NCBI GenBank assembly: GCA_027013225.1
Contig: JALUXU010000069.1
Coordinates: forward strand, 61,561 to 125,560
Origin: Acidihalobacter sp.
GTDB taxonomy: Bacteria; Pseudomonadota; Gammaproteobacteria; DSM-5130; Acidihalobacteraceae
Reading direction: 5' to 3'
Length of the DNA stretch: 64,000 nucleotides
Position 1 is the stretch's first letter; every line of letters begins with the position of its first letter. Shown here one piece after another: positions 1-64,000 of this stretch. A program made the position numbers and the translations under genes. The notes under the pieces are model-generated. The model had not been told where the DNA came from and did not search any database. It saw only the letters and a program-made list of their open reading frames with translations.

Positions 1-256
1 TGGCTATCAATTCACTATTGGCCGCCAAGTTTCCAAGGCTCAATAAAGAGCCGATCAACACCGCACTTGGAAACAATTCATACAATCTGCGAGGTTCGGT
101 ATAAATGGATAAAAGCAATGAGCGCCCAAAACCAACACCCGCGTGATTCATTTGTGTCAAGAACCCGAACACCCAATCCAGTAAACCGAGAACCAGCAAA
201 GCCAGCGCGGAACCAGAAAGGATGGCGCGAAACAAATAGGCGTCGATTATTTTCAT
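1..256 (-). CDS. lptG: LPS export permease LptG (N-terminal part, cut by window edge)
   Basis: Inner-membrane permease of the LptB2FG ABC transporter, which extracts lipopolysaccharide from the inner membrane and passes it to LptC/LptA. Only the first 85 codons are in the window. The translation begins MKIIDAYLFRAIL and contains a first hydrophobic helix followed by a YELFPSAVLIGSLLSLGNLA segment typical of the LptF/LptG fold. The start ATG shares four bases (ATGA) with the stop of the upstream gene lptF, so the pair is translationally coupled. The gene runs off the left edge. The identification rests on this motif pattern and on the lptF neighbour. Confidence 0.88.
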   Translation of the reverse strand, partial: MKIIDAYLFRAILSGSALALLVLGLLDWVFGFLTQMNHAGVGFGRSLLLSIYTEPRRLYELFPSAVLIGSLLSLGNLAANSELIA

Positions 257-1320
257 AGCGCGACCTGATGGCGACGCCACCACCAGAGTAAAAACCCCAG
301 CCCAAGCATCAATGCGTGTGGCCACCACATACCCAACCAGGATAATTCATGTCCCCGGACCATCCAAGATTTGGCCAGGATTATGAGATTTGCATAGAAA
401 ACATAAATGAGTATCGCCACGGCAAGACGGCCAAAACGGCCTTGACGGGGGCGCACATAACTAAGTGGCACAGCTATGAAACATAAAATCAAAGCCGTAA
501 TAGGCACGGCAAACCGCCATTGCAGTTCCGCCATGGCGCCTCTTCCGCCATGGCGCAGTAACTCCCCGACGGGCAAGGCACTAAGACGATTATTCGATAG
601 GCTCACCGGCGGTATTTTTAGAGTGGTCTGATAGCGTTGGAATTGCAAAATACGGTAGTCGGCCTGCCCCATAGTGCCCTCATATCTTATTCCCTGATCA
701 AGCTCGATCGAGCGTGTGCCAGCAGCCAGATTCGTACTCTGTGAACCGCTTTTTGCCAGTACAACTATTTCTTTTCCATGTTGACCTGAACGCAAAAAAA
801 TGTGTTCCATGCCCCCATGCTTGCTTAATGCCCCAATGAAACCCACTAGTCGTCCCGATGCCAAATCGACAAACTGTCCGGCCTCCACCGCTGCCACATT
901 CAATTGTTGCTGGCCTTCGCGTCCTATGGCGTCGCTTTTTGCCGATACCCACGGATAGACATATAACATCAACCATAAAAGCACGAGCGCGAGCGGTAAT
1001 ACGAGAATCAGTATGCCCCCATACAAGCGGGCCGATCCAAAACCAGCCGCTTGCATAGCGGTCATCTCGCTGTCACGGTAGAGACGTCCAAGCGTCAACA
1101 TGATGGCAAGAAACAAAGTTACGGGCGTCAACATGATCATCGCCTTGATGCTTTCCATCAAAACTAGAGGCGCTAGCACATCGATAGGCAACCCACCTGC
1201 CACGATCACGCCGAGAAGACGCACGAACAAAGCGCCAATGATGACCATGCCGAGAACCAACCCAACAGCAATTTGGGCGAGAAATATTTCGCGAATAAGA
1301 TAGCGATCAATTATCCGCAT
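253..1320 (-). CDS. lptF: LPS export permease LptF
   Basis: 355-residue inner-membrane subunit of the LptB2FG lipopolysaccharide exporter. Three hydrophobic helices lie in the first ~125 residues (roughly 14-36, 48-80 and 98-122). A periplasmic beta-jellyroll-like stretch of about 140 residues follows, with three more helices near the C-terminus; this is the YjgP/YjgQ layout. It is transcribed divergently from pepA across a 289-bp gap and overlaps lptG by 4 bp. The lptFG-pepA-holC neighbourhood is conserved in gammaproteobacteria, which supports LptF rather than LptG as the first gene. Length is normal for the family. Confidence 0.93.
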   Translation of the reverse strand: MRIIDRYLIREIFLAQIAVGLVLGMVIIGALFVRLLGVIVAGGLPIDVLAPLVLMESIKAMIMLTPVTLFLAIMLTLGRLYRDSEMTAMQAAGFGSARLYGGILILVLPLALVLLWLMLYVYPWVSAKSDAIGREGQQQLNVAAVEAGQFVDLASGRLVGFIGALSKHGGMEHIFLRSGQHGKEIVVLAKSGSQSTNLAAGTRSIELDQGIRYEGTMGQADYRILQFQRYQTTLKIPPVSLSNNRLSALPVGELLRHGGRGAMAELQWRFAVPITALILCFIAVPLSYVRPRQGRFGRLAVAILIYVFYANLIILAKSWMVRGHELSWLGMWWPHALMLGLGFLLWWWRRHQVAL

Positions 1321-1609
1321 TACTAAGCGGCCCTATAACGTTTTGATATCTTTTCATTGTGGGACATACCGTGTGATAAATTTTTCGTAAAATCACCAGA
1401 AATCATCAATCTGATACATTCCATCAAACCGACGGCCCATAAATCGATACGATATTAGCGAAGATATTACAATTGGGTGGAGAGATATTTGGAACGGGGA
1501 TCAAGAGGACGTATCATCATTTCAGTGCGAGCGGCATAATTTTGCCATAATACGACCACATTCTGGATCATCTGGCATTACCTTCGATGTTGCTCACCAA
1601 GGAGCCCTC

Positions 1610-3091
1610 ATGGAATACAAAATCGTCAACTCCAATCTGAAGAAGCTAAAAACACCTTGCTTAATCGTCGGCATGCACCAAAATGCCCGCAATCATCAAC
1701 TTATCGCTACCATCGACGCCTTCACAGAAGGATGGCTTGGCAAGCAACTCGACCGTGGAGATTTCTCAGGACGAAAAGGTCAAACCTTATATTTGTATGA
1801 TCCACCGGGCATGAAGGCGGAACGGCTACTCCTGGTCGGCTGTGGAAAGGAAAAAGATTTTGCCGAGCGCAGCTATATCGAAACCCACCGCACCGTCATA
1901 GATTCTCTCAGCAACACCACCATCAAGCGCGCGGTCACCACACTTCCATCACTCAAGGTGGGAGAACGGGACTCGGATTGGAAAACTCATCAGGCCATTT
2001 TGACGTGCGAGGCCGCCATTTATTGCTTCGACGAATATAAAACCGATGAGGGAAATCCCAAGCCTTCGCTTGAGGTCCTCGATTTATGGATGAATGATCC
2101 GCCGAATGAACAACGCATCTTATTGGCCACTGCCGTAGCTCATGGCGTGGCTTTTGCGAAGGATTTGGCCAATCAGCCAGGAAACGTATGCACGCCTACC
2201 TATCTGGCCAAACAAGCCCGCGCCTTGAAAAAGAGGTTTTCCGATATCGATGTCGATATTTTGGACGAAGCCGAGATGGAAAAACTTGGCATGGGAGCAT
2301 TTCTCGCCGTCTCCAAAGGTAGCGACCAACCAGGCAAGCTGATTGTTATACATTACCGGGGAGGAGCGGAAGAAGCCAACCCCATTGCCCTGGTCGGCAA
2401 AGGAATCACCTTCGATACCGGAGGCATTTCCCTAAAACCGGCCGACAAAATGGATGAAATGAAATTCGACATGGGCGGAGCCGCTAGTGTTTTTGGTGCT
2501 CTTTTGGCCTGCGCCGAAGCCAAATTGCCGATCAACGTGGTTGGAGTCGTCGCCGCAGCGGAAAACATGCCGGACGGACGGGCAAGCCGTCCTGGAGACA
2601 TCGTCAAAACCTTGTCTGGTCAGACCGTGGAAATTCTGAATACGGACGCCGAAGGGCGCCTTGTCCTGTGTGACGCCCTGAGCTATGTGGAACGTTACAA
2701 CCCTTGCAGCGTCATTGATATCGCCACCTTGACCGGTGCGGCCATCGTTGCTCTGGGTCACGAAGTCAGCGCGGTTCTTGGCAATCAACGATCACTGATC
2801 GAAACTCTGAAAGAAGCAGGTGAAGAGACATTCGACAGGGTATGGGAGCTGCCCTTGCTGGAGGAATACCAGGAATTGCTCAAGAGCAACTTTGCAGACA
2901 TGGCTAATATTGGCGGACGCGCAGGAGGAACCATCACCGCGGCCTGCTTTCTCTCGCGCTTCACCCAGAAATACCACTGGGCTCATTTGGACATTGCCGG
3001 AACGGCTTGGTTGAGCCAAGAGAAAAAAGGAGCCACCGGACGTCCGGTGCCGCTGTTGTTCGAATACCTGCGCCACTGTGCATTGAATTAG
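1610..3091 (+). CDS. pepA: Cytosol (leucyl) aminopeptidase PepA
   Basis: 493-residue M17 leucyl aminopeptidase, a hexameric two-metal exopeptidase releasing N-terminal residues from peptides. In Escherichia coli the same protein also acts as a DNA-binding architectural factor. The family signature NTDAEGRL lies at residues 344-351. The expected metal ligands and catalytic residues are present: Lys264 and Asp269 in the GKGITFDTGG stretch, Asp287, and Asp346/Glu348 in the signature. The start ATG is preceded by a good AAGGAG ribosome site 6 nt upstream. It is divergent from lptF and followed by holC, the usual gamma arrangement. Confidence 0.96.
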   Translation: MEYKIVNSNLKKLKTPCLIVGMHQNARNHQLIATIDAFTEGWLGKQLDRGDFSGRKGQTLYLYDPPGMKAERLLLVGCGKEKDFAERSYIETHRTVIDSLSNTTIKRAVTTLPSLKVGERDSDWKTHQAILTCEAAIYCFDEYKTDEGNPKPSLEVLDLWMNDPPNEQRILLATAVAHGVAFAKDLANQPGNVCTPTYLAKQARALKKRFSDIDVDILDEAEMEKLGMGAFLAVSKGSDQPGKLIVIHYRGGAEEANPIALVGKGITFDTGGISLKPADKMDEMKFDMGGAASVFGALLACAEAKLPINVVGVVAAAENMPDGRASRPGDIVKTLSGQTVEILNTDAEGRLVLCDALSYVERYNPCSVIDIATLTGAAIVALGHEVSAVLGNQRSLIETLKEAGEETFDRVWELPLLEEYQELLKSNFADMANIGGRAGGTITAACFLSRFTQKYHWAHLDIAGTAWLSQEKKGATGRPVPLLFEYLRHCALN

Positions 3092-3291
3092 CAAGCCCGA
3101 ATGCTTCATCCTCATGACGTGATGATTGCAATGGGCCTGGGGCGAACGTTCTCAAAAGACTGCGAGCCCGTCCCATTGCAAGAGAAAAAATAGCGCTTTA
3201 GGTCGTCAAGTCCGGCATGGTCGTACACAGCGTCAACCAGACCACATCTCGATATGAAATATTCAGATAGAACTCACTTCGAAGGCAGACG

Positions 3292-3816
3292 ATGACCCGG
3301 ATTGATTTCTATGTGCTTTCGAGCAGCGAGGAGGTGGGGCGATTGCGCCTCGCCTGCCGACTCGCAGACAAGATCTTCAGACTAGGCAAGAAACTTTATA
3401 TTCATACGGAGAATGCGAAACAAAACCAAGAACTTGATAATCTCTTATGGACTTTTCAGGACATCAGCTTTTTACCGCATGACATTGCAAGTGAAGAGCT
3501 GACACACAATACAAAAATGCATGAGGGACGAGTTAATCAAGAGACAACAACCCGGCTTGACAGCAACGGATCCGCCGATCCAGAACTTTCCAAACCCCAG
3601 CCCTCACCTATCCTGATTGGCCATTCCCATACACCGCCCGCCTATTTCGATGTTTTAATCAATCTGGCCAGGGAAACGCCGCTTTTTTTCAGCCGATTCG
3701 AACGCCTTGCGGAAATCGTGGATGAACAGGCCAATAATCGCGCGGCGGCAAGAGCGCGCTATCGCTTTTACCGGGATCGCGGCTATCCTTTACAGCATCA
3801 CCATATTACGGTTTAG
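3292..3816 (+). CDS. holC: DNA polymerase III chi subunit HolC
   Basis: Chi subunit of the clamp loader, which links DNA polymerase III to single-stranded DNA-binding protein. The N-terminus (TRIDFYVLSS) and the C-terminal half (PPAYFDVLINLARETP, then RARYRFYRDRGYPLQHHHI) match the HolC family pattern. At 174 residues it is longer than the ~147 of the E. coli protein. The extra length is a polar, Thr/Asn/Ser-rich insert around residues 70-105, between the conserved halves. Position directly after pepA supports the call. The next gene starts 12 bp downstream, suggesting an operon. Confidence 0.88.
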   Translation: MTRIDFYVLSSSEEVGRLRLACRLADKIFRLGKKLYIHTENAKQNQELDNLLWTFQDISFLPHDIASEELTHNTKMHEGRVNQETTTRLDSNGSADPELSKPQPSPILIGHSHTPPAYFDVLINLARETPLFFSRFERLAEIVDEQANNRAAARARYRFYRDRGYPLQHHHITV

Positions 3817-3828
3817 GTAGAGAGTGTA

Positions 3829-4389
3829 ATGGTCAAACAACGCCCACCGGACAATCTTATTCCCACTCTGCGTGATATCGTCTTCCCAGGTGATGCTCGC
3901 TTACGCATACAACCCAAAAGCGTAAGCTCGGACGCATTGGATTACGTTGAGGCGGAAACGAAACAATCGCCGCGAAACAGCAGCGATCCCATCCCATTCA
4001 AACACCTCTTTGCAGACTGGGATAGCCACGGAACCTCTCCCATCGATAAGAAGAAGCAAGAAAACAAAGAGGATAATACGACTTTCAACGCAATAAAGGA
4101 CACGCCTCACCCCACAATTCCAGCAGAGAATGACCAAGAACTGGATGAATTTCTCAATTCACTCCATGTGGAAGCGCTGGCCTCTGAAAAAACTGGTGAG
4201 GAGAAAGAAGAAGATACAGATAAACTTCCTGAAAACAGATCGGACCCCGCATATTCCACACTAGAGGCGAAAGAACTGCGTGCATTGGTGCGCCAATCAC
4301 TGGAAGATGAACTGGACGATCTGGCCACCAGGATCACAGAAAAAATCCTACAGCGCCCCCCAAGAAAAGCAAATTATCGCAGCGATTAG
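3829..4389 (+). CDS. Uncharacterised acidic protein downstream of holC
   Basis: 186-residue protein that I do not recognise by motif. It begins 12 bp after holC and is surely co-transcribed. The middle (about residues 45-150) is highly charged, rich in Glu, Asp, Lys and Ser, and probably disordered. The last ~45 residues (ELRALVRQSLEDELDDLATRI and following) look like one amphipathic helix. Several gammaproteobacteria carry a small uncharacterised gene between holC and valS, and this may be its counterpart. No valS follows here: the next gene, pnp, converges from the other strand. There is no signal peptide or membrane segment. Confidence 0.6.
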   Translation: MVKQRPPDNLIPTLRDIVFPGDARLRIQPKSVSSDALDYVEAETKQSPRNSSDPIPFKHLFADWDSHGTSPIDKKKQENKEDNTTFNAIKDTPHPTIPAENDQELDEFLNSLHVEALASEKTGEEKEEDTDKLPENRSDPAYSTLEAKELRALVRQSLEDELDDLATRITEKILQRPPRKANYRSD

Positions 4390-4529
4390 CGCGCGGATGC
4401 GTTTGTCATCGATCACGTATTCACTCACGCGAATACGCCATGCAAATTAGAATGCAGGGAATCTAAGAAAATGGCTGTCTGAAATAGCAGATGGTCCACA
4501 TACAACGCCATCAAAGCAGTAATTACTCT

Positions 4530-6617
4530 TTATGCCTTGTCAACCGCCTTAATACTGAGCCGTATGCGCCCTTGCTTATCGATCTCTAGAACCTTCACTC
4601 GTACAGTATCTCCTTCTTTTAGTTTGTCAGAGACATTCTCTACGCGTTCGTCAGAGATTTGAGATATATGAACAAGGCCATCTCGACCAGGTAGGATCGT
4701 CACAAACGCGCCAAAGTCCATGATTTTTGCCACTTTCCCCTCATAGATCCGGCCGACCTCGACGTCCGCCGTAATCTCCTCTATCCGCTTCCGGGCCTCT
4801 TCGCCTGCAGCTTTGTCAACAGAGGCGATTCGTACCGTGCCATCATCATTAATATCAATCGTAGCCCCTGTCTCCTCCGTCAAGGCTCGTATGGTGGCAC
4901 CCCCTTTACCAATAACATCACGTATCTTTTCGGGGTTGATGCGCATGGTGATATAACGCGGCGCATAAGCCGACATTTCCGTTCTGGGTCGTTCGATGGC
5001 TTCGGCCATTTTGCCAAGTATGTGTATACGGCCTTCTTTTGCCTGTGAAAGCGCTTGCTGCATGATTTCTCGGGTGATGCCTTCGATTTTTATATCCATC
5101 TGCAGTGCGGTCACACCTTTTTCTGTACCCGCGACCTTGAAGTCCATGTCACCCAAATGATCCTCATCACCCAAAATATCTGTCAAAACAGCAAATTGTT
5201 CTTCCTCTTTGATCAACCCCATAGCAATTCCAGCTACGGGCGCTTTAATAGGCACTCCCGCGTCCATTAAAGCCAGGCTACTGCCACAAACGGATGCCAT
5301 GGAACTCGATCCATTCGACTCTGTGATCTCTGAAACCACCCGCACAACATAAGGAAACTCTTGTTCAGATGGCATAACCGCTTGCACACCCCTCTTGGCC
5401 AGCCTTCCATGACCGATTTCACGCCGTTTCGGCGAACCGACCATCCCCGTTTCACCCACACAATAGGGGGGGAAGTTATAATGAAACAAGAAGCGTTCGC
5501 GGCGTTCCCCTTCCAATGCATCGATAATCTGAGAATCCCTTTCGGTGCCCAGCGTAACCATTACCAGAGCCTGCGTTTCCCCACGGGTAAACAATGCAGA
5601 GCCATGGGTTCTAGGCATAACACCTGTGCGCGCACTAATTGGACGCACTGTATAGGCATCCCGCCCATCTATGCGAGCCTTTCCAGCCAGTATGCGTTCT
5701 CTAACCAACATTTTTTCTATTTTTGCAAAAGCCGCCGCCACTGTTTCGGCGCTCACAGCCCCTTCTTCTTCATTGGAAAATTCCGTGATCACCTGTTCAC
5801 GCAATTCAGCGATTTTTGCCTGGCGTTCAAGTTTTTCCCGTATTTGATAAGCAGACTCGAGATCCGTCTGGATCCGTGCTTTGATTTTCTCGAGCAAGCC
5901 TTCATCGGTTGGAGGCGGCCGCCAATCCCAAGCTGGCTTGCCCGCTTCGGCGGCAAGCTCTCGAATTGCTCGTATTGCCACCTGCATTTGTTCGTGCCCA
6001 TACATCACGGCTCCAAGCATTTCCTCTTCGGACAACTCACTCGCTTCCGATTCAACCATTAACACGGCTTGCTCGGTTCCAGCCACAACCAGATCAAGCT
6101 GTGATCCTTTAAGCTCGGACAGCGTCGGATTCAACAAATAAGCACCGTCTTTATATCCAACACGTGCAGCCGAAATCGGACCATTAAACGGTATGCCGGA
6201 GAGGGCAAGCGCCGCCGAGGCACCAATCATCGCGGGGATATCGGGATCAATTTCTGGATTGACCGACATGACTGTGGCTATTACTTGTACCTCATTCAGG
6301 AAATCTTTCGGGAAAAGAGGTCTCAAAGGGCGATCGATCAATCGCGATGTCAGCGTTTCCTTTTCACTGGGACGTCCTTCGCGCTTGAAAAACCCCCCCG
6401 GAATCTTGCCCGCCGCATAAGTTCGTTCCTGATAATTTACTGTTAACGGGAAAAAATCCCGTCCCGGCATAACTTGCTTTTGAGCAACAGCAGTCACCAG
6501 AACGACAGTATCATCCATATTAACGATGACTGCGCCGTCGGCTTGGCGTGCGATTTCCCCAGTTTCGAATGAAACCGTGTGATTACCATACTGGAAGGAT
6601 CTTTTTATTGCGGCCAC
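4530..6617 (-). CDS. pnp: Polyribonucleotide nucleotidyltransferase (PNPase)
   Basis: 695-residue phosphorolytic 3'-5' exoribonuclease and core component of RNA turnover and the degradosome. Domains appear in the standard order: a first RNase PH domain from about residue 10, an all-helical linker, and a second RNase PH domain carrying [10 protein letters not shown] and the [16 protein letters not shown] stretch. A KH domain ([22 protein letters not shown]) and a C-terminal S1 domain ([19 protein letters not shown]) follow. Length is normal. It lies 174 bp downstream of rpsO on the same strand, the conserved rpsO-pnp pair. The intergenic region is where PNPase autoregulation acts in E. coli. 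Confidence 0.97.
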
Positions 6618-6791
6618 GTTCCTGTTCCTGATTATTCATTACCGCCTGGCGGCGATAAATCAAATGGTCAAAAAAAACGAAACCAAAGGATCTCAGGTGA
6701 GAACACATGGCTTCGCTTTATCGGTTTATTACGTCGTTTTAGCTGTCTGGAGTCGCGACGAGCTGATGGATTGCATGCATCTTTCGGTATG

Positions 6792-7061
6792 TTAGCGACG
6801 CAATCCCAATTCAGCTATCAACGTCTGATAGCGTTGCTGGTCCTTGGCACGCAGATAATCAAGTAATTTCCGACGTTGATTCACCAACTTGAGCAATCCA
6901 CGGCGAGAATGGTGATCGTGTTTGTGAGTATTGAAATGCTCAGTGAGATAACTGATTCGCGCCGTCAGAAGTGCAACCTGAACCTCCGGCGAACCTGTGT
7001 CGGAAGGCGCGCGTTGGTACTTGGATACGATATTCGATTTGTCTTGTGCAGACAGTGACAT
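6792..7061 (-). CDS. rpsO: 30S ribosomal protein S15
   Basis: 89-residue primary 16S rRNA-binding protein of the small-subunit platform. The sequence contains the family hallmarks [27 protein letters not shown] and [12 protein letters not shown]. The length of 89 residues is exactly that of E. coli S15 without surplus. It is the first gene of the rpsO-pnp unit, and S15 usually represses its own mRNA. The 272 bp upstream (7062-7333) contain no gene and probably hold its promoter. I did not identify a convincing -35/-10 pair there. Confidence 0.97.
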
Positions 7062-7305
7062 TTATTGATTACTCCCACTAGAAAAACGCATTGGTTTCAA
7101 TGGCGGCGGATTTTAGCATGATCAGGAAAGATTAACACCCGGAAAATCGAGAATCTTCGCGCAACCATCGGTCCTCTTGAGGCAGTTCAAAAGCCCGCAG
7201 GCTGGTGGACGACTACTCATGCGAAAAAACAGGGCGGCAAAATTGGGATCAAAGTGCTTGTTTGTCCTGAAAACTGCACTTGCCGGCCTTTCTTTCTTAC
7301 CCCAT

Positions 7306-7342
7306 GCTCGCCTGAGCGAGCTTCATTAGCCTGCTAATGAAG
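7306..7342 (-). other. Two adjacent hairpins at the 3' end of the ihfA-merR unit
   Basis: Two perfect inverted repeats follow each other. One has 9-bp arms CTTCATTAG/CTAATGAAG around 4 nt (7321-7342) and overlaps the last codons of the MerR-like gene. The other has 6-bp arms GCTCGC/GCGAGC around 4 nt (7306-7321). No U-run follows on the minus strand, so this is not a classic intrinsic terminator. It may protect the mRNA end or act with a terminator factor. Confidence 0.35.
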
Positions 7343-7690
7343 CAAATCTTGTAAAAGAGATTCTAGCTCAAGCCTCAATTGTTTCATGATCAATCGGCTT
7401 TGTTGACTATCCGATTGAGATTCCTTGCTCTCTAATTTAATGCGGGCACCGCCAATAGTATATCCCTGCTCATAGAGCAAGCTTCGTATTTGTCGGATGA
7501 GGATAACATCCTGCCGCTGATAATAACGCCTATTCCCTCTGCGCTTGACTGGCTTGAGACTCGGAAACTCCTGTTCCCAATAGCGTAAAACATGTGGTTT
7601 GACATCACACAACTCGCTGACTTCCCCAATCGAAAAATAACGTTTCGTGGGGATGGGAGGAAGCTCATTGTTGTTACTGGTTTCCAGCAT
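7334..7690 (-). CDS. MerR-family transcriptional regulator next to ihfA
   Basis: 118-residue DNA-binding protein with a single MerR-type winged helix-turn-helix at residues ~18-88, including [21 protein letters not shown] and [11 protein letters not shown]. There is only a short C-terminal tail and no effector domain or metal-binding cysteine motif. The start overlaps the end of ihfA by 17 bp, so translation is coupled. The pheT-ihfA-merR order is widely conserved in gammaproteobacteria, but the role of this regulator is not established. No binding target can be inferred from the window. Confidence 0.88.
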
Positions 7691-7973
7691 AAGATTCCAC
7701 CCTCGCCCTCAGCTTTTGCCCCGGACGGAAAGTGACGACGCGCCTTGCCGAAATCGGAATTTCCTCACCGGTCTTAGGGTTCCTACCTGGGCGCTGATTT
7801 TTATCGCGCAAGGTGAAATTACCAAACCCGGATAACTTTATTTCCTCTCCACTCTCAAGGGTTTCGATGAGAGTCTCAAAAAACAACTCCACGAATTCCT
7901 TTGCTTCTCGTTTGTTGAGTCCGACTTCCTCGTACAGATGCTCAACCATTTCAGCCTTAGTCAATGCCATCAT
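7674..7973 (-). CDS. ihfA: Integration host factor subunit alpha
   Basis: 99-residue DNA-bending protein that pairs with IhfB. The sequence has the HU/IHF signature around [23 protein letters not shown], and the Pro of that segment intercalates into DNA. A longer frame extends upstream, but the start is placed at the ATGATG at 7973/7970. The stop of pheT lies only 2 bp before it, and AGAGGA provides a ribosome site within the last pheT codons. The resulting length matches known IhfA proteins. It sits in the pheST-ihfA operon as in E. coli. Confidence 0.94.
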
Positions 7974-7974
7974 T

Positions 7975-10350
7975 TCATCCTCTGAGTTTGGCTGCGAATC
8001 GCCGGCCAAGTTCTTCGATTATCCTCTGTAACGAAGAATCGACCTCCTGATCTGTAAGATTCTTTGACAATGCTTGAAATACCAACCCAAAAGCCAGGCT
8101 TTTGTGTCCTTTTTCTATACCTTCGCCCATATAGACATCGAACAAGTTCACGCTGCGCAAATCTTCGATACCCATGCCTTCAATAGCGTGCAGCACGTTG
8201 CCGGCAGGAGTAGCCGCCGGAACGAGAATGGCGAAATCCCTCCGCAGGGCCGGATATTTTGAAATCGGCTCGAAGTATGGAATTCTGGATTGTTGTAGCG
8301 CCGAAAGATCGATTTCAAACAAACCCACGGGTTGGTCAAATCCATAATCACGCTCTATCTGCGGATGAAGCATGCCCAACCAGCCAACAAAAACGTCACC
8401 CACCTTTATTCTTGCAGCTTGTCCCGGATGAAGCGCAGGATGCTCATCAGCGTAAAATTCGGGCTGTACGGCTGCCTTAGAAAAAAGATTCTCGACATCC
8501 CCTTTGATGTCAAAAAAATCTATAGCTTTTGATGGAATCCCCCATTGTTCAGGAGCCGCCCCTCCGAAACTCGCCCCCGCCAAAGTCGGCAATTGCCTTG
8601 TACAGGAATCATCAGCCAAAAACCGTAATCCAATCTCAAACACGCGACCTCTAGCCTGTTGCCGTTTTCTATTATAGTTCAGAACATTTATCAAGCTTGG
8701 CCACAAAGTGGGGCGCATCACTGACATATCCACTGAAATAGGGTTGGCTAATTTTAATGGAACATGGTCAGGAGCAAACAAATGTGAAGCCTCCGGATCT
8801 ATAAAGCTATAAGTGACGACCTCTTGATAACCCAAGACCTGCAAGTCTTCGCGAAGCGAAATAAGGGAAATCTCAGAGTCATTCGTTTGCTTGATCCGAG
8901 TCGCGGATGCGCCGCGGCGCTCAGGAATGCGATCATAGCCTTGAACCCTGGCCAGTTCCTCAATAAGGTCGGCCTCAATGGTCAGATCAAAGCGGTAGCT
9001 TGGAGGAACGACCTCCCAGCCTGCTTCGCTAGAAACCACCTCACACCCCAGGGCAGACAAGATTCTCTCCACTTCTTTGGGCGCAATCTCCATGCCCAGA
9101 AGCTGGGATATCCTCTCTGGACGCAAATGAATCGGGTGACCATGGGGCAAATATTCTTCATTCTGAAGGTCTATGAGTGGACCTGCTTCGCCGCCCGCGA
9201 TTTCGATTAAAAGCTGAGAGGCCCGTTCCAGCGCCTTGATTTGTATGGCAGGGTCAACGCCTCGCTCAAAACGATGAGAAGACTCAGTATGCAATCCCAA
9301 CTTTCGGGCTCTTCCACTGATGGCTTCCGGATCGAAGAAAGCGCTTTCCAGAAAGATATCACTGGTTGACTCCGACACGGCGGTCCCCTGCCCGCCCATG
9401 ATTCCTGCAATTGCAATCGGGCCTACAGCGTCGCTGATTACAAGTGTATCCTCTGGAATCGATACTTCCTGCCCATCGATCAGCTTGATGCTTTCCCCAC
9501 CACGCGCCTTACGCACGCGAATTTTCTTCTCAAGCTTGTCAAGATCGAAAGCATGCATAGGTTGGCCAAGTTCCAGCATGACATAATTGGTTACATCCAC
9601 CGGAACACTGATACTCCGTATGCCCGCACGCCGCAATCGTTCCTGAAGCCATAGTGGTGACCGGCTGGCGGGCGAAAGTCCCGTGATGACGCGCCCTGCA
9701 TAACGCGGACAGGCTCTCGGGGCCTCCACCTTTACCGGAAATGTTTTTGCATGTGCAGGCGGCACGAAAACGGCTTTTTGGTCCGCGAACGGTTTTCCAA
9801 GCAATAGCGATGCTTCCCGCGCTACTCCGCGCATGGACAAACAGTCTGCTCGGTTAGGGGTGAGGTCGATCTCAAGAATCTCGTCATCCAACTCCAGATA
9901 CTCCCGGATGTCCTCGCCGACCGGAGCATTTTCAGGAAGTTCCATCAAGCCAGCACTGGATTCTGCCAGGCCGAGCTCAGAAGCGGAGCACAACATGCCC
10001 TCAGAGCTCACGCCTCTCAATTTGGCCTGCTTGATTTTGTTCCCATTGGGCAGGACCGCCCCAACACGCGCATAAGGGGCCAGCATCCCCGCTGCCACAT
10101 TAGGTGCTCCGCATACGACTTGATGAAGGCCATTGCCACCCTCTTCGACACGGCAAACCTTGAGGCGATCAGCATTGGGATGCGCCTCCACAGACACCAC
10201 TCTGCCAACAACCACACCAGAAAAGGCTGGAGCGGCATACTCCAGCGCATCCAGTTCCAGACCCGCCATTGTCAGCACATCACCCAACTGACGGCCATCA
10301 AGACCCAGGTCGGGTAACCATTCTAAAAGCCAGCTTCGACTGATACGCAT
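7975..10350 (-). CDS. pheT: Phenylalanyl-tRNA synthetase beta subunit
   Basis: 791-residue beta chain of the (alpha-beta)2 PheRS, needed for tRNA recognition and editing of mischarged Tyr. Order of regions: an N-terminal OB-fold tRNA-binding domain ([18 protein letters not shown], about residues 45-65), a B3/B4 editing domain in the middle, a B5 DNA-binding-like domain, and a C-terminal ferredoxin-like anticodon-binding domain (from ~700, [16 protein letters not shown]). Length equals the family norm. It is 32 bp downstream of pheS and its stop is followed within 2 bp by ihfA. Confidence 0.97.
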
Positions 10351-10382
10351 GACTATGCCTTTGGGTCAAAAATACTGAATCA

Positions 10383-11414
<1,032 letters not shown>

Positions 11415-11468
11415 TTAAGACGACGGGAATGAAAAGGGGAAAGGCAGGCACCCTTCCCCCATGATCAT
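11415..11468 (-). promoter_or_regulatory. Possible phe leader peptide before pheS
   Basis: A 17-codon ORF (MIMGEGCLPFPFSFPSS) lies between rplT and pheS, with three Phe codons within five residues. In E. coli, pheST is preceded by the Phe-rich leader peptide pheM and regulated by attenuation. Here the Phe codons fall in the descending arm of the hairpin at 11436-11460, so a stalled ribosome would melt it. The ribosome site is weak and expression is unproven. Confidence 0.35.
11432..11460 (-). terminator. Hairpin with U-run between rplT and pheS (attenuator candidate)
   Basis: On the minus strand GGGGGAAGG pairs with CCTTTCCCC (one G-U pair) around a 7-nt loop and is followed by TTTT. The short U-run suggests partial rather than complete termination, as would suit an attenuator ahead of pheST. 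It overlaps the leader ORF described separately. Confidence 0.5.
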
Positions 11469-11509
11469 ATTACGATCTGACAGTCTGGTTAACGCTGGAA
11501 GATATGCGC

Positions 11510-11869
11510 TCAAGCGTTCAAAGCGGCTTTAGCTTTTTCAGCAATGGCGCCAAACGCGTCGATATCGCGAACAGCGATATCGGCCAATACCTTACGGTCG
11601 ATTTCAACGCCGCTCTTGTTCATGCCGTCGATCAAGCGGCTATAGGAAAGGCCAAATTGACGAGCAGCCGCATTGATGCGCACGATCCACAAAGCACGGA
11701 ACTGACGTTTGCGCTGCCGCCGATCACGATAAGCATATTGGCCCGCGCGTGTCACGGCCTGCTTGGCAACGCGATAAACATTCTTGCGCGCGCCATAGTA
11801 CCCTTTCGCCTTTTTTAGTACTTTTTTGTGGCGTGCGTGTGCGGTTACACCACGTTTTACTCTTGGCAT
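11510..11869 (-). CDS. rplT: 50S ribosomal protein L20
   Basis: 119-residue 23S rRNA-binding assembly protein with a long basic N-terminal extension ([20 protein letters not shown]) and the conserved [20 protein letters not shown] segment. It lies 20 bp downstream of rpmI. In E. coli, L20 represses the rpmI-rplT part of this operon by binding the leader upstream of rpmI. The same organisation is present here, but I did not trace the pseudoknot. Confidence 0.97.
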
Positions 11870-11889
11870 TTGTATGTCCTCTCCATCAC

Positions 11890-12087
11890 TCAGTTATAAG
11901 GCAGCATCCGCTTAACCGCTGGTACGTCGCAGTCAGCCACATATGTTGTTGCGCGCAAATGGCGCTTACGCTTCGTGCTTTTTTTCGTCAGAATGTGATT
12001 GAGGTGAGATTGAGCTCGCTTGTAGCGGCCGGAGGCTGTCTTGGCGAAACGCTTGGCGGCCCCCCGGTTGGTTTTCAACTTTGGCAT
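11890..12087 (-). CDS. rpmI: 50S ribosomal protein L35
   Basis: 65-residue basic ribosomal protein. The start [14 protein letters not shown] and the core [18 protein letters not shown] match the L35 family, and 65 residues is the standard length. It sits 41 bp after infC and 20 bp before rplT in the conserved infC-rpmI-rplT order. Confidence 0.96.
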
Positions 12088-12128
12088 GTGTTACTCCACT
12101 TATGGCATGCACAATCGAAGTGCATGAT

Positions 12129-12647
12129 TCATTTTTTCTTTGGGGCAACTACCATTATCATTTGTCGCCCCTCCATTTTAGGCCGCTGCTCAACCGTGGC
12201 GACATCAGCCAGATCCGCCTCGATTCTTTGCAGCAGTTGTACGCCTCTTTCTTGATGCGCCATTTCACGCCCACGGAAGCGGATCGTGATCTTGGCCTTA
12301 TCCCCATCGTTCAGGAATCGGATCAGGTTGCGCATCTTAACCTGATAATCTCCGACATCAGTACCCGGCCTGAATTTTACTTCCTTGATTTGTATCTGCT
12401 TTTGCTTTTTGCGGGCCAAGGAGGCTTTTTTGCTTTGTTCAAACTTGAATTTACCGTAGTCCATCACACGGCAAACAGGTGGCTGCGCCGTAGGCACTAT
12501 TTCCACCAGGTCGAGATCCGCCTCTTGGGCAATCGCAAGGGCCTCCTGAATAGGAACAATCCCTCGGTTCTCTCCTTCGGCATCAATCAACCTTACTTGC
12601 CTGGACGTAATCTCCTCATTCAGGCGAACAGTTTTCTGAGCGCTGAT
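12129..12647 (-). CDS. infC: Translation initiation factor IF-3, apparent AUC start
   Basis: Initiation factor that binds the 30S subunit and rejects non-canonical start codons and initiator mispairing. The frame with an ordinary start codon (TTG at 12590) would give only 153 residues and omit conserved sequence. In the same frame the coding potential extends upstream through [20 protein letters not shown], ending at a TAG at 12651. A GGAGG ribosome site lies 7 nt before an ATC codon at 12647. Starting there gives 172 residues, the usual IF-3 length. Rare AUU/AUC/AUA starts are a known autoregulatory feature of infC. The gene begins 13 bp after thrS. Confidence 0.9.
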
Positions 12648-12660
12648 ACGCTACCCTCCA

Positions 12661-14583
12661 TCAAGTAATTATTCCAGACGCAGACGGCACCGGCTCCTCA
12701 GCAAGCATTTCGAGCAAAGCCTCGAAACTCTTTGAACCGAGGTTCTCACCAGCACGTGTGCGAACGGAAATGGTTTGGTTTTCCGCTTCGCGATCCCCGA
12801 CAACAAGCAAGTAAGGAATGCGTTGAAGCGTATGCTCGCGAATCTTAAAGCCTATTTTCTCGTTTCTCAAGTCTAGAATCGCCCGAAACCCTTGCTTTAG
12901 CAAAATTCCGTGAACTTGTTTTGCGTAATCGGCCTGCCGGTCAGTTATTGTCATCACTACCAGCTGAACGGGCGCCAACCAAAACGGTAACTTGCCTTCA
13001 TGATGCTCGATGAGGATGCCAATAAATCTTTCCAGAGACCCCAAAATAGCGCGATGCAGCATGACAGGGGTTTTGCGATTGGAATGCTCGTCGATATATT
13101 CAGCCCCCAATTTCATCGGCATATGATAGTCTGCCTGGATTGTGCCCACCTGCCAGGCGCGGCCTATGGCGTCATGCAGGTGATACTCGATCTTGGGGCT
13201 GTAAAAAGCCCCTTCACCGGGCAATTCCTCCCATTCCACATCACAACGGCGCAAAGCTTTCCGTAACGTTTCCTCGGCTTTGTCCCACTCCTCGTCCGAT
13301 CCAATTCTTGAATCAGGCCGTAGCGCGATTTTGACGGATACATCATTGAATCCAAAGTCGGCATACACCTTCATGGCCTGCCGGTGGAAAGCTGCGACTT
13401 CTTCTTCAATTTGTTCTTCGGTACAAAATATATGGCCGTCATCCTGAGTGAACCCACGCACTCGCATGATGCCATGCAACGCGCCGGAAGTTTCGTTTCT
13501 ATGACAAGATCCGAACTCCCCATAGCGCAGCGGGAGGTCTTTATAACTACGCAAAGTATGATTGAATAACTGAATGTGGCCGGGACAATTCATTGGTTTG
13601 AGGGCATATTCCCGATTTTCTGAGTCGGTAAAAAACATATGCTCTTTGTAATTGTCCCAATGCCCCGAACGCTTCCACAATGAAACATCGACCACTTGCG
13701 GCGTGCGAACCTCCTGATAGCCGCAATCCGTATAGACGCGCCGCATGTATTGCTCGATAGTGGTCCATATACTCCAACCTTTAGGGTGCCAAAAGACCAT
13801 CCCCGGGGCTTCTTCCTGGGTATGAAAAAGGTCGAGTTGTTTTCCAATACGTCGATGATCGCGTTTTTCCGCCTCCTCTAAGCGCCTGAGATAGGTATTA
13901 AGGGATTTGCGATCAGGCCAAGCAGTCCCATAGATACGCTGCAGCATTTCATTGCGTGAATCCCCTCGCCAATACGCCCCTGCCAACTTGGTCAACTTGA
14001 AAGCGCCCAGTTTTCCCGTGCTGGGAACATGGGGACCGCGGCACAGATCGATAAAATCCCCTTGCCTGTAAAGAGACAGCACTTCGCCTTCAGGTATATC
14101 CTTAATAATTTCCGCCTTGTATTCCTCCCCCATCTCCCGAAAAAAGCGGCTGGCCTCTTCGCGCCCCATTTCGGTTCTGACAATAGGCATGTCCTGCGCC
14201 GCCAATTCATGCATCTTCGCTTCTATGGCTTCGAGATCTGCAGGTGTAAATGAGCGTGAGTATGAAAAATCGTAATAAAAACCATCCTCTATCACTGGGC
14301 CTATGGTAACTTGCGCCTCCGGGTAGAGCGCTTTTACAGCTTGCCCAAGCAAATGAGCTGTGGAATGACGCAGGATCTCAAGCCCCTCCGGATCTTTGGC
14401 TGTGATAATTGCGACATTGGCATCGGTACCCACCCGATAAGACAAATCGACCAAGTCCCCATCGACCCGCCCTGCCAAGGCGGCTTTCGCGAGCCCTGGG
14501 CCTATGGCGGCAGCGATGTCGCCCACACTGATCGCATGTGGAAATTCCCGGACACTTCCATCCGGAAGAGTAATTTTGGGCAT
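12661..14583 (-). CDS. thrS: Threonyl-tRNA synthetase
   Basis: 640-residue class II synthetase charging tRNA-Thr. Domains: N-terminal TGS (residues 1-60), editing domain with the [16 protein letters not shown] motif around 74-90, catalytic domain containing [10 protein letters not shown] and [12 protein letters not shown], and a C-terminal anticodon-binding domain from about 535. The catalytic zinc ligand Cys is in the MNCPGH motif. It is the first gene of the thrS-infC-rpmI-rplT-pheST unit. GGAGA precedes the start, and a hairpin at 14595-14619 abuts this ribosome site and may be an operator. Confidence 0.97.
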
Positions 14584-14594
14584 AAAATTCTCCA

Positions 14595-14619
14595 GCGCAG
14601 CCTTAACAAGGGGTTGCGC
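14595..14619 (-). promoter_or_regulatory. Hairpin abutting the thrS ribosome-binding site
   Basis: On the minus strand GCGCA pairs with TGCGC, with an inner CCTT/AAGG helix closed by a 3-nt loop. It ends directly before the GGAG of the thrS ribosome site. E. coli ThrRS represses its own translation by binding tRNA-like hairpins in this region. Whether this hairpin plays that part is an inference from its position. Confidence 0.35.
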
Positions 14620-14820
14620 AGCAAAAAAGTTTAATATAAACAGCTTATTAGGGCTTTGAGGTTCAACGCAATCTATTGATTTTCAGATTGTTTGGCATTT
14701 CTACAGAATATGAGCGGACCGGTGCTTACACTCTCCATTTCCCATCACGCCATATCACTCGGCCATGCGTTCACCCGCAGAAGATAACAAAACCTTTTTT
14801 CGAGTAAACAGCAGGAACAT

Positions 14821-16011
14821 TCATATATTAATTACGTCAAATTCCACCCGTGGATCAACGTCAGCCGAATAATCGACATTCTCAAAACCAAAACCAAATA
14901 ATTTCATGAACTCTTCTTTATAAAGAGCATAATCCGTCAATTCGAAAAGGTTTTCAGTGGTGACCTGGGGCCATAGTTCGCGACACGCTTCTTGGACGTC
15001 ATCACGAAGCTCCCAATCATCCATTCGAATCCGTCCTGCTTCGTCTACGGCTGCATCCTGCCCATACAGGCCGGTGGAGAACAAACGATCGATTTGCTCA
15101 ACACAACCTTCGTGCAGTCCTTGCTTGCGCATGACATTCATCACAATGGACAAATACAAAGGCATCATGGGAATGGCCGAAGACGCCTGAGTAACCACGG
15201 ATTTGAGCATGCTGACGACGGCCCGCCCGCCTTTTTCACGCATGCGAGCATCGATTGCATGCGCCGCACGCTCGAGATCCTGTTTGGCTCGGCCAAGGGT
15301 GCCATGCCAGTAGATAGGCCAGGTTATATCGGTACCGATGTAACTATAGGCCGTAGTCTGACACCCATCGGCAAGGACGCCTGCCTGATCTAATGCTGAC
15401 AGCCATAATTCCCAATCCTGGCCACCCATGACCTTGACGGTTGACTCGATTTCTTCTTCACTCGCCGGCTCGATTTCCGCGCTTATCACCATATCGCGGT
15501 TGGTATCAATGGCATTGGCGCAAAACGGCGACCCGATGGGCTTGAGCGCCGATCGCACGACTTCTCCCGTATCCGGCATCTTGCGTACAGGCGCCGCCAG
15601 CGAGTAAATCACAAGATCAACTTGCCCCATGTCCTCCTTGATCGCCTCAATGACCTTGCGCTTGGCCTCATGGGAAAATGCGTCACCGTTGAAGTTTTTT
15701 GCATACAAACCCGCCTCGCGGGCATAACGATCGAAGGCAGCCGTGTTGTACCAGCCAGCGGTGGCCGGTTTTTTCTCTGTTCCGGGTCTTTCGAAAAAAA
15801 CGCCGATGGTGGCGGCCCCGGAGCCGAAAGCAGCGGTGATGCGCGAAGCCAATCCATAACCACTTGACGCGCCTATCACCAGTACGCGCTTGGGCCCGTT
15901 TTCTATCGGATGGCGCTTGACGTATTCAATCTGCCGACGCACATTCTCCGCGCAACCTTCAGGATGCGCGGTAGTACAAATAAAGCCTCGAATTTTGGGT
16001 TTGATCACCAT
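14821..16011 (-). CDS. fabV: Trans-2-enoyl-ACP/CoA reductase FabV
   Basis: NAD(P)H-dependent enoyl reductase performing the last step of each fatty acid elongation cycle, a non-homologous-length alternative to FabI. The start [17 protein letters not shown] and the cofactor loop [15 protein letters not shown] are family hallmarks. The catalytic pair Tyr-x8-Lys is present as [10 protein letters not shown] (Tyr234, Lys243 with this start). I chose the ATG at 16011 over the one at 16020 because the AGGA ribosome site is 8 nt from the former and too close to the latter. At 396 residues the length is normal. FabV enzymes often resist triclosan. It is single, 131 bp downstream of malQ on the same strand. 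Confidence 0.94.
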
Positions 16012-16141
16012 CGAATTCATCCTGATCCAAATAAGCTATTTTAACAACTTATTGAAATACGATCACGCGAGTAAGAACAAAGCAGCCTGTCGGGCGGGGA
16101 AGAGCATGGCGAGATAGACATCCTCAGCCGTCAATGTCTGA

Positions 16142-17609
16142 TCATTTCCTCCCATACATATCGATCATTATCCTTACTCGTTCACAAAGTCCGGTTCCGA
16201 TCTGATCCCAGCTAAATCGCCAGCGCCAGTTCCGATCACCATGGGTCCCAGGCGTATTCATTCGAGCCTCGCTCCCTAAACCCAGAATATCCTGCATCGG
16301 CACGACGGCCAAATCAGCCACCGAAGAAAAAGCGGTGCGTATCAACGGCCATGGCATGGGCTCGCCGGGAAACCCTAAATATTGATTAATGTAATTTTGT
16401 AGATCGGGCGAAAGGGATCGATACCACCCCAAAGTGGTGTCATTATCGTGCGTTCCCGTATATACAACAAAGTTTGGTTCGTGATTGTGGGGAAGATATG
16501 GGTTTTGCGCCCCCCCCTTCGAAAGCAAACTGAAGCACCTTCATGCCAGGCAAACCATAGTCATGGCGGAATGCCTCGACATCAGGCGTTATGATGCCTA
16601 AATCCTCGGCTACTAACGGCAAATGCCCAAAAGTTTTGATCAGCTCATCGAACAAAGCCCTGCCTGGTGCAGGCGCCCAGCTTCCGTTGATTGCTGTGCT
16701 CTCATTGGCTGGAATAGCCCAGCAGGCGACAAAGCCCCTGAAATGATCGACACGTAAAAAATCAAACAGCTCAAGCTGGGTGGCGAGGCGCTTTTTCCAC
16801 CAGTCAAAACTCTCTTCCTGCATCTTGTCCCAGTTATAACAAGGGTTGCCCCAAAGTTGACCGGTCGATGAGAAATAATCAGGTGGCACGCCCGCCACGT
16901 GTCTCGCTCCCCCTTTTTCGTCCAGATCGAATAAATGAGGTTCACACCAGACGTCCGCGCTATCCAGAGCAACAAAGATCGGCATATCGCCAAACAACTT
17001 CACATTCTTACTGTTCGCATAATCGCGCAATTCATGCCATTGCCTGAAAAACACGTATTGCTCGAATATGCATTGAGCAACATGCTCTTGGAGCAAACCC
17101 CCGACCTCTTCCAGAGCGCCCGGAACGCGATCTCTTAGCCGTTGCGGCCATTTCCACCACGGCAGATCATCGAAATGACGGCGCAAAGCGCGATAAAGCC
17201 CGTAATCATTGAGCCAATGAGCATGCTTTTGCTTGAACTCCTGAAAAGAGGCGTGGTCGTCAGCATTCGCGTTTTGCTCGAAAGATTGACGGCTCAATAC
17301 CATCAGGCGCGCCCTGGCCTCACTCGAAACCGCCTCGCAAATTAACCCTGAATCGAGCCACCCCCAATCCGCGATGCGTTGCAAACTGATCAACTGGGGG
17401 TTACCTGCATGCGCCGATTGCGATTGATAGGGTGAACCGTCCGCGTGAGGAGGATTCAATGGCAAGAGCTGCCATACCCCGAATCCGCAATTGGCCAAAA
17501 AATCGACGAAATACCTGGCATCCGGGCCGATATCTCCCGTTAATCCCGGTCCAGGCAAAGAAGTAGGGTGGAGCAGAAGACCGGCGCTACGCTGGTTCCC
17601 GAGAATCAT
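16142..17609 (-). pseudogene. malQ: 4-alpha-glucanotransferase (amylomaltase), one frameshift
   Basis: GH77 enzyme that transfers maltodextrin chains in glycogen and maltose metabolism. The first part (17609 down to about 16517) carries the N-terminus (LLLHPTSLPGPG), the nucleophile motif RVDHFRGF and the acid/base motif VAEDLG. The last part, with GTHDNDTTLGW and the C-terminus, is in a different frame. The break is at a run of eight G on the minus strand (16510-16517). Removing one G restores a full frame of about 488 residues with FEGGAQNPYLPH across the joint. Nothing else is broken, so this may be a sequencing error, a very recent mutation or slippage rather than long decay. Confidence 0.85.
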
Positions 17610-18034
17610 GTACCGCTCCTGGCGTGAGGGAAGATAAGTGGTTGAACCTTAGTTTAACAGTTTGACCGACTTCATCCTCAATACCTGACCCTGCTTGCAA
17701 GCACGCGTCAGCAGGAAGCAGCCGTCACAAAAACGGTATCAAATCCATTTTCGTCTTTTATTCCATAAATGGCACGACCAATTGGCCCGAATGCGCTCGA
17801 AACAGCCTCCAATCCAGAATCGTTTTTTTTCGATCCTCTACTCAATCCGGCCACCTCATTCTCCTGGTATTTCTTTGGAATAAAACAACTCGAAAGTCCG
17901 TCTCAGTCTACAGTAGATAGAAAAATCGTGTTTCTATCTATCCATCGCTTGGCCTTTGATATTCGCATTTTCGCTCCCTAATTAAGGGCAATGGCCGGAA
18001 CAAAAAGCGTATATCCATCAAGAAGGAGGCAGAC
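17610..18034. other. Gene-free divergent region between malQ and soxX
   Basis: 425 bp without a supportable gene, separating the minus-strand malQ start from the plus-strand sox cluster. Both promoters must lie here. The only structured element I see is the 10-bp inverted repeat at 17914-17940. The soxX ribosome site AAGGAGG lies at 18020-18027. Confidence 0.6.
17914..17940. promoter_or_regulatory. Perfect inverted repeat upstream of soxX
   Basis: TAGATAGAAA and its exact complement TTTCTATCTA are separated by 7 nt, 95 bp before the soxX start. This is the size and symmetry of an operator for a dimeric regulator. It could also be a hairpin in a long leader. No regulator gene is adjacent, so the link to sox control is inferred from position only. 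Confidence 0.4.
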
Positions 18035-18421
18035 ATGAGGAACCCTGTACGACTTGCAACAGGCCTGTTGGCGACAAGCCTGCTCGCGAGCAACCTGGCC
18101 TTAACCATGCCCTCGACGGCGAATGCGGCCAGTCCCAGCGCAAAAGACATTCAGGAAGGCAAGGCGCTCGCTTTCAGCCGCAAGGAAGGCAATTGCCTGG
18201 CCTGCCACATGATCCCAGGCGGTCAGCAAGCGGGTGACATCGGCCCGCCGCTAATCGCCATGAAAGCCCGCTTCCCCGATCGTCAAAAATTATTCAACAT
18301 CATCTGGGATTCCCATAAATACTTCCCAGGTCCAGCCAACATTATGCCGCCTTTCGGCCGCAACCATATTTTGACCAAGCATCAGATAAATCTGATCATC
18401 GACTTTCTCTATACTCATTGA
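18035..18421 (+). CDS. soxX: Sulfur-oxidation c-type cytochrome SoxX
   Basis: Periplasmic monohaem cytochrome that pairs with SoxA to couple thiosulfate to the carrier protein SoxYZ and take up the electrons. A Sec signal peptide is visible, with a likely cut after Ala31 (STANA). The haem motif CLACH is at residues 54-58 and the probable axial Met is Met104 in NIMPPFG. At 128 residues it is a short SoxX. It is the first gene of a tight soxX-Y-Z-A run, with a strong AAGGAGG ribosome site. Confidence 0.92.
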   Translation: MRNPVRLATGLLATSLLASNLALTMPSTANAASPSAKDIQEGKALAFSRKEGNCLACHMIPGGQQAGDIGPPLIAMKARFPDRQKLFNIIWDSHKYFPGPANIMPPFGRNHILTKHQINLIIDFLYTH

Positions 18422-18444
18422 TCAATCCAGGGAGAATTAAACTT

Positions 18445-18918
18445 ATGGAACAAACTCGTCGCGTATTTCTCAAGAGAAGCCTCACCGCAAGCGCCATTGG
18501 GGCAGCGGTGGGAGCTGGATTGCTGAATCCCCGCAGCGCTTTTGCGGATGCTTGGCCAGAAAAAGCCTTTATGTCGACCAACTACAAAGAAGTCATGAAA
18601 ATGATCGATGGGGCAGATACGGCCGAATCCGGTCACGTCACTATTCAAGCCCCAGATATAGCTGAAAACGGTGCCGTCGTCCCGGTTACAATGTCCTCCG
18701 ACTTGGACAATGTCGTCAGCCTGACGCTCTATACGCCCCAAAACCCCTTCCCGTTGAATTCAACCTACGAATTCAGCCATGGGGCGCTACCGTATGCTTC
18801 TTTCCGCATCAAACTGGCCAAAACCATGCCCATCACGGCCGTGGCCCGTACGGCGGACGGCAAACTTTACAGCGCCACCAAACAAGTAAAAGTCACCATC
18901 GGTGGCTGCGGCGGCTGA
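18445..18918 (+). CDS. soxY: Thiosulfate carrier protein SoxY
   Basis: Carrier half of SoxYZ. The substrate is covalently bound to the cysteine of the C-terminal GGCGG motif, here the last five residues of 157 (Cys155). The N-terminus has a twin-arginine signal (RR at residues 5-6 in TRRVFLK, then a hydrophobic Ala/Gly stretch), so the protein is exported folded, carrying SoxZ. The ATG at 18445 is chosen for its GGGAGA ribosome site and because it yields the intact Tat signal. It starts 23 bp after soxX. Confidence 0.95.
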   Translation: MEQTRRVFLKRSLTASAIGAAVGAGLLNPRSAFADAWPEKAFMSTNYKEVMKMIDGADTAESGHVTIQAPDIAENGAVVPVTMSSDLDNVVSLTLYTPQNPFPLNSTYEFSHGALPYASFRIKLAKTMPITAVARTADGKLYSATKQVKVTIGGCGG

Positions 18919-18954
18919 CCTTGACAATACCATTAACTTAGGAGAGCAATTCTT

Positions 18955-19257
18955 ATGTCAAACACGATTCGCACCCGAGCCATGTTGAACGGCGATATCG
19001 CCAAAATCATGGCTTTGATCAATCATCCGATGAGTCTCAAAATCGTAAATGGAAAAACCATCCCTTTGAATTTTATCGAACAGGTCAAAGCAGAAATCAA
19101 TGGCAAACAGGTGTTTCTGGCTGACTGGAGCGCCGCGATCTCGAAAAACCCTTTCCTTGCATTCAAGGTCAAGGGGGCCAAGGCAGGCGACTCGGTCAAA
19201 CTGTCCTGGAATGACAACAAAGGCAAATCCGGGTCCACGGAGTTCAAGATTTCTTGA
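18955..19257 (+). CDS. soxZ: Sulfur-oxidation protein SoxZ
   Basis: 100-residue immunoglobulin-fold partner of SoxY. Conserved features include the N-terminal IRTRAMLNGDI stretch, MALINHPM and the C-terminal GDSVKLSWNDNKG. It has no signal peptide and is thought to be exported piggy-back with Tat-dependent SoxY, consistent with the signal on SoxY here. The gene lies 36 bp after soxY with AGGAGA upstream. Confidence 0.95.
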   Translation: MSNTIRTRAMLNGDIAKIMALINHPMSLKIVNGKTIPLNFIEQVKAEINGKQVFLADWSAAISKNPFLAFKVKGAKAGDSVKLSWNDNKGKSGSTEFKIS

Positions 19258-19305
19258 ATTTTTCCGCAGTCACTCCGATTATTGCATGAGGGAGGAGATA
19301 CCCCT

Positions 19306-20166
19306 ATGAAAACAATTCGCTCGATCAGCGCGGTAGTAGCCACAAGCCTGATGCTCATACCCATGGTTTCATTGGCTGGGTCTCAACCGAATCCAGAACA
19401 GGATTTGAAAGCTTTCAGACAATATTTCGAACAACGTTTTCCAAATACGCCCTTCAAGGATTTCTCGAACGGGTCGTTCGCCAAAGGCATCGGCTCACCA
19501 GGGGCGATTTCACAATGGCAAAGCATGGAGGAATTCCCGCCCTACGATTTTGCCGTGGCCAAAGGTAAAAAATTATTCAACACTCCGTTTCCTAACGGAA
19601 AAACATACGCGAGTTGCTTCCCGCATGGTGGAATTGGAATTGCCCAGAACTATCCCTATGTGAACAACAAAACGGGACAAGTCGTTACCATCGAGACAGC
19701 CATCAACGCCTGTAGGGAGAAAAATGGCCTGAAACCTCTTCCCTGGCTGAAGGGTGATTTGGCAGACATATCGGCTTACATGTTCAGCACTTCTGACGGC
19801 AAAGCGGTTAATGTCAAAACTCCGTCTACGCCCGCTGAACTCAAGGCCTATGAAACAGGGAAAAAGATTTTCTATACGCGCCGCGGCAAACTCGATATGT
19901 CATGTGCGGGATGTCATACCTATCACTCCGGCCAACGTCTACGCGCCCAAACCATCTCCCCTACTCTCGGTTTGGTGGTCAGCTTCCCGGCTTATCGAGC
20001 CAAGTGGGGTGCCCTCGGCACAATCGACAGACGCTTCATCGGTTGCAACAAGAACACTCAAGCCAAACCATTCAAACCTCAGAGCACTGAATATCGTGAT
20101 CTGCAGTATTTTCTGACCTATATGAGCAATGGCCTTCCCATAAATGCGCCGCAGTGGCGTCCCTGA
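19306..20166 (+). CDS. soxA: Sulfur-oxidation cytochrome SoxA, monohaem type
   Basis: Catalytic cytochrome of SoxAX. The start at 19306 follows a GGAGGAGA site and gives a clean signal peptide (cut near Ala24). Only one haem motif is present, CAGCH at residues 200-204. The position of the N-terminal haem in dihaem SoxA is occupied by a lone Cys104 (ASCFPHGG), with Cys136 as likely disulfide partner, the monohaem pattern. Cys247 in FIGCNKN is the expected active-site haem ligand that carries persulfide. 286 residues. It ends the sox run and is followed by a strong terminator. No soxB follows. Confidence 0.93.
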   Translation: MKTIRSISAVVATSLMLIPMVSLAGSQPNPEQDLKAFRQYFEQRFPNTPFKDFSNGSFAKGIGSPGAISQWQSMEEFPPYDFAVAKGKKLFNTPFPNGKTYASCFPHGGIGIAQNYPYVNNKTGQVVTIETAINACREKNGLKPLPWLKGDLADISAYMFSTSDGKAVNVKTPSTPAELKAYETGKKIFYTRRGKLDMSCAGCHTYHSGQRLRAQTISPTLGLVVSFPAYRAKWGALGTIDRRFIGCNKNTQAKPFKPQSTEYRDLQYFLTYMSNGLPINAPQWRP

Positions 20167-20193
20167 ACGAAGATTGACCAGTTTGTATTCATC

Positions 20194-20220
20194 AGCCCGG
20201 CAAACGCCGGGCTTTTTTCT
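20194..20220 (+). terminator. Rho-independent terminator after soxA
   Basis: AGCCCGGC (20194-20201) pairs perfectly with GCCGGGCT (20206-20213) around a 4-nt loop and is followed by a T-run. It starts 28 bp after the soxA stop and defines the end of the soxXYZA transcript. Confidence 0.92.
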
Positions 20221-20239
20221 TAAGATTCTAAACAACTTG

Positions 20240-20452
20240 TTCGTCACCCCCACTGTTTAATCCGAGCACTTCTGCCGGCCGCCCGCTCTCTCAGCTCAAA
20301 GCATCCTGGCTCTCACCGCGGAGCAGTCGCAGCATCACTTCCTACTTGCGCTTCGCCGACCAACGCTTCACCTAAGATTTCCACTCATGGACACCTCCTA
20401 TTTCTTTCATTCTGAAACAGATATGTGTCCAGTTTATTCGAGGGGCTACCCA
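20240..20452 (-). mobile_element. Truncated IS3-family element: one end plus decayed orfA
   Basis: On the minus strand the sequence starts at 20452 with TGGGTAGCCCC and a terminal-repeat-like stretch (..AAACTGGACAC). Next comes a ribosome site and an ATG at 20388 (MSGN...). One frame then reads KRWSAKRK, stop, EVMLRLLRGESQDALS, stop. That is the OrfA N-terminus of IS3-family transposases with in-frame stops and a frameshift near the start. Similarity fades around 20240 and neither OrfB nor the other end is present, so this is a remnant. The end at 20452 abuts the cas3 fragment. Confidence 0.65.
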
Positions 20453-20700
20453 GTTGGAGCGTGATCGCGCTGCACGGATCGAATTCATCCAAGAGATGGA
20501 AAGGCTGTTTCTGAAACCGGCGGGGTTGTCTCTCGACGAAACACCACCCCAGGTCGATCTCGAATTCCTTGCCGGTTTCTGTTCCGTCTGCGATTGGCTT
20601 GGCTCGACGGCGGAAAACCAGCAGGGCGATCCACGCTTTACCTACCGTGACGACAAAGCCGCGCTGCAAGACTATCTGGATGCGCGTTGTGAGATCGCGG
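20453..20700 (+). pseudogene. Remnant of CRISPR-associated Cas3 (HD domain region)
   Basis: An open stretch of about 80 codons reads ERDRAARIEFIQEMERLF, then DLEFLAGFCSVCDWLGS, FTYRDDKAALQDYLDAR. AGFxSVCDWLGS is characteristic of the end of the Cas3 HD nuclease domain in type I CRISPR systems. Both ends are missing: the left is cut by the IS3-family end at 20452, and the right stops at the CRISPR-repeat-like sequence at 20701. No helicase motifs and no other cas genes occur in the window. It cannot function. The alternative, an unrelated HD protein, is less likely given the adjacent repeat. Confidence 0.6.
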
Positions 20701-20729
20701 CTGTTCCCCGCGCCCGCGGGAATGAACCG
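20701..20729. repeat. Orphan type I-E-like CRISPR repeat
   Basis: A 29-bp sequence with the GTTCCCCGCG...GGAATGAACCG frame of type I-E repeats and an internal palindrome CCCGCG-CC-CGCGGG. Length and palindrome match that class. No second copy is seen one repeat-spacer unit away on either side, so this is a solitary relic next to the cas3 fragment, not an array. Confidence 0.55.
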
Positions 20730-21254
20730 GCCTGGGCTGAAGAGGTACTACAGAAGATGAAACACGGCAAGGTACTGCGTGGCCGCCCAGAAGATAAAAA
20801 GGGCCGCGTCTCGTAGCTCGGCGGGCAATAGGTGGCGCACCAGCATGCCCGCCAATTTACTCCGCCCCATGGTCTGGATTTAGAACCCGTTGGGGTGAGG
20901 TGTTTTCTCAGCCGCTGCGGGCAGATAGTTTGCCGCATCACCTTTGTTGAACAGTGCACGGTGGGGCCCACATCCGGTTATCTGGGGGTGTCATGTGCGC
21001 TACCCTAAAAAAGGTAGCAAAAGGACGACCCATGAACGGCCCGCTGAGGCCGCGAATTGGGAAAGCCATGTCATGGTGTGGGTCGAAACGCGTCCCCCCG
21101 GATATTTCACAAACAGGAAGGGTCAAGCTCGCGTGCACCCACAGCAAGCAAAATAACGCGTGGTTTTGCCACTCCTAACGAGTGGCAACAGGGTATATTA
21201 GGCTACTTTAGACGCTAAATTATTCCAAGTACTAATGCTAACTTATTGATTTAA
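20730..21254. other. Gene-free region between CRISPR scar and tRNA-Cys
   Basis: 525 bp in which I find no supportable gene. Short open frames exist on both strands but show no recognisable domain, weak ribosome sites and no conserved neighbours. The composition is mixed, G+C-rich to about 21170 and then A+T-rich up to the tRNA. It is probably debris of the same accessory DNA that left the cas3 and IS3 pieces. Confidence 0.5.
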
Positions 21255-21328
21255 TGGAGGCTGAGGTCGGAATCGAACCGGCGTCCACGGCTTTGCAGGC
21301 CGCTGCATAACCACTCTGCCACTCAGCC
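21255..21328 (-). tRNA. tRNA-Cys (GCA)
   Basis: A 74-nt gene with CCA encoded. The acceptor arms GGCTGAG/CTCAGCC pair fully, the anticodon GCA is flanked as CTGCAAA, and the T-arm reads GGTTCGATTCC. The discriminator base is U, as tRNA-Cys requires. It lies downstream of pgsA and tRNA-Gly on the same strand, as in E. coli pgsA-glyW-cysT. Confidence 0.96.
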
Positions 21329-21383
21329 TTTGATCGAGTTATCCCGTAGTGGCGGCGGGATACATGATACAAATGACTCGGAT

Positions 21384-21410
21384 AAAAAACCCCGGTTATA
21401 CCGGGGTTTT
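21384..21410 (-). terminator. Terminator-like hairpin between tRNA-Gly and tRNA-Cys
   Basis: AAAACCCCGG and CCGGGGTTTT form a perfect 10-bp stem with a 5-nt loop. On the minus strand six U follow. It looks like a genuine intrinsic terminator for the uvrC-pgsA-tRNA-Gly transcript, which leaves tRNA-Cys needing read-through or its own promoter within 56 bp. Confidence 0.75.
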
Positions 21411-21418
21411 CGGAGGTT

Positions 21419-21494
21419 TGGAGCGGGAAACGAGATTCGAACTCGCGACCCCAACCTTGGCAAGGTTGTGCTCTACCAACTGAGCTATTCCCGC
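21419..21494 (-). tRNA. tRNA-Gly (GCC)
   Basis: A 76-nt gene with encoded CCA. The acceptor GCGGGAA/TTCCCGC pairs, the D-arm is AGCTCAGTTGGTAGAGC, the anticodon stem-loop centres on TTGCCAA (anticodon GCC), and the T-arm contains GTTCGAATC. It lies 57 bp after the pgsA stop, the conserved glyW position. Confidence 0.97.
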
Positions 21495-21551
21495 ATGATT
21501 TCGAAATTCTATTTGGCCATATCGACCCTGTCAACACTGATGAAAGTTTTC

Positions 21552-22097
21552 TCACGATTCGAAAGCGGCAGCGAGATATTGAAACATCGATACCACGGTG
21601 AGAACAACCGAAATATACAACAAAATTAGACCTGGCAATCGTAAATCGAAGCTGGATATCGGATGCTGATATAGCAACAAAATCAGCGCGAGCATTTGTG
21701 TGGTCGTTTTGATCTTTCCCAAGGCGGCTACCGCGACTTTTCCCCGCTGCCCGACTTCAGCCATCCACTCACGCAATGCGGAGATGGTAATTTCCCGTCC
21801 AATAATGATAATCGCCGCCAGGGTTAACCAGGCGGTCGCATATTGTTGAATCAAGAGAATCAATGCAGCGGCCACCATCAGCTTGTCAGCTACTGGATCG
21901 AGAAACGCACCGAAGCGGGAGGTCTGATCCCACTTGCGGGCAAGATACCCGTCTGCCCAATCCGTCACGGCAGCCAAAGCAAACAGCGATGCACTCAAAG
22001 GCGGCGCCCAATACCAGGGAATATAAAAAACTCCGACAAAAACTGGAATCAGTCCAATCCTAAGCCAGGTAAGAACGATAGGAAGATTCACAGGCAT
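21552..22097 (-). CDS. pgsA: CDP-diacylglycerol-glycerol-3-phosphate phosphatidyltransferase
   Basis: 181-residue inner-membrane enzyme making phosphatidylglycerophosphate, the committed step to phosphatidylglycerol and cardiolipin. The CDP-alcohol phosphotransferase motif is intact: DWADGYLARKW, then FGAFLDPVADK (Asp-x2-Asp-Gly-x2-Ala-Arg...Gly-x3-Asp-x3-Asp). Four or more hydrophobic helices are visible. It begins 2 bp after uvrC, so the two are co-transcribed. The phosphatase PgpA, which takes the product onward, is also in the window at 29.4 kb. Confidence 0.96.
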   Translation of the reverse strand: MPVNLPIVLTWLRIGLIPVFVGVFYIPWYWAPPLSASLFALAAVTDWADGYLARKWDQTSRFGAFLDPVADKLMVAAALILLIQQYATAWLTLAAIIIIGREITISALREWMAEVGQRGKVAVAALGKIKTTTQMLALILLLYQHPISSFDLRLPGLILLYISVVLTVVSMFQYLAAAFES

Positions 22098-22099
22098 GC

Positions 22100-23953
22100 T
22101 CAGGAACCTTCATGCAGGTGGGCATACACTTGGCGGGCCAGCGTGCGGCTAATTCCTGGCACACTTGCCAAGTCGTCGATGCCCGCTTTGGCGACGCCCC
22201 GTAAGCCTCCAAAATGCTTGAGCAATTGTTGGCGGCGTTTTGGACCCAACCCGGGAATCGCTTGCAAGGGAGATTCCGTGCGCGCCTTGGCACGCCGCCG
22301 GCGATGACCTGTGATCGCAAAACGGTGCGCCTCGTCGCGTATTTGCTGCAGCAGATGCAGAGTTGGCGAATGAGGTGGCAAACGCAATACGCCCCTCTTC
22401 TCGCTCAAAGTCAAAGTATCGAGTTCTGGACGTCTACCTTCGCCTTTAGTAATGCCGATCACGGTTATTCCTTCTATCTGCAACTCCACCAGCACCTTTT
22501 CGGCCTCCCTCACCTGTCCTCGCCCACCATCGATCAGCAGCACGTCAGGAAGAATACCATCGCTTTCCTGCAAACGCTGATACCGTCGGCTTAATGCCTG
22601 GCGCATAGCGGCATAGTCGTCGCCGGGGGTGATGCCCTCAATATTGAAACGCCGGTAATCCGATTTTACAGGCCCTTCCTGCCCGAATACGACGCAGGAA
22701 GCCACGGCGGCTTCTCCGCGCGTATGGCTGATATCGAAACATTCCAATCTACCCGGCGGCGATTCCAGACCGAGCGTTTCCTGCAAGGCTCTCAGGCGCG
22801 CAGTCAGGTTGACTCGCGTAGTGGTTCTCGCCAGCAAGGCTTCGCGGGCATTTTGTTCCGCTAACCCCAACCATCGGGCGCGCTCTCCCCGCACCGAAAC
22901 ACGCAACTTAACCCGCCGGCCCGCGCTTTGGGCAAGCACTTGGGTCAATAATTCTGGCTCGGATGGCAGATGGCTGAGGATGATTTCATCCGGTGGTTTT
23001 CTCTCGAGATAGTACTGCCCCAAAAAACCTTGCATCAGCTCCGCGGAGTCCATATCCACAGGTGCGCGGGGAAAGAAACTCTTGTTTCCCAGCATTCGCC
23101 CCCCGCGAAGATAAAAGACCTGAAAACACACGGCTTCCCCTTCTCGGGCCAAGGAAATGATATCAATCTTGCTGTTCGTATCCGCGCTTACTGCCTGTTT
23201 GCTGCTGATATGCCTCAATAGCTCGATCTGGTCTCGTTTTTGCGCCGCCCGCTCAAATTCAAGCTGTTTGGATGCCTCGTCCATTTCCACGATCAATTCG
23301 TCAATTATTTGCTGGGATCGCCCATCGAGGAACTGGATGGCATGTTGGATATCAACTCTATACTCTTTTTGAGTCACGTAGCCAACACACGGCGCTTTGC
23401 AGCGCTTTATCTGATATTGCAGGCAGGGGCGCGAGCGATTGGAAAAGTAACTGTCTTTGCAGGGACGCGCCTTGAACAGTCGTTGCAGCATATTCAAGGT
23501 TTCCCGCACCGCGGCGGATGAAGGATAGGGACCAAAATAGCGCCCCGCCAAGTTGCGAGCGCCTCGGTGAAAAGCGATGCGGGGGAAAGGATGCTCCGTG
23601 GATATATAGATATACGGGTAACTTTTGTCATCGCGCAACAAAATGTTATATCGAGGCCGATGCGCCTTGATCAGATTGTTTTCAAGGATCAGGGCCTCGG
23701 CCTCGGTCTGGGTTACTGTGACCTCGATATTTGCTATTTGACGCGCCATTGACTGAATACGCGCACTTGAAAGGTTTTTTCTGAAATAGCTCGATACGCG
23801 TTTCTTCAGATCTTTCGCCTTGCCGACATACAAGATCACCCCTTTTTCATCCAGCATCCGGTAGACACCCGGGCGATGGGTCAGCGTCTTGAGAAATCGT
23901 TTCGCGTCAAAGGCGTTTACAGCGATTTTCTGCGGTGAAATTTCCCTGGACAT
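22100..23953 (-). CDS. uvrC: Excinuclease ABC subunit C
   Basis: 617-residue dual-incision nuclease of nucleotide excision repair. An N-terminal GIY-YIG domain (RPGVYRMLDEKGVILYVGKA, about residues 28-47) cuts 3' of the lesion. A UvrB-binding UVR motif lies around residues 205-240, and an RNase H-like domain (ECFDISHTRGE and DVLLIDGGRGQ) cuts 5'. C-terminal helix-hairpin-helix motifs (LQAIPGLGPKRRQQLLKHFGG) bind DNA. Normal length. It is directly adjacent to the uracil-DNA glycosylase gene (stop to start 1 bp), so two repair functions share a transcript. Confidence 0.97.
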   Translation of the reverse strand: MSREISPQKIAVNAFDAKRFLKTLTHRPGVYRMLDEKGVILYVGKAKDLKKRVSSYFRKNLSSARIQSMARQIANIEVTVTQTEAEALILENNLIKAHRPRYNILLRDDKSYPYIYISTEHPFPRIAFHRGARNLAGRYFGPYPSSAAVRETLNMLQRLFKARPCKDSYFSNRSRPCLQYQIKRCKAPCVGYVTQKEYRVDIQHAIQFLDGRSQQIIDELIVEMDEASKQLEFERAAQKRDQIELLRHISSKQAVSADTNSKIDIISLAREGEAVCFQVFYLRGGRMLGNKSFFPRAPVDMDSAELMQGFLGQYYLERKPPDEIILSHLPSEPELLTQVLAQSAGRRVKLRVSVRGERARWLGLAEQNAREALLARTTTRVNLTARLRALQETLGLESPPGRLECFDISHTRGEAAVASCVVFGQEGPVKSDYRRFNIEGITPGDDYAAMRQALSRRYQRLQESDGILPDVLLIDGGRGQVREAEKVLVELQIEGITVIGITKGEGRRPELDTLTLSEKRGVLRLPPHSPTLHLLQQIRDEAHRFAITGHRRRRAKARTESPLQAIPGLGPKRRQQLLKHFGGLRGVAKAGIDDLASVPGISRTLARQVYAHLHEGS

Positions 23954-24616
23954 TTATTGCTCTTGCGTACCGCCTTGGGAGTCGATCCATTCCCTGGCGC
24001 GGGCTATGACGCGTTCAAACATCGACGACGTCAATCTTCCCGTTTGTGTGTTGTAGCGGCTGCAATGATAAGAAGCCAGCAGCCTCTTCCCTGAGGACAG
24101 CGCATACTCCACCCCATGGGCGAAAGGGTACTCGCTTTGGCGCAGATTCAGGGCTTTGACGGTCGCCTTGTGCGCAATGCCGCCCAAGACAAGGATCATC
24201 GATTTTTGCGGCAGCGCCTCTAGTTCAGCCGCAAGAAAATCGTTACAGGTATTGATTTCCGCGGCTTTCGGTTTATTTTCCGGAGGCAGGCATTTGACAG
24301 CGTTGGTAATGCGACAATCGCGCATCACAAGCCCATCATCGCGATTGCTCACTGCGGCCTGATTCGAAAAACCGTAGCGATGCAATGTTCGATAGAGCAA
24401 TATACCGGCAAAATCGCCGGTGAACGGCCTTCCAGTGGCATTTGCGCCATGCATTCCAGGAGCGAGCCCTACAATCAACAAGCGTGCCCGCGGATCACCG
24501 AAAGGGGCCACCGGCGCGCAATGATATGAAGGGTGACGCGCCTTGACCTCATGCAGAAATGCGTTCAATCGAGGACAACGGCGACAGGCTGGATCAAACG
24601 CCTGACGCGGGGTCAT
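23954..24616 (-). CDS. Uracil-DNA glycosylase, family 5 (UDGb) type
   Basis: Removes uracil, and probably other deaminated bases, from DNA. The motif GLAPGMHGANATGRPFTGD resembles motif A of family 5, which lacks the catalytic Asp/Asn of family 1. The second motif reads SYHCSRYNTQTGRLT. A Cys cluster CRRCPRL near the N-terminus and a further Cys in the middle could ligate the 4Fe-4S cluster usual in families 4 and 5. The start at 24616 shares ATGA with the end of the CYTH gene. A longer frame to 24661 exists but would overlap that gene more. 220 residues. Confidence 0.85.
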   Translation of the reverse strand: MTPRQAFDPACRRCPRLNAFLHEVKARHPSYHCAPVAPFGDPRARLLIVGLAPGMHGANATGRPFTGDFAGILLYRTLHRYGFSNQAAVSNRDDGLVMRDCRITNAVKCLPPENKPKAAEINTCNDFLAAELEALPQKSMILVLGGIAHKATVKALNLRQSEYPFAHGVEYALSSGKRLLASYHCSRYNTQTGRLTSSMFERVIARAREWIDSQGGTQEQ

Positions 24617-25095
24617 CGCTTGCGATCGCTCCATTCCTTGTAAGGATGATCGACCAGACAAACATTATAATAACGGGGGTCGTGAGAAACTTCCGCCCCC
24701 GCCCAAGATGGACGCTCAAAGGTTTCATCGGGGCGATCGAGCTCGATTTCCGCCACTACCAGACCTTCGTTGTCCCCTTCGAAGACGTCGATTTCCCAGG
24801 TATGATCGGCATATTCGACCCAATAACGGGTTTTTTCGATGAGTGGTCGCTTGCACAAACGATCCAGCATTTCATTGGCATCGCCAAACGGAATGGAGTA
24901 TTCGTATTCGAGACGCTCAATACCCAGAGTAGCGCTTTTGACGTTCAGCCAAGCGGCCTTATCGGCTACGCGCACCCGTACCGAGCTGGTATCGATCGGA
25001 CACAGATAACCCTGCCTGTAATGCGCTTGGCGCCTTATGTCCTGCTTCCAGGCATCGGAAGTGACGAGAAACTTCCTTTCGATCTCACTAGCCAT
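24613..25095 (-). CDS. CYTH-domain protein (triphosphate tunnel metalloenzyme)
   Basis: 160-residue CYTH protein. The ExExK signature is EIERK at residues 4-8, followed by the alternating charged strands of a tunnel fold (SSVRVRVADKAAWLNVK, EYEYSIPFGDA, YWVEYADHTWEIDVFEGDNEGLVVAEIEL). Small stand-alone members of this family are mostly inorganic triphosphatases. Class IV adenylate cyclases share the fold, so the substrate is not certain. It overlaps the glycosylase gene by 4 bp and follows fabH by 17 bp, so it is expressed with both. Confidence 0.85.
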   Translation of the reverse strand: MASEIERKFLVTSDAWKQDIRRQAHYRQGYLCPIDTSSVRVRVADKAAWLNVKSATLGIERLEYEYSIPFGDANEMLDRLCKRPLIEKTRYWVEYADHTWEIDVFEGDNEGLVVAEIELDRPDETFERPSWAGAEVSHDPRYYNVCLVDHPYKEWSDRKR

Positions 25096-25112
25096 GAAAC
25101 TTCTCAGATTTC

Positions 25113-26084
25113 TCAGAAACGCATGATGGCCGAGCCCCAGGTAAAGCCGCCGCCAAAAGCTTCCATCAAAACAGTTTCTCCACGCCTGATACGGCCATCG
25201 CGAACGGCGGTATCCAGTGCAAGAGGCACCGAGGCCGCGGAGGTATTTCCGTGCTGATCAACCGTCACCACCACGCGTTCCATATTCATTCCGAGTTTTC
25301 GCGCGGTTGCTTGAATGATGCGGATATTGGCCTGATGGGGCACCAGCCAGTCGATATCCGAGTGCTGGAGACCATTTGCCTCTAGGGTTTCATCCACAAT
25401 GCGCCCCAAGGTATTGACGGCCACGCGGAACACTTCATTACCACGCATCTGCACCTTGCCTTCCTTGCCCGCAAGCTTCTCTAATCCATCCGATACGCCG
25501 CAGGGAACATGTAACAGATGTTGATAGCGTCCATCCGCATGCAGGTGAGTAGACAGAAGACCCGGCTCATCGCTGGCTTCGAGAACCACCGCGCCCGCTC
25601 CGTCACCAAACAGAACGCAGGTACTTCGATCGCTCCAATCGACTATACGTGAAAACGCCTCCGCGCCAATCACCAACGCACAATGTGCCGATCCGGAACG
25701 AATGAACTTCTCAGCAATACCAAGGGCATAGATAAAGCCTGTGCAGACTGCCTGCACGTCGAAAGCCGGACATCCTTGTGCGCCCAGCCTGGCCTGAAGC
25801 AGGCAGGCCGTGCTTGGGAAGATCTTGTCAGGCGTGGTGGTGGCAATGATGATGAGATCGACTTCCGCCGGCACACGGCCAGCCGCTTCAAGCGCTCGGC
25901 GAGCAGCCACTTCCGCCAGATCACAGGTGGTTTCATCGTCGCTTGCAATATGACGTTTCTTGATGCCAGTGCGCTCGGAAATCCATTTATCCGAGGTGTC
26001 CACCATGCGCTCAAGATCCTGATTGGTGAGGACCTTTTCCGGCAGAAAACTGCCGGTTCCGGTGATTCTCGCGTAATCGCTCAT
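25113..26084 (-). CDS. fabH: 3-oxoacyl-ACP synthase III
   Basis: 323-residue condensing enzyme that starts fatty acid synthesis from acetyl-CoA and malonyl-ACP. The catalytic triad is visible: Cys in [11 protein letters not shown], His in PHQANIRI and Asn in HGNTSAAS. It overlaps plsX by 4 bp. In many gammaproteobacteria fabD, fabG and acpP follow. Here the run continues instead with CYTH, a uracil-DNA glycosylase and uvrC, so the fatty acid cluster is split. Confidence 0.96.
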
Positions 26085-27100
26085 GCCGTGCGCTGACCTG
26101 CCAGCAAGGCTTCTAGATGCGAGTCGATCCGCTGGGGTATCCCCTCTTGTACCTCGACATAAGCCACCTCAAGAGCATTGCTCAATGCCGCGGCATCTGA
26201 CGATCCATGGCTTTTGACCACGATGCCGGTCAAACCCAAAAAACTGGCGCCATTGTACTTTCGGGGATCGATGCGACGTTGCAGATCCTTGAGCACGGGC
26301 ATAGCCAGAGCGGCCGAAGCCTTTGTAAGGAGATTACGGGAAAAAGCCTCGCGCAGGAAATGGGCAATCGTCTTGGAGGTACCTTCCATCGACTTGAGCG
26401 CCACGTTGCCAGCGAATCCGTCGCAGACCACGACATCGACATCGCCAAGAAAGATATCGGTGCCTTCGACAAAACCGATATAGTTGAGATCACTGTTGGC
26501 AATCAGTTTTGCGGCGCCTTTGACCTGATCATTGCCTTTGATATCCTCTTGACCGACGTTGAGCAGCCCCACCCGCGGCCGAGGCTTGTGGTCGGCGGCC
26601 TCCACCAATACCGAACCCATGACGGCGAATTGATACAGCTGTTCGGCTGAACAGTTGAGGTTCGCGCCCAGATCAAGCATGTATGTATGTCCGCTGACGG
26701 CCGGGATGCGCGCGCAAATCGCCGGCCGATCAATGCCGGGCAGGGTTTTAAGCACAAACTTTGCCGTGGCCATGAGCGCACCGGTATTACCCGCACTGAC
26801 GCAGGCATCCGCTTCGCCGCGCTTGACGAGATCGACACACACTCGCATGGAGGAATCTTTTTTCATCCGCAATGCCTGGGTCGGTAGCTCGTCCATGCCA
26901 ACCGTCTGGCTGGCATGGACGATGCGCAGCCGCTCTTGAACCCCACCGCATTGCTCATGCACGGCAGACTGCAATTGAGCCTCATCTCCGACCAGAACGA
27001 GTTCGAGATCGGGATGCGCTCGCGCCGACGCGCATGCCGCCGGCACCGTCGCGGGAATACCGATGTCTCCGCCCATCGCATCGAACGCGATTCTGATCAT
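26081..27100 (-). CDS. plsX: Phosphate acyltransferase PlsX
   Basis: 339-residue enzyme converting acyl-ACP to acyl-phosphate, the acyl donor for phosphatidic acid synthesis. The start [21 protein letters not shown] and the segments [15 protein letters not shown] and [19 protein letters not shown] are hallmarks. Length is normal. It is in the conserved order yceD-rpmF-plsX-fabH with a 4-bp overlap to fabH. Confidence 0.96.
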
Positions 27101-27123
27101 GTTCCGGATTCTCGCTCCTCGGC

Positions 27124-27312
27124 TTATTCTTCGTCCACCGCCTCGGGCTTGATGACCTGGCGTCCACGATAGAAACCATCAGGCGTAATATGATGGCGCA
27201 GATGGGTTTCGCCAGTAGTCGGATCGATCGACAAAGCCGGCGACTTCAGGGCATCGTGTGAGCGACGCATGTCGCGGCGGGAACGGGTCTTGCGACGTTG
27301 CTGTACAGCCAT
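27124..27312 (-). CDS. rpmF: 50S ribosomal protein L32
   Basis: 62-residue ribosomal protein starting [20 protein letters not shown], the conserved L32 N-terminus. It lacks the four zinc-binding cysteines found in some L32 paralogues, so it is the zinc-independent form. Conserved position between yceD and plsX. Confidence 0.95.
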
Positions 27313-27332
27313 GAGTTATTCTCCATAAAAAT

Positions 27333-27848
27333 TTAATATTTCAATTTTCTCAAAATAGCAAACGGGTTTTCCGCTTGCTCATCGGTGCTGGATCCGTCTG
27401 TGGTTTTCAGCCAGCGCACGGACTCGGGATCACACTGTCCATACTGCCCATGCTTAGGTATCAATGGCAGCGCGAGCAAAAGTTCATCCTCGATGACATC
27501 GGGAAGATAGAGGCCCCTTTCGCCGACCTCTATTGATTCTTCATCGTCCCTGGCGAGTTCCACCGCCGAATCGACCAGGCGCAATCGAACGGTATCTTCC
27601 AACAATTGCGCCACCTTCCCAAGGCAGCGTTCACATCGCAAGGTCAGCCGTGCGCGGTATTCGAACTGAATCCAGATTTCATTCCTCTCGCCCTTGGAGA
27701 AAACGAACTTGCAACTCACCTCGCCTTCGCTTTCCAGCAACACACTCTGCAAACGCTTGAACGAAGACAGCGGCACGGAAAGTTCGAGGCAGCGCCTCTG
27801 ATCGGCGGCCTTGAACGGATCCAAACGCAAAACGCGGTCACCAGACAT
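27333..27848 (-). CDS. yceD: YceD family (DUF177) protein
   Basis: 171-residue cytoplasmic protein of the DUF177 family. It has the conserved LTLRCERCLG motif, with two Cys near residue 75, and a second cysteine site GQCDPESVRWL near the end, plausibly a metal site. The family is linked to 23S rRNA accumulation. It begins the yceD-rpmF-plsX-fabH unit, 20 bp before rpmF. Confidence 0.9.
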   Translation of the reverse strand: MSGDRVLRLDPFKAADQRRCLELSVPLSSFKRLQSVLLESEGEVSCKFVFSKGERNEIWIQFEYRARLTLRCERCLGKVAQLLEDTVRLRLVDSAVELARDDEESIEVGERGLYLPDVIEDELLLALPLIPKHGQYGQCDPESVRWLKTTDGSSTDEQAENPFAILRKLKY

Positions 27849-27883
27849 AAGCGGATTATTTTATGTCTCCAATGAAAATAAAG

Positions 27884-29290
27884 TCAAAGTTGTGACGAAC
27901 GTATAAACTCGATCGCATCTTCCAGCCGCTTCAATACTTTTTCGCGACCCAGTAGCTCGAGGGTGATGTCTATCGGCGGCGAAACAGTGCCGCCACTGCA
28001 AGCCACCCGCAGAGGTTGGGCTACCTTACCCAACTTGAGACCGTGTTTTTCAGCGGTTGATTGAATGACGGCATGGAGTCGTTCTGCCGACCACTCAGGT
28101 AATTTCCCGAATGCCGCTTTCAGCTCATTCAAAAGCGGTTCAGTTTCTGCCACGAGATGCTTACGTGCCGCCTTTTCATCGTAAGCCGAGATCTCCTGGT
28201 AGAAAAAAGCGCTGTTTTCGGCCATTCCACGCAGTGTCTTTGCGCGTTCACGCTGCGCTTCGATAATGCGTTCCAGTTCGGGCCCCGTATTGGTATCGAT
28301 GCCAAGCCGTCCCAGGTGCCAGCGGAGATGCCGGGCGATGTGCTCCACAGGCAAGGTTTTGATGTAATGCTGATTGAGCCACAAAAGCTTTTGCTGATTC
28401 AGTGCCGAAGCCGCCTTGTTTACATCCTGAATGTCGAAATAACGAATCATTTCATCTGGGCTGAATATTTCCTGGTCCCCATGAGACCAGCCCAAGCGGA
28501 CGAGGTAATTCAGCACCGCCTCTGGCAGCAATCCCATATCACGGTATTCGAGCACGCTTGCTGCACCTTCGCGTTTGGAAAGCTTTCTCCCGTTTTCGCC
28601 ATGAATCATGGGTACGTGCGCGTATTTCGGCAGAGGTGCCCCCAGCGCCTTGAGAATGTTGATCTGACGGGGAGTGTTGTTGATATGGTCGTCTCCGCGG
28701 ATGACATGAGTAATCTTCATATCCATATCATCGACCACCACCGTTAAATTATAGGTTGGGGTACCGTCGGCGCGCGCAATGATCAGGTCGTCGAGCTCGG
28801 TGTTATCGAACACGATCCGACCATGGATGAGATCTTCCACCACCACCTGCCCCTCGCGGGGATTGCGAAAACGGATCACCGGTTCCTCTCCTTGCGGAAA
28901 ATCCGTTCGCTCGCGGCAACGGCCGTCATAGCGCGGCTTCTCACCCCGGGCTCGCTGTGCTTCGCGCATCGCCTCGAGTTCTTCCTTGCTGCAATAACAG
29001 CGGTAGGCGTGGCCACTTTCCAACAATTGATGGATCACTTCACGATAGCGATCGAAACGCTGGGTTTGGTAGAAAGGTCCTTCGTCATAGTCGAGACCCA
29101 ACCACGCCATGCCTTCCAGAATAGCGTTCACGGCCTCGGGCGTGGAACGTTCGAGATCGGTATCTTCTATACGCAGAACAAAAGCGCCTCCATGATGGCG
29201 GGCGTGCAGCCAGTTGAACAAAGCCGTGCGGGCGCCGCCGATATGCAGGTAACCGGTCGGGCTGGGGGCAAAACGGGTGCGAACAGTCAT
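27884..29290 (-). CDS. gltX: Glutamyl-tRNA synthetase
   Basis: 468-residue class I synthetase. The HIGH motif occurs as [16 protein letters not shown] at the N-terminus and the KMSKS-equivalent as RKLSKREGA near residue 240. A Cys-containing stretch ([13 protein letters not shown]) around residues 98-110 resembles the zinc site of E. coli GltX. Length is standard. It lies 36 bp upstream of yceD on the same strand and 84 bp downstream of pgpA. Confidence 0.96.
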
Positions 29291-29374
29291 GAGGCGGATA
29301 GTTTTAAAGGGTGAAATAAATAGGCGCGCATATTAACAGGCCGCGGCCCCTAATGCGAAAACCACTGCGTCCGT

Positions 29375-29866
29375 TTAGCCGAAAAAATGCAATCCGATCT
29401 GCATGCAGATCAATGCATAAATTCCGGCAAACACGTCATCCATCATGATGCCTATGCCACCTTTAAGGCGTCGATCGGCCCAACCCACCGGCCAAGGCTT
29501 GAGTATGTCGAACAAGCGAAACAGCACGAACCCGGCGGCCACCCACGGCCAGGAAAGAGGCGCAGCAAGCATAGTAATCAGATAGCCAACGATTTCATCC
29601 CAGACGATACCGCTGTGATCATGCACTCCCAGCAACATAGACGAGCGTCCGCAGATCCAGAAACCCGCGAGTAGAAATAATGCCGTAACCACTCCATAGA
29701 GCCACAGCGCAAGGTGGCTCATGCCGATGAATATCGGGATGGCGATCAGGGTCCCAAAGGTGCCCGGCGCCACAGGCGAGAGTCCCGCACCGAAACCAAA
29801 AGCGAAAAAATGCACGGGATGGATCAATACCAATCGCCACGAGGGCTGCGTCTGCGTCGTTTTCAT
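29375..29866 (-). CDS. pgpA: Phosphatidylglycerophosphatase A
   Basis: 163-residue membrane phosphatase forming phosphatidylglycerol. Several hydrophobic helices are visible, with the family segments GFGAGLSPVAPGTFGTL, GIVWDEIVGYLI and LKGGIGIMMDDVFAGIYA carrying the acidic catalytic residues. The start at 29866 shares ATGA with the thiL stop and has AGAGGA upstream. The conserved nusB-thiL-pgpA order supports it. It completes the pathway started by PgsA at 21.6 kb. Confidence 0.94.
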   Translation of the reverse strand: MKTTQTQPSWRLVLIHPVHFFAFGFGAGLSPVAPGTFGTLIAIPIFIGMSHLALWLYGVVTALFLLAGFWICGRSSMLLGVHDHSGIVWDEIVGYLITMLAAPLSWPWVAAGFVLFRLFDILKPWPVGWADRRLKGGIGIMMDDVFAGIYALICMQIGLHFFG

Positions 29867-30828
29867 GAACATCCTCTGAAATGATCATAACCTTTAGGGT
29901 CTACGATCGAGCGTTCGCGCCCATCGGCATCGAGCAGGCGCAGACCCGCTTGAGTCTCGATACGACCGATGCGCGTAACCGGCACACCCAAAGGGCGCAA
30001 GCGGGCCATGAGTTCAGCTTCATGTGCAGGCGCAGCAGTGAAAAGCAGCTCATAGTCGTCACCTGAAAAAAGTGCCAGATCCACAGCATTGGGCTGTGCA
30101 GAAACATCGCGTGACAGCGGCAACGAAGCAACTTCCAGACGTGCTCCGACCCCACTTGCCCGAAGAATGTGCTGCAAGTCGGCAAGCAGGCCATCGGAAA
30201 TATCGATCGCCGCCGTAGCGAGGCTGCGTAGCGCCAAACCAGCCTCTACCCGCGGCGTTGGGCGATCCAGGCGTGCCCGCACCCGCTCGCCCACCTCTTG
30301 ATCGAGCATGACTCGGCCTTGCAGCCAAGCCAACCCCAAACCAGCATCCCCCAGCGTACCGGTGACATACAGCACGTCTCCCGGTCGTGCGCCATCGCGG
30401 CGCAGCGCCTGGCCGGGAGGCACGAAACCACAGATTTGTACAGTGATCGACAAACCACCCCGCGTCGTGTCGCCGCCGATCAGATCCACGTCATAACGAT
30501 CCATCAGCGCGAAAAACCCGTGGCTAAACTCATCCAGCCACATCTCATCCATACCGGGCAAGCTGATGGCTAGAGTGGCCCATGCCGGTGCCGCACCCAT
30601 GGCAGCCATATCACTCAAATTCACGGCCAGCGCCTTGTGTCCAATTGCCGAAGGGGAAGTTTGCAATGGGAAATGAACGCCCTCGATCAAGGTATCAACG
30701 CTGACAACCAAATGTTGATCAGCGGGTGGCGCAAGCACAGCGGCATCGTCACCGACAGCCACCAAAGTTTCTGGATGGCGGGCAGCACGTTTGAACCACC
30801 GGAAAATCAGGCTGAATTCGTTTGGCAA
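29863..30828 (-). CDS. thiL: Thiamine-monophosphate kinase
   Basis: 321-residue ATP-dependent kinase making thiamine diphosphate. The N-terminal VGDDAAVLAPPADQHLVVSVD and LIGGDTTRGG and the C-terminal AIDISDGLLADLQHIL and FSGDDYELLF are AIR-synthetase-like ATP and Mg sites. It lies 24 bp after nusB and overlaps pgpA by 4 bp. Confidence 0.95.
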   Translation of the reverse strand: MPNEFSLIFRWFKRAARHPETLVAVGDDAAVLAPPADQHLVVSVDTLIEGVHFPLQTSPSAIGHKALAVNLSDMAAMGAAPAWATLAISLPGMDEMWLDEFSHGFFALMDRYDVDLIGGDTTRGGLSITVQICGFVPPGQALRRDGARPGDVLYVTGTLGDAGLGLAWLQGRVMLDQEVGERVRARLDRPTPRVEAGLALRSLATAAIDISDGLLADLQHILRASGVGARLEVASLPLSRDVSAQPNAVDLALFSGDDYELLFTAAPAHEAELMARLRPLGVPVTRIGRIETQAGLRLLDADGRERSIVDPKGYDHFRGCS

Positions 30829-30852
30829 CGGAATGCTCCGCGCGGCTCGGAT

Positions 30853-31311
30853 TCAGCGCGTGGCCGCCGCAATTTCGGCCTCGCGCAGCCGCCGCACCAT
30901 CTTGTCCAACACGCCGTTAACGAAACGGTGACCTTGCTCGGCGCCGAATGCCTTGGCCAGATTGACCGCTTCATTGATTATCACCCGATAAGGTACATCG
31001 AGGCGATTGACCAGCTCATAGGCGGCCAGACGCAGGATGGCCGCTTCAACGGGATCGACCTGATCCAGCGGGCGACTAAGAAAAGGCTCGATGGCCTCGT
31101 CGAGTTGCGCCTGCTGCGCCACCGCGCCCAGCAGCAATTCGCGAAAATAGTCCTGATCAGCGCCTCTGAGCGGCCGCTCCTCTCGAAACTGCACAAAAAT
31201 ATCTTTGGGATCATCGCCAGTCAGTTGCCATTGATACAAGGCCTGCAGGGCCAATCGTCTAGCCGCCTGACGCCCTTGCGCTAGACGGCGCATGGCCTGC
31301 TTGTCCATCAT
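30853..31311 (-). CDS. nusB: Transcription antitermination factor NusB
   Basis: 152-residue all-helical protein that, with NusE, binds the boxA of rRNA leaders and supports antitermination. The N-terminal arginine-rich helix (RRLAQGRQAARRLALQALYQWQLTG) and the central FLSRPLDQVDPVEAAILRLA are typical. It starts 4 bp after ribH, the common ribH-nusB pair. Confidence 0.95.
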   Translation of the reverse strand: MMDKQAMRRLAQGRQAARRLALQALYQWQLTGDDPKDIFVQFREERPLRGADQDYFRELLLGAVAQQAQLDEAIEPFLSRPLDQVDPVEAAILRLAAYELVNRLDVPYRVIINEAVNLAKAFGAEQGHRFVNGVLDKMVRRLREAEIAAATR

Positions 31312-31315
31312 AAAC

Positions 31316-31798
31316 TCAACCTTGCAATCGCTTTAGCAGACTGATCATTTCCAACGCGGTCATGGCCGCGTCCCACCCCTTGTTTCCGGCTTTGGTGCCA
31401 GCGCGTTCGATCGCTTGTTCTATCGTGTCCGTGGTCAACACGCCATTGATCACCGGCCGCCCCACGTCCAGCGAAACCTTCGCTAGCCCCTTGGCGCTTT
31501 CTGCGGCAACGTAATCGAAATGCGGCGTGGCGCCGCGTATCACCGCCCCCAGCGCAATGATGGCATCGTAATCGCTGCCGCGCGCCATCGCTTGTATGGT
31601 GATCGGCAACTCAAACGCCCCTGGAACGCGCACGATCAATATCGAATCATCTGCTACGCCATGCCGCCTCAGCGCATCCAGGGCACCATCGAGCAATCGC
31701 TCGACAATAAAACCATTGAACCTCGCCAACACGATGCCAAAGCGCGCCGCCCCGACGCTATAATCACCTTCAATATAGTTAATCTGCGCCATTTTCAT
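31316..31798 (-). CDS. ribH: 6,7-dimethyl-8-ribityllumazine synthase
   Basis: Penultimate step of riboflavin synthesis: condenses the pyrimidine with dihydroxybutanone phosphate. Motifs [27 protein letters not shown] and [14 protein letters not shown] are present. A frame runs back to 31846, but the family N-terminus fits the [11 protein letters not shown] start at 31798 (160 residues). The gene is separated from ribBA-ribC-ribD by about 4.6 kb of inserted genes, although it remains on the same strand. Confidence 0.93.
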
Positions 31799-31874
31799 AC
31801 CCGTTGCTGCCTGCTTGAAAATTCGCACATGATACCATGCGTTCATATGCTTTCTCTTGTTGGACTTTCACTTG

Positions 31875-32474
31875 ATGTCCTTTCACTACAAGGAAAAACA
31901 AAGCATCACCGCAGTCATCCTCGCCGGAGGGCGTGGCCGCCGGCTGGGTGGCGTCGACAAGGGACTGGCCGATGTAGGCGGCCTCCCTTTGGTGCATCGC
32001 GTCCTTTTCCGCATCGCTCCCCAGGTCGGCACAGTGATCATCAACGCTAACCGCCACCATGCGATTTATGCACGTTTTGGCTTTGAGGTCATCAGCGATA
32101 CCCAACCGGATTATCAGGGCCCGCTCGCAGGCATCGCCGCCGCGCTGAGCCGCTGCAAAACTCCCTTGCTGCTCAGCGTCCCCTGCGATACACCCTCCCT
32201 TCCTTTGGATCTGGCCGAACGGTTATATCGCTGCATGGAACAGCACGGCTGTGACCTTGCTGTTGCCCGTGACAGTCAAAGAATCCATCCTGTAATCGCC
32301 TTGCTTCGCACGGAGTTGTTGCCCTCGCTGCTGGACTACCTCCACAGCGGGGAGCGTAAAACCGGCCGCTGGATCGCGCAGCAATATCATTGCGAAGCCG
32401 ACTTTTCAGACCAGCCCGAAGCGTTTTTAAATATCAATACTCCTGAAGACCGAGCACGCCTGCAGAACCGATGA
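31875..32474 (+). CDS. mobA: Molybdenum cofactor guanylyltransferase MobA
   Basis: Transfers GMP from GTP to molybdopterin, giving the bis-MGD cofactor of DMSO-reductase-type enzymes. The nucleotide-binding start AVILAGGRGRRLGGVDKGL and the segments GPLAGIAAAL and VPCDTPSLP are family features. I prefer the ATG at 31875 to the TTG at 31857 as start, giving 199 residues. It is divergent from ribH and is the only molybdenum cofactor gene in the window. Confidence 0.9.
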   Translation: MSFHYKEKQSITAVILAGGRGRRLGGVDKGLADVGGLPLVHRVLFRIAPQVGTVIINANRHHAIYARFGFEVISDTQPDYQGPLAGIAAALSRCKTPLLLSVPCDTPSLPLDLAERLYRCMEQHGCDLAVARDSQRIHPVIALLRTELLPSLLDYLHSGERKTGRWIAQQYHCEADFSDQPEAFLNINTPEDRARLQNR

Positions 32475-32637
32475 AAACACAGACAAGCAGGCAGGCTATG
32501 CGAATGATTATTGATTCGTTATTTCCTGGAATGGATTTTGTATTCAATGCTTCACCGGACAAGTCAGACACTCATGAAGACAATGAGTAGAATCTCAGCG
32601 CCTATAGAATCTTCAATGTCCCTAGAGGAAACCTGAC

Positions 32638-33411
32638 GTGACAAGTACAAAACATCCACCGACGGTGGTATTCACCGATCTCGATCACACCTTGCTGGAT
32701 GCGCGAGGCGCCCATCCCGCCGGCGCCGCCGTGCGCCGGGTATGGGCGCACGGCATCCCCGTGATCCCGGCCACCAGCAAAACCGCCGCCGAGACAATCG
32801 CCTTGTTGCGTCTCTGGGGGCTACATGCGCCCGCCGTGGTCGAAAATGGCGCCGTACTCTGTCTCCCAGGCCGTCCCGGCCGCTGGCGGATACTGCGCAT
32901 AGTCTCTCAATCCTACGCGACGGTGCGCCTTGCGATCAAACGCCTGCGTAGTGCGCTCTATTTGGACATGGCCGGTTTTGGTGATTGGAGCCTGACTGAT
33001 CTCATGCGCGAAACCGGCCTTTCACCGCCGCAGGCACTGGCCGCAAGGCAACGCCTGGCGAGTGAACCCTTACGCTGGCGCGGTGAGCCCCCCGAAACCT
33101 TTCTCGACGAATTGCGAACCGTCGGCCTGACTGCCATCGGTGGCGGACGTTTTTTGACTGTCTTGCCGATGGAAGCTGACAAGGCCGTGGGCGCTTGCCG
33201 TCTTCTCAGGGAATGGACTCCCTTCGCCCACCATCCGCGCATCGTTGCGCTTGGAGATGCGCCCAATGACAGGCGCCTGCTGGAGCTTGCGGATCTGGCC
33301 GCGTGCCTGCCCGGCCCCAACCCCCTGCCGGACATCGATTGCCTGCGCACACAACGAGCTGGCCCTCAAGGCTGGCTAGAAACCCTACACCGACTAGGAG
33401 TAATAAAATGA
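32638..33411 (+). CDS. Glucosyl/mannosyl-3-phosphoglycerate phosphatase (HAD)
   Basis: 257-residue HAD phosphatase of the MpgP/YedP family. Motif I is FTDLDHTLLD (Asp14, Asp16), the lysine motif is MEADKAVG and motif IV is ALGDAPNDRRLLELAD. It starts with GTG after GAGGAAACCT. The end overlaps the glycosyltransferase by 4 bp. With that partner it probably removes phosphate from glucosyl-3-phosphoglycerate to give the osmolyte glucosylglycerate. A mannosyl substrate is the alternative. Confidence 0.82.
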   Translation: MTSTKHPPTVVFTDLDHTLLDARGAHPAGAAVRRVWAHGIPVIPATSKTAAETIALLRLWGLHAPAVVENGAVLCLPGRPGRWRILRIVSQSYATVRLAIKRLRSALYLDMAGFGDWSLTDLMRETGLSPPQALAARQRLASEPLRWRGEPPETFLDELRTVGLTAIGGGRFLTVLPMEADKAVGACRLLREWTPFAHHPRIVALGDAPNDRRLLELADLAACLPGPNPLPDIDCLRTQRAGPQGWLETLHRLGVIK

Positions 33412-34622
33412 GCGATTTTCATCAATCCGGCTCCGTTGCCACCCTCCATGATCTCGGCACCCGACCGCTGCCCGCCTTAGAAAAGGAACTCACGCACATT
33501 AGCCGTCGCCGACCCATGGCGTTGATCATCCCCTCACTCTACTCCGAGCTTTCCGGGCCTGCGCTGGGGCCCATGCTGGACACCATTACCGAAATACCCT
33601 ATCTATCCAGCGTGATCATCGGCCTGGATCAGGCCGACCGCGAGCAATTCATTCACGCACGCGAATTCTTCTCGCGCCTGCCACAAACAGTACACCTTTT
33701 ATGGCACGATGGGCCACGGCTACGTGAGGTGGACGCCCGCCTAGCGGCGGAGGGACTGTCTCCTGGTCAGCCAGGCAAGGGACGGAACGTCTGGTATTGT
33801 CTTGGATTCGCCGCCACCTGTGGGATGGCGGATGTGATCGCCGTCCATGATGCCGACATCGTCACCTATGACCGCGCCATGCCGGCCAAGCTGCTCTATC
33901 CGGTGGTCTCGGATGTCGGCTACCGTTTCTGCAAGGGTTACTACGCCCGCAGCGACGGCGAACGTCTGGGCGGGCGAGTCAGCCGCTTGTTCCTTACGCC
34001 CCTGTTACGTGCCTTGAAGCTCAGTCTTGGCGCGCATGAGTTCATCGAATTTCTCGATGCCTTCCGCTATCCGCTTTCCGGTGAATTCGCTGTCGATGCC
34101 AGCGAAATATCCCAGCTACGCATCCCCGCCAACTGGGGATTGGAGATTGGCCTGCTGTCGGAGGTGTACCGCAGATTGAGCCCGAAACAAGTCTGTCAGG
34201 TAGATATCGCCGCCCGCTACGATCACAAACATCAAAACCTATCAGCTAACGACGCCTCGAAAGGATTGGCGCGCATGAGCCGCGAGATTGCCCTGTCCAT
34301 CTACCGCAAACTGGCCACCGAAGGCGTAGTTCTGGCACCGGAAACCTTTCGCGCGCTTAAGGCGGCTTATCTGCGCGAGGCCCTGGATCTCATCCAGCAC
34401 TATCACTCCGATGCGCGACTCAACGGGCTCGAATACAGTTTTCACGACGAAGAACTTGCGGTGGAAACCTTTTCCCGCGCGGTCATAGAAGCCGGCGAAG
34501 ACTATTTGATCTCGCCCTTCGAACCCTCCTACATCTCGAACTGGAGTCGCGTGATCAGCGCCTTGCCAGACATTGCCGAATCGCTGTGCGAGGCCGTCGC
34601 CATGGATGCAGATGTGCGCTGA
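33408..34622 (+). CDS. gpgS: Glucosyl-3-phosphoglycerate synthase (GT81 type)
   Basis: 404-residue nucleotide-sugar-dependent transferase. A DxD metal site HDADIVTYD is at residues 147-155, after a Rossmann-like N-terminal half, and RFCKGYYAR and SGEFAVDAS resemble GT81 enzymes that transfer glucose to 3-phosphoglycerate. The ATG at 33408 has AGGAG 7 nt upstream and overlaps the phosphatase stop (ATGA), so the two steps are coupled. Its stop abuts the stop of the convergent GH13 gene with no base between them. The symbol rests on family resemblance and context. Confidence 0.82.
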   Translation: MSDFHQSGSVATLHDLGTRPLPALEKELTHISRRRPMALIIPSLYSELSGPALGPMLDTITEIPYLSSVIIGLDQADREQFIHAREFFSRLPQTVHLLWHDGPRLREVDARLAAEGLSPGQPGKGRNVWYCLGFAATCGMADVIAVHDADIVTYDRAMPAKLLYPVVSDVGYRFCKGYYARSDGERLGGRVSRLFLTPLLRALKLSLGAHEFIEFLDAFRYPLSGEFAVDASEISQLRIPANWGLEIGLLSEVYRRLSPKQVCQVDIAARYDHKHQNLSANDASKGLARMSREIALSIYRKLATEGVVLAPETFRALKAAYLREALDLIQHYHSDARLNGLEYSFHDEELAVETFSRAVIEAGEDYLISPFEPSYISNWSRVISALPDIAESLCEAVAMDADVR

Positions 34623-36350
34623 TCAGACCGCCGGCAGCCAGGCAGCTCCCCATGGCGCCAACTCCAGACCCCCGCCCACGAGCCTCACGCCATCATCGGC
34701 CAGCAAATCGGCATGCGCATCAGACACACAGGGCAACATGGAAAGCGGCACGCTCTGTGGCGCGCCTGTGAAGTTGAACAAGCACAGCAGGCGCTCCCCA
34801 TCCTTCGATTCGCGAACGATGCCGAGCACGGCACCGGGCAATTCCAGCACATACTGGGACGCCTGCGGATGAAACTGCGCCAGGCCGGAACGCACCCGTA
34901 AGCGGCGCGTCATTTCCTTCAGACAGCGGGCAGCCACGCTATCGCTGCGTACGAGCAGCCCGCTCAATTCTCCCCAGTCCCAGCGCCGGCGATTAATAGC
35001 CCTCAATTGCCCAGTCTGCTCCACCCCCCGGAGGTCGTTGGGTGTGGCGAACAGGGAATGGATATAGATCGCTGGCACGCCCCGCAAACTCATCATCACC
35101 GTCTGGGATAGAAGAAAACGTGCCAGTTGCGCTTCTTCGCCATCACCTGCGTCGAACGCGCTGAAATAAGTAATATTGAGTTCATAAGGCGCTTCCCGTC
35201 CATCTGGAAGACGGCGCGGCGTCACGAAACCGCCCCGCGTGCGCATGGCATCGAGCATGGCGTCGCGTTCGGTTTCATCGACAAGTCCTTCCAGGGGACG
35301 CAGGCCCACCCCATCATGCGAGGCGGTGAAATTCAAAAAAGTGCAGCCGGGCGGTGGCTCAGGCAACGCATCCAGCCAGTTGCGCAGGATGGCGGTGTTT
35401 TCTCGCCACAGGGCATATAGCAACAAGGGCGGCAAGGAAAACTGGTACACCAGATGGGCCTCATCGCCCTGCCCCAAATAGCTCAAATTCTCCACCATGG
35501 GAACATTGGTTTCCGTCAGCAGCAAAACGCCGGGCTCGGCCGAATCCGCCACCACCCGTAGAATACGCACTATGGCATGCACCTGTGGTAGGTTGATGCA
35601 TGAAGTCCCCAGCGTTTTCCACGCGTAAGCCACGGCATCCAGGCGCAACACCCGCGCACCTTGGCGGACATAGAACAGCATGATGGCAATCATCGCCAGA
35701 AGCACTTCGGGATTGTGGTAATTCAGATCCACTTGATCGGGACTGAAAGTGGTCCAGATCCAGCGCCGTCCCTGGCCGCTGACATCCACCGGCGTTAACA
35801 GCGGCGTGCTGCGCGGCCGCGCCACCAGCGCCAGCCTCGGATCGTTCGGATTGGCCTCGATGAACCAGTTCTTGGCCGAATCCTTTCCGGCAATAAAATC
35901 CTGAAACCAGCGGTGGCTGCGCGAGCAGTGATTGAGCACCAAATCCAATGCCAGCCCATAATAATCCGCCAGTTCGCGCACATTATCCCACTTTCCGAGC
36001 TCAGGATTGACCGCGTAGTAATCCACTACGGCAAAACCGTCGTCCGAACTGTAGGGAAAAATCGGCAAGAGGTGAATGATGTTGATGGCTTCTCCGATAT
36101 GCTCCAGCAAAAAACGTCTGAGCGTATCAAGAGGCGGTTCCCCTGTGCCGTAAAGGGAGTTTCCATAAGTGATAAGCAAGGCGTCGCGCTCGGTCAATTC
36201 CTCGATCGCAGGAAGCCCTGGCTGACGTTCGATGGTATATTCGGCCACCATGCCCTCGATTCTTCTGCAAACCGTGCGCGCCAATTCTGCTCCATACAGA
36301 AACTCCAAGTCATCGACGAGCCGTGCCGCCACATTGCTTTCAATCGTCAT
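34623..36350 (-). CDS. GH13 sucrose/glucosylglycerate phosphorylase
   Basis: 575-residue (beta/alpha)8 enzyme of the sucrose phosphorylase subfamily. The nucleophile motif VLRLDAVAYAWKTLGTSC, the acid/base region LLTETNVPM and FTASHDGVGLRPLEG are visible. It faces the glucosylglycerate synthesis genes tail to tail. Members of this subfamily beside gpgS are thought to phosphorolyse glucosylglycerate, releasing glucose-1-phosphate, so this one may recycle the osmolyte. True sucrose phosphorylase activity cannot be excluded from sequence alone. No sucrose transporter or invertase is nearby. Confidence 0.82.
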   Translation of the reverse strand: MTIESNVAARLVDDLEFLYGAELARTVCRRIEGMVAEYTIERQPGLPAIEELTERDALLITYGNSLYGTGEPPLDTLRRFLLEHIGEAINIIHLLPIFPYSSDDGFAVVDYYAVNPELGKWDNVRELADYYGLALDLVLNHCSRSHRWFQDFIAGKDSAKNWFIEANPNDPRLALVARPRSTPLLTPVDVSGQGRRWIWTTFSPDQVDLNYHNPEVLLAMIAIMLFYVRQGARVLRLDAVAYAWKTLGTSCINLPQVHAIVRILRVVADSAEPGVLLLTETNVPMVENLSYLGQGDEAHLVYQFSLPPLLLYALWRENTAILRNWLDALPEPPPGCTFLNFTASHDGVGLRPLEGLVDETERDAMLDAMRTRGGFVTPRRLPDGREAPYELNITYFSAFDAGDGEEAQLARFLLSQTVMMSLRGVPAIYIHSLFATPNDLRGVEQTGQLRAINRRRWDWGELSGLLVRSDSVAARCLKEMTRRLRVRSGLAQFHPQASQYVLELPGAVLGIVRESKDGERLLCLFNFTGAPQSVPLSMLPCVSDAHADLLADDGVRLVGGGLELAPWGAAWLPAV

Positions 36351-36409
36351 TTTTCACCCTGTTGGGTCAACAAGCAAAGCACATGCCGGGTCAATGCGCT
36401 CGGCACATC

Positions 36410-37519
36410 TCAATCATGCACATACTCTGCCACCTCCAAGCCGAAGCCACCGAGGCCATGCAGGCGCTTAGGCGCGCTCAACAGCCGCATATGGCGCACA
36501 CCCAGATCGCGCAGGATCTGTGCGCCGATGCCGTGAGTGCGCAAATCCGCCGGGCGCTCTTCCGCCGCGGGAGAGGATTCCTGCTCACTTCGAAGAGCCA
36601 ATCCGCGGATACGGCGAAGGAGCGCCTGGGGATCTTCTTTCGCCGATAACACCACCACCACGCCACCCTCTTCAGATACCCTTTTAAGGGCGTCGCGCAA
36701 CGGCCACCCGAAAGGCGCATCAACAAAAGGCACACGATCGGCAAGGGCGTCGCTGACGTGAACCCGCACCAGTGTGGGGCGGTCAGGTGGAATATCGCCC
36801 TTTACCAGCGCATAGTGGATCGAGGGATCACCAATCTCCCTGTAGGCTACCAACCGGAAAAGACCGAATTCCGTGTTCACCTCCACGTCCGCTACTCTTT
36901 CGACGGTGCGCTCGCGCGTCAGGCGATAACGGATCAGATCCTCGATGGTGCCTATCTTGAGACCATGCTCGGCGGCAATGATCTCGAGATCGGGGCGCCG
37001 AGCCATGCTGCCATCCTCGTTCAGAATCTCCACGATCACCGCTGCCGGTTCGAAGCCCGCCAGCCGCGCCAGATCGACGCCGGCTTCAGTGTGACCGGCA
37101 CGGGTCAAAACCCCGCCCGGCTGCGCCATCAGCGGAAACACATGGCCCGGCTGGACAATGTCGGATGGTTGTGCGTTGGGAGCCACGGCGGTACGGATGG
37201 TGTGAGCGCGATCATAAGCGGAAATGCCGGTGGTCACGCCTTCGGCCGCTTCGATGGAGACAGTGAAATTAGTGCCGTGCTGGTCGCCGGTGGATTCCAC
37301 CATCAAAGGCAGTCTGAGCTGACGGCAGCGTTCCCGGGTCATAGGCAGACAGATCAGACCGCGTCCGTAACGAGCCATGAAATTGATGTCCTCGGGCCGG
37401 ACGAGCGATGCGACCATAAGCAAATCGCCCTCATTTTCGCGGTCTTCGTCGTCTACGATGATGGCCATTTTCCCCTGGCGCAGATCCTCCAGGATTTCTT
37501 CAATGCTGTTAAGTGCCAT
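36410..37519 (-). CDS. ribBA: 3,4-dihydroxy-2-butanone-4-phosphate synthase with degenerate GCH II domain
   Basis: The N-terminal ~200 residues are an intact RibB domain (VDDEDRENEGDLLM, GHTEAGVDLARLAG) that makes the four-carbon unit of riboflavin. The C-terminal ~165 residues follow the GTP cyclohydrolase II fold. The zinc-site stretch, which in active enzymes carries three cysteines (LRCDC type), reads PFGWPLRDALKRVS here and has none. The domain is therefore probably inactive, as in RibBX proteins. The start at 37519 (MALNSIEEIL) gives 369 residues. A separate ribA should exist elsewhere. Confidence 0.88.
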   Translation of the reverse strand: MALNSIEEILEDLRQGKMAIIVDDEDRENEGDLLMVASLVRPEDINFMARYGRGLICLPMTRERCRQLRLPLMVESTGDQHGTNFTVSIEAAEGVTTGISAYDRAHTIRTAVAPNAQPSDIVQPGHVFPLMAQPGGVLTRAGHTEAGVDLARLAGFEPAAVIVEILNEDGSMARRPDLEIIAAEHGLKIGTIEDLIRYRLTRERTVERVADVEVNTEFGLFRLVAYREIGDPSIHYALVKGDIPPDRPTLVRVHVSDALADRVPFVDAPFGWPLRDALKRVSEEGGVVVVLSAKEDPQALLRRIRGLALRSEQESSPAAEERPADLRTHGIGAQILRDLGVRHMRLLSAPKRLHGLGGFGLEVAEYVHD

Positions 37520-37541
37520 GATGCCTCGATGGTTGCAGGTT

Positions 37542-38198
37542 TCAGAGATAGCCGTATCGCGCGAGCAGTTCACGGGTGAGGCCGTTTCCATCTTCCGCGG
37601 GCGTATCGCCCGCAGACAGAAGGCGATCGAGATAACGCGCAATCACGTCTATTTCCAAATTCACCTTCTGGGCGACGCGGGCGGCTCCCAGGGTGGTCGA
37701 TTCCAGAGTATGGGGAACGATATTGACCTGAAAGCGCGCCCCCTCGACAGCATTGACCGTCAGGCTGATGCCATCCACGCAGATTGAGCCTTTTTCGGCG
37801 ATATAGCGGCCAAGCGGCGACGGCGCTTGGATGGTGAAGCGCACTGACCGAGCCTCTTTCTCGCACGCGACGATCTCGCCCACACCATCGACATGACCGC
37901 TCACCAGATGCCCTCCAAGGCGGGTGGTCGGCAACAGTGCAAGTTCCAGGTTCACTGGCGCCCGGGGACCGAGCCCTCCCAGCGTGGTACGGATCAAGGT
38001 TTCTGCGGAGACATCTGCGACGAAATAAGCGTTTCCAAGTTCCACTGCCGTCAGGCAGACGCCATTGACGGCGATGCTGTCACCCACGCTCGCCGCACTG
38101 AGATCCAATCTGCCGGTCTCGACGTATAAGCGGGCGTCACCACCCCGCGGCTCGACGCGAGCGATGTTGCCCAACGCCTGAACAATGCCTGTAAACAT
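37542..38198 (-). CDS. Riboflavin synthase (alpha chain)
   Basis: 218-residue enzyme that dismutates two lumazines into riboflavin and pyrimidine. The tandem beta-barrel repeats each start with a characteristic segment: MFTGIVQALGNIARVE at residue 1, and HLVSGHVDGVGEIVACEKEA near 97. SVAVNGVCLT-type sequence occurs as DSIAVNGVCLTAV in the first barrel and SICVDGISLTVN in the second. An AGGAGG ribosome site precedes the start. It lies between ribD and ribBA in a single unit. The gene is called ribC or ribE depending on the organism. Confidence 0.95.
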   Translation of the reverse strand: MFTGIVQALGNIARVEPRGGDARLYVETGRLDLSAASVGDSIAVNGVCLTAVELGNAYFVADVSAETLIRTTLGGLGPRAPVNLELALLPTTRLGGHLVSGHVDGVGEIVACEKEARSVRFTIQAPSPLGRYIAEKGSICVDGISLTVNAVEGARFQVNIVPHTLESTTLGAARVAQKVNLEIDVIARYLDRLLSAGDTPAEDGNGLTRELLARYGYL

Positions 38199-38240
38199 AC
38201 CGACCTCCTGTTTACCCCTGCAAATACACCCCGGTGCCCA

Positions 38241-39380
38241 TCAAGAATTCCTATCGATGCCGGCCACGAGACGGTAATCATCACCGATACGACGAATCTT
38301 ATCGATCTTCAGCTTCACACGCTCGGTCAGATGGCTCAACCCAGGTAGAACGAATGCCCCGCGCGCGGCATCACCCAGCAAGGCGGGAGCCAGATAGAGC
38401 AACAGTTCGTCAGCCAGACCGGCGGCAATCAGCGCCCCGGAAAGGGTCGCGCCCGCCTCGACGTGGATCTCGTTGATCTCGCGCTCCGCCAGCGCGGCCA
38501 ACACCGCTCGCAGATCCAGTCCCGCCGGTGTAGCGGGCACCGTCTCAACCTGGGCCCCAGCCGCTGCCAGGGCCGCGCGGCGGCGACCCTCCTCCGCCCC
38601 TCCGAAGATCAACACGGAGCCAGGCGCGGCCAACAGACGCGCCGTGGGTGGGGTCCGCCAGCGACTGTCCAGCACCACCCGCAGCGGTTGGCAGACCTCT
38701 CCCGCAACACCCAGGGATTCAGCGCTCAGACGCACGTTCAAGGCAGGATCGTCGGCCAGCACCGTGCCACTGCCGGTGAGCACCGCATCAGCGCGCGCCC
38801 GCCAACGCTGGCCATCGGCGCGCGCCGCTTTTCCGGTAATCCACTGGCTCTCGCCCGAGGCCATGGCGGTACGTCCGTCCAAGCTCATGGCGGTCTTGAT
38901 TCGTACCCAAGGGCGGCCTTTTTCCATGCGGCTGACGAATCCCGCATTAAGCGTCCGCGCTTCGGCTTCCAGGAGCCCGCAGGCTGTCTCTATGCCGGCT
39001 GCGGCCAACCGTGCAAGGCCCCGCCCCGAGACTTTCGGGTTGGGGTCGCGCATGGCTGCGATCACACGCCGGACGCCGGCGGTGATCAGGGTGTCGCTGC
39101 ATGGCGGGGTGCGCCCATGGTGACTGCACGGCTCCAGGGTGACATAGACCGTCGCTCCCTGGGCGCGTTCGCCGGCTTCTCGCAAGGCATGGATTTCAGC
39201 ATGCGGTTCCCCAGCGCACCGATGCCAGCCTTCACCGACGATTTCGCCTCCCCGTACGATCACACAGCCGACACGCGGATTGGGATGAGTGGTATAAAGC
39301 CCGCGCCGCGCCAGTTGCAGCGCCCGAGACATAAAAGCGTGATCCCCAGCAGTGAACGTCGCCTCCACCTCACTGCCCAT
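38241..39380 (-). CDS. ribD: Riboflavin biosynthesis deaminase/reductase RibD
   Basis: Bifunctional enzyme. The N-terminal deaminase has a zinc motif ([10 protein letters not shown], then [16 protein letters not shown]) and the C-terminal reductase has the NADPH region ([24 protein letters not shown]). About 379 residues from the ATG at 39380, which overlaps nrdR by 11 bp. A GTG at 39368 is an alternative start. It catalyses the second and third steps after GTP cyclohydrolase II. It follows nrdR, a conserved order. Confidence 0.93.
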
Positions 39381-39888
39381 CAACGTTGGTATCCTCGCCA
39401 AGATCGAGAGGCTCTTGGAGCAAAGAGTTACGCGCCGGTTCGCGCTCCAGCCGGTCAGCCAGCTCGCGGAACGCGGCCACGTCTTCGAAGCTCATGTAAA
39501 CGCTTGCAAACCGGATATAGGCAACCTCATCCAGGGCGCGTAACTCTTCCATGACCCATTCGCCGAGCCGGCTGGCCTCGACTTCTCGTTCCCCCAGCGC
39601 CAGCACGCGCCGCTTGATGCGATTCACCGCTGCGTCGATCTTCCCGGTCGGCACTGGACGCTTTTCCAGCGCATGCATCATGCCACCGCGCAGCTTGTCC
39701 TCGTTGAAGGGTTCGCGCCCACCTCCACGCTTGATCACGCGCGGCAGTGCCAGTTCCGCGGTTTCATAGGTAGTGAATCGTTCGCCGCAAGCCGCGCATT
39801 CGCGCCGGCGGCGCACCTGATCACCTTCGCTGGCGAGACGGGAATCGATCACCCGGGTATCCGCGTGCCGGCAAAATGGACAGCGCAT
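39370..39888 (-). CDS. nrdR: Transcriptional repressor NrdR
   Basis: 172-residue repressor of ribonucleotide reductase genes, controlled by ATP/dATP. An N-terminal zinc ribbon (CPFC near residue 3 and CAACGERF near 31) precedes an ATP-cone domain (residues ~49-139, starting [16 protein letters not shown]). Length is slightly above the ~150 norm because of a C-terminal tail. It lies 9 bp after glyA and overlaps ribD. No nrd operon is in the window. Confidence 0.95.
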
Positions 39889-39897
39889 CGCGTCCCC

Positions 39898-41154
39898 TCA
39901 TTCCCCGTAGACGGGAAAGCGGCGACACAGCTCGAGCGCCTTGGCCTTCACCGCCTCGATCACGGCCTCGTCACCCATGTTGTCCAGCACGTCGCATATC
40001 CAGCCAGCCAGGCCGACGCTTTCCTGCTCGCCGAAACCACGCGTGGTCGCGGCTGGAGTGCCGATGCGCAAGCCGCTGGTGATGAACGGCTTTTGCGGAT
40101 CGTTAGGGACGGCGTTCTTGTTGGTGGTGATGTGAGCGCGTTCCAATGCCTCTTCCGCATCCTTGCCGGTCAGTCCCTTGTTGATCAAGCTGAGCAATAC
40201 CAGATGATTATCGGTGCCGTTGGAGACAACCTCGTAACCGCGCTCCAGGAACACTCGCGCCATGGCTTGGGCATTGGCCACAACCTGACGCTGATAGTCC
40301 TTGAATCCGGGTTCCAGTGCCTCTTTGAAAGCCACCGCCTTGGCGGCGATGACATGCATCAGGGGGCCGCCCTGCGAGCCTGGAAAAACCCGCGAATTGA
40401 GCGCTTTTTCAATCTCGAGATTGGCCTTGGCGAGAATGATTCCGCCGCGCGGTCCGCGCAGGGTTTTGTGAGTGGTCGAGGTAGTGACGTCCGCGATCGC
40501 CACCGGGGAGGGATACACGCCCGCCGCAACCAGCCCGGCGACATGGGCCATATCCACCATGAGATACGCGCCCACCTCGTCGGCGATGTCGCGGAAACGT
40601 TGCCAGTTGACGATGCGCGAGTAAGCAGAAAATCCCGCCACGATCATGCGCGGCTTGTGCTCCAGCGCCAGTCGGCGGGCTTCTTCGTAATCGATCTCCC
40701 CGCTTTGCGCATCGATGCCGTATTGCACCGAGTGGTAGAACCGCCCGGAAAAATTGACCTTGGCTCCATGAGTCAGATGGCCGCCGTGCGCCAGGCTCAT
40801 TCCAAGTACCGTGTCGCCTGGATTCAGCAAAGCCATATAGACCGCGGCATTGGCTTGTGATCCGGAATGCGGCTGCACGTTGGCATAATCCGCGCCGAAT
40901 AACTGCTTGGCCCGATCGATCGCCAGGCGCTCCACCACATCCACATATTCACAACCGCCGTAGTAGCGCTTGCCGGGATAACCTTCGGCATACTTGTTGG
41001 TCAACACTGAACCCTGGGCCTCGAGCACCCGCGGGCTGGCGTAGTTCTCAGAAGCGATCAGCTCGATATATTCCTCTTGCCGGCGCGCTTCATTCTCGAT
41101 GGCATCCCACAACTCGGGATCGTAATCATGGATGTTCATGTGAATCGAATACAT
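39898..41154 (-). CDS. glyA: Serine hydroxymethyltransferase
   Basis: 418-residue PLP enzyme interconverting serine and glycine and charging tetrahydrofolate with one-carbon units. The PLP lysine lies in [15 protein letters not shown], and the N-terminal [20 protein letters not shown] is diagnostic. The start at 41154 ([12 protein letters not shown]) is chosen because CGAGG lies 6 nt upstream. The ATG at 41139 is the alternative. The upstream gap to manC contains a palindromic repeat (41262-41363). Confidence 0.96.
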
Positions 41155-41261
41155 TCTCGGCCTCGCAAAATCCATCAGGAAAAAGCGTTCAGTATACGCC
41201 TTCGTGCAACCATGGACACGCCCGATACCGTCTCAGGCCAAAACCACGTCCTCTAACTGTG

Positions 41262-41363
41262 GCGGAGCGGGTGTCTGCCCGGAAGAACGCCGTGAATACA
41301 TCCCTGTAGGCTCATCGGCGGCCTCCTTGCCGCCTACGTTTTCCGAGCAGACGCCCGCTCCGC
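41262..41363 (+). repeat. Dispersed palindromic repeat, copy 1
   Basis: About 102 bp. The left arm GCGGAGCGGGTGTCTGC (41262 on) and the right arm ending GACGCCCGCTCCGC (to 41363) pair over 22 bp with two mismatches. The core shares CCGTGAATACATCC, TAGGCT and CGGCGGCCTCCTTGCCGCC with copy 2 at 60168-60259. The core contains its own GGCGGC/GCCGCC hairpin. It sits between manC and glyA. No coding content. Confidence 0.75.
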
Positions 41364-41404
41364 TTTTCAACGGCTTGCGAATTTAGATGACAGGGCCCTG
41401 TGTT

Positions 41405-42829
41405 TCAGGCGTCTTCAGACTGGCGTCCGTAATCATCCTCGAAACGGACAATATCATCCTCTCCCAGATAGGCGCCCGATTGGACTTCAATGATCTCCAG
41501 AGGAATCCTCCCGGGGTTTTCCAGGCGGTGTACTGCGCCGAGAGGGATGAATGTGGATTCATTCTCACTCAGCGTGAACTGTTCTTCGTTACGAGTCACC
41601 AGCGCCGTGCCGCGCACCACTACCCAGTGCTCGGCACGGTGGAAATGCTTTTGCATGGACAGGCTGGCGCCCGGCTTGACCGTGATGCGCTTCACCTGAA
41701 AGCGTTCGCCCATCGCAATGCCCTCATAGCTTCCCCAAGGCCGAAAGACCCGACGATGCGTTTCCCATTCGCCCCGGCCTTCATTTTTCAACTGCTCAAC
41801 GATCGTTTTTACATCCTGAACACGATCCCGACTGGCCACCATCACCGCATCGGCGGTTTCGACCACGACCACATCTTCGAGACCCAGAGCGGCAATGAGT
41901 CTGTGGTCGGCATGGATATAGGAATCGCGGCAATCCAGCGCGATCACATCACCTTCGGTTCTGTTCCCCATCTCGTCGCGGCGGCCGGTCTCCCAAAGAG
42001 CATGCCACGAGCCCACGTCATTCCATCCCGCATCGAGCGGCACGACCACCGCCTCTTTATCTGCATGCTCCATGACCGCGTAGTCGATCGAATCCGCAGG
42101 GCAAGCCGCGAACGCCTCGCTATCGAGGCGCAGAAAATCAAGATCTTCTCTCGCCTTGGCATAAGCCTCGCTCACGCCTTCTAGTATGGCGGGCGCGAAT
42201 CGACCGAGGACTTCGAGATAACGCTCGGCCGTGAAGAAATACATTCCACTGTTCCACAAAAAGCGTCCATCGGCCAGATAGTCTTTCGCAGTAGTAAGAT
42301 CGGGCTTTTCCACGAACCGCCTCAGAGGTAACAGATCCTCTTCGATCTCGCCGGCCTCGATATAACCATAACCCGTTTCGGGCCGATCGGGCGTCACCCC
42401 AAATGTGACCAAACGCCCCGAGGCAGCAGCGGGAACGCCTGCCGCCACAGCCGCATGAAACGCATTGACGTCTGCGATCAAATGATCCGCGGGCAGCACC
42501 AGCATCAGTGCTTGCGGCTGCGTAGCGGCAATATCAAGGGCAGCGGCCGCGATTGCGGGCGCTGTATTTCGTCCCACTGGCTCGAGAATAATTCGGCCTT
42601 GGATATCGAGCGCGCGCAACTGTTCAGCCACCATGAAACGCTGTTCATCGTTGCTGACCACGTAAGGCGCAGCCGCATCCTCCAGCGCTGCCAGACGCTG
42701 TACCGTTGTCTGGAACAAACTCAGCTCGCCCGCAAGCGGAAGAAACTGTTTCGGGTAGGCATGCCTGGACAAAGGCCAAAGACGTGTGCCGGAACCACCG
42801 GAAAGAATCACGGGTACGATAAAAGACAT
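41405..42829 (-). CDS. manC: Mannose-1-phosphate guanylyltransferase / mannose-6-phosphate isomerase
   Basis: 474-residue bifunctional enzyme giving GDP-mannose for surface polysaccharide. The nucleotidyltransferase start is VPVILSGGSGTRLWPLSRHAYPKQF. The C-terminal type II phosphomannose isomerase cupin (from ~355) contains KHFHRAEHWVVVRGTALV. The ATG at 42829 has AAGGGG 7 nt upstream and lies 2 bp after the lnt stop. Surface-sugar genes rmlACDB and galE lie 10-20 kb away, but manC is linked here to the lnt unit. Confidence 0.94.
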   Translation of the reverse strand: MSFIVPVILSGGSGTRLWPLSRHAYPKQFLPLAGELSLFQTTVQRLAALEDAAAPYVVSNDEQRFMVAEQLRALDIQGRIILEPVGRNTAPAIAAAALDIAATQPQALMLVLPADHLIADVNAFHAAVAAGVPAAASGRLVTFGVTPDRPETGYGYIEAGEIEEDLLPLRRFVEKPDLTTAKDYLADGRFLWNSGMYFFTAERYLEVLGRFAPAILEGVSEAYAKAREDLDFLRLDSEAFAACPADSIDYAVMEHADKEAVVVPLDAGWNDVGSWHALWETGRRDEMGNRTEGDVIALDCRDSYIHADHRLIAALGLEDVVVVETADAVMVASRDRVQDVKTIVEQLKNEGRGEWETHRRVFRPWGSYEGIAMGERFQVKRITVKPGASLSMQKHFHRAEHWVVVRGTALVTRNEEQFTLSENESTFIPLGAVHRLENPGRIPLEIIEVQSGAYLGEDDIVRFEDDYGRQSEDA

Positions 42830-42831
42830 GT

Positions 42832-44391
42832 TCAAACCCCTTGTGTTTTTTTATTAAAACGTCGGCGCCAGACGCCGGCTGCGGCACCCAGTACGATCAG
42901 CCACGCGGTGCCGATCATAGGCCATTCGCCCCAGCGGGTAAAAGGAGTAACACCGCCCATGGGTCGCACCTCGGCAGTAAGGGCCACGGCTTTTCCTCGC
43001 TCACCCAGTGCCACGATATGTCCATTGGGCGCGATGATGGCGGACGGGCCGGTATTCATCGCTACCAGCATATAACGCCCGAACTCCAAGGCACGCATCC
43101 GCGCCATCTGTAATTGTTGATAGGGCTCTGACGAATCCCCGAACCAAGCGTCATTGCTGACATTGATCAAAAGCTTGGCTTTCGGAAGCGATTTCCTTAC
43201 CAGGGTTTCGTAAGCCACCTCGTAACACACAGAAACACCGATTGGAATACCCGCCGCATGAATCACAAATCCGCCATGCCCCGCACTGAGATTCGACATC
43301 GGAACATGCATGAACCGATAAAGCCGACCCAGCCAATGAGGCAAAGGCATATACTCCCCAAAAGGAACGAGATGATGTTTGAAATAAAATTCAGTAGAGG
43401 AAGCGCCCATGGACACAACGGCGTTGTAAATCCTTCCCTCCTGCTCACGGAATATGCCCGTGATCAAATCGCCGCGATGATGAGTGAGAACCCGCGCCAA
43501 AGGTTGGAGATAATCGGACTGCACATAACGAAACAAAGTGGGTACAGCCGTTTCCGGCCAGATGATCAAACGGCTGCCAAGGTGCTTGATCGTCATATTT
43601 TGATAGCGCTGCAAAATCTGCGTGAATTCCTGCGGATCGAATTTGCGTTGTTGTGAAATGTTTCCCTGAATCAGACTCACGCGAAAAGGGAGTCCATCGG
43701 GATGCGTCCAGCGTATGCCCGCCAACGCGCCCGAGACGAACCACAGTGTGGGAATGAGGAATACCGCGAGCATACGCGGCAGAAAGCGCCGTTCAAATGC
43801 CGCCAGTGCCAGCAAGCCGCCCAACAGCGCCAGAAAACCACTCACCCCGAGAGTACCGAACAAGGGAGCGAGCGCGCCGGGCGCGAAACCGACCTGCGAA
43901 TCGCCGAGGAGCAGCCAGGGAAAACCGGTGAACAACCAACTCCGAAGCCATTCGAACAGAACCCACAAGGCGGGCCAGACCAACAGCAACCGAAGGGAAC
44001 GAGGCAGAGGCATGAATCGCCATGCGATCCATCCCATCAACGCAGGAATAAGAGCGAGAAATGCGACGAACAGCGCTGTCAGCGGTCCGGCCAAGGGCGC
44101 GATTGCTTCGCCAAACAGGCTCAGGCTGTTATAAAGCCATGAGACGCCGAACCCGAACAGGCCAAGGCCATAGAAATACCCACGGAGGGCAAAGCGAGAG
44201 GCGTTCGGTGCGGACTCCCAGGCCATAAACAGCACGCTGGGCCCAATCAAGGCAAAAGGCGCCAAATGGTAGGGGGCGAAGGCGGCCACCGTCACTCCCC
44301 CTGCAATGAAACACAGGGCATCCGCCCATAATCGATGCCGGCGAAGAGTCTTCACAAAGGAAAAGTCCACCACCTTCTGCAGTTTCAGCAT
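42832..44391 (-). CDS. lnt: Apolipoprotein N-acyltransferase
   Basis: 519-residue inner-membrane enzyme that adds the third acyl chain to lipoproteins. The N-terminal ~210 residues hold about six hydrophobic helices. The C-terminal nitrilase-like domain contains RLIIWPETAVPTL (catalytic Glu), the FKHHLVPFGEYMP lysine and IGVSVCYEVAY (catalytic Cys). One more helix lies at the end. Normal length. The lnt-corC-ybeY-ybeZ-miaB series is conserved. Confidence 0.95.
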   Translation of the reverse strand: MLKLQKVVDFSFVKTLRRHRLWADALCFIAGGVTVAAFAPYHLAPFALIGPSVLFMAWESAPNASRFALRGYFYGLGLFGFGVSWLYNSLSLFGEAIAPLAGPLTALFVAFLALIPALMGWIAWRFMPLPRSLRLLLVWPALWVLFEWLRSWLFTGFPWLLLGDSQVGFAPGALAPLFGTLGVSGFLALLGGLLALAAFERRFLPRMLAVFLIPTLWFVSGALAGIRWTHPDGLPFRVSLIQGNISQQRKFDPQEFTQILQRYQNMTIKHLGSRLIIWPETAVPTLFRYVQSDYLQPLARVLTHHRGDLITGIFREQEGRIYNAVVSMGASSTEFYFKHHLVPFGEYMPLPHWLGRLYRFMHVPMSNLSAGHGGFVIHAAGIPIGVSVCYEVAYETLVRKSLPKAKLLINVSNDAWFGDSSEPYQQLQMARMRALEFGRYMLVAMNTGPSAIIAPNGHIVALGERGKAVALTAEVRPMGGVTPFTRWGEWPMIGTAWLIVLGAAAGVWRRRFNKKTQGV

Positions 44392-44531
44392 TTATCTGAC
44401 TGATCCTCGAGTCGCCGAGGCGCGTGCAGGAACAGCAAGTCCAATGATGACTCCCGATTCATCTGGCATAGGGGTAGTTCCGCCCTCTTCTGACAACCTC
44501 TTACGCTGCATAAGGATTTCATGCCCAAGGG

Positions 44532-45401
44532 TCAATCACGGCTCAGAACGGAAGGTGGATCAACCGTCAATTCCAGCAAATGCAAGCGCCGAGTGTCAGC
44601 CCTGAGTACACGAAAATGAAACTGGTCGATATCGATGCGCTCGCCGCGTTTGGGGACACGCCCGACATGGTTTGTGATTAAACCGCCGATGGTGTCGAAT
44701 TCCTTGTCGCTGTAATGGGTATCGAAATATTCGTTGAAATCTTCAATGGGCGTCAGTGCCTTGATCGTATAGAGCCCATCCTCATGCCGCAAAATGTAAT
44801 TGCTGCCGCCTTCATCGTCATGCTCGTCATCGATATCACCCACAATTTGCTCAAGCACGTCCTCGATGGTTACCAACCCAGCCACTCCACCGTACTCGTT
44901 GGCAACAATCGCCATATGATTGCGAGTGCGCCTGAAATCCTTGAGTAGAACATTCAAACGCTTGCTTTCCGGCACGAAAGACGCGGGCCTGATCAGATCC
45001 ATAAAATTAAAATCGAAAGCGTCATCTTCGAGGTCATGGCAGAAGCGCAACAAATCCTTGGCCAGCATCACGCCGATGATTTCATCCCGGCTATCGCCTA
45101 CCACCGGGTAACGCGAATGCCCCGAAGAAAGCACAAACTCGATAATCGCGTCAAAATCGTCATCCCGGTCGATGACCTTCATTTGCGCTCGGGGAATCAT
45201 GATGTCTCGAACACGCATATCAGACACTTCGAACACACCCTCGATCATCGCCAATGCATCGCCATCCAACAATTGACGCGCTTGAGCCCGGCGCAACAAT
45301 TCGATGATCTCGTCCTGATTTCTGGGTTCGCCCTGAAGGAGTTTTCCAATGCGCTTCAGCCACCGGGAAAGGCCAAAGCGCCCAAATCGTCGATCTTCCA
45401 T
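44532..45401 (-). CDS. corC: CBS-domain protein CorC (YbeX)
   Basis: 289-residue cytoplasmic CBS-pair protein linked to magnesium/cobalt efflux and to ribosome maturation with YbeY. Two CBS motifs are visible (VRDIMIPRAQMKVIDRDDDF, and NHMAIVANEYGGVAGLVTIED). A C-terminal CorC/HlyC domain (YTIKALTPIEDFNEYFDTHY) follows. There is no membrane DUF21 domain, so it is the short CorC form. It lies 85 bp after ybeY and 140 bp before lnt. Confidence 0.94.
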   Translation of the reverse strand: MEDRRFGRFGLSRWLKRIGKLLQGEPRNQDEIIELLRRAQARQLLDGDALAMIEGVFEVSDMRVRDIMIPRAQMKVIDRDDDFDAIIEFVLSSGHSRYPVVGDSRDEIIGVMLAKDLLRFCHDLEDDAFDFNFMDLIRPASFVPESKRLNVLLKDFRRTRNHMAIVANEYGGVAGLVTIEDVLEQIVGDIDDEHDDEGGSNYILRHEDGLYTIKALTPIEDFNEYFDTHYSDKEFDTIGGLITNHVGRVPKRGERIDIDQFHFRVLRADTRRLHLLELTVDPPSVLSRD

Positions 45402-45486
45402 GTCAATCCAACTTTGAAACAGTCAGCGGCACGTCGTGGGTTCTCGCCCGAAAAACCATCCATAGCACGGCGTGCCGCTCACGGCT

Positions 45487-45918
45487 TCATTCATAGGGGT
45501 TAGGGTAGCTCAAACGACCCAGTAGCTCGATTTCAAGCGCCTCCATGATCTCTGCCTGAGCTGCGTCCTGGTGATCATAACCCAGCAGGTGCAAGACGCC
45601 ATGAACAACCATGTGCGCGTAATGCGCCTCGAGCGGCTTGTTTTGTTGCTGCGCTTCGCATTCAACCACCGGTGCGCAGATCACAAGATCCCCCAGATAA
45701 GGCAAATCAATGGCTGGTGGAGATTCAAAAGCGAAGGACAAGACATTGGTAGGGCGATCCTTGCCGCGAAACGTTCTGTTGAGGTACCGGGATTCCTCTT
45801 CATCGACGAATCGCAACACGAGATCGCCCTCGGTATTACCCAACGCCTCGCTCACCCAGCGCTCGAGCATCGATTCTTCAGGCAACATGCTGTGGGTCGC
45901 CCGTTGAACCTCGATCAT
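45487..45918 (-). CDS. ybeY: Endoribonuclease YbeY
   Basis: 143-residue metalloprotein acting in 16S rRNA 3' maturation and ribosome quality control. The zinc site is HGVLHLLGYDH (His-x3-His-x5-His). RFVDEEESRYLNRTFRGKDRPTNVLSF is the conserved middle section. It overlaps the phoH-like gene by 4 bp. Confidence 0.95.
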   Translation of the reverse strand: MIEVQRATHSMLPEESMLERWVSEALGNTEGDLVLRFVDEEESRYLNRTFRGKDRPTNVLSFAFESPPAIDLPYLGDLVICAPVVECEAQQQNKPLEAHYAHMVVHGVLHLLGYDHQDAAQAEIMEALEIELLGRLSYPNPYE

Positions 45919-46916
45919 CCCTCACCCTCTTCGAAACGCTCGTAGGCGCGCACCACACATTGAACCAAGGGGTGGCGAACAACATCCGAAGCATTGAAAA
46001 AAGTAAAACTAACGCCTTCAACATCACGCAGGATCTCGATCGCCTGCCTCAGACCGGAGGTTGTGTTCCGGGGTAGATCAATCTGACTGATATCGCCCGT
46101 GACCACGGCCGTTGAACCAAACCCAATACGCGTGAGGAACATTTTCATCTGCTCGATCGTGGTGTTCTGAGCCTCGTCAAGAATAATGAAAGCATCGTTC
46201 AAGGTGCGCCCCCTCATGTAGGCCAATGGCGCCACTTCAATCACATTGCGCTCTAGCAATTTACCCACCCGCTCAAAGCCGAGCATTTCATACAATGCGT
46301 CATAAATAGGCCGCAGATAAGGATCAACCTTCTGAGCAAGATCTCCAGGTAAAAAACCCAGGCGTTCACCTGCTTCCACCGCCGGACGAACCAGCACCAG
46401 CCTGCGAACGGTTTCGCGTTCAAGAGCGTCCACCGCGCTGGCCACCGCCAAGTAGGTTTTCCCGGTACCTGCAGGGCCGATGCCGAATGCCAGATCATGA
46501 GTCTGGATCTGATGCAGATAGCGCATCTGGCGAGGGCCGCGGCCACGGATCTTTCCCCGCCGGGTTTGCAATTCAACGCTCTGCACAGCCGACATTTCAG
46601 CTTCGGGTAACAATTCCGCGCCCTCCTCCTGGATGATCAAATGCACTTGCGCAGGTGTTATCGTTTGTTCAGCCGCAAGGAGATACAGGCGTTGCAGTAT
46701 GGTCTCCGCCGCATCCAGCGCGGAGAGATCGTCTCCAATAAGATGGAAACAGGCACCACGATTATTGATTTCCACCCCCGTGCGGCGCTCAATTTGACGC
46801 AGATGCTCATCGAAAGTGCCACAAAAATTCGCCAATCGCTGCGCATTTTCTGGGTCAAGCGTCATGCGTCGGTGAAAAGGATGCTCGGGCAGAGCCGCGG
46901 TCTTCCCTGAATCCAT
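45915..46916 (-). CDS. ybeZ: PhoH-like ATPase YbeZ
   Basis: 333-residue PhoH-family P-loop ATPase, the partner of YbeY. A KH-like N-terminal region precedes the ATPase domain, which has Walker A GPAGTGKTYLA near residue 142 and a Walker B-like DAFIILDEAQN near 235. The segment SGLRQAIEILRDVEGVSF is conserved. Overlaps ybeY by 4 bp and starts 4 bp after miaB. Confidence 0.95.
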   Translation of the reverse strand: MDSGKTAALPEHPFHRRMTLDPENAQRLANFCGTFDEHLRQIERRTGVEINNRGACFHLIGDDLSALDAAETILQRLYLLAAEQTITPAQVHLIIQEEGAELLPEAEMSAVQSVELQTRRGKIRGRGPRQMRYLHQIQTHDLAFGIGPAGTGKTYLAVASAVDALERETVRRLVLVRPAVEAGERLGFLPGDLAQKVDPYLRPIYDALYEMLGFERVGKLLERNVIEVAPLAYMRGRTLNDAFIILDEAQNTTIEQMKMFLTRIGFGSTAVVTGDISQIDLPRNTTSGLRQAIEILRDVEGVSFTFFNASDVVRHPLVQCVVRAYERFEEGEG

Positions 46917-46920
46917 GATC

Positions 46921-48264
46921 TCAGCTTGCCTGCCTCACCGGCTCGAGAAGCTCGCCACGCAGCGAATTGGGCAACGCTTCGGTGATGCGTACGTCAACAA
47001 ATTGGCCGATCAGAGAAGCGTCGCCATCGAAATTGACTACCCGATTGTTTTCTGTCCGTCCCGCCACTTGGCGTGGATTTTTGCGGGAAGGCCGCGTGAC
47101 GAGTACAGTCTGACGTGTGCCCACCATGGCTTGGCTGATCGCCTGCGCCATTTCATTGATCCGCGCCTGAAGCCGAGCGAGACGGGCTTTCTTGATCGTC
47201 ATGGGCACGTCATCGGGCAATGAAGCGGCCGGCGTGCCCGGCCGGGGACTGTAGATGAAGCTGAACGAAGCATCAAAACCAATTTCTTCGATCAGACGCA
47301 TGGTTGCCTCGAAGTCCTCTTCGGTTTCGCCGGGGAATCCCACGATGAAATCTGAAGAGAGGCTTATATCCGGCCTGATCTTGCGCAATTTGCGGATCTT
47401 GGCCTTGTATTCCAGTACGCTATGCTTGCGCTTCATCGCTGCGAGTATGCGATCGGAGCCGCTCTGTACTGGAAGATGCAGGTGATTGACCAGTTGTGGA
47501 ACCTTGGCATAGATCTCGATCAGCTCATCCGTGAATTCAACCGGGTGAGAAGTCGTGTAACGGATGCGACCGATGCCTTCGATAACGGAAATGTAATCGA
47601 TCAGCGTGGCCAGATCAGCGATTGTGCCATCGTGCATGCGACCACGATAGGCATTGACATTCTGCCCCAGCAAATTGACCTCGCGCACGCCCTGTTCGGC
47701 CAGAAGGGCCACTTCTGCCAATACATCATCAAAGGGACGGCTGACCTCTTCCCCACGGGTGTAGGGCACGACGCAGAATGTACAGTATTTGCTGCAACCT
47801 TCCATGATGGAAACGAATGCGCTGGGTCCTTCAGCACGTGGCTCAGGCAAGCGATCGAATTTTTCTATTTCCGGAAAGGAGATGTCCACCACAGGCAGGC
47901 GCGCACGCCGAACCTCAGCGACCATATCCGGAAGGCGATGCAGCGTTTGCGGCCCAAACACAATATCCACATAGGGTGCGCGCTCACGCAACAATGCACC
48001 TTCTTGGCTGGCGACGCAGCCGCCGACGCCGATAATTAAATCCGGGTTCTTCTCCTTGTATTCCCTCCACACACCCAGCAGAGAAAACACTTTCTCTTGG
48101 GCTTTTTCACGGATGGAGCAGGTGTTTACAATCAGGACGTCTGCATCCTCGGGCGAGTCCGCAAGGCAGGCTCCTTCCACCGCATGAAGTACATCCAGCA
48201 TTTTACTGGAGTCGTACTCATTCATTTGGCAGCCCTGCGTTTGAATATAAACTCTTGATGTCAT
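46921..48264 (-). CDS. miaB: tRNA-2-methylthio-N6-dimethylallyladenosine synthase MiaB
   Basis: 447-residue radical-SAM methylthiotransferase modifying A37 of tRNAs reading U-starting codons. The N-terminal UPF0004 domain has its three cluster cysteines ([30 protein letters not shown]). The radical-SAM motif is [17 protein letters not shown] (Cys-x3-Cys-x2-Cys). A C-terminal TRAM domain carries the NNRVVNFDG stretch. First gene of the miaB-ybeZ-ybeY-corC-lnt series. Confidence 0.97.
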
Positions 48265-48668
48265 AAAGGTAATTTTCCACTATTGTGGCGACAGAAACAA
48301 AATTAAAGACGCCCAACCCTACCAGATCGTTCACTGCCAAGTGGCCGAAAACCTGATCGCGACCCCAGAACGCGCCGAAAATCAGTGCTCAATTATACCC
48401 GTGGCTTCAATAAACCCAGGCCATTGGCAAACTCGGGCAAACCGATTAGCAAGGAGAAAACTATCGATAGAGCACAGCCAACGCGGTAGCGGGCGCATCC
48501 GCCTTATCCAGATTACATCCCGTTACTCACTGATATGTAAAGAATACTATTGTTAATCCGCACATGTCAGCCCGGCACCAGTGGCCGGATGAGATATTCG
48601 GGCAAGATCTTAGCGTCTTTAAGATAAGAACTACCCGCTACCATTCATGATTTGCGGCGGTATTACCA
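48265..48668. other. Gene-free region before miaB
   Basis: 404 bp between the miaB start and the end of the DUF2892 gene. Short open frames on both strands have no recognisable domain or ribosome site. The miaB promoter should lie at the left side. I see no repeat, tRNA or clear terminator. Confidence 0.5.
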
Positions 48669-48872
48669 TCACTCTTTCGTGCCGCGCTGAAACCGCTCAA
48701 AGAGACTATAAAGTGGGCAATAGCCGAGAATCCCGGTGACCATAACCAACGCACCTGAAAAAGTCCATTCTTTATATGGAAAGGGATTTACGAAATAGAT
48801 GGCCAGCAAAAGAGCGCCGAAATAAATCCGCATCCATCTCTCGATCGGTTGCATGTTCTTTTTGAATTTCAT
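48669..48872 (-). CDS. Small membrane protein, DUF2892 type
   Basis: 67-residue protein with two hydrophobic helices (WMRIYFGALLLAIYFV, then FSGALVMVTGILGYCPLYSLF). The ending GYCPLYSLF matches the DUF2892/YgaP C-terminal membrane module, which is often found beside rhodanese or sulfur genes. A longer frame to 49061 overlaps the permease. The ATG at 48872 with GAGGA 8 nt upstream is the sensible start. It follows the SatP-like permease by 133 bp. Confidence 0.75.
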   Translation of the reverse strand: MKFKKNMQPIERWMRIYFGALLLAIYFVNPFPYKEWTFSGALVMVTGILGYCPLYSLFERFQRGTKE

Positions 48873-49005
48873 CACATAATCCTCAGAACTGGTAGTTGAA
48901 GCAGATTCGTATCCTAACGATTTACTACAGAGGATAACTTGATCTAAATCAACTTCCAGTAAAGATAAAGACGCGCCAGACCAAGCCAGGCGCGCCCTTT
49001 CAGGA

Positions 49006-49566
49006 TCAAACCGCCGTTTGATAAGGACCAACAGGTAATACGCTCCTTCCATAGGCTTCATTGATCACCTCGGCAGCGGAAAGATAAAACGCCAACAAAG
49101 CAGTGATCAGGCCAGTATAGCCCCCGATAATGCTGAGGATCGGTACAGACCAAAAAATACCGAAAGCTAGCAAGAAAAAAGTGATCCAAAGCGCCAAGAA
49201 AACCAGTTGCACGGCAACATTCGCGCGGAAGGTGGCTATCCACATATAAAAAGTGAAAAATCCCCATACGAACAGATACCAACCGACAAATGCCGGCGGC
49301 ACCTTATCGGCAAAAAACTGTACGAACAATGCAAACGACCACCAAAAGGCACCGTAACTTGTAAATGCCACCAACCCGAACGTATTACCTCGCGGAAACT
49401 CCAACAACCCCGCAAGTACCTGCGCGGAACCTCCATAGGCATATGCCAACGCGAGTACCATTGGCACGGCATCGCCGGAAAACCATCCTGCGTTATGCAT
49501 GCTAAGCATCCACGTGGTAAATGCAAAACCAGCAAGCCCCAGAGGGGCGGGATTAGCCAATTTCAT
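49006..49566 (-). CDS. SatP/YaaH (GPR1/FUN34) family acetate/succinate permease
   Basis: 186-residue membrane protein with six hydrophobic helices. The N-terminal NPAPLGLAGFAFTTWML contains the family signature NPAPLGL, and the second helix region reads AYGGSAQVLAGLLEF. Members move acetate or succinate, and some form anion channels. The start at 49566 is supported by AAGGAG 8-9 nt upstream. Carbon uptake of this kind suggests mixotrophy, but the substrate is not shown by the sequence. Confidence 0.9.
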   Translation of the reverse strand: MKLANPAPLGLAGFAFTTWMLSMHNAGWFSGDAVPMVLALAYAYGGSAQVLAGLLEFPRGNTFGLVAFTSYGAFWWSFALFVQFFADKVPPAFVGWYLFVWGFFTFYMWIATFRANVAVQLVFLALWITFFLLAFGIFWSVPILSIIGGYTGLITALLAFYLSAAEVINEAYGRSVLPVGPYQTAV

Positions 49567-49786
49567 CGAACTCACTCCTTAATAGAAACGCCTCCATGAG
49601 GCACTGTAGATCGGGTTTACTGGAGCAATGCTGTAAACGAAAATCATTTGTTTTTATTCACCACATCATTACTGCCAGCCGTTTACAAACCGATGCCGAT
49701 CAATCCATTGACAGCTTCGGCCTGGAGTATCAATTTTAGCTTATAAAAATTGAGCTGGCTCCTAATCCCGAAACACAGGCCATTCT

Positions 49787-50194
49787 ATGACACGACGCCC
49801 AACAAAAAATCATGTTCGGATGGAAATCACCGATACTATCGATTTGCATCACTTCAAACCCAATGAAGTGCCTGAGCTGGTCAAGGAGTACCTGCGCGAA
49901 TGCAAACGCATAGACATTCGAGAAGTCCGTATCATCCATGGCAAAGGCAAAGGCGTGTTGATGAAAACCGTTCAGCGTATTCTCGCCGAAGACCCCGATG
50001 TGCTTGCATTCGGCCCCGCCTCTGACCGTAGCGGCTGGGGGGTGACAATCGCACGCATCAGAACCAACAGCATGAAAATGCATAGCACTCAAGAAATCGG
50101 TTCAGACGACCCGCCTTCATTGCCGAATAGATTATCGGTTTTTTTCAAATCTTTTATGAGTCGATCTTCAAAAACGCCGAAGGACGAAAAGTAG
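49787..50194 (+). CDS. Smr-domain protein
   Basis: 135-residue protein with a Smr domain, the small MutS-related nuclease/nucleic-acid-binding fold. IDLHHFKPNEVPELVKEYL starts the domain, and VRIIHGKGKGVLMKTVQRIL holds the HGxG motif near residue 52. The C-terminal 40 residues are polar and probably disordered. It is not fused to MutS2 and has no operon partner. Such stand-alone proteins may act on RNA or branched DNA. Confidence 0.85.
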   Translation: MTRRPTKNHVRMEITDTIDLHHFKPNEVPELVKEYLRECKRIDIREVRIIHGKGKGVLMKTVQRILAEDPDVLAFGPASDRSGWGVTIARIRTNSMKMHSTQEIGSDDPPSLPNRLSVFFKSFMSRSSKTPKDEK

Positions 50195-50266
50195 GCAGGT
50201 GGGATACCTGATGATTCACATTTGATTTGTTACTGGCAAGCCTGAGTTCGTTCAAGCTAGACTGGC

Positions 50267-50295
50267 TTGACAAATCAACCCAATAGCACCATAAG
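50267..50295 (+). promoter_or_regulatory. Candidate sigma-70 promoter for the pilin gene
   Basis: A consensus -35 TTGACA (50267-50272), a 17-bp spacer and CATAAG (4 of 6 to TATAAT, 50290-50295) lie 65 bp before the pilin start. No sigma-54 GG/GC element is seen in this gap, although many pilA genes use one. Confidence 0.45.
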
Positions 50296-50359
50296 CTGGT
50301 TATCACACGTCATACTGGCGCAATTATCAATAAAACTCATAAGCGCAAGGAGGAATTGG

Positions 50360-50794
50360 ATGAAGAAAAATCACGAGACCGGTTTTAGCTTGATAGAGAT
50401 TTTAACGGTAATCGCCATATTAAGCATACTTGCTGTCATCGCCCTGCGAATTTACTCAAATTATCTTGTAAAAGCACAAGCAATCGCCGGCGTGGTCGTG
50501 TCATCGAACGCAAGAGTGGCGGATACCACTTGGTTCACAATAAAAGGAACTTTTCAAGGAGCGACAAACGCATCACTTGGCCTGCCCACGCCTTCCAGCA
50601 TCAATGACAAATACATCACTTCGGTTTCCGTTAATAACGGAATAATAACCGTAACTTACAGCAAACACACCCATAAGGATCTAGCCGGAAAGACGCTGGT
50701 GGAATCACCTTACATCTTGGGGGATGCCATTTACTGGAGTTGCCAGGGGAGCACTGTCGATGTCAAGAAATATCTAAAATCTTTTTGTGGTTGA
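50360..50794 (+). CDS. Type IV pilin-like protein
   Basis: 144-residue prepilin. The class III leader MKKNHETG is followed by FSLIEILTVIAILSILAVIAL, so cleavage is expected after Gly8, leaving N-methyl-Phe and Glu5 of the mature protein. The globular part is small and ends with a disulfide candidate loop between Cys in YWSCQG and the penultimate Cys, typical of major pilins. The start has AAGGAGG upstream. No pil assembly genes are near, so it is either a lone structural pilin or a minor pilin. Confidence 0.88.
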   Translation: MKKNHETGFSLIEILTVIAILSILAVIALRIYSNYLVKAQAIAGVVVSSNARVADTTWFTIKGTFQGATNASLGLPTPSSINDKYITSVSVNNGIITVTYSKHTHKDLAGKTLVESPYILGDAIYWSCQGSTVDVKKYLKSFCG

Positions 50795-50894
50795 CATGCC
50801 TAAGTTTTGCGCCCGTTTATTTGCTGATATCGGCGCACCGCCCTTTGCAAGATCATTCGCTTGCAGAACAATTTCAATGGTCATCATTGATCAC

Positions 50895-51088
50895 CCCTTT
50901 TGACTGCTCTCCTCCCTGAAGGGAGGGGATTCCCAATTCACAGAGAACTGCTTATGCCAAACGTATCCGACACAAGACTGACATTCCCTCCAAGGGCGTT
51001 TGACAAGTCCTCAAGCCCTGCGGCGTTGATGTTCCTTGCCGCGTTGATGGTGCTGCATAATTTTAGTTTTCGTGCGTTCTTTATGTGT
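50895..51088 (-). mobile_element. Remnant of an IS200/IS605-family element (TnpB 3' end)
   Basis: On the minus strand an open stretch reads LREHIKNARKLKL, CSTINAARNINAAG, then about 25 residues to a stop at 50938. NAARNI-x-AAG is the conserved C-terminal feature of TnpB. After the stop comes the subterminal hairpin CCTCCC/GGGAGG (50911-50926) and an AGCAGTCAAAAGGGG end. Catalytic and zinc-finger regions are missing, so it is inactive. It abuts the end of the uncharacterised gene to its right. Confidence 0.65.
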
Positions 51089-51496
51089 TCACGCAGGTGA
51101 GAATCCTAAAAACCATCTTGAATTGTCGATATCATTTTTTCTGAGACCTTTTCTCTCCCACACTAATCTGCCCATCCATTTTTCATCTTTCGTTTGCAAA
51201 TAAAGTTCATCTAGTTTGAAGGATTTTGGCATGTCGGCATATTCCTCGGGCGCGACCAAGGTGATCACATTGTCTTCTCTTGAATCATCTTCGGGACGCC
51301 TTGCGATCAACACCGGCAAGCCATCGGGGCGATGCGGATCGGCAAAAAGCAATGCCGGAACCAAACCGGCAAGCCCACGGCGATCTATATGCAAATCAAG
51401 TCCGCGCATCATTTTCTCGGCTTTCTCGAGCTGCTCCTTGGTAATACCCAAACCCCAATCTAGCATAACAATTTCATTTTCGTCCTTCGTACTCAT
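51089..51496 (-). CDS. Uncharacterised cytoplasmic protein
   Basis: 135-residue protein without a motif I recognise. The sequence is mixed alpha/beta, with an N-terminal helical part (TKEQLEKAEKMMRGLDLHI), a compact middle containing LIARRPEDDSREDNVITLV, and a Trp-rich end (WMGRLVWERKG, SRWFLGFSP). The GGAG ribosome site is well placed. Its stop lies exactly at the edge of the TnpB remnant, so the natural C-terminus may have been altered by the insertion. Confidence 0.55.
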   Translation of the reverse strand: MSTKDENEIVMLDWGLGITKEQLEKAEKMMRGLDLHIDRRGLAGLVPALLFADPHRPDGLPVLIARRPEDDSREDNVITLVAPEEYADMPKSFKLDELYLQTKDEKWMGRLVWERKGLRKNDIDNSRWFLGFSPA

Positions 51497-51630
51497 AGGG
51501 GCTCCAATAAGATTGAGAAACTACAACTTCAAACAGACAAATCGCCAAGGCAACGCGTCCGTCTTGAGAATGAGAACGCTCTGATTTCACATGAAAAACT
51601 GATGCGTACTAGGATAAACAATTAGTCACT

Positions 51631-52629
<999 letters not shown>

Positions 52630-52845
52630 TTATTCCTTTTCCCTCGTTTAGAAATCACTAGAATATTCCGCCCCTAGACTACCGGCAGCATACCTCATTA
52701 AGGAGCAAGGCGCTTACTCTGCGTAATTCATCCCGCTGCATGGGGAAGCGCCGCAATCACTCGCTGAGCCGCAAAGCCCCTCTTGAACCGACCGATTTTC
52801 GACTACGATCTGCTCGCGCTAGAATCAATCGGAGCGTCCTGACCT

Positions 52846-53712
52846 TTACAACCATACCGCCTCCTGCTCCAGCGCACGCCCCAGGGTGCGCATCGTATCG
52901 ATCAGACGAACAAGCGCCTCTTCCTCTTCCAGAATCCGGCCTAGAGCATTGACGGCCGATTCGAATTCTCTCAATGTCTTACGCCATAGATCACCATTGC
53001 CGTAACGCTGCAGACGGACTTCCCAATCCGGCATCAGCCAAAAGCGCACTTGCGCCCCCAGACGGCGGCGCAGGCGCGAATAATTTTGCAGGCCCACGCC
53101 GTCGTAATCGGGGAAATGCCATAGCATGTCGGCGCGCGGCGCGTCCTCCAGCCAGTCGAGCAGCGCACCCGACACCTGTCCGCGATACCACGCCACCGTG
53201 GCGGGCGTGGGCAACCAGTCAAGGCGGTCGAACAGGGCCTGGTTCTCCACAAGCCACAAGGCGCCCTCGCTGCGCCAGGTCGGCATGCCGCCGCCGACCG
53301 CGAGGACGGCCGCGCCCTGCGCTTCGGTCTGCCGGTCCAGTGCCAGCGTCCGGCCGTTTGCATCGTGCCACAGGCTGCCGTGCGCAGCCTTGAGTAACAG
53401 GTAATCCCGCCGGTGCCCATGGGCGCCGGCCTTGGTGGCGCGGTGGCGGGCGAGGTTCGCGGCCCGCGCCGGCAGCGATGCGTCCTGCGCCGCGGCCGGG
53501 TCCGGCGCCAGCTCGCGCAGATGCTGCCGGATCACATCCAAACTCAGGGCGCGATACACCACCCCGCGGCCCTGGCGCGCCACGCGCACGGCGCGGGTAC
53601 GTTGCCCCCATTCGTCCAGCGCCCGGCGCTGGGCCGCGGTCAGCGCCGATTGCGGCAGGGCGTCCTCGGCCTGGAGCAGTTTTTCCAGCGCGGCGGCCAA
53701 CACCCGGCTCAT
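52846..53712 (-). CDS. jetD: Wadjet defence nuclease JetD
   Basis: 288-residue protein with a C-terminal TOPRIM-like fold, which in Wadjet cuts DNA that the SMC complex has extruded. The acidic residues are visible as Glu156 in LVENQALF and Asp202/Asp204 in HFPDYDGVGL. The N-terminal part is helical and basic. The start overlaps jetC by ATGA. A frame extends to 54657 but is only the antiparallel shadow of jetC in G+C-rich DNA. It is the last gene of jetABCD. MksG is the name used for this subunit in the MksBEFG nomenclature. Confidence 0.82.
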   Translation of the reverse strand: MSRVLAAALEKLLQAEDALPQSALTAAQRRALDEWGQRTRAVRVARQGRGVVYRALSLDVIRQHLRELAPDPAAAQDASLPARAANLARHRATKAGAHGHRRDYLLLKAAHGSLWHDANGRTLALDRQTEAQGAAVLAVGGGMPTWRSEGALWLVENQALFDRLDWLPTPATVAWYRGQVSGALLDWLEDAPRADMLWHFPDYDGVGLQNYSRLRRRLGAQVRFWLMPDWEVRLQRYGNGDLWRKTLREFESAVNALGRILEEEEALVRLIDTMRTLGRALEQEAVWL

Positions 53713-56483
53713 GAGGCCGCGCCCTGTTCCACCTGCAGCGGCTCCAGCTCTTGCCAGCCCTGGCTGCTGATATGGTTGCGGCCGCCGACCCGTTGGATCG
53801 GTACGCAGTAGCGCACCGTGTCCAGTGGCGCCGGAGAGGCGAAGATGAGGGAAAATCCGAATTTTTCCGCCACCGCGATCAGGCTGCGCTGGTTGGCGCG
53901 GTCCAAGGCCAGCGCCTCGTCGAGATAGGCCACAGCGCGGATGCGGTGATTCTTGTTCTGCATCTGGTACAGCATGGCCAGCCCGGTGATGAGCTTGGCC
54001 ATCAATACCGTGCCGTTGGAAGCGGCGCTGTCGAGATCGGCGAAGTTTTCCGGCCGCTCGCCCTTGCGCCCGATCACGAATTCCAGGCGGAACAGATCGC
54101 TCACCTTCAGACCCTGGCGAGCCTCGCCTTCTTCGATGAGAATGCGCCGCGCCCGATCCACGGCGGCATCGTCGAGGACGCTGGCCTGGTCGAACAGGGA
54201 GAAACTGTCGCCGCTGTCCACCCGCTCGGCGGTGTTGATGAGGACGTCGATGGCCTCGACCAGCCGCGTTTGCGCCACGGCCTCGATGCGGAAGGTGTCC
54301 AGATCGGAGAGCTTGCGCAGGCCGATGAGCTTGTTGAATTCGCGCAGGCGGCTTTGGAACGAGCCCAGCCCGTCGCGCAGCTCGCGCAAGCCCGCGGTCA
54401 CCGTCACCACCGCGCTGCGAGCCTTTTTCTCCAACGCTTCGGCTTCCTTGTCCAGCTGCTGGCTGAAGGCGATGATATGACGGATTTCCTCCTCGGGCGA
54501 TTCGGCATACTGGAACTTGCTGAGCCCGCCGGCGTGCAGCAGGGTCAGGTGCTCTTCCAGTCGCCGGTTCAGTTCGAGCAGACGCCGGCAGTCCTCCTGA
54601 TAGGTCTGCAGCGCGTCGGCCAGCCGTTCGGGCGTGATCGCCAGCGGCTCGAGCCAAGGTCGGGCGGGCAGCTCGGGCAGATATTCGAACACCGGGTCGC
54701 GATCGGCGCGGGCCTCGCGCAGGCGGCCGATGCGCTCATGTGCCGCGTCCAGTTCGTTGCGGGCGCGGTCGTTGCGGGCAGCTTCCTGACGCAGGCGGTC
54801 GCTTTGCGACCGGGCACCGTCCAGCGCTTCCTGGATCTGCGCCAGCTCTTGCCCGATCTCGGCCTGGCGGGCCGCGCGCTGCGAACTGCCTGCACGCAGC
54901 GCCAGCAGGCGGTCGTAGTCCTCCAGGGCCTGTTCGGCGTCCCGCCGCGCCTGCTCCAGCGCCTGTTTTTGCCGCAAGGCCGCTTCATGGCCGCGGGCGA
55001 TTTCGATTTGCTCGTCCAGCTCGCGCAGGCGGCGGCGTTGACGGGCCCTCTCGCGGTGCAGCGCCTCGGCCGTTTGCGGCGGCGGGCGCGGGGTCAGGGC
55101 GCTCACGTCCAGATCCAGCCCGGGCAGGCGCAGGCGCGGCGGGGGCATGTCCTGCAACCAGCGGCCCAGCGCGGCGGAGTCGAGCTCGAAACGCGCCGGG
55201 CCCGCGGCCAGGGCATCCTCGCACAACAGCATGGCCAGCTTTGCCCCCACCTCCGGCGGCAGGGTCTGTTGCAGACGCCGCTCCAGATTGTCGTCGAGAT
55301 TTTGCAGGCGCTGTTCGAGCTTCTGCAGGCGGGTCTGGTAATCGGCGCGTTCGCGTTCCAGGTCGGCCAGCGCATAACCCTCGGCCTGAGCGAGGCGGGC
55401 CAGATGGCGTTCCAGCACTTTGCCGGCTTCGGCCACGGCGGTTTCCAGCATGCGCCTGTCATCGATCAGGGCGAAACGCCGTTCGAGCGCGGCCTGTTCT
55501 TCCTGTTCGGCGTCCAGACGCTTGCGCTCGGCTTCCAGCTCCGAGCGGCGGCCGACGCGGGCGCGGTCGTCTTCGAGTAGTTGCGCCTGCGCCTTTTCGA
55601 TCTGTTCGCCGCGTTCGATCAGCTGTTGCCGTTCGCGGGTGTAATGGCTCTCCCACTCTTCCAACGCCGCGTCGATGGCCGGACGCCAGGCCGTCACCTT
55701 GCCTCTGAGCATCAGGCGCTCGTCGTGCATCCTGGCCATCTGTTCGATGTCCGCCCGCTGCTTCAGCGCGGCCTGATATTGGGCGCGGTCGGCGTGAACT
55801 TCGGCGAACGCCTTGTCCCATTCGCGCTTGAAATCGATGTCGGCGTCCGGCAGGTCGCGGCGGAATATTTCGAGCAGGTAGGATTTGACTTCGTCGGAAG
55901 TGAGACGATCCAGGCGCAGGGTGCGCGTCAGCACCTGCTGGTAGGCCTTGGCGTCGCTGGCGTGCTCGAGCCGGAACACGCCAAACTCGGGTTCGCCGGC
56001 GCGTCGTCTGCGGCCGCTGCCATAGACGAGATCACGGAACTCGCCCGGCGTGTAACGAAACACGCTGTGCCCGCGCGCGGCCAGGTGCTCGACCAGTCGC
56101 GGCTGCGGCACCACGGCGCCATTGGGCAGGCGGAAATCCTCAAGATCCAGGGCGCCGGTATAGGCAAAGTATTCATAATCGTGGCTCACGCCCTTGCCCA
56201 CGCAGCCCAACACCACCACGCCGGTCTGAGGCAACAGCGCTTCGAGCAGGATATAGGAGGTGTTGGCGGGAAAATAGAATTGCTTGCTTCGCTCGAGGCT
56301 GTGCGCGCCGAAATTCATGCGCCGCTGGTCGATGATGAGCATGAACTGCAAGGCGTTGATGAGACTGGTCTTGCCCTTGTTGTTTTCCCCGATCAGGGAC
56401 ACCGGTGCATGCAGGGGCAATATCGCCCTGTCGTAGTTGGCGCTGCCGATCAGCGCCAGGTACTGGAAGCCGTACTCCATCAT
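53709..56483 (-). CDS. jetC: Wadjet SMC-like ATPase JetC (MukB/MksB type)
   Basis: 924-residue motor subunit. The P-loop GENNKGKTS is at residues 32-40. Two long heptad-rich Gln/Glu/Arg/Leu stretches follow (about 270-400 and 480-690), with a central hinge-like gap. The Walker B region VAYLDEALALD lies at 850-860, next to the FASPAPLD segment. This head-coil-hinge-coil-head order is that of MukB-like SMC proteins, shorter than MukB and near MksB in size. It overlaps jetB and jetD by 4 bp each. In Wadjet the complex extrudes and recognises small circular DNA. Confidence 0.85.
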   Translation of the reverse strand: MMEYGFQYLALIGSANYDRAILPLHAPVSLIGENNKGKTSLINALQFMLIIDQRRMNFGAHSLERSKQFYFPANTSYILLEALLPQTGVVVLGCVGKGVSHDYEYFAYTGALDLEDFRLPNGAVVPQPRLVEHLAARGHSVFRYTPGEFRDLVYGSGRRRRAGEPEFGVFRLEHASDAKAYQQVLTRTLRLDRLTSDEVKSYLLEIFRRDLPDADIDFKREWDKAFAEVHADRAQYQAALKQRADIEQMARMHDERLMLRGKVTAWRPAIDAALEEWESHYTRERQQLIERGEQIEKAQAQLLEDDRARVGRRSELEAERKRLDAEQEEQAALERRFALIDDRRMLETAVAEAGKVLERHLARLAQAEGYALADLERERADYQTRLQKLEQRLQNLDDNLERRLQQTLPPEVGAKLAMLLCEDALAAGPARFELDSAALGRWLQDMPPPRLRLPGLDLDVSALTPRPPPQTAEALHRERARQRRRLRELDEQIEIARGHEAALRQKQALEQARRDAEQALEDYDRLLALRAGSSQRAARQAEIGQELAQIQEALDGARSQSDRLRQEAARNDRARNELDAAHERIGRLREARADRDPVFEYLPELPARPWLEPLAITPERLADALQTYQEDCRRLLELNRRLEEHLTLLHAGGLSKFQYAESPEEEIRHIIAFSQQLDKEAEALEKKARSAVVTVTAGLRELRDGLGSFQSRLREFNKLIGLRKLSDLDTFRIEAVAQTRLVEAIDVLINTAERVDSGDSFSLFDQASVLDDAAVDRARRILIEEGEARQGLKVSDLFRLEFVIGRKGERPENFADLDSAASNGTVLMAKLITGLAMLYQMQNKNHRIRAVAYLDEALALDRANQRSLIAVAEKFGFSLIFASPAPLDTVRYCVPIQRVGGRNHISSQGWQELEPLQVEQGAAS

Positions 56484-57079
56484 TCTTCCTCGTTTGCGCC
56501 GCCGCGCGGGTCGTCTTCGGCCTCGAAGTCATCATCCTCGCCTTGTTCGGCGCGGCATTCGGCGGCCAGCGCCTCGAAGTGGTCCAGATAGCGACACACC
56601 GCCGGCAACAGGCGCCAGCCGCCGCCTTCGCTGCGGGCGAAACCGTAGCGCACGGCGATGCCCAGCACCTCCGCCAGACCGTCGGCATCCATGCCTTCGG
56701 CCTGCAGGATTTCCTGGTGCTGCTCACAGGCGTGCTCCAGCAGCTCGCGATCGATGAGCCAGTCTTCGAATCTGCCCAGCGCCTGGCCGGCGTCGGCCTG
56801 GGTGTCGAACAACACCAGAAACAGCAAGGCGAGCTTGCGCGAATTCTGTGTGAGCTGGGCGCTGCCCTCCTCGCTGTCGAAGAAGGCAAAACCGCGTCCG
56901 TCGACGTGCAGGGCAAAGCCGAGCGCCTCGAACAGGGCACCATAGTCCGCCTGGTTGCGCTCCAGCGCCACCCACAAGGCCGCATCGGCGGCCCGGTTCA
57001 GATGGCGGCCAGAGACGAGCAGGCGGAACAGTTCGGCCAGCGGCTCGGGATGTTTTATCTGGATGGGCTCATGAGGCAT
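56480..57079 (-). CDS. jetB: Wadjet subunit JetB (MukE-like)
   Basis: 199-residue acidic protein with the organisation of the DUF4194/MukE-like kite subunits: an N-terminal winged-helix-like half (LAELFRLLVSGRHLNRAADAALW, then ALFEALGFALHVDGRGFAFF) and a second helical half ending in YGFARSEGGGWRLLPAV. The tail is a run of acidic residues. It overlaps jetC by 4 bp and jetA by 11 bp. Identification depends on the operon as well as on sequence. Confidence 0.78.
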   Translation of the reverse strand: MPHEPIQIKHPEPLAELFRLLVSGRHLNRAADAALWVALERNQADYGALFEALGFALHVDGRGFAFFDSEEGSAQLTQNSRKLALLFLVLFDTQADAGQALGRFEDWLIDRELLEHACEQHQEILQAEGMDADGLAEVLGIAVRYGFARSEGGGWRLLPAVCRYLDHFEALAAECRAEQGEDDDFEAEDDPRGGANEEE

Positions 57080-58349
57080 GATCTTCCTTCCTGCACGCCG
57101 TTATGGCATGCGGATGATAAAACACGCGCACCCGCTGCAGTTCAGTATGCGTCCGCTGCGGCTGCAGGCTGGCTTGCCAGCGTTCGTCGTTCACCACCTC
57201 ATGGTAAAGCTGCAGCAGGCGCGCGTCGGGCAGCGCCGGATACTGCGCCCGCAGCCAGCGCATCAGGTCGGGCACCGGCAGCGCCGCCCGCAGCGCGGCG
57301 TGCAGGGCCTGTTCGTCCACCGCCGGCGGCAGCGCATCCGCCGCGCTCTGGATCTCTTCCGGAAAGGGTTGCTCGCGCGGCACATAGCGCAGGGCGGCGG
57401 CCATGTATTCGCGCACCGCGCCGCCCAGCGGCAGGCGGACGCGTCGCTCGATCCGCCACAGAGGCAGGCGGGTGGCCTGCGTGCGCGCCGGCAGGGCGCG
57501 GCGCAATCCGCGCTTGCGCACCCTGCCGAGCAATTCGCTGACGGCGGCGGTGAGACGGCTGTTGCGGCGCAGTTCCTCGCGCAGCGGCAGCAAGGTGTCG
57601 GCGCACTGGCGGGCCACGATCCTTCCCAGCCGGCGCAGCTCCTTGGCCTGGTAGGCGACCTGGCGCAGTTGCAGGCGATGGGTATAAAGCGCGCCGCGCG
57701 TGGAAAGACGTTCCACCGCCGCATCCAAAGCGCGCTCGGCCGCTTCCAGATGCGGGTAGAAACTGCCGCCAAGGCCACTGTCCATCATCTCGTTCATCGG
57801 TTCCACGTAGCGGTCATAGGCTTCGAGCACGGTGCGGTAACGGCGCGCCAAGGGCATGGAGGCATCGGCGGCCTTGGCCCGTTCGGCGAGCTCGAGGATG
57901 GCGTGGCGGTCCTGGTCGAGCTGCATGCCGATCTTGCGGAACAATTCGGCAAGCGCCGCCGCCGCCTCGCGCATGCGGGCGCTGTCGTTTTCCTCCATGC
58001 CCTCTTCCAGGCGCGCTGTCGCCTCGCGCACGGCCTCGACCCGCGCCTTGAGCACTTCGGACAGCCCGAGCGCGTGTTCGCGCGTCAGACCGCGCACGAA
58101 CTCCAGCACCAGCGGGTTGATCTGCAGATCCTCGCTGCGGCTCAGGGGAATGAGGATGTCGGCGGCGCACAGCGAACGCAGCGCCGCGAAGGCCTCGCTT
58201 TCCGGCGCGTCGGCAGGCAGATGGCGGCGAATGGCGGCCAGCGCCTGCTCACGCTCGAAGGCGGGCTGTTCGCGCGCACGCCGGCACAGCGTTTCTATCG
58301 CCTCCCAGTGGCGGTGAAGTTGCCCGACGAGACTCTTGGGTGCGGCCAT
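57069..58349 (-). CDS. jetA: Wadjet subunit JetA (kleisin-like, MukF-like)
   Basis: 426-residue largely helical protein, first of the four jet genes. The N-terminus (HWEAIETLCRRAREQPAFERE, then AADILIPLSRSEDLQINPLVLEFVRGL) has a winged-helix look. A long helical bundle follows, and a C-terminal winged domain ends VFYHPHAITACRKEDHAS. I do not recognise the usual DUF3375 N-terminus, so the Wadjet subtype is left open. It starts 30 bp after the sat-cysC stop, with no terminator between, so read-through from sat-cysC is possible. Confidence 0.75.
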   Translation of the reverse strand: MAAPKSLVGQLHRHWEAIETLCRRAREQPAFEREQALAAIRRHLPADAPESEAFAALRSLCAADILIPLSRSEDLQINPLVLEFVRGLTREHALGLSEVLKARVEAVREATARLEEGMEENDSARMREAAAALAELFRKIGMQLDQDRHAILELAERAKAADASMPLARRYRTVLEAYDRYVEPMNEMMDSGLGGSFYPHLEAAERALDAAVERLSTRGALYTHRLQLRQVAYQAKELRRLGRIVARQCADTLLPLREELRRNSRLTAAVSELLGRVRKRGLRRALPARTQATRLPLWRIERRVRLPLGGAVREYMAAALRYVPREQPFPEEIQSAADALPPAVDEQALHAALRAALPVPDLMRWLRAQYPALPDARLLQLYHEVVNDERWQASLQPQRTHTELQRVRVFYHPHAITACRKEDHAS

Positions 58350-58379
58350 AACCCTATTTACGCATGCCTGCGTACGACT

Positions 58380-60092
58380 TCAAGGGCGGGCGATGAACCC
58401 CAGCGCCTCCAGCTTGAGCAACAGGCGCTGGATGCCGGCCGCCGGCGACAGCGCGCTGGTGTCTAGGCGCAGCTCGGGGTCTTCAGGCGGTTCGTAGGGG
58501 TCGTCGATGCCGGTGAAGCCCTTGATCAGGCCGGCGCGCGCCTTGGCGTACAAACCCTTGCGGTCGCGCTGCTCGCACACTGCCAGCGGCGTGGCGACAT
58601 GCACCTCGAGGAAACCGCCGAGCGGCTCGATCATCTCGCGCACCCGCTGCCGGGTGGCCGCGTAAGGGGCGATGGGGGCGCAGATGGCCACGCCGCCGTT
58701 CTTGGTGATCTCGCTGGCGACGAAGCCGATGCGTTGCACGTTGAGATCGCGGTGGGCGCGCGAAAAGCCCAGTTCGCTGGACAGGTGGGTGCGCACGATG
58801 TCGCCGTCGAGCAGGGTCACCGGGCGGCCGCCCAGTTCCATCAGCTTGACCATCAGCGCATTGGCCAGCGTGGACTTGCCAGCGCCGGACAGGCCGGTGA
58901 AGAACACGGTGAAGCCCTGGCGGTGGCGCGGCGGATGGGTGCGGCGGAGTTCGGCGGCGATCTCGGGATAGGTGAACCATTCGGGGATCTCCAGCCCTTC
59001 GCGCAGGCGACGGCGCAGCTCGGTGCCCGACAGCGACTTGACCGTTTCGCCGGGAGCGACCTCGCCTGCGGGCACGTACTCGGCGCGTTCTTCCACGTAT
59101 ACCATGGCCTGGAACGGCACCGGCTCGATGCCGATCTCGTCGCGGTGCGCGGCCAGCAGCTCATGGGCCTCATAGGGGCCGTAGAAGTCGTTGCCCAGGC
59201 TGTCCTTGCCGGGGCTGGCGTGGTCGCGGCCGACGATGAAATGAGTACAGCCGTGGTTGCGGCGGATGATGGCGTGCCACAGCGCCTCGCGCGGGCCGGC
59301 CATGCGCATGGCCAGCGGCAACAGCGACAGCATGGTGGTCTGCTCGGGGAAACGGCGCAGGGCATGCTCGTAGCAGCGCACGCGGGTGTAGTGATCCACG
59401 TCGCCCGGCTTGGTCATGCCCACCACCGGATGGATGAGCAGGTTGGCCTCGGCGCGCTGCGCGGCGCGGAAGGTCAATTCGAGATGGGCGCGGTGCATGG
59501 GATTGCGGGTCTGGAAGGCGACCACGCGCGACCAGCCGCGGCGGACGAATTCCTCGCGCAGCTGACGCGGCGTGTGGCGCAGGGCCTTGAAGTCGTAATG
59601 CAGCGGCGCGGCGGCGCCGGTCAGGCGGCCGCCCAGATACACTTCGCCAGCATACTCGGACAGGTAGCGCATCGCCGGATGGGCGCGGTCCTCGGTGCCC
59701 AGCACCCGCCGCGCCTCGTGCGCCTTGTCCGGCATCCAGCGGTCGCTCACGTCCATCACCGCAATCAGCAGCCCCTCGGCATCGCGCAGGGCGATGCGCT
59801 CGCCGGGCGCGGCGAGCGCGGCGAAACCGGCGTCCACATCCAGGGTGAGCGGCATCGGCCACAGGGTGCCGTCGTCCAGGCGCATGTTCTCCACCACGCC
59901 ATAGTAGTCGGCCTCGCTCATGAAGCCTTCCAGCGGCGAAAAACCGCCCGACAGCAGCAGCTCCACATCGCACAGCTGGCGCCGGCTTAAAGTCCATTCC
60001 GGCAAGCCCATGGCCTCGCGCTTGAGCACCTCGGGGTCGTCGGCATAGCATTCCTTGAGCGTGCCGCCGTAGGGGGGGATGGTGTGAATCAT
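58380..60092 (-). CDS. Bifunctional ATP sulfurylase / APS kinase
   Basis: 570-residue fusion. The N-terminal ~385 residues are ATP sulfurylase, with the QTRNPMHRAH motif (His200, His203) and VGRDHASPGKD. The C-terminal ~175 residues are APS kinase, with P-loop FTGLSGAGKST (400-408) and LDGDIVRTHLSSELGFS. It makes PAPS from sulfate for assimilation or sulfonation. In sulfur oxidisers the sulfurylase half can also run in reverse to yield ATP. The start at 60092 follows GGAGA, and a frame to 60167 lacks family sequence. No cysDN, aprAB or cysH is nearby. Confidence 0.93.
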   Translation of the reverse strand: MIHTIPPYGGTLKECYADDPEVLKREAMGLPEWTLSRRQLCDVELLLSGGFSPLEGFMSEADYYGVVENMRLDDGTLWPMPLTLDVDAGFAALAAPGERIALRDAEGLLIAVMDVSDRWMPDKAHEARRVLGTEDRAHPAMRYLSEYAGEVYLGGRLTGAAAPLHYDFKALRHTPRQLREEFVRRGWSRVVAFQTRNPMHRAHLELTFRAAQRAEANLLIHPVVGMTKPGDVDHYTRVRCYEHALRRFPEQTTMLSLLPLAMRMAGPREALWHAIIRRNHGCTHFIVGRDHASPGKDSLGNDFYGPYEAHELLAAHRDEIGIEPVPFQAMVYVEERAEYVPAGEVAPGETVKSLSGTELRRRLREGLEIPEWFTYPEIAAELRRTHPPRHRQGFTVFFTGLSGAGKSTLANALMVKLMELGGRPVTLLDGDIVRTHLSSELGFSRAHRDLNVQRIGFVASEITKNGGVAICAPIAPYAATRQRVREMIEPLGGFLEVHVATPLAVCEQRDRKGLYAKARAGLIKGFTGIDDPYEPPEDPELRLDTSALSPAAGIQRLLLKLEALGFIARP

Positions 60093-60167
60093 GCGTTGAA
60101 TCTCCAGGCAATGTGGGGCTGGGGTCAGGGCTGCGTCGGCTGAATCCGAAACTTGTTGCAAAGCCAA

Positions 60168-60259
60168 GCGGATGCGGTGCTCGAAAATGTCGGCGGCAAG
60201 GAGGCCGCCGTAAAGCCTAAGAGGATGTATTCACGGTGTTTTTCGAGCACTGTATCCGC
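60168..60259 (-). repeat. Dispersed palindromic repeat, copy 2
   Basis: About 92 bp in opposite orientation to copy 1. The arms GCGGATGCGGTGCTCGAAAA (60168 on) and its partner ending GTATCCGC (to 60259) pair over 20 bp with two mismatches. The core carries the same CCGTGAATACATCC, TAGGCT and CGGCGGCCTCCTTGCCGCC words as 41262-41363. It fills the gap between rmlB and sat-cysC. Non-coding. Confidence 0.75.
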
Positions 60260-60283
60260 CTTGCGTCCGGTGGGATGCCTGGG

Positions 60284-61372
60284 TCATGGGCTCGCGGTTC
60301 GGGCGGTGCCGTAATGCCGCCCCACCCAGTCGCGGTATTCGCCGCTGAGGATGGGGCGCCACCAGTCTTCGTGCGCCAGATACCAGTCCACAGTCTGCTG
60401 CAGCCCGTCTTCGAAAGTGCGGCTCGGGGCATAGCCGAGTTCGCGCCGCAGGCGGGTCTCGTCGATGGCGTAGCGGCGGTCGTGGCCGGGGCGGTCGCGC
60501 ACGAACTCGATGCGGCGGGCGTGCGGCGCGCCCGCCGGACGGCGTTCGTCCATGATCGCGCACAGGGCGTGCACCACCTCGAGGTTGGTGCGCTCGGCAC
60601 CGCCGCCGATGTTGTAAGTCCGCCCGGGCTGGCCACCTTCGAGAATCAATTCGATGCCGCGGCAGTGGTCTTCCACGTGCAGCCAATCGCGCACGTTCTG
60701 ACCGTCGCCGTAGATCGGCAGCGGCTTGCCGTCGAGCAGGTTGATCAGGCACAGCGGGATCAACTTTTCCGGAAACTGGTATGGGCCGTAATTGTTGGAG
60801 CAGTTGCTGATCGTGGTGGCCAGGCCATAGGTGTGGTGATAGGCGCGCACCAGATGGTCGGAGGCGGCCTTGCTGGCGGCATAGGGCGAGTTGGGGGCAT
60901 AGGGGGTGGTTTCGCGAAACGGCGGATCGTCCGGTCCCAGGGAGCCGTATACCTCGTCGGTGGACACGTGATGGAAACGGTGCGCTGGCGCGGCGCGGTC
61001 TTCGAGCCAGGCGGCGCGGGCAGCCTTGAGCAGGCTGTGGGTGCCGAGCACGTTGGTGTCGATGAAGGCGTCGGGCCCGGCGATGGAGCGGTCGACATGG
61101 CTTTCGGCGGCGAAATGCACGATCGTGTCTATGTCTTCCTCGCGCAGCAGGCGCTCGACCCGATCGGTGTCGCGGATGTCACCGTGCACGAAGCGAAACT
61201 CAGGAAGGGCTTCGAGCGCGGCCAGGCTGGCGCGGTTGCCGGCGTAGGTTAACGCATCCAGCACCACCAGCCGGCCGCCACGATGGCGGGCCAGCCAGTA
61301 GTGGACGAAGTTGGCGCCGATGAAACCGGCGCCGCCGGTGACAAGCAGGCGTTGGGGGGTTTGGGTACTCAT
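60284..61372 (-). CDS. rfbB: dTDP-glucose 4,6-dehydratase RmlB
   Basis: 362-residue SDR enzyme, second step to dTDP-rhamnose. The NAD site LLVTGGAGFIGANFV, the motif HVSTDEVYGSL (catalytic Thr-Asp-Glu) and the Tyr-x3-Lys YAASKAASDHL are present, with SNNYGPYQFPEKLIPL downstream. The start at 61372 overlaps the rmlD stop as ATGA. A longer frame further upstream is a shadow. Last gene of an rmlA-C-D-B operon. Confidence 0.96.
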   Translation of the reverse strand: MSTQTPQRLLVTGGAGFIGANFVHYWLARHRGGRLVVLDALTYAGNRASLAALEALPEFRFVHGDIRDTDRVERLLREEDIDTIVHFAAESHVDRSIAGPDAFIDTNVLGTHSLLKAARAAWLEDRAAPAHRFHHVSTDEVYGSLGPDDPPFRETTPYAPNSPYAASKAASDHLVRAYHHTYGLATTISNCSNNYGPYQFPEKLIPLCLINLLDGKPLPIYGDGQNVRDWLHVEDHCRGIELILEGGQPGRTYNIGGGAERTNLEVVHALCAIMDERRPAGAPHARRIEFVRDRPGHDRRYAIDETRLRRELGYAPSRTFEDGLQQTVDWYLAHEDWWRPILSGEYRDWVGRHYGTARTASP

Positions 61373-62289
61373 GATGTCGAAGGCATCTCGGTGGCAGGAG
61401 ATCGGCGCGCCTCGCGCCGGCGGACGACCACTTCGGCCAGCACCGCGCGCAGCGCCTCGCGCCAGTGGGGGGCGGCCTGCCCCAGCACGCCCCAGGTGGC
61501 GCTCTTGTCGAGCACGGTGAAGGGCGCGCGCGGGGCGGGCGTGGGATATTCGGCGCTGGTCAGTGGCCGAACCGGAGCGGCGTGGCGGAGCAGGTCCAAG
61601 GCCTGCGCTTCTTCGCGGATGGCGACCGCGAAGTCGTACCAGGAGGCAACACCGGCTTCGGTCCAGTGATGGATGCCGCGGGCCTGCCGACGCACCAGCC
61701 CCCACAGCGCCGCCGCCAGCCCCGGCGCGCTGGTGGGGGTGCCGACCTGGTCGGCGACCACGCCCACGAAGGGGCGGCCGGGTTCGGCCATCAGGCGCAG
61801 CATGGTGAGCATGAAGTTGCGCCCGGTGGCGGCGTACACCCAGGCGGTACGGACGATCAGCGCGTCTTCGCCCAGCAGTTCCAGCGCTGCTTCCTCGCCG
61901 GCGCGCTTGCTCTGGCCGTACACGCCCAGGGGGCGGGGCGGGTCTTCGGGGCGGTAGGGCCGGCCCTGGCATCCGTCGAACACGAAATCGGTGGACACGT
62001 GCAGCAGGCGCGCGCCTTCTGCGGCGGCGTTCTCGGCCAGCAGGCGCACAGCGTCGGCGTTGATTGCAAAAGCGGCTTCGCGGTCTTCCTCGGCGCGGTC
62101 CACCGCGGTGTAGGCGGCGGCGTTGAGAATCCAGTCGGGGCGAAAAGCGGCGACCGCCCGCCGCACGGCGTCGGGATCGGTGATGTCCAGCGCCGCGCGG
62201 TCGAGGGCGCGCAGCGCGCAGGCGGGCGGGGCGGCCGCCACGAGGGCAGCGCCGAGCTGGCCGCCGGCGCCGGTGATCAGTACTTTCAT
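61369..62289 (-). CDS. rfbD: dTDP-4-dehydrorhamnose reductase RmlD
   Basis: 306-residue NADPH reductase giving dTDP-L-rhamnose. VLITGAGGQLGAAL at the start, the catalytic VSTDFVFDG and the Tyr-x3-Lys GVYGQSKRAGEE identify it. Overlaps rmlC and rmlB by 4 bp each, so the whole operon is translationally coupled. Confidence 0.95.
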   Translation of the reverse strand: MKVLITGAGGQLGAALVAAAPPACALRALDRAALDITDPDAVRRAVAAFRPDWILNAAAYTAVDRAEEDREAAFAINADAVRLLAENAAAEGARLLHVSTDFVFDGCQGRPYRPEDPPRPLGVYGQSKRAGEEAALELLGEDALIVRTAWVYAATGRNFMLTMLRLMAEPGRPFVGVVADQVGTPTSAPGLAAALWGLVRRQARGIHHWTEAGVASWYDFAVAIREEAQALDLLRHAAPVRPLTSAEYPTPAPRAPFTVLDKSATWGVLGQAAPHWREALRAVLAEVVVRRREARRSPATEMPSTS

Positions 62290-62834
62290 GGATAGACCTC
62301 GGCTTCGCGAAAGCGCACGCCGGCGGCGTCCTTGGCCGACACCAGCGGCGCGGCGTGCGCGGGAATGGGCCAGGCGATGGCCAGATCGGGATCGTCCCAG
62401 CGAATGCAGCGTTCATGCTCGGGGGCGTAGTCGTCGCTGCACTTGTACACGAAATCGGCCTGTTCGCTCATGACATAAAAGCCGTGGGCGAAACCCGGCG
62501 GCACCCACAGCATGCGGTGGTTGTCTTCCGACAGCTCCACGCCCAGCCATCGCCCGAAGGTGGGCGAGGCGCGGCGCAGGTCCACGGCGACGTCGAAGAC
62601 GCGCCCGGTGACCACGCGCACCAGTTTGCCCTGGGGCTTTTGGATCTGGTAGTGCAGGCCGCGCAGGATGCCCCGGCGGGAGCGGCTGTGGTTGTCCTGG
62701 ACGAATTCGGCGTCTATGCCGGCGGCGCGAAACCTGGCGGCGTGCCAGGTTTCCAGGAAAAAGCCGCGCGCATCGCCATGCACATTGGGTTCGATGAGTA
62801 CGACTTCGGGAATGGCGGTGGGCAAAAAACGCAT
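62286..62834 (-). CDS. rfbC: dTDP-4-dehydrorhamnose 3,5-epimerase RmlC
   Basis: 182-residue cupin. GDARGFFLETWHAARF, NHSRSRRGILRGLHYQ (catalytic His) and WVPPGFAHGFYVMSE are diagnostic. The ATG at 62834 overlaps the rmlA stop by one base (TGATG). An upstream extension of the frame lacks family sequence. Confidence 0.95.
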   Translation of the reverse strand: MRFLPTAIPEVVLIEPNVHGDARGFFLETWHAARFRAAGIDAEFVQDNHSRSRRGILRGLHYQIQKPQGKLVRVVTGRVFDVAVDLRRASPTFGRWLGVELSEDNHRMLWVPPGFAHGFYVMSEQADFVYKCSDDYAPEHERCIRWDDPDLAIAWPIPAHAAPLVSAKDAAGVRFREAEVYP

Positions 62835-63706
62835 CAGGGGTGGGCCTCCAGCAGACGCAGCAGATAGGCGCCGTAGCCGTTCTTGGCCAGCGGCGCGGCC
62901 AGGGCGCGCAGTTGCGCGTCGTCGATCCAGCCCAGGCGCCAAGCGATCTCTTCCGGGCAGGCGATCTTCAGCCCCTGGCGCTTTTCCACCACTTCGATGA
63001 AGTTGGCCGCTTCGAGCAGCGATTCGTGGGTGCCGGTGTCCAGCCAGGCCGTGCCGCGGCCCAGACGCGTGACCGCCAGCTCGCCGCGCTCCAGGTAGGC
63101 GCGGTTGACGTCGGTGATCTCCAGTTCGCCGCGCGCCGAGGGACGGATGCGCCGCGCGATGTCGACCACGTCACCGTCGTAGAAATACAGGCCGGTGACG
63201 GCGTAACTGGACTTCGGGCGGGCGGGTTTTTCCTCGATGTCGATCACCTTGCCCTCGGCGTCGAAGCTGACCACGCCGTAGCGCTCGGGATCCTTGACGT
63301 GATAGGCGAACACCCGCCCGCCGCGTTCCAGCCGCGCCGCTTCCTGCAGCTGGCGGCCGAGGCCGGGGCCGAAGAACAGGTTGTCGCCCAGCACCAGCGC
63401 CACCGGCCCGTCGCCTATGAACTCGGCGCCGATCAAGAATGCCTGCGCCAGCCCGTCGGGCGAGGGCTGTTCGGCATAGGACAGCGCAAGCCCCCACTGC
63501 GAACCGTCGCCGAGCAGGGTGCGAAAGCGCGGCAGATCGTGCGGCGTGGAAATGAGCAGGATGTCGCGGATCCCCGCCAGCATCAGCGTGGACAGGGGGT
63601 AGTAGATCATCGGCTTGTCATACACCGGCAGCAGTTGCTTGCACACGGCGTGCGTGAGGGGATACAGGCGGGTGCCCGAGCCGCCGGCGAGGAGGATGCC
63701 TTTCAT
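62834..63706 (-). CDS. rfbA: Glucose-1-phosphate thymidylyltransferase RmlA
   Basis: 290-residue enzyme making dTDP-glucose, feedback-controlled by dTDP-rhamnose in the family. [21 protein letters not shown] at the start, [14 protein letters not shown] and [19 protein letters not shown] match. First gene of rmlACDB. The frame remains open to 63991, but the family N-terminus is clearly at 63706. The promoter should be in 63707-63815. Confidence 0.96.
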
Positions 63707-63815
63707 GATTGCAATGGAAACTCCGATGTCATTGGATCGCCCTTGATCGCGTTTTTCCATTCGGGTTATTGATTGTCCGGCGAAGTGTAACGCAAGTATC
63801 CTCTCTTGTCCTGGT

Positions 63816-64000
63816 TCAGTACATATGAGACACGGAGACCTCGGGGACCTCATACCCGGCCTCACGAAGATACTCGGCCGGGGTGCGCTGCTGCAATGCC
63901 TGATGAGGGCGCAGCAGGTTGTAGACCTGTTCCCACCATTGCACCAGGGGACGAAGCGCCCGTATCGTGGTCGGTAGCGGGTAGCTGGCATAGAACGCGT
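63816..64000 (-). mobile_element. Integrase-core transposase, C-terminal part (cut by window edge)
   Basis: On the minus strand an open frame enters from the right edge and reads [50 protein letters not shown], ending at a stop at 63816. [19 protein letters not shown] is the conserved C-terminus of DDE integrase-core transposases (IS3/IS481-like). The catalytic residues lie outside the window. It marks a mobile element immediately upstream of the rml operon. I did not find its terminal inverted repeat. Confidence 0.85.

Follow-up and report, generated by a model that had tools for sequence, protein, structure and literature searches.

The closest described counterparts of the operon analysed here are Wadjet type I or MksBEFG, a four-gene SMC-kleisin-KITE-TOPRIM set present in P. 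aeruginosa PA14 and C. glutamicum, and the MksBEF condensins of Pseudomonas. A catalogue of Wadjet-group operons (Cell 2025, PMC7617805) uses JetA or MksF for the kleisin and JetC or MksB for the SMC protein, includes some operons with MksG and some without, and describes MukBEF as lacking it. A 2023 review treats MksBEF of P. aeruginosa as likely derived from a Jet system through loss of JetD, and regards the origins as unresolved (PMC10586767). The present operon lies in a 64,000-nucleotide stretch of Acidihalobacter sp. DNA, hereafter the window, in which the original prediction had recognized four overlapping genes, A-B-C-D, as a complete Wadjet-like jetABCD (MksBEFG-type) set for plasmid defence. 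All four ORFs are indeed present in that order on the minus strand (Table 1), adjacent and co-directional, with overlaps of 11 bases between A and B, 4 bases between B and C and 4 bases between C and D, so that their translation is probably coupled. The start of D was taken as the ATG at 53712; a 603-aa ORF opening with TTG over the same region is a mechanical extension into C.

Table 1. Genes and sequence motifs of the operon, in window coordinates
Feature	Position	Strand	Length	Evidence
A, kleisin subunit (MksF/JetA position)	57069-58349	minus	426 aa	
B, MksE-type KITE subunit	56480-57079	minus	199 aa	Pfam MksE PF21980 5.7e-32; NF040858 4.6e-22
C, SMC-like ATPase (MksB/JetC position)	53709-56483	minus	924 aa	NF040859 9.7e-104, residues 3-894
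P-loop (Walker A) of C, GENNKGKTS, residues 32-40	56364-56390	minus		sequence
Walker B of C, YLDEA, residues 853-857	53913-53927	minus		sequence
D, compact TOPRIM protein (MksG/JetD position)	52846-53712	minus	288 aa	
TOPRIM glutamate E156 of D	53245-53247	minus		E in 72/72 D proteins
TOPRIM D202-Y-D204 of D	53101-53109	minus		both D in 71/72 aligned; the other, L095, cut by its contig
LEQE motif of D (281-284), common to type I JetD	52861-52872	minus		

Searches with NCBIfam profiles bore out the assignment of the first three subunits: 1) A matches NF040857 over residues 1-400 (1.5e-35) and qualifies as a kleisin of the MukF/JetA fold. 2) B, foreseen as a MukE-like subunit, matches NF040858 over residues 12-167 in addition to the Pfam MksE model. 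3) C is an SMC-like ATPase with both nucleotide-binding motifs in place, and its 924 residues compare with the 926 positions of NF040859. These matches extend over most of A, B and C and place the operon far beyond chance, and the scores are all well under the equivalog cut-offs (122.7 of 750 bits for A, 78.7 of 400 for B and 348 of 1900 for C). Of the divergent subtype with a short JetC that had been suspected, the divergence stands, but C is not short for this branch. DUF3375 is absent from the Pfam matches of A, as the original prediction had suspected. Searched by sequence, the PDB yielded nothing for A, C or D; for B it returned three rows (E 0.07-0.5) that look like chance. The names of the NCBIfam models look exchanged relative to published use: the kleisin fits NF040857 (412 positions), which is called MksB there, and the SMC protein fits NF040859 (926 positions), called MksF.

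The fourth subunit combines a predicted winged helix (residues 1-70) with a predicted TOPRIM domain (residues ~97-288). It falls just short of the Pfam cut-off for DUF7281 (26.9 of 27 bits), matches DUF2399 weakly, and has no Pfam match at E<=1 to DUF3322 or JetD_C (DUF2220). The acidic residues announced by the original prediction are intact in this predicted fold, with the glutamate and the DxD pair invariant in relatives. In the LEQE motif the last glutamate is retained in 71 of the 72 D proteins (L095 being cut), and the glutamine is replaced by histidine in 6. An alignment of 50 sequences contains no invariant tyrosine within residues 1-100 of D, the position-53 residue being tyrosine in 65 and phenylalanine in 3 of the 72 proteins; this may point to a nuclease rather than a topoisomerase, given that topoisomerase VI-A has its catalytic tyrosine in the winged-helix domain.

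Profile checks against both families, as proposed at the outset, returned Pseudomonas-type MksBEF models as best matches and weak, partial Jet matches: with PADLOC-DB 2.0.0, A has no match at E<=1, and B (5.1e-4), C (3.4e-5) and D (6.5e-6) are each matched in part. A comparison with the described systems showed that: 1) The operon shares with Pseudomonas MksBEF (NF040857/8/9) the kleisin-KITE-SMC order, similar sizes and matches across most of each protein, but its C is 28% identical to that of a Pseudomonas-type locus (L034), and it has D, which is absent from the five Pseudomonas-type operons examined. With scores below the cut-offs and a predicted nuclease gene present, it is not a member of the Pseudomonas MksBEF equivalogs. 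2) With Wadjet type I or MksBEFG it shares the four-gene set, the acidic TOPRIM residues, the LEQE motif and the predicted fold of D; however, the ORFs of type I size that follow MksE have 1107-1223 aa against 924 aa for C, the D ORFs taken for type I have 389-431 aa against 288 aa, the four of these D proteins that were scanned all carry the DUF3322 and JetD_C regions that the window protein lacks, and the PADLOC profiles miss A. 3) MukBEF differs in the size of its SMC protein, the two MukB-size ORFs in our sample having 1472 and 1508 aa. These sizes come from a class sample of 369 genomes, in which MksE was found in 33 and DUF7281 in 12; among the 33 MksE loci fetched, the type I-size ORF follows MksE in 17 and a MukB-size ORF in two, and the branch of the window operon occurs together with D in four genomes, namely the window's own, G280, G150 and G009. 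Thus the operon is confirmed as MksBEFG-like, with its SMC, kleisin, KITE and TOPRIM genes all present, but it lies outside the profiled Wadjet types: membership in types I-III is ruled out by the PADLOC, Pfam and NCBIfam profiles and by the architecture of D. The operon fits the size limits set in PMC7617805 (MksB >890 aa, MksF 400-1200, MksE 150-800) and may already be in that catalogue. As the branch could be covered in Data S1 of that work, we claim no more than a variant, a compact mobile MksBEFG with condensin-like motor subunits and a reduced nuclease subunit. Titles and abstract openings on MksBEF/MksG and Wadjet/JetD, a set with most subscription papers and all bioRxiv preprints outside it, mention no compact subtype. 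PADLOC-DB 2.0.0 gives only weak matches to this defence-type system, and its D, some 100 residues smaller than JetD of type I, would be a more compact protein in which to study how the nuclease of an SMC complex is turned on.

To trace relatives we scanned GTDB species genomes with an SMC alignment and recovered at least 79 loci. In 61 of these C is 41-54% identical to that of the window, and among the matches listed 60 of them have D after C; in the sole exception (L141) the contig ends inside C. This linkage rules out D as a chance neighbour. Among the matches listed, D was not found in the 18 loci with C 27-32% identical (Rheinheimera, Pseudoalteromonas and MAGs), one of which (L157) has just 358 bases after C, nor was it found in five Pseudomonas-type loci with enough flanking sequence (L034, L036, L243, L244 and L248). 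Of 119 genomes from a family that carries the Pseudomonas-type condensin, 68 score above the cut-off for it; full-length D occurs in one of the 119, a genome whose SMC protein belongs to the branch of the window, and four other D matches there are partial and weak. The distribution is patchy, the SMC gene being present in one of five genomes of the window's own family, and a search of E. coli with the Tatumella C-D stretch ('distant' mode) gave no match. In L124, L129 and L130 we did not recover A and B together; two of these loci start near a contig end. Three D-bearing loci (L137, L142 and L144) have a fragmented C, and L129, from a MAG, is without recognizable A and B; these four show signs of decay or of assembly faults.

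The surroundings of D-bearing and D-free operons differ. We scanned 132 of the 222 flanking ORFs listed at D-bearing loci, omitting near-duplicates among the loci and the longest ORFs, and detected 9 WYL, 4 GmrSD_N, 3 McrBC, 3 integrase and 3 HipA_C matches, and a few to the BrxL, GajB, DpdF, PsyrT/PsyrA and HEC families. At D-free loci 55 of 71 listed ORFs were scanned, which makes the contrast an uneven one, and these comprised 15 of a citrate-transporter family, 6 amino-acid kinases and 6 DUF4136 proteins, along with single HipA_C and integrase neighbours. The numbers of PADLOC families hit, 167 at D-bearing and six at D-free loci (the latter by one or two ORFs each), are not gene counts, since one ORF may match many families. 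The upstream neighbour of the Rheinheimera/Pseudoalteromonas/MAG operons is orthologous throughout, 64-98% identical to that of L163 across the 15 loci compared. Hence the D-bearing form occupies variable, often defence-rich sites, whereas the D-free form of Rheinheimera and Pseudoalteromonas sits at a conserved chromosomal site, and among D-free operons a conserved place is shown for that group alone: no neighbour was shown to be shared across the Pseudomonas-type loci, and the integrase beside L034 was not found in three other Pseudomonas-type loci or in L036.

The D-bearing set is also found on mobile DNA. Searches with tblastn recovered it on six plasmids of 76-972 kb, from Salinibacter, Halioglobus, Neptuniibacter, Polaromonas and two Pseudomonas megaplasmids, and on the five of these that are annotated the A-D genes are named 'hypothetical protein'; a seventh record, from Pseudomonas sp. 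FeN3W, matches over 22% of C only. Plasmids above ~100 kb escape Wadjet, according to the 2023 review (PMC10586767), and five of the six carriers exceed ~100 kb, as a raw count uncorrected for plasmid sizes in general. The megaplasmids pMPPla107 (L241, 972 kb) and pBASL58 (L242, 904 kb) carry divergent A-B-C-D sets, which possibly act in competition between plasmids. When a Cognatazoarcus locus was taken as reference, 10.0-11.9 kb of it recurred at 93.6-96.8% DNA identity in Thauera, Pseudomonas thermotolerans, Comamonas, two Stutzerimonas and a Burkholderiaceae MAG, a stretch in which a GmrSD_N gene and an AAA ATPase accompany the operon on its two sides; Tepidicella and Cognatazoarcus have 5.5 kb in common (91.8%), the operon alone. 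Near-identical operons (up to 97% DNA identity) span what we take to be different bacterial orders. Comparison of 61 D-bearing loci gave 72 pairs aligned over at least 4.5 kb at no less than 85%, and in 17 of these pairs identity stops, on both sides, no more than 150 bases from the end of the operon; the 17 amount to about five separate comparisons, with ten of them involving L107, a contig end on one side in L099/L097 and short flanks in L114. A-D have thus probably been exchanged as one unit that left its neighbours behind, and this speaks for D being a functional component of the system. The 10-12 kb stretch, consisting of the GmrSD_N gene, a 145-aa ORF, A-D and the AAA ATPase (L113, L117, L118, L120, L123, L126 and L108), is almost identical in distant hosts.

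In the window itself, an ATP-sulphurylase/APS-kinase gene (58380-60167) is separated by 30 bases from the start of the operon, and a gene for a galE-like NAD-dependent epimerase (51631-52626) follows it. We found no promoter-like site in 52500-60400, a result that carries little weight. The GC content is 0.67 in the operon, 0.68 in the adjoining segment and 0.54 in the rest of the window, so that the operon, sulphate-activation and sugar-nucleotide genes of 52846-64000 form one segment of 0.67-0.68; as proof that the operon was imported this was rejected, since other samples of the same genome reach 0.69 (2.5-kb windows). A congener (G263), in which no Mks SMC was found, has 1.6 Mb between its galE and sulphate genes, which shows variability at the locus, but no clean empty site. 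A 710-aa ORF at 60284-62416 (minus strand) looks like a mechanical N-terminal extension, as Pfam matches it to a sugar-nucleotide dehydratase only, from about residue 358.

The operon encodes an MksBEF-type SMC complex together with a compact predicted TOPRIM nuclease, and taken together these observations make it likely that it acts as a mobile plasmid-restriction system. The gene order, profile identities, predicted folds, conserved residues and constancy of D in the branch support this, as do the identity limited to A-D in several pairs and the defence-type neighbours elsewhere; as far as genomic patterns tell, the D-bearing operon has the traits of defence cargo, being patchy, found on plasmids, often flanked by defence genes and in some cases highly identical across hosts. 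By analogy with MukBEF and Wadjet, dimers of C bridged by A and B would be loaded onto DNA and drive loop extrusion, and on a small circle extrusion would reach completion and the complex would stall. By analogy with JetD/MksG, the stalled complex would then activate a D dimer, which would make a double-strand cut through metal bound by E156, D202 and D204. Since the DUF3322 region found in type I JetD is missing from D, the contacts for activation would have to differ. Plasmid defence would be the outcome of these steps.

The main alternative is a chiefly chromosome-organising MksBEF condensin, in which D is an accessory topology enzyme or a DNA-binding subunit that resolves sister chromosomes. 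The original prediction had allowed that matches of A and B to chromosomal condensins alone would point this way, and such matches are in part what we see. The Pseudomonas-type condensin models match the greater part of each of A, B and C, TOPRIM folds also occur in topoisomerases, and a PADLOC scan of the 35 other ORFs of the window found no defence gene beside this copy. Yet the genome also encodes ScpA, so the A-D complex is probably not its sole condensin; the relatives are patchy, mobile and plasmid-borne; the N-terminal 100 residues of D lack an invariant tyrosine, as might be expected of a nuclease; and a conserved neighbour accompanies the D-free Rheinheimera/Pseudoalteromonas operons, not the D-bearing ones. 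The defence reading survives the condensin matches because D occurs in combination with mobility, patchiness and defence neighbours, and we consider a mainly condensin role unlikely. Still less probable is a system directed at phage genomes or other non-plasmid DNA and serving as DNA-shape sensor of a broader defence island, to which the anti-phage systems among neighbours of relatives and the GmrSD_N and AAA ATPase genes travelling with the operon in one lineage might point, since type I Wadjet restricts small circular DNA (PMC10586767) and neighbours tell nothing about the operon's own target. Carriage by phages was also rejected: tblastn of C and D against phage records gave no match, and of 53 pattern stretches in a scan of viral contigs none was confirmed.

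Trees were rooted on two operons of another gene order (L049 and L057), whose kleisin is assigned by position and size only, and L172, in a wrong reading frame, was left out of the later ones. D-free rows form two groups, the Pseudomonas and the Rheinheimera/Pseudoalteromonas types, and the D-bearing L039 and L090 (with the megaplasmids L241 and L242 where included) fall near them. Tests of a single D-free clade gave p 0.137 (C only), 0.076 (A+B+C) and 0.037 (A+B+C, more rows), on overlapping data with long branches, a weak root and a deepest order that varies between trees. The topology suggests repeated loss of D, and it is plausible that condensins arose by loss of D; as most outgroups carry D (MukBEF does not), loss would be the simpler history. 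We propose only tentatively, and with some doubt, that the MksBEF condensins of Pseudomonas and of Rheinheimera/Pseudoalteromonas are domesticated descendants of a mobile cassette that lost D at least twice independently; if so, a plasmid-killing machine became a chromosome organiser more than once. Since the branch described here comprises armed relatives of the Pseudomonas condensin with the same gene order and sizes (SMC proteins ~28% identical), the idea of a condensin derived from a Jet system becomes directly testable.

The two rooting operons (L049:6618-12155 and L057:2401-8175) are arranged D-C-A-B, with a D of 257 aa (cut by the contig) or 263 aa that matches JetD_C weakly and lies in front of the SMC gene, and perhaps represent a further subtype. 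DUF7281, which appeared in none of the papers searched (nor did DUF2399 in connection with SMC), also has matches alongside SMC-like ORFs of ~1220 aa in L065:9253-10086 (G192), L080 (G249) and L085 (G365), and hence may be the TOPRIM subunit of several types of SMC system.
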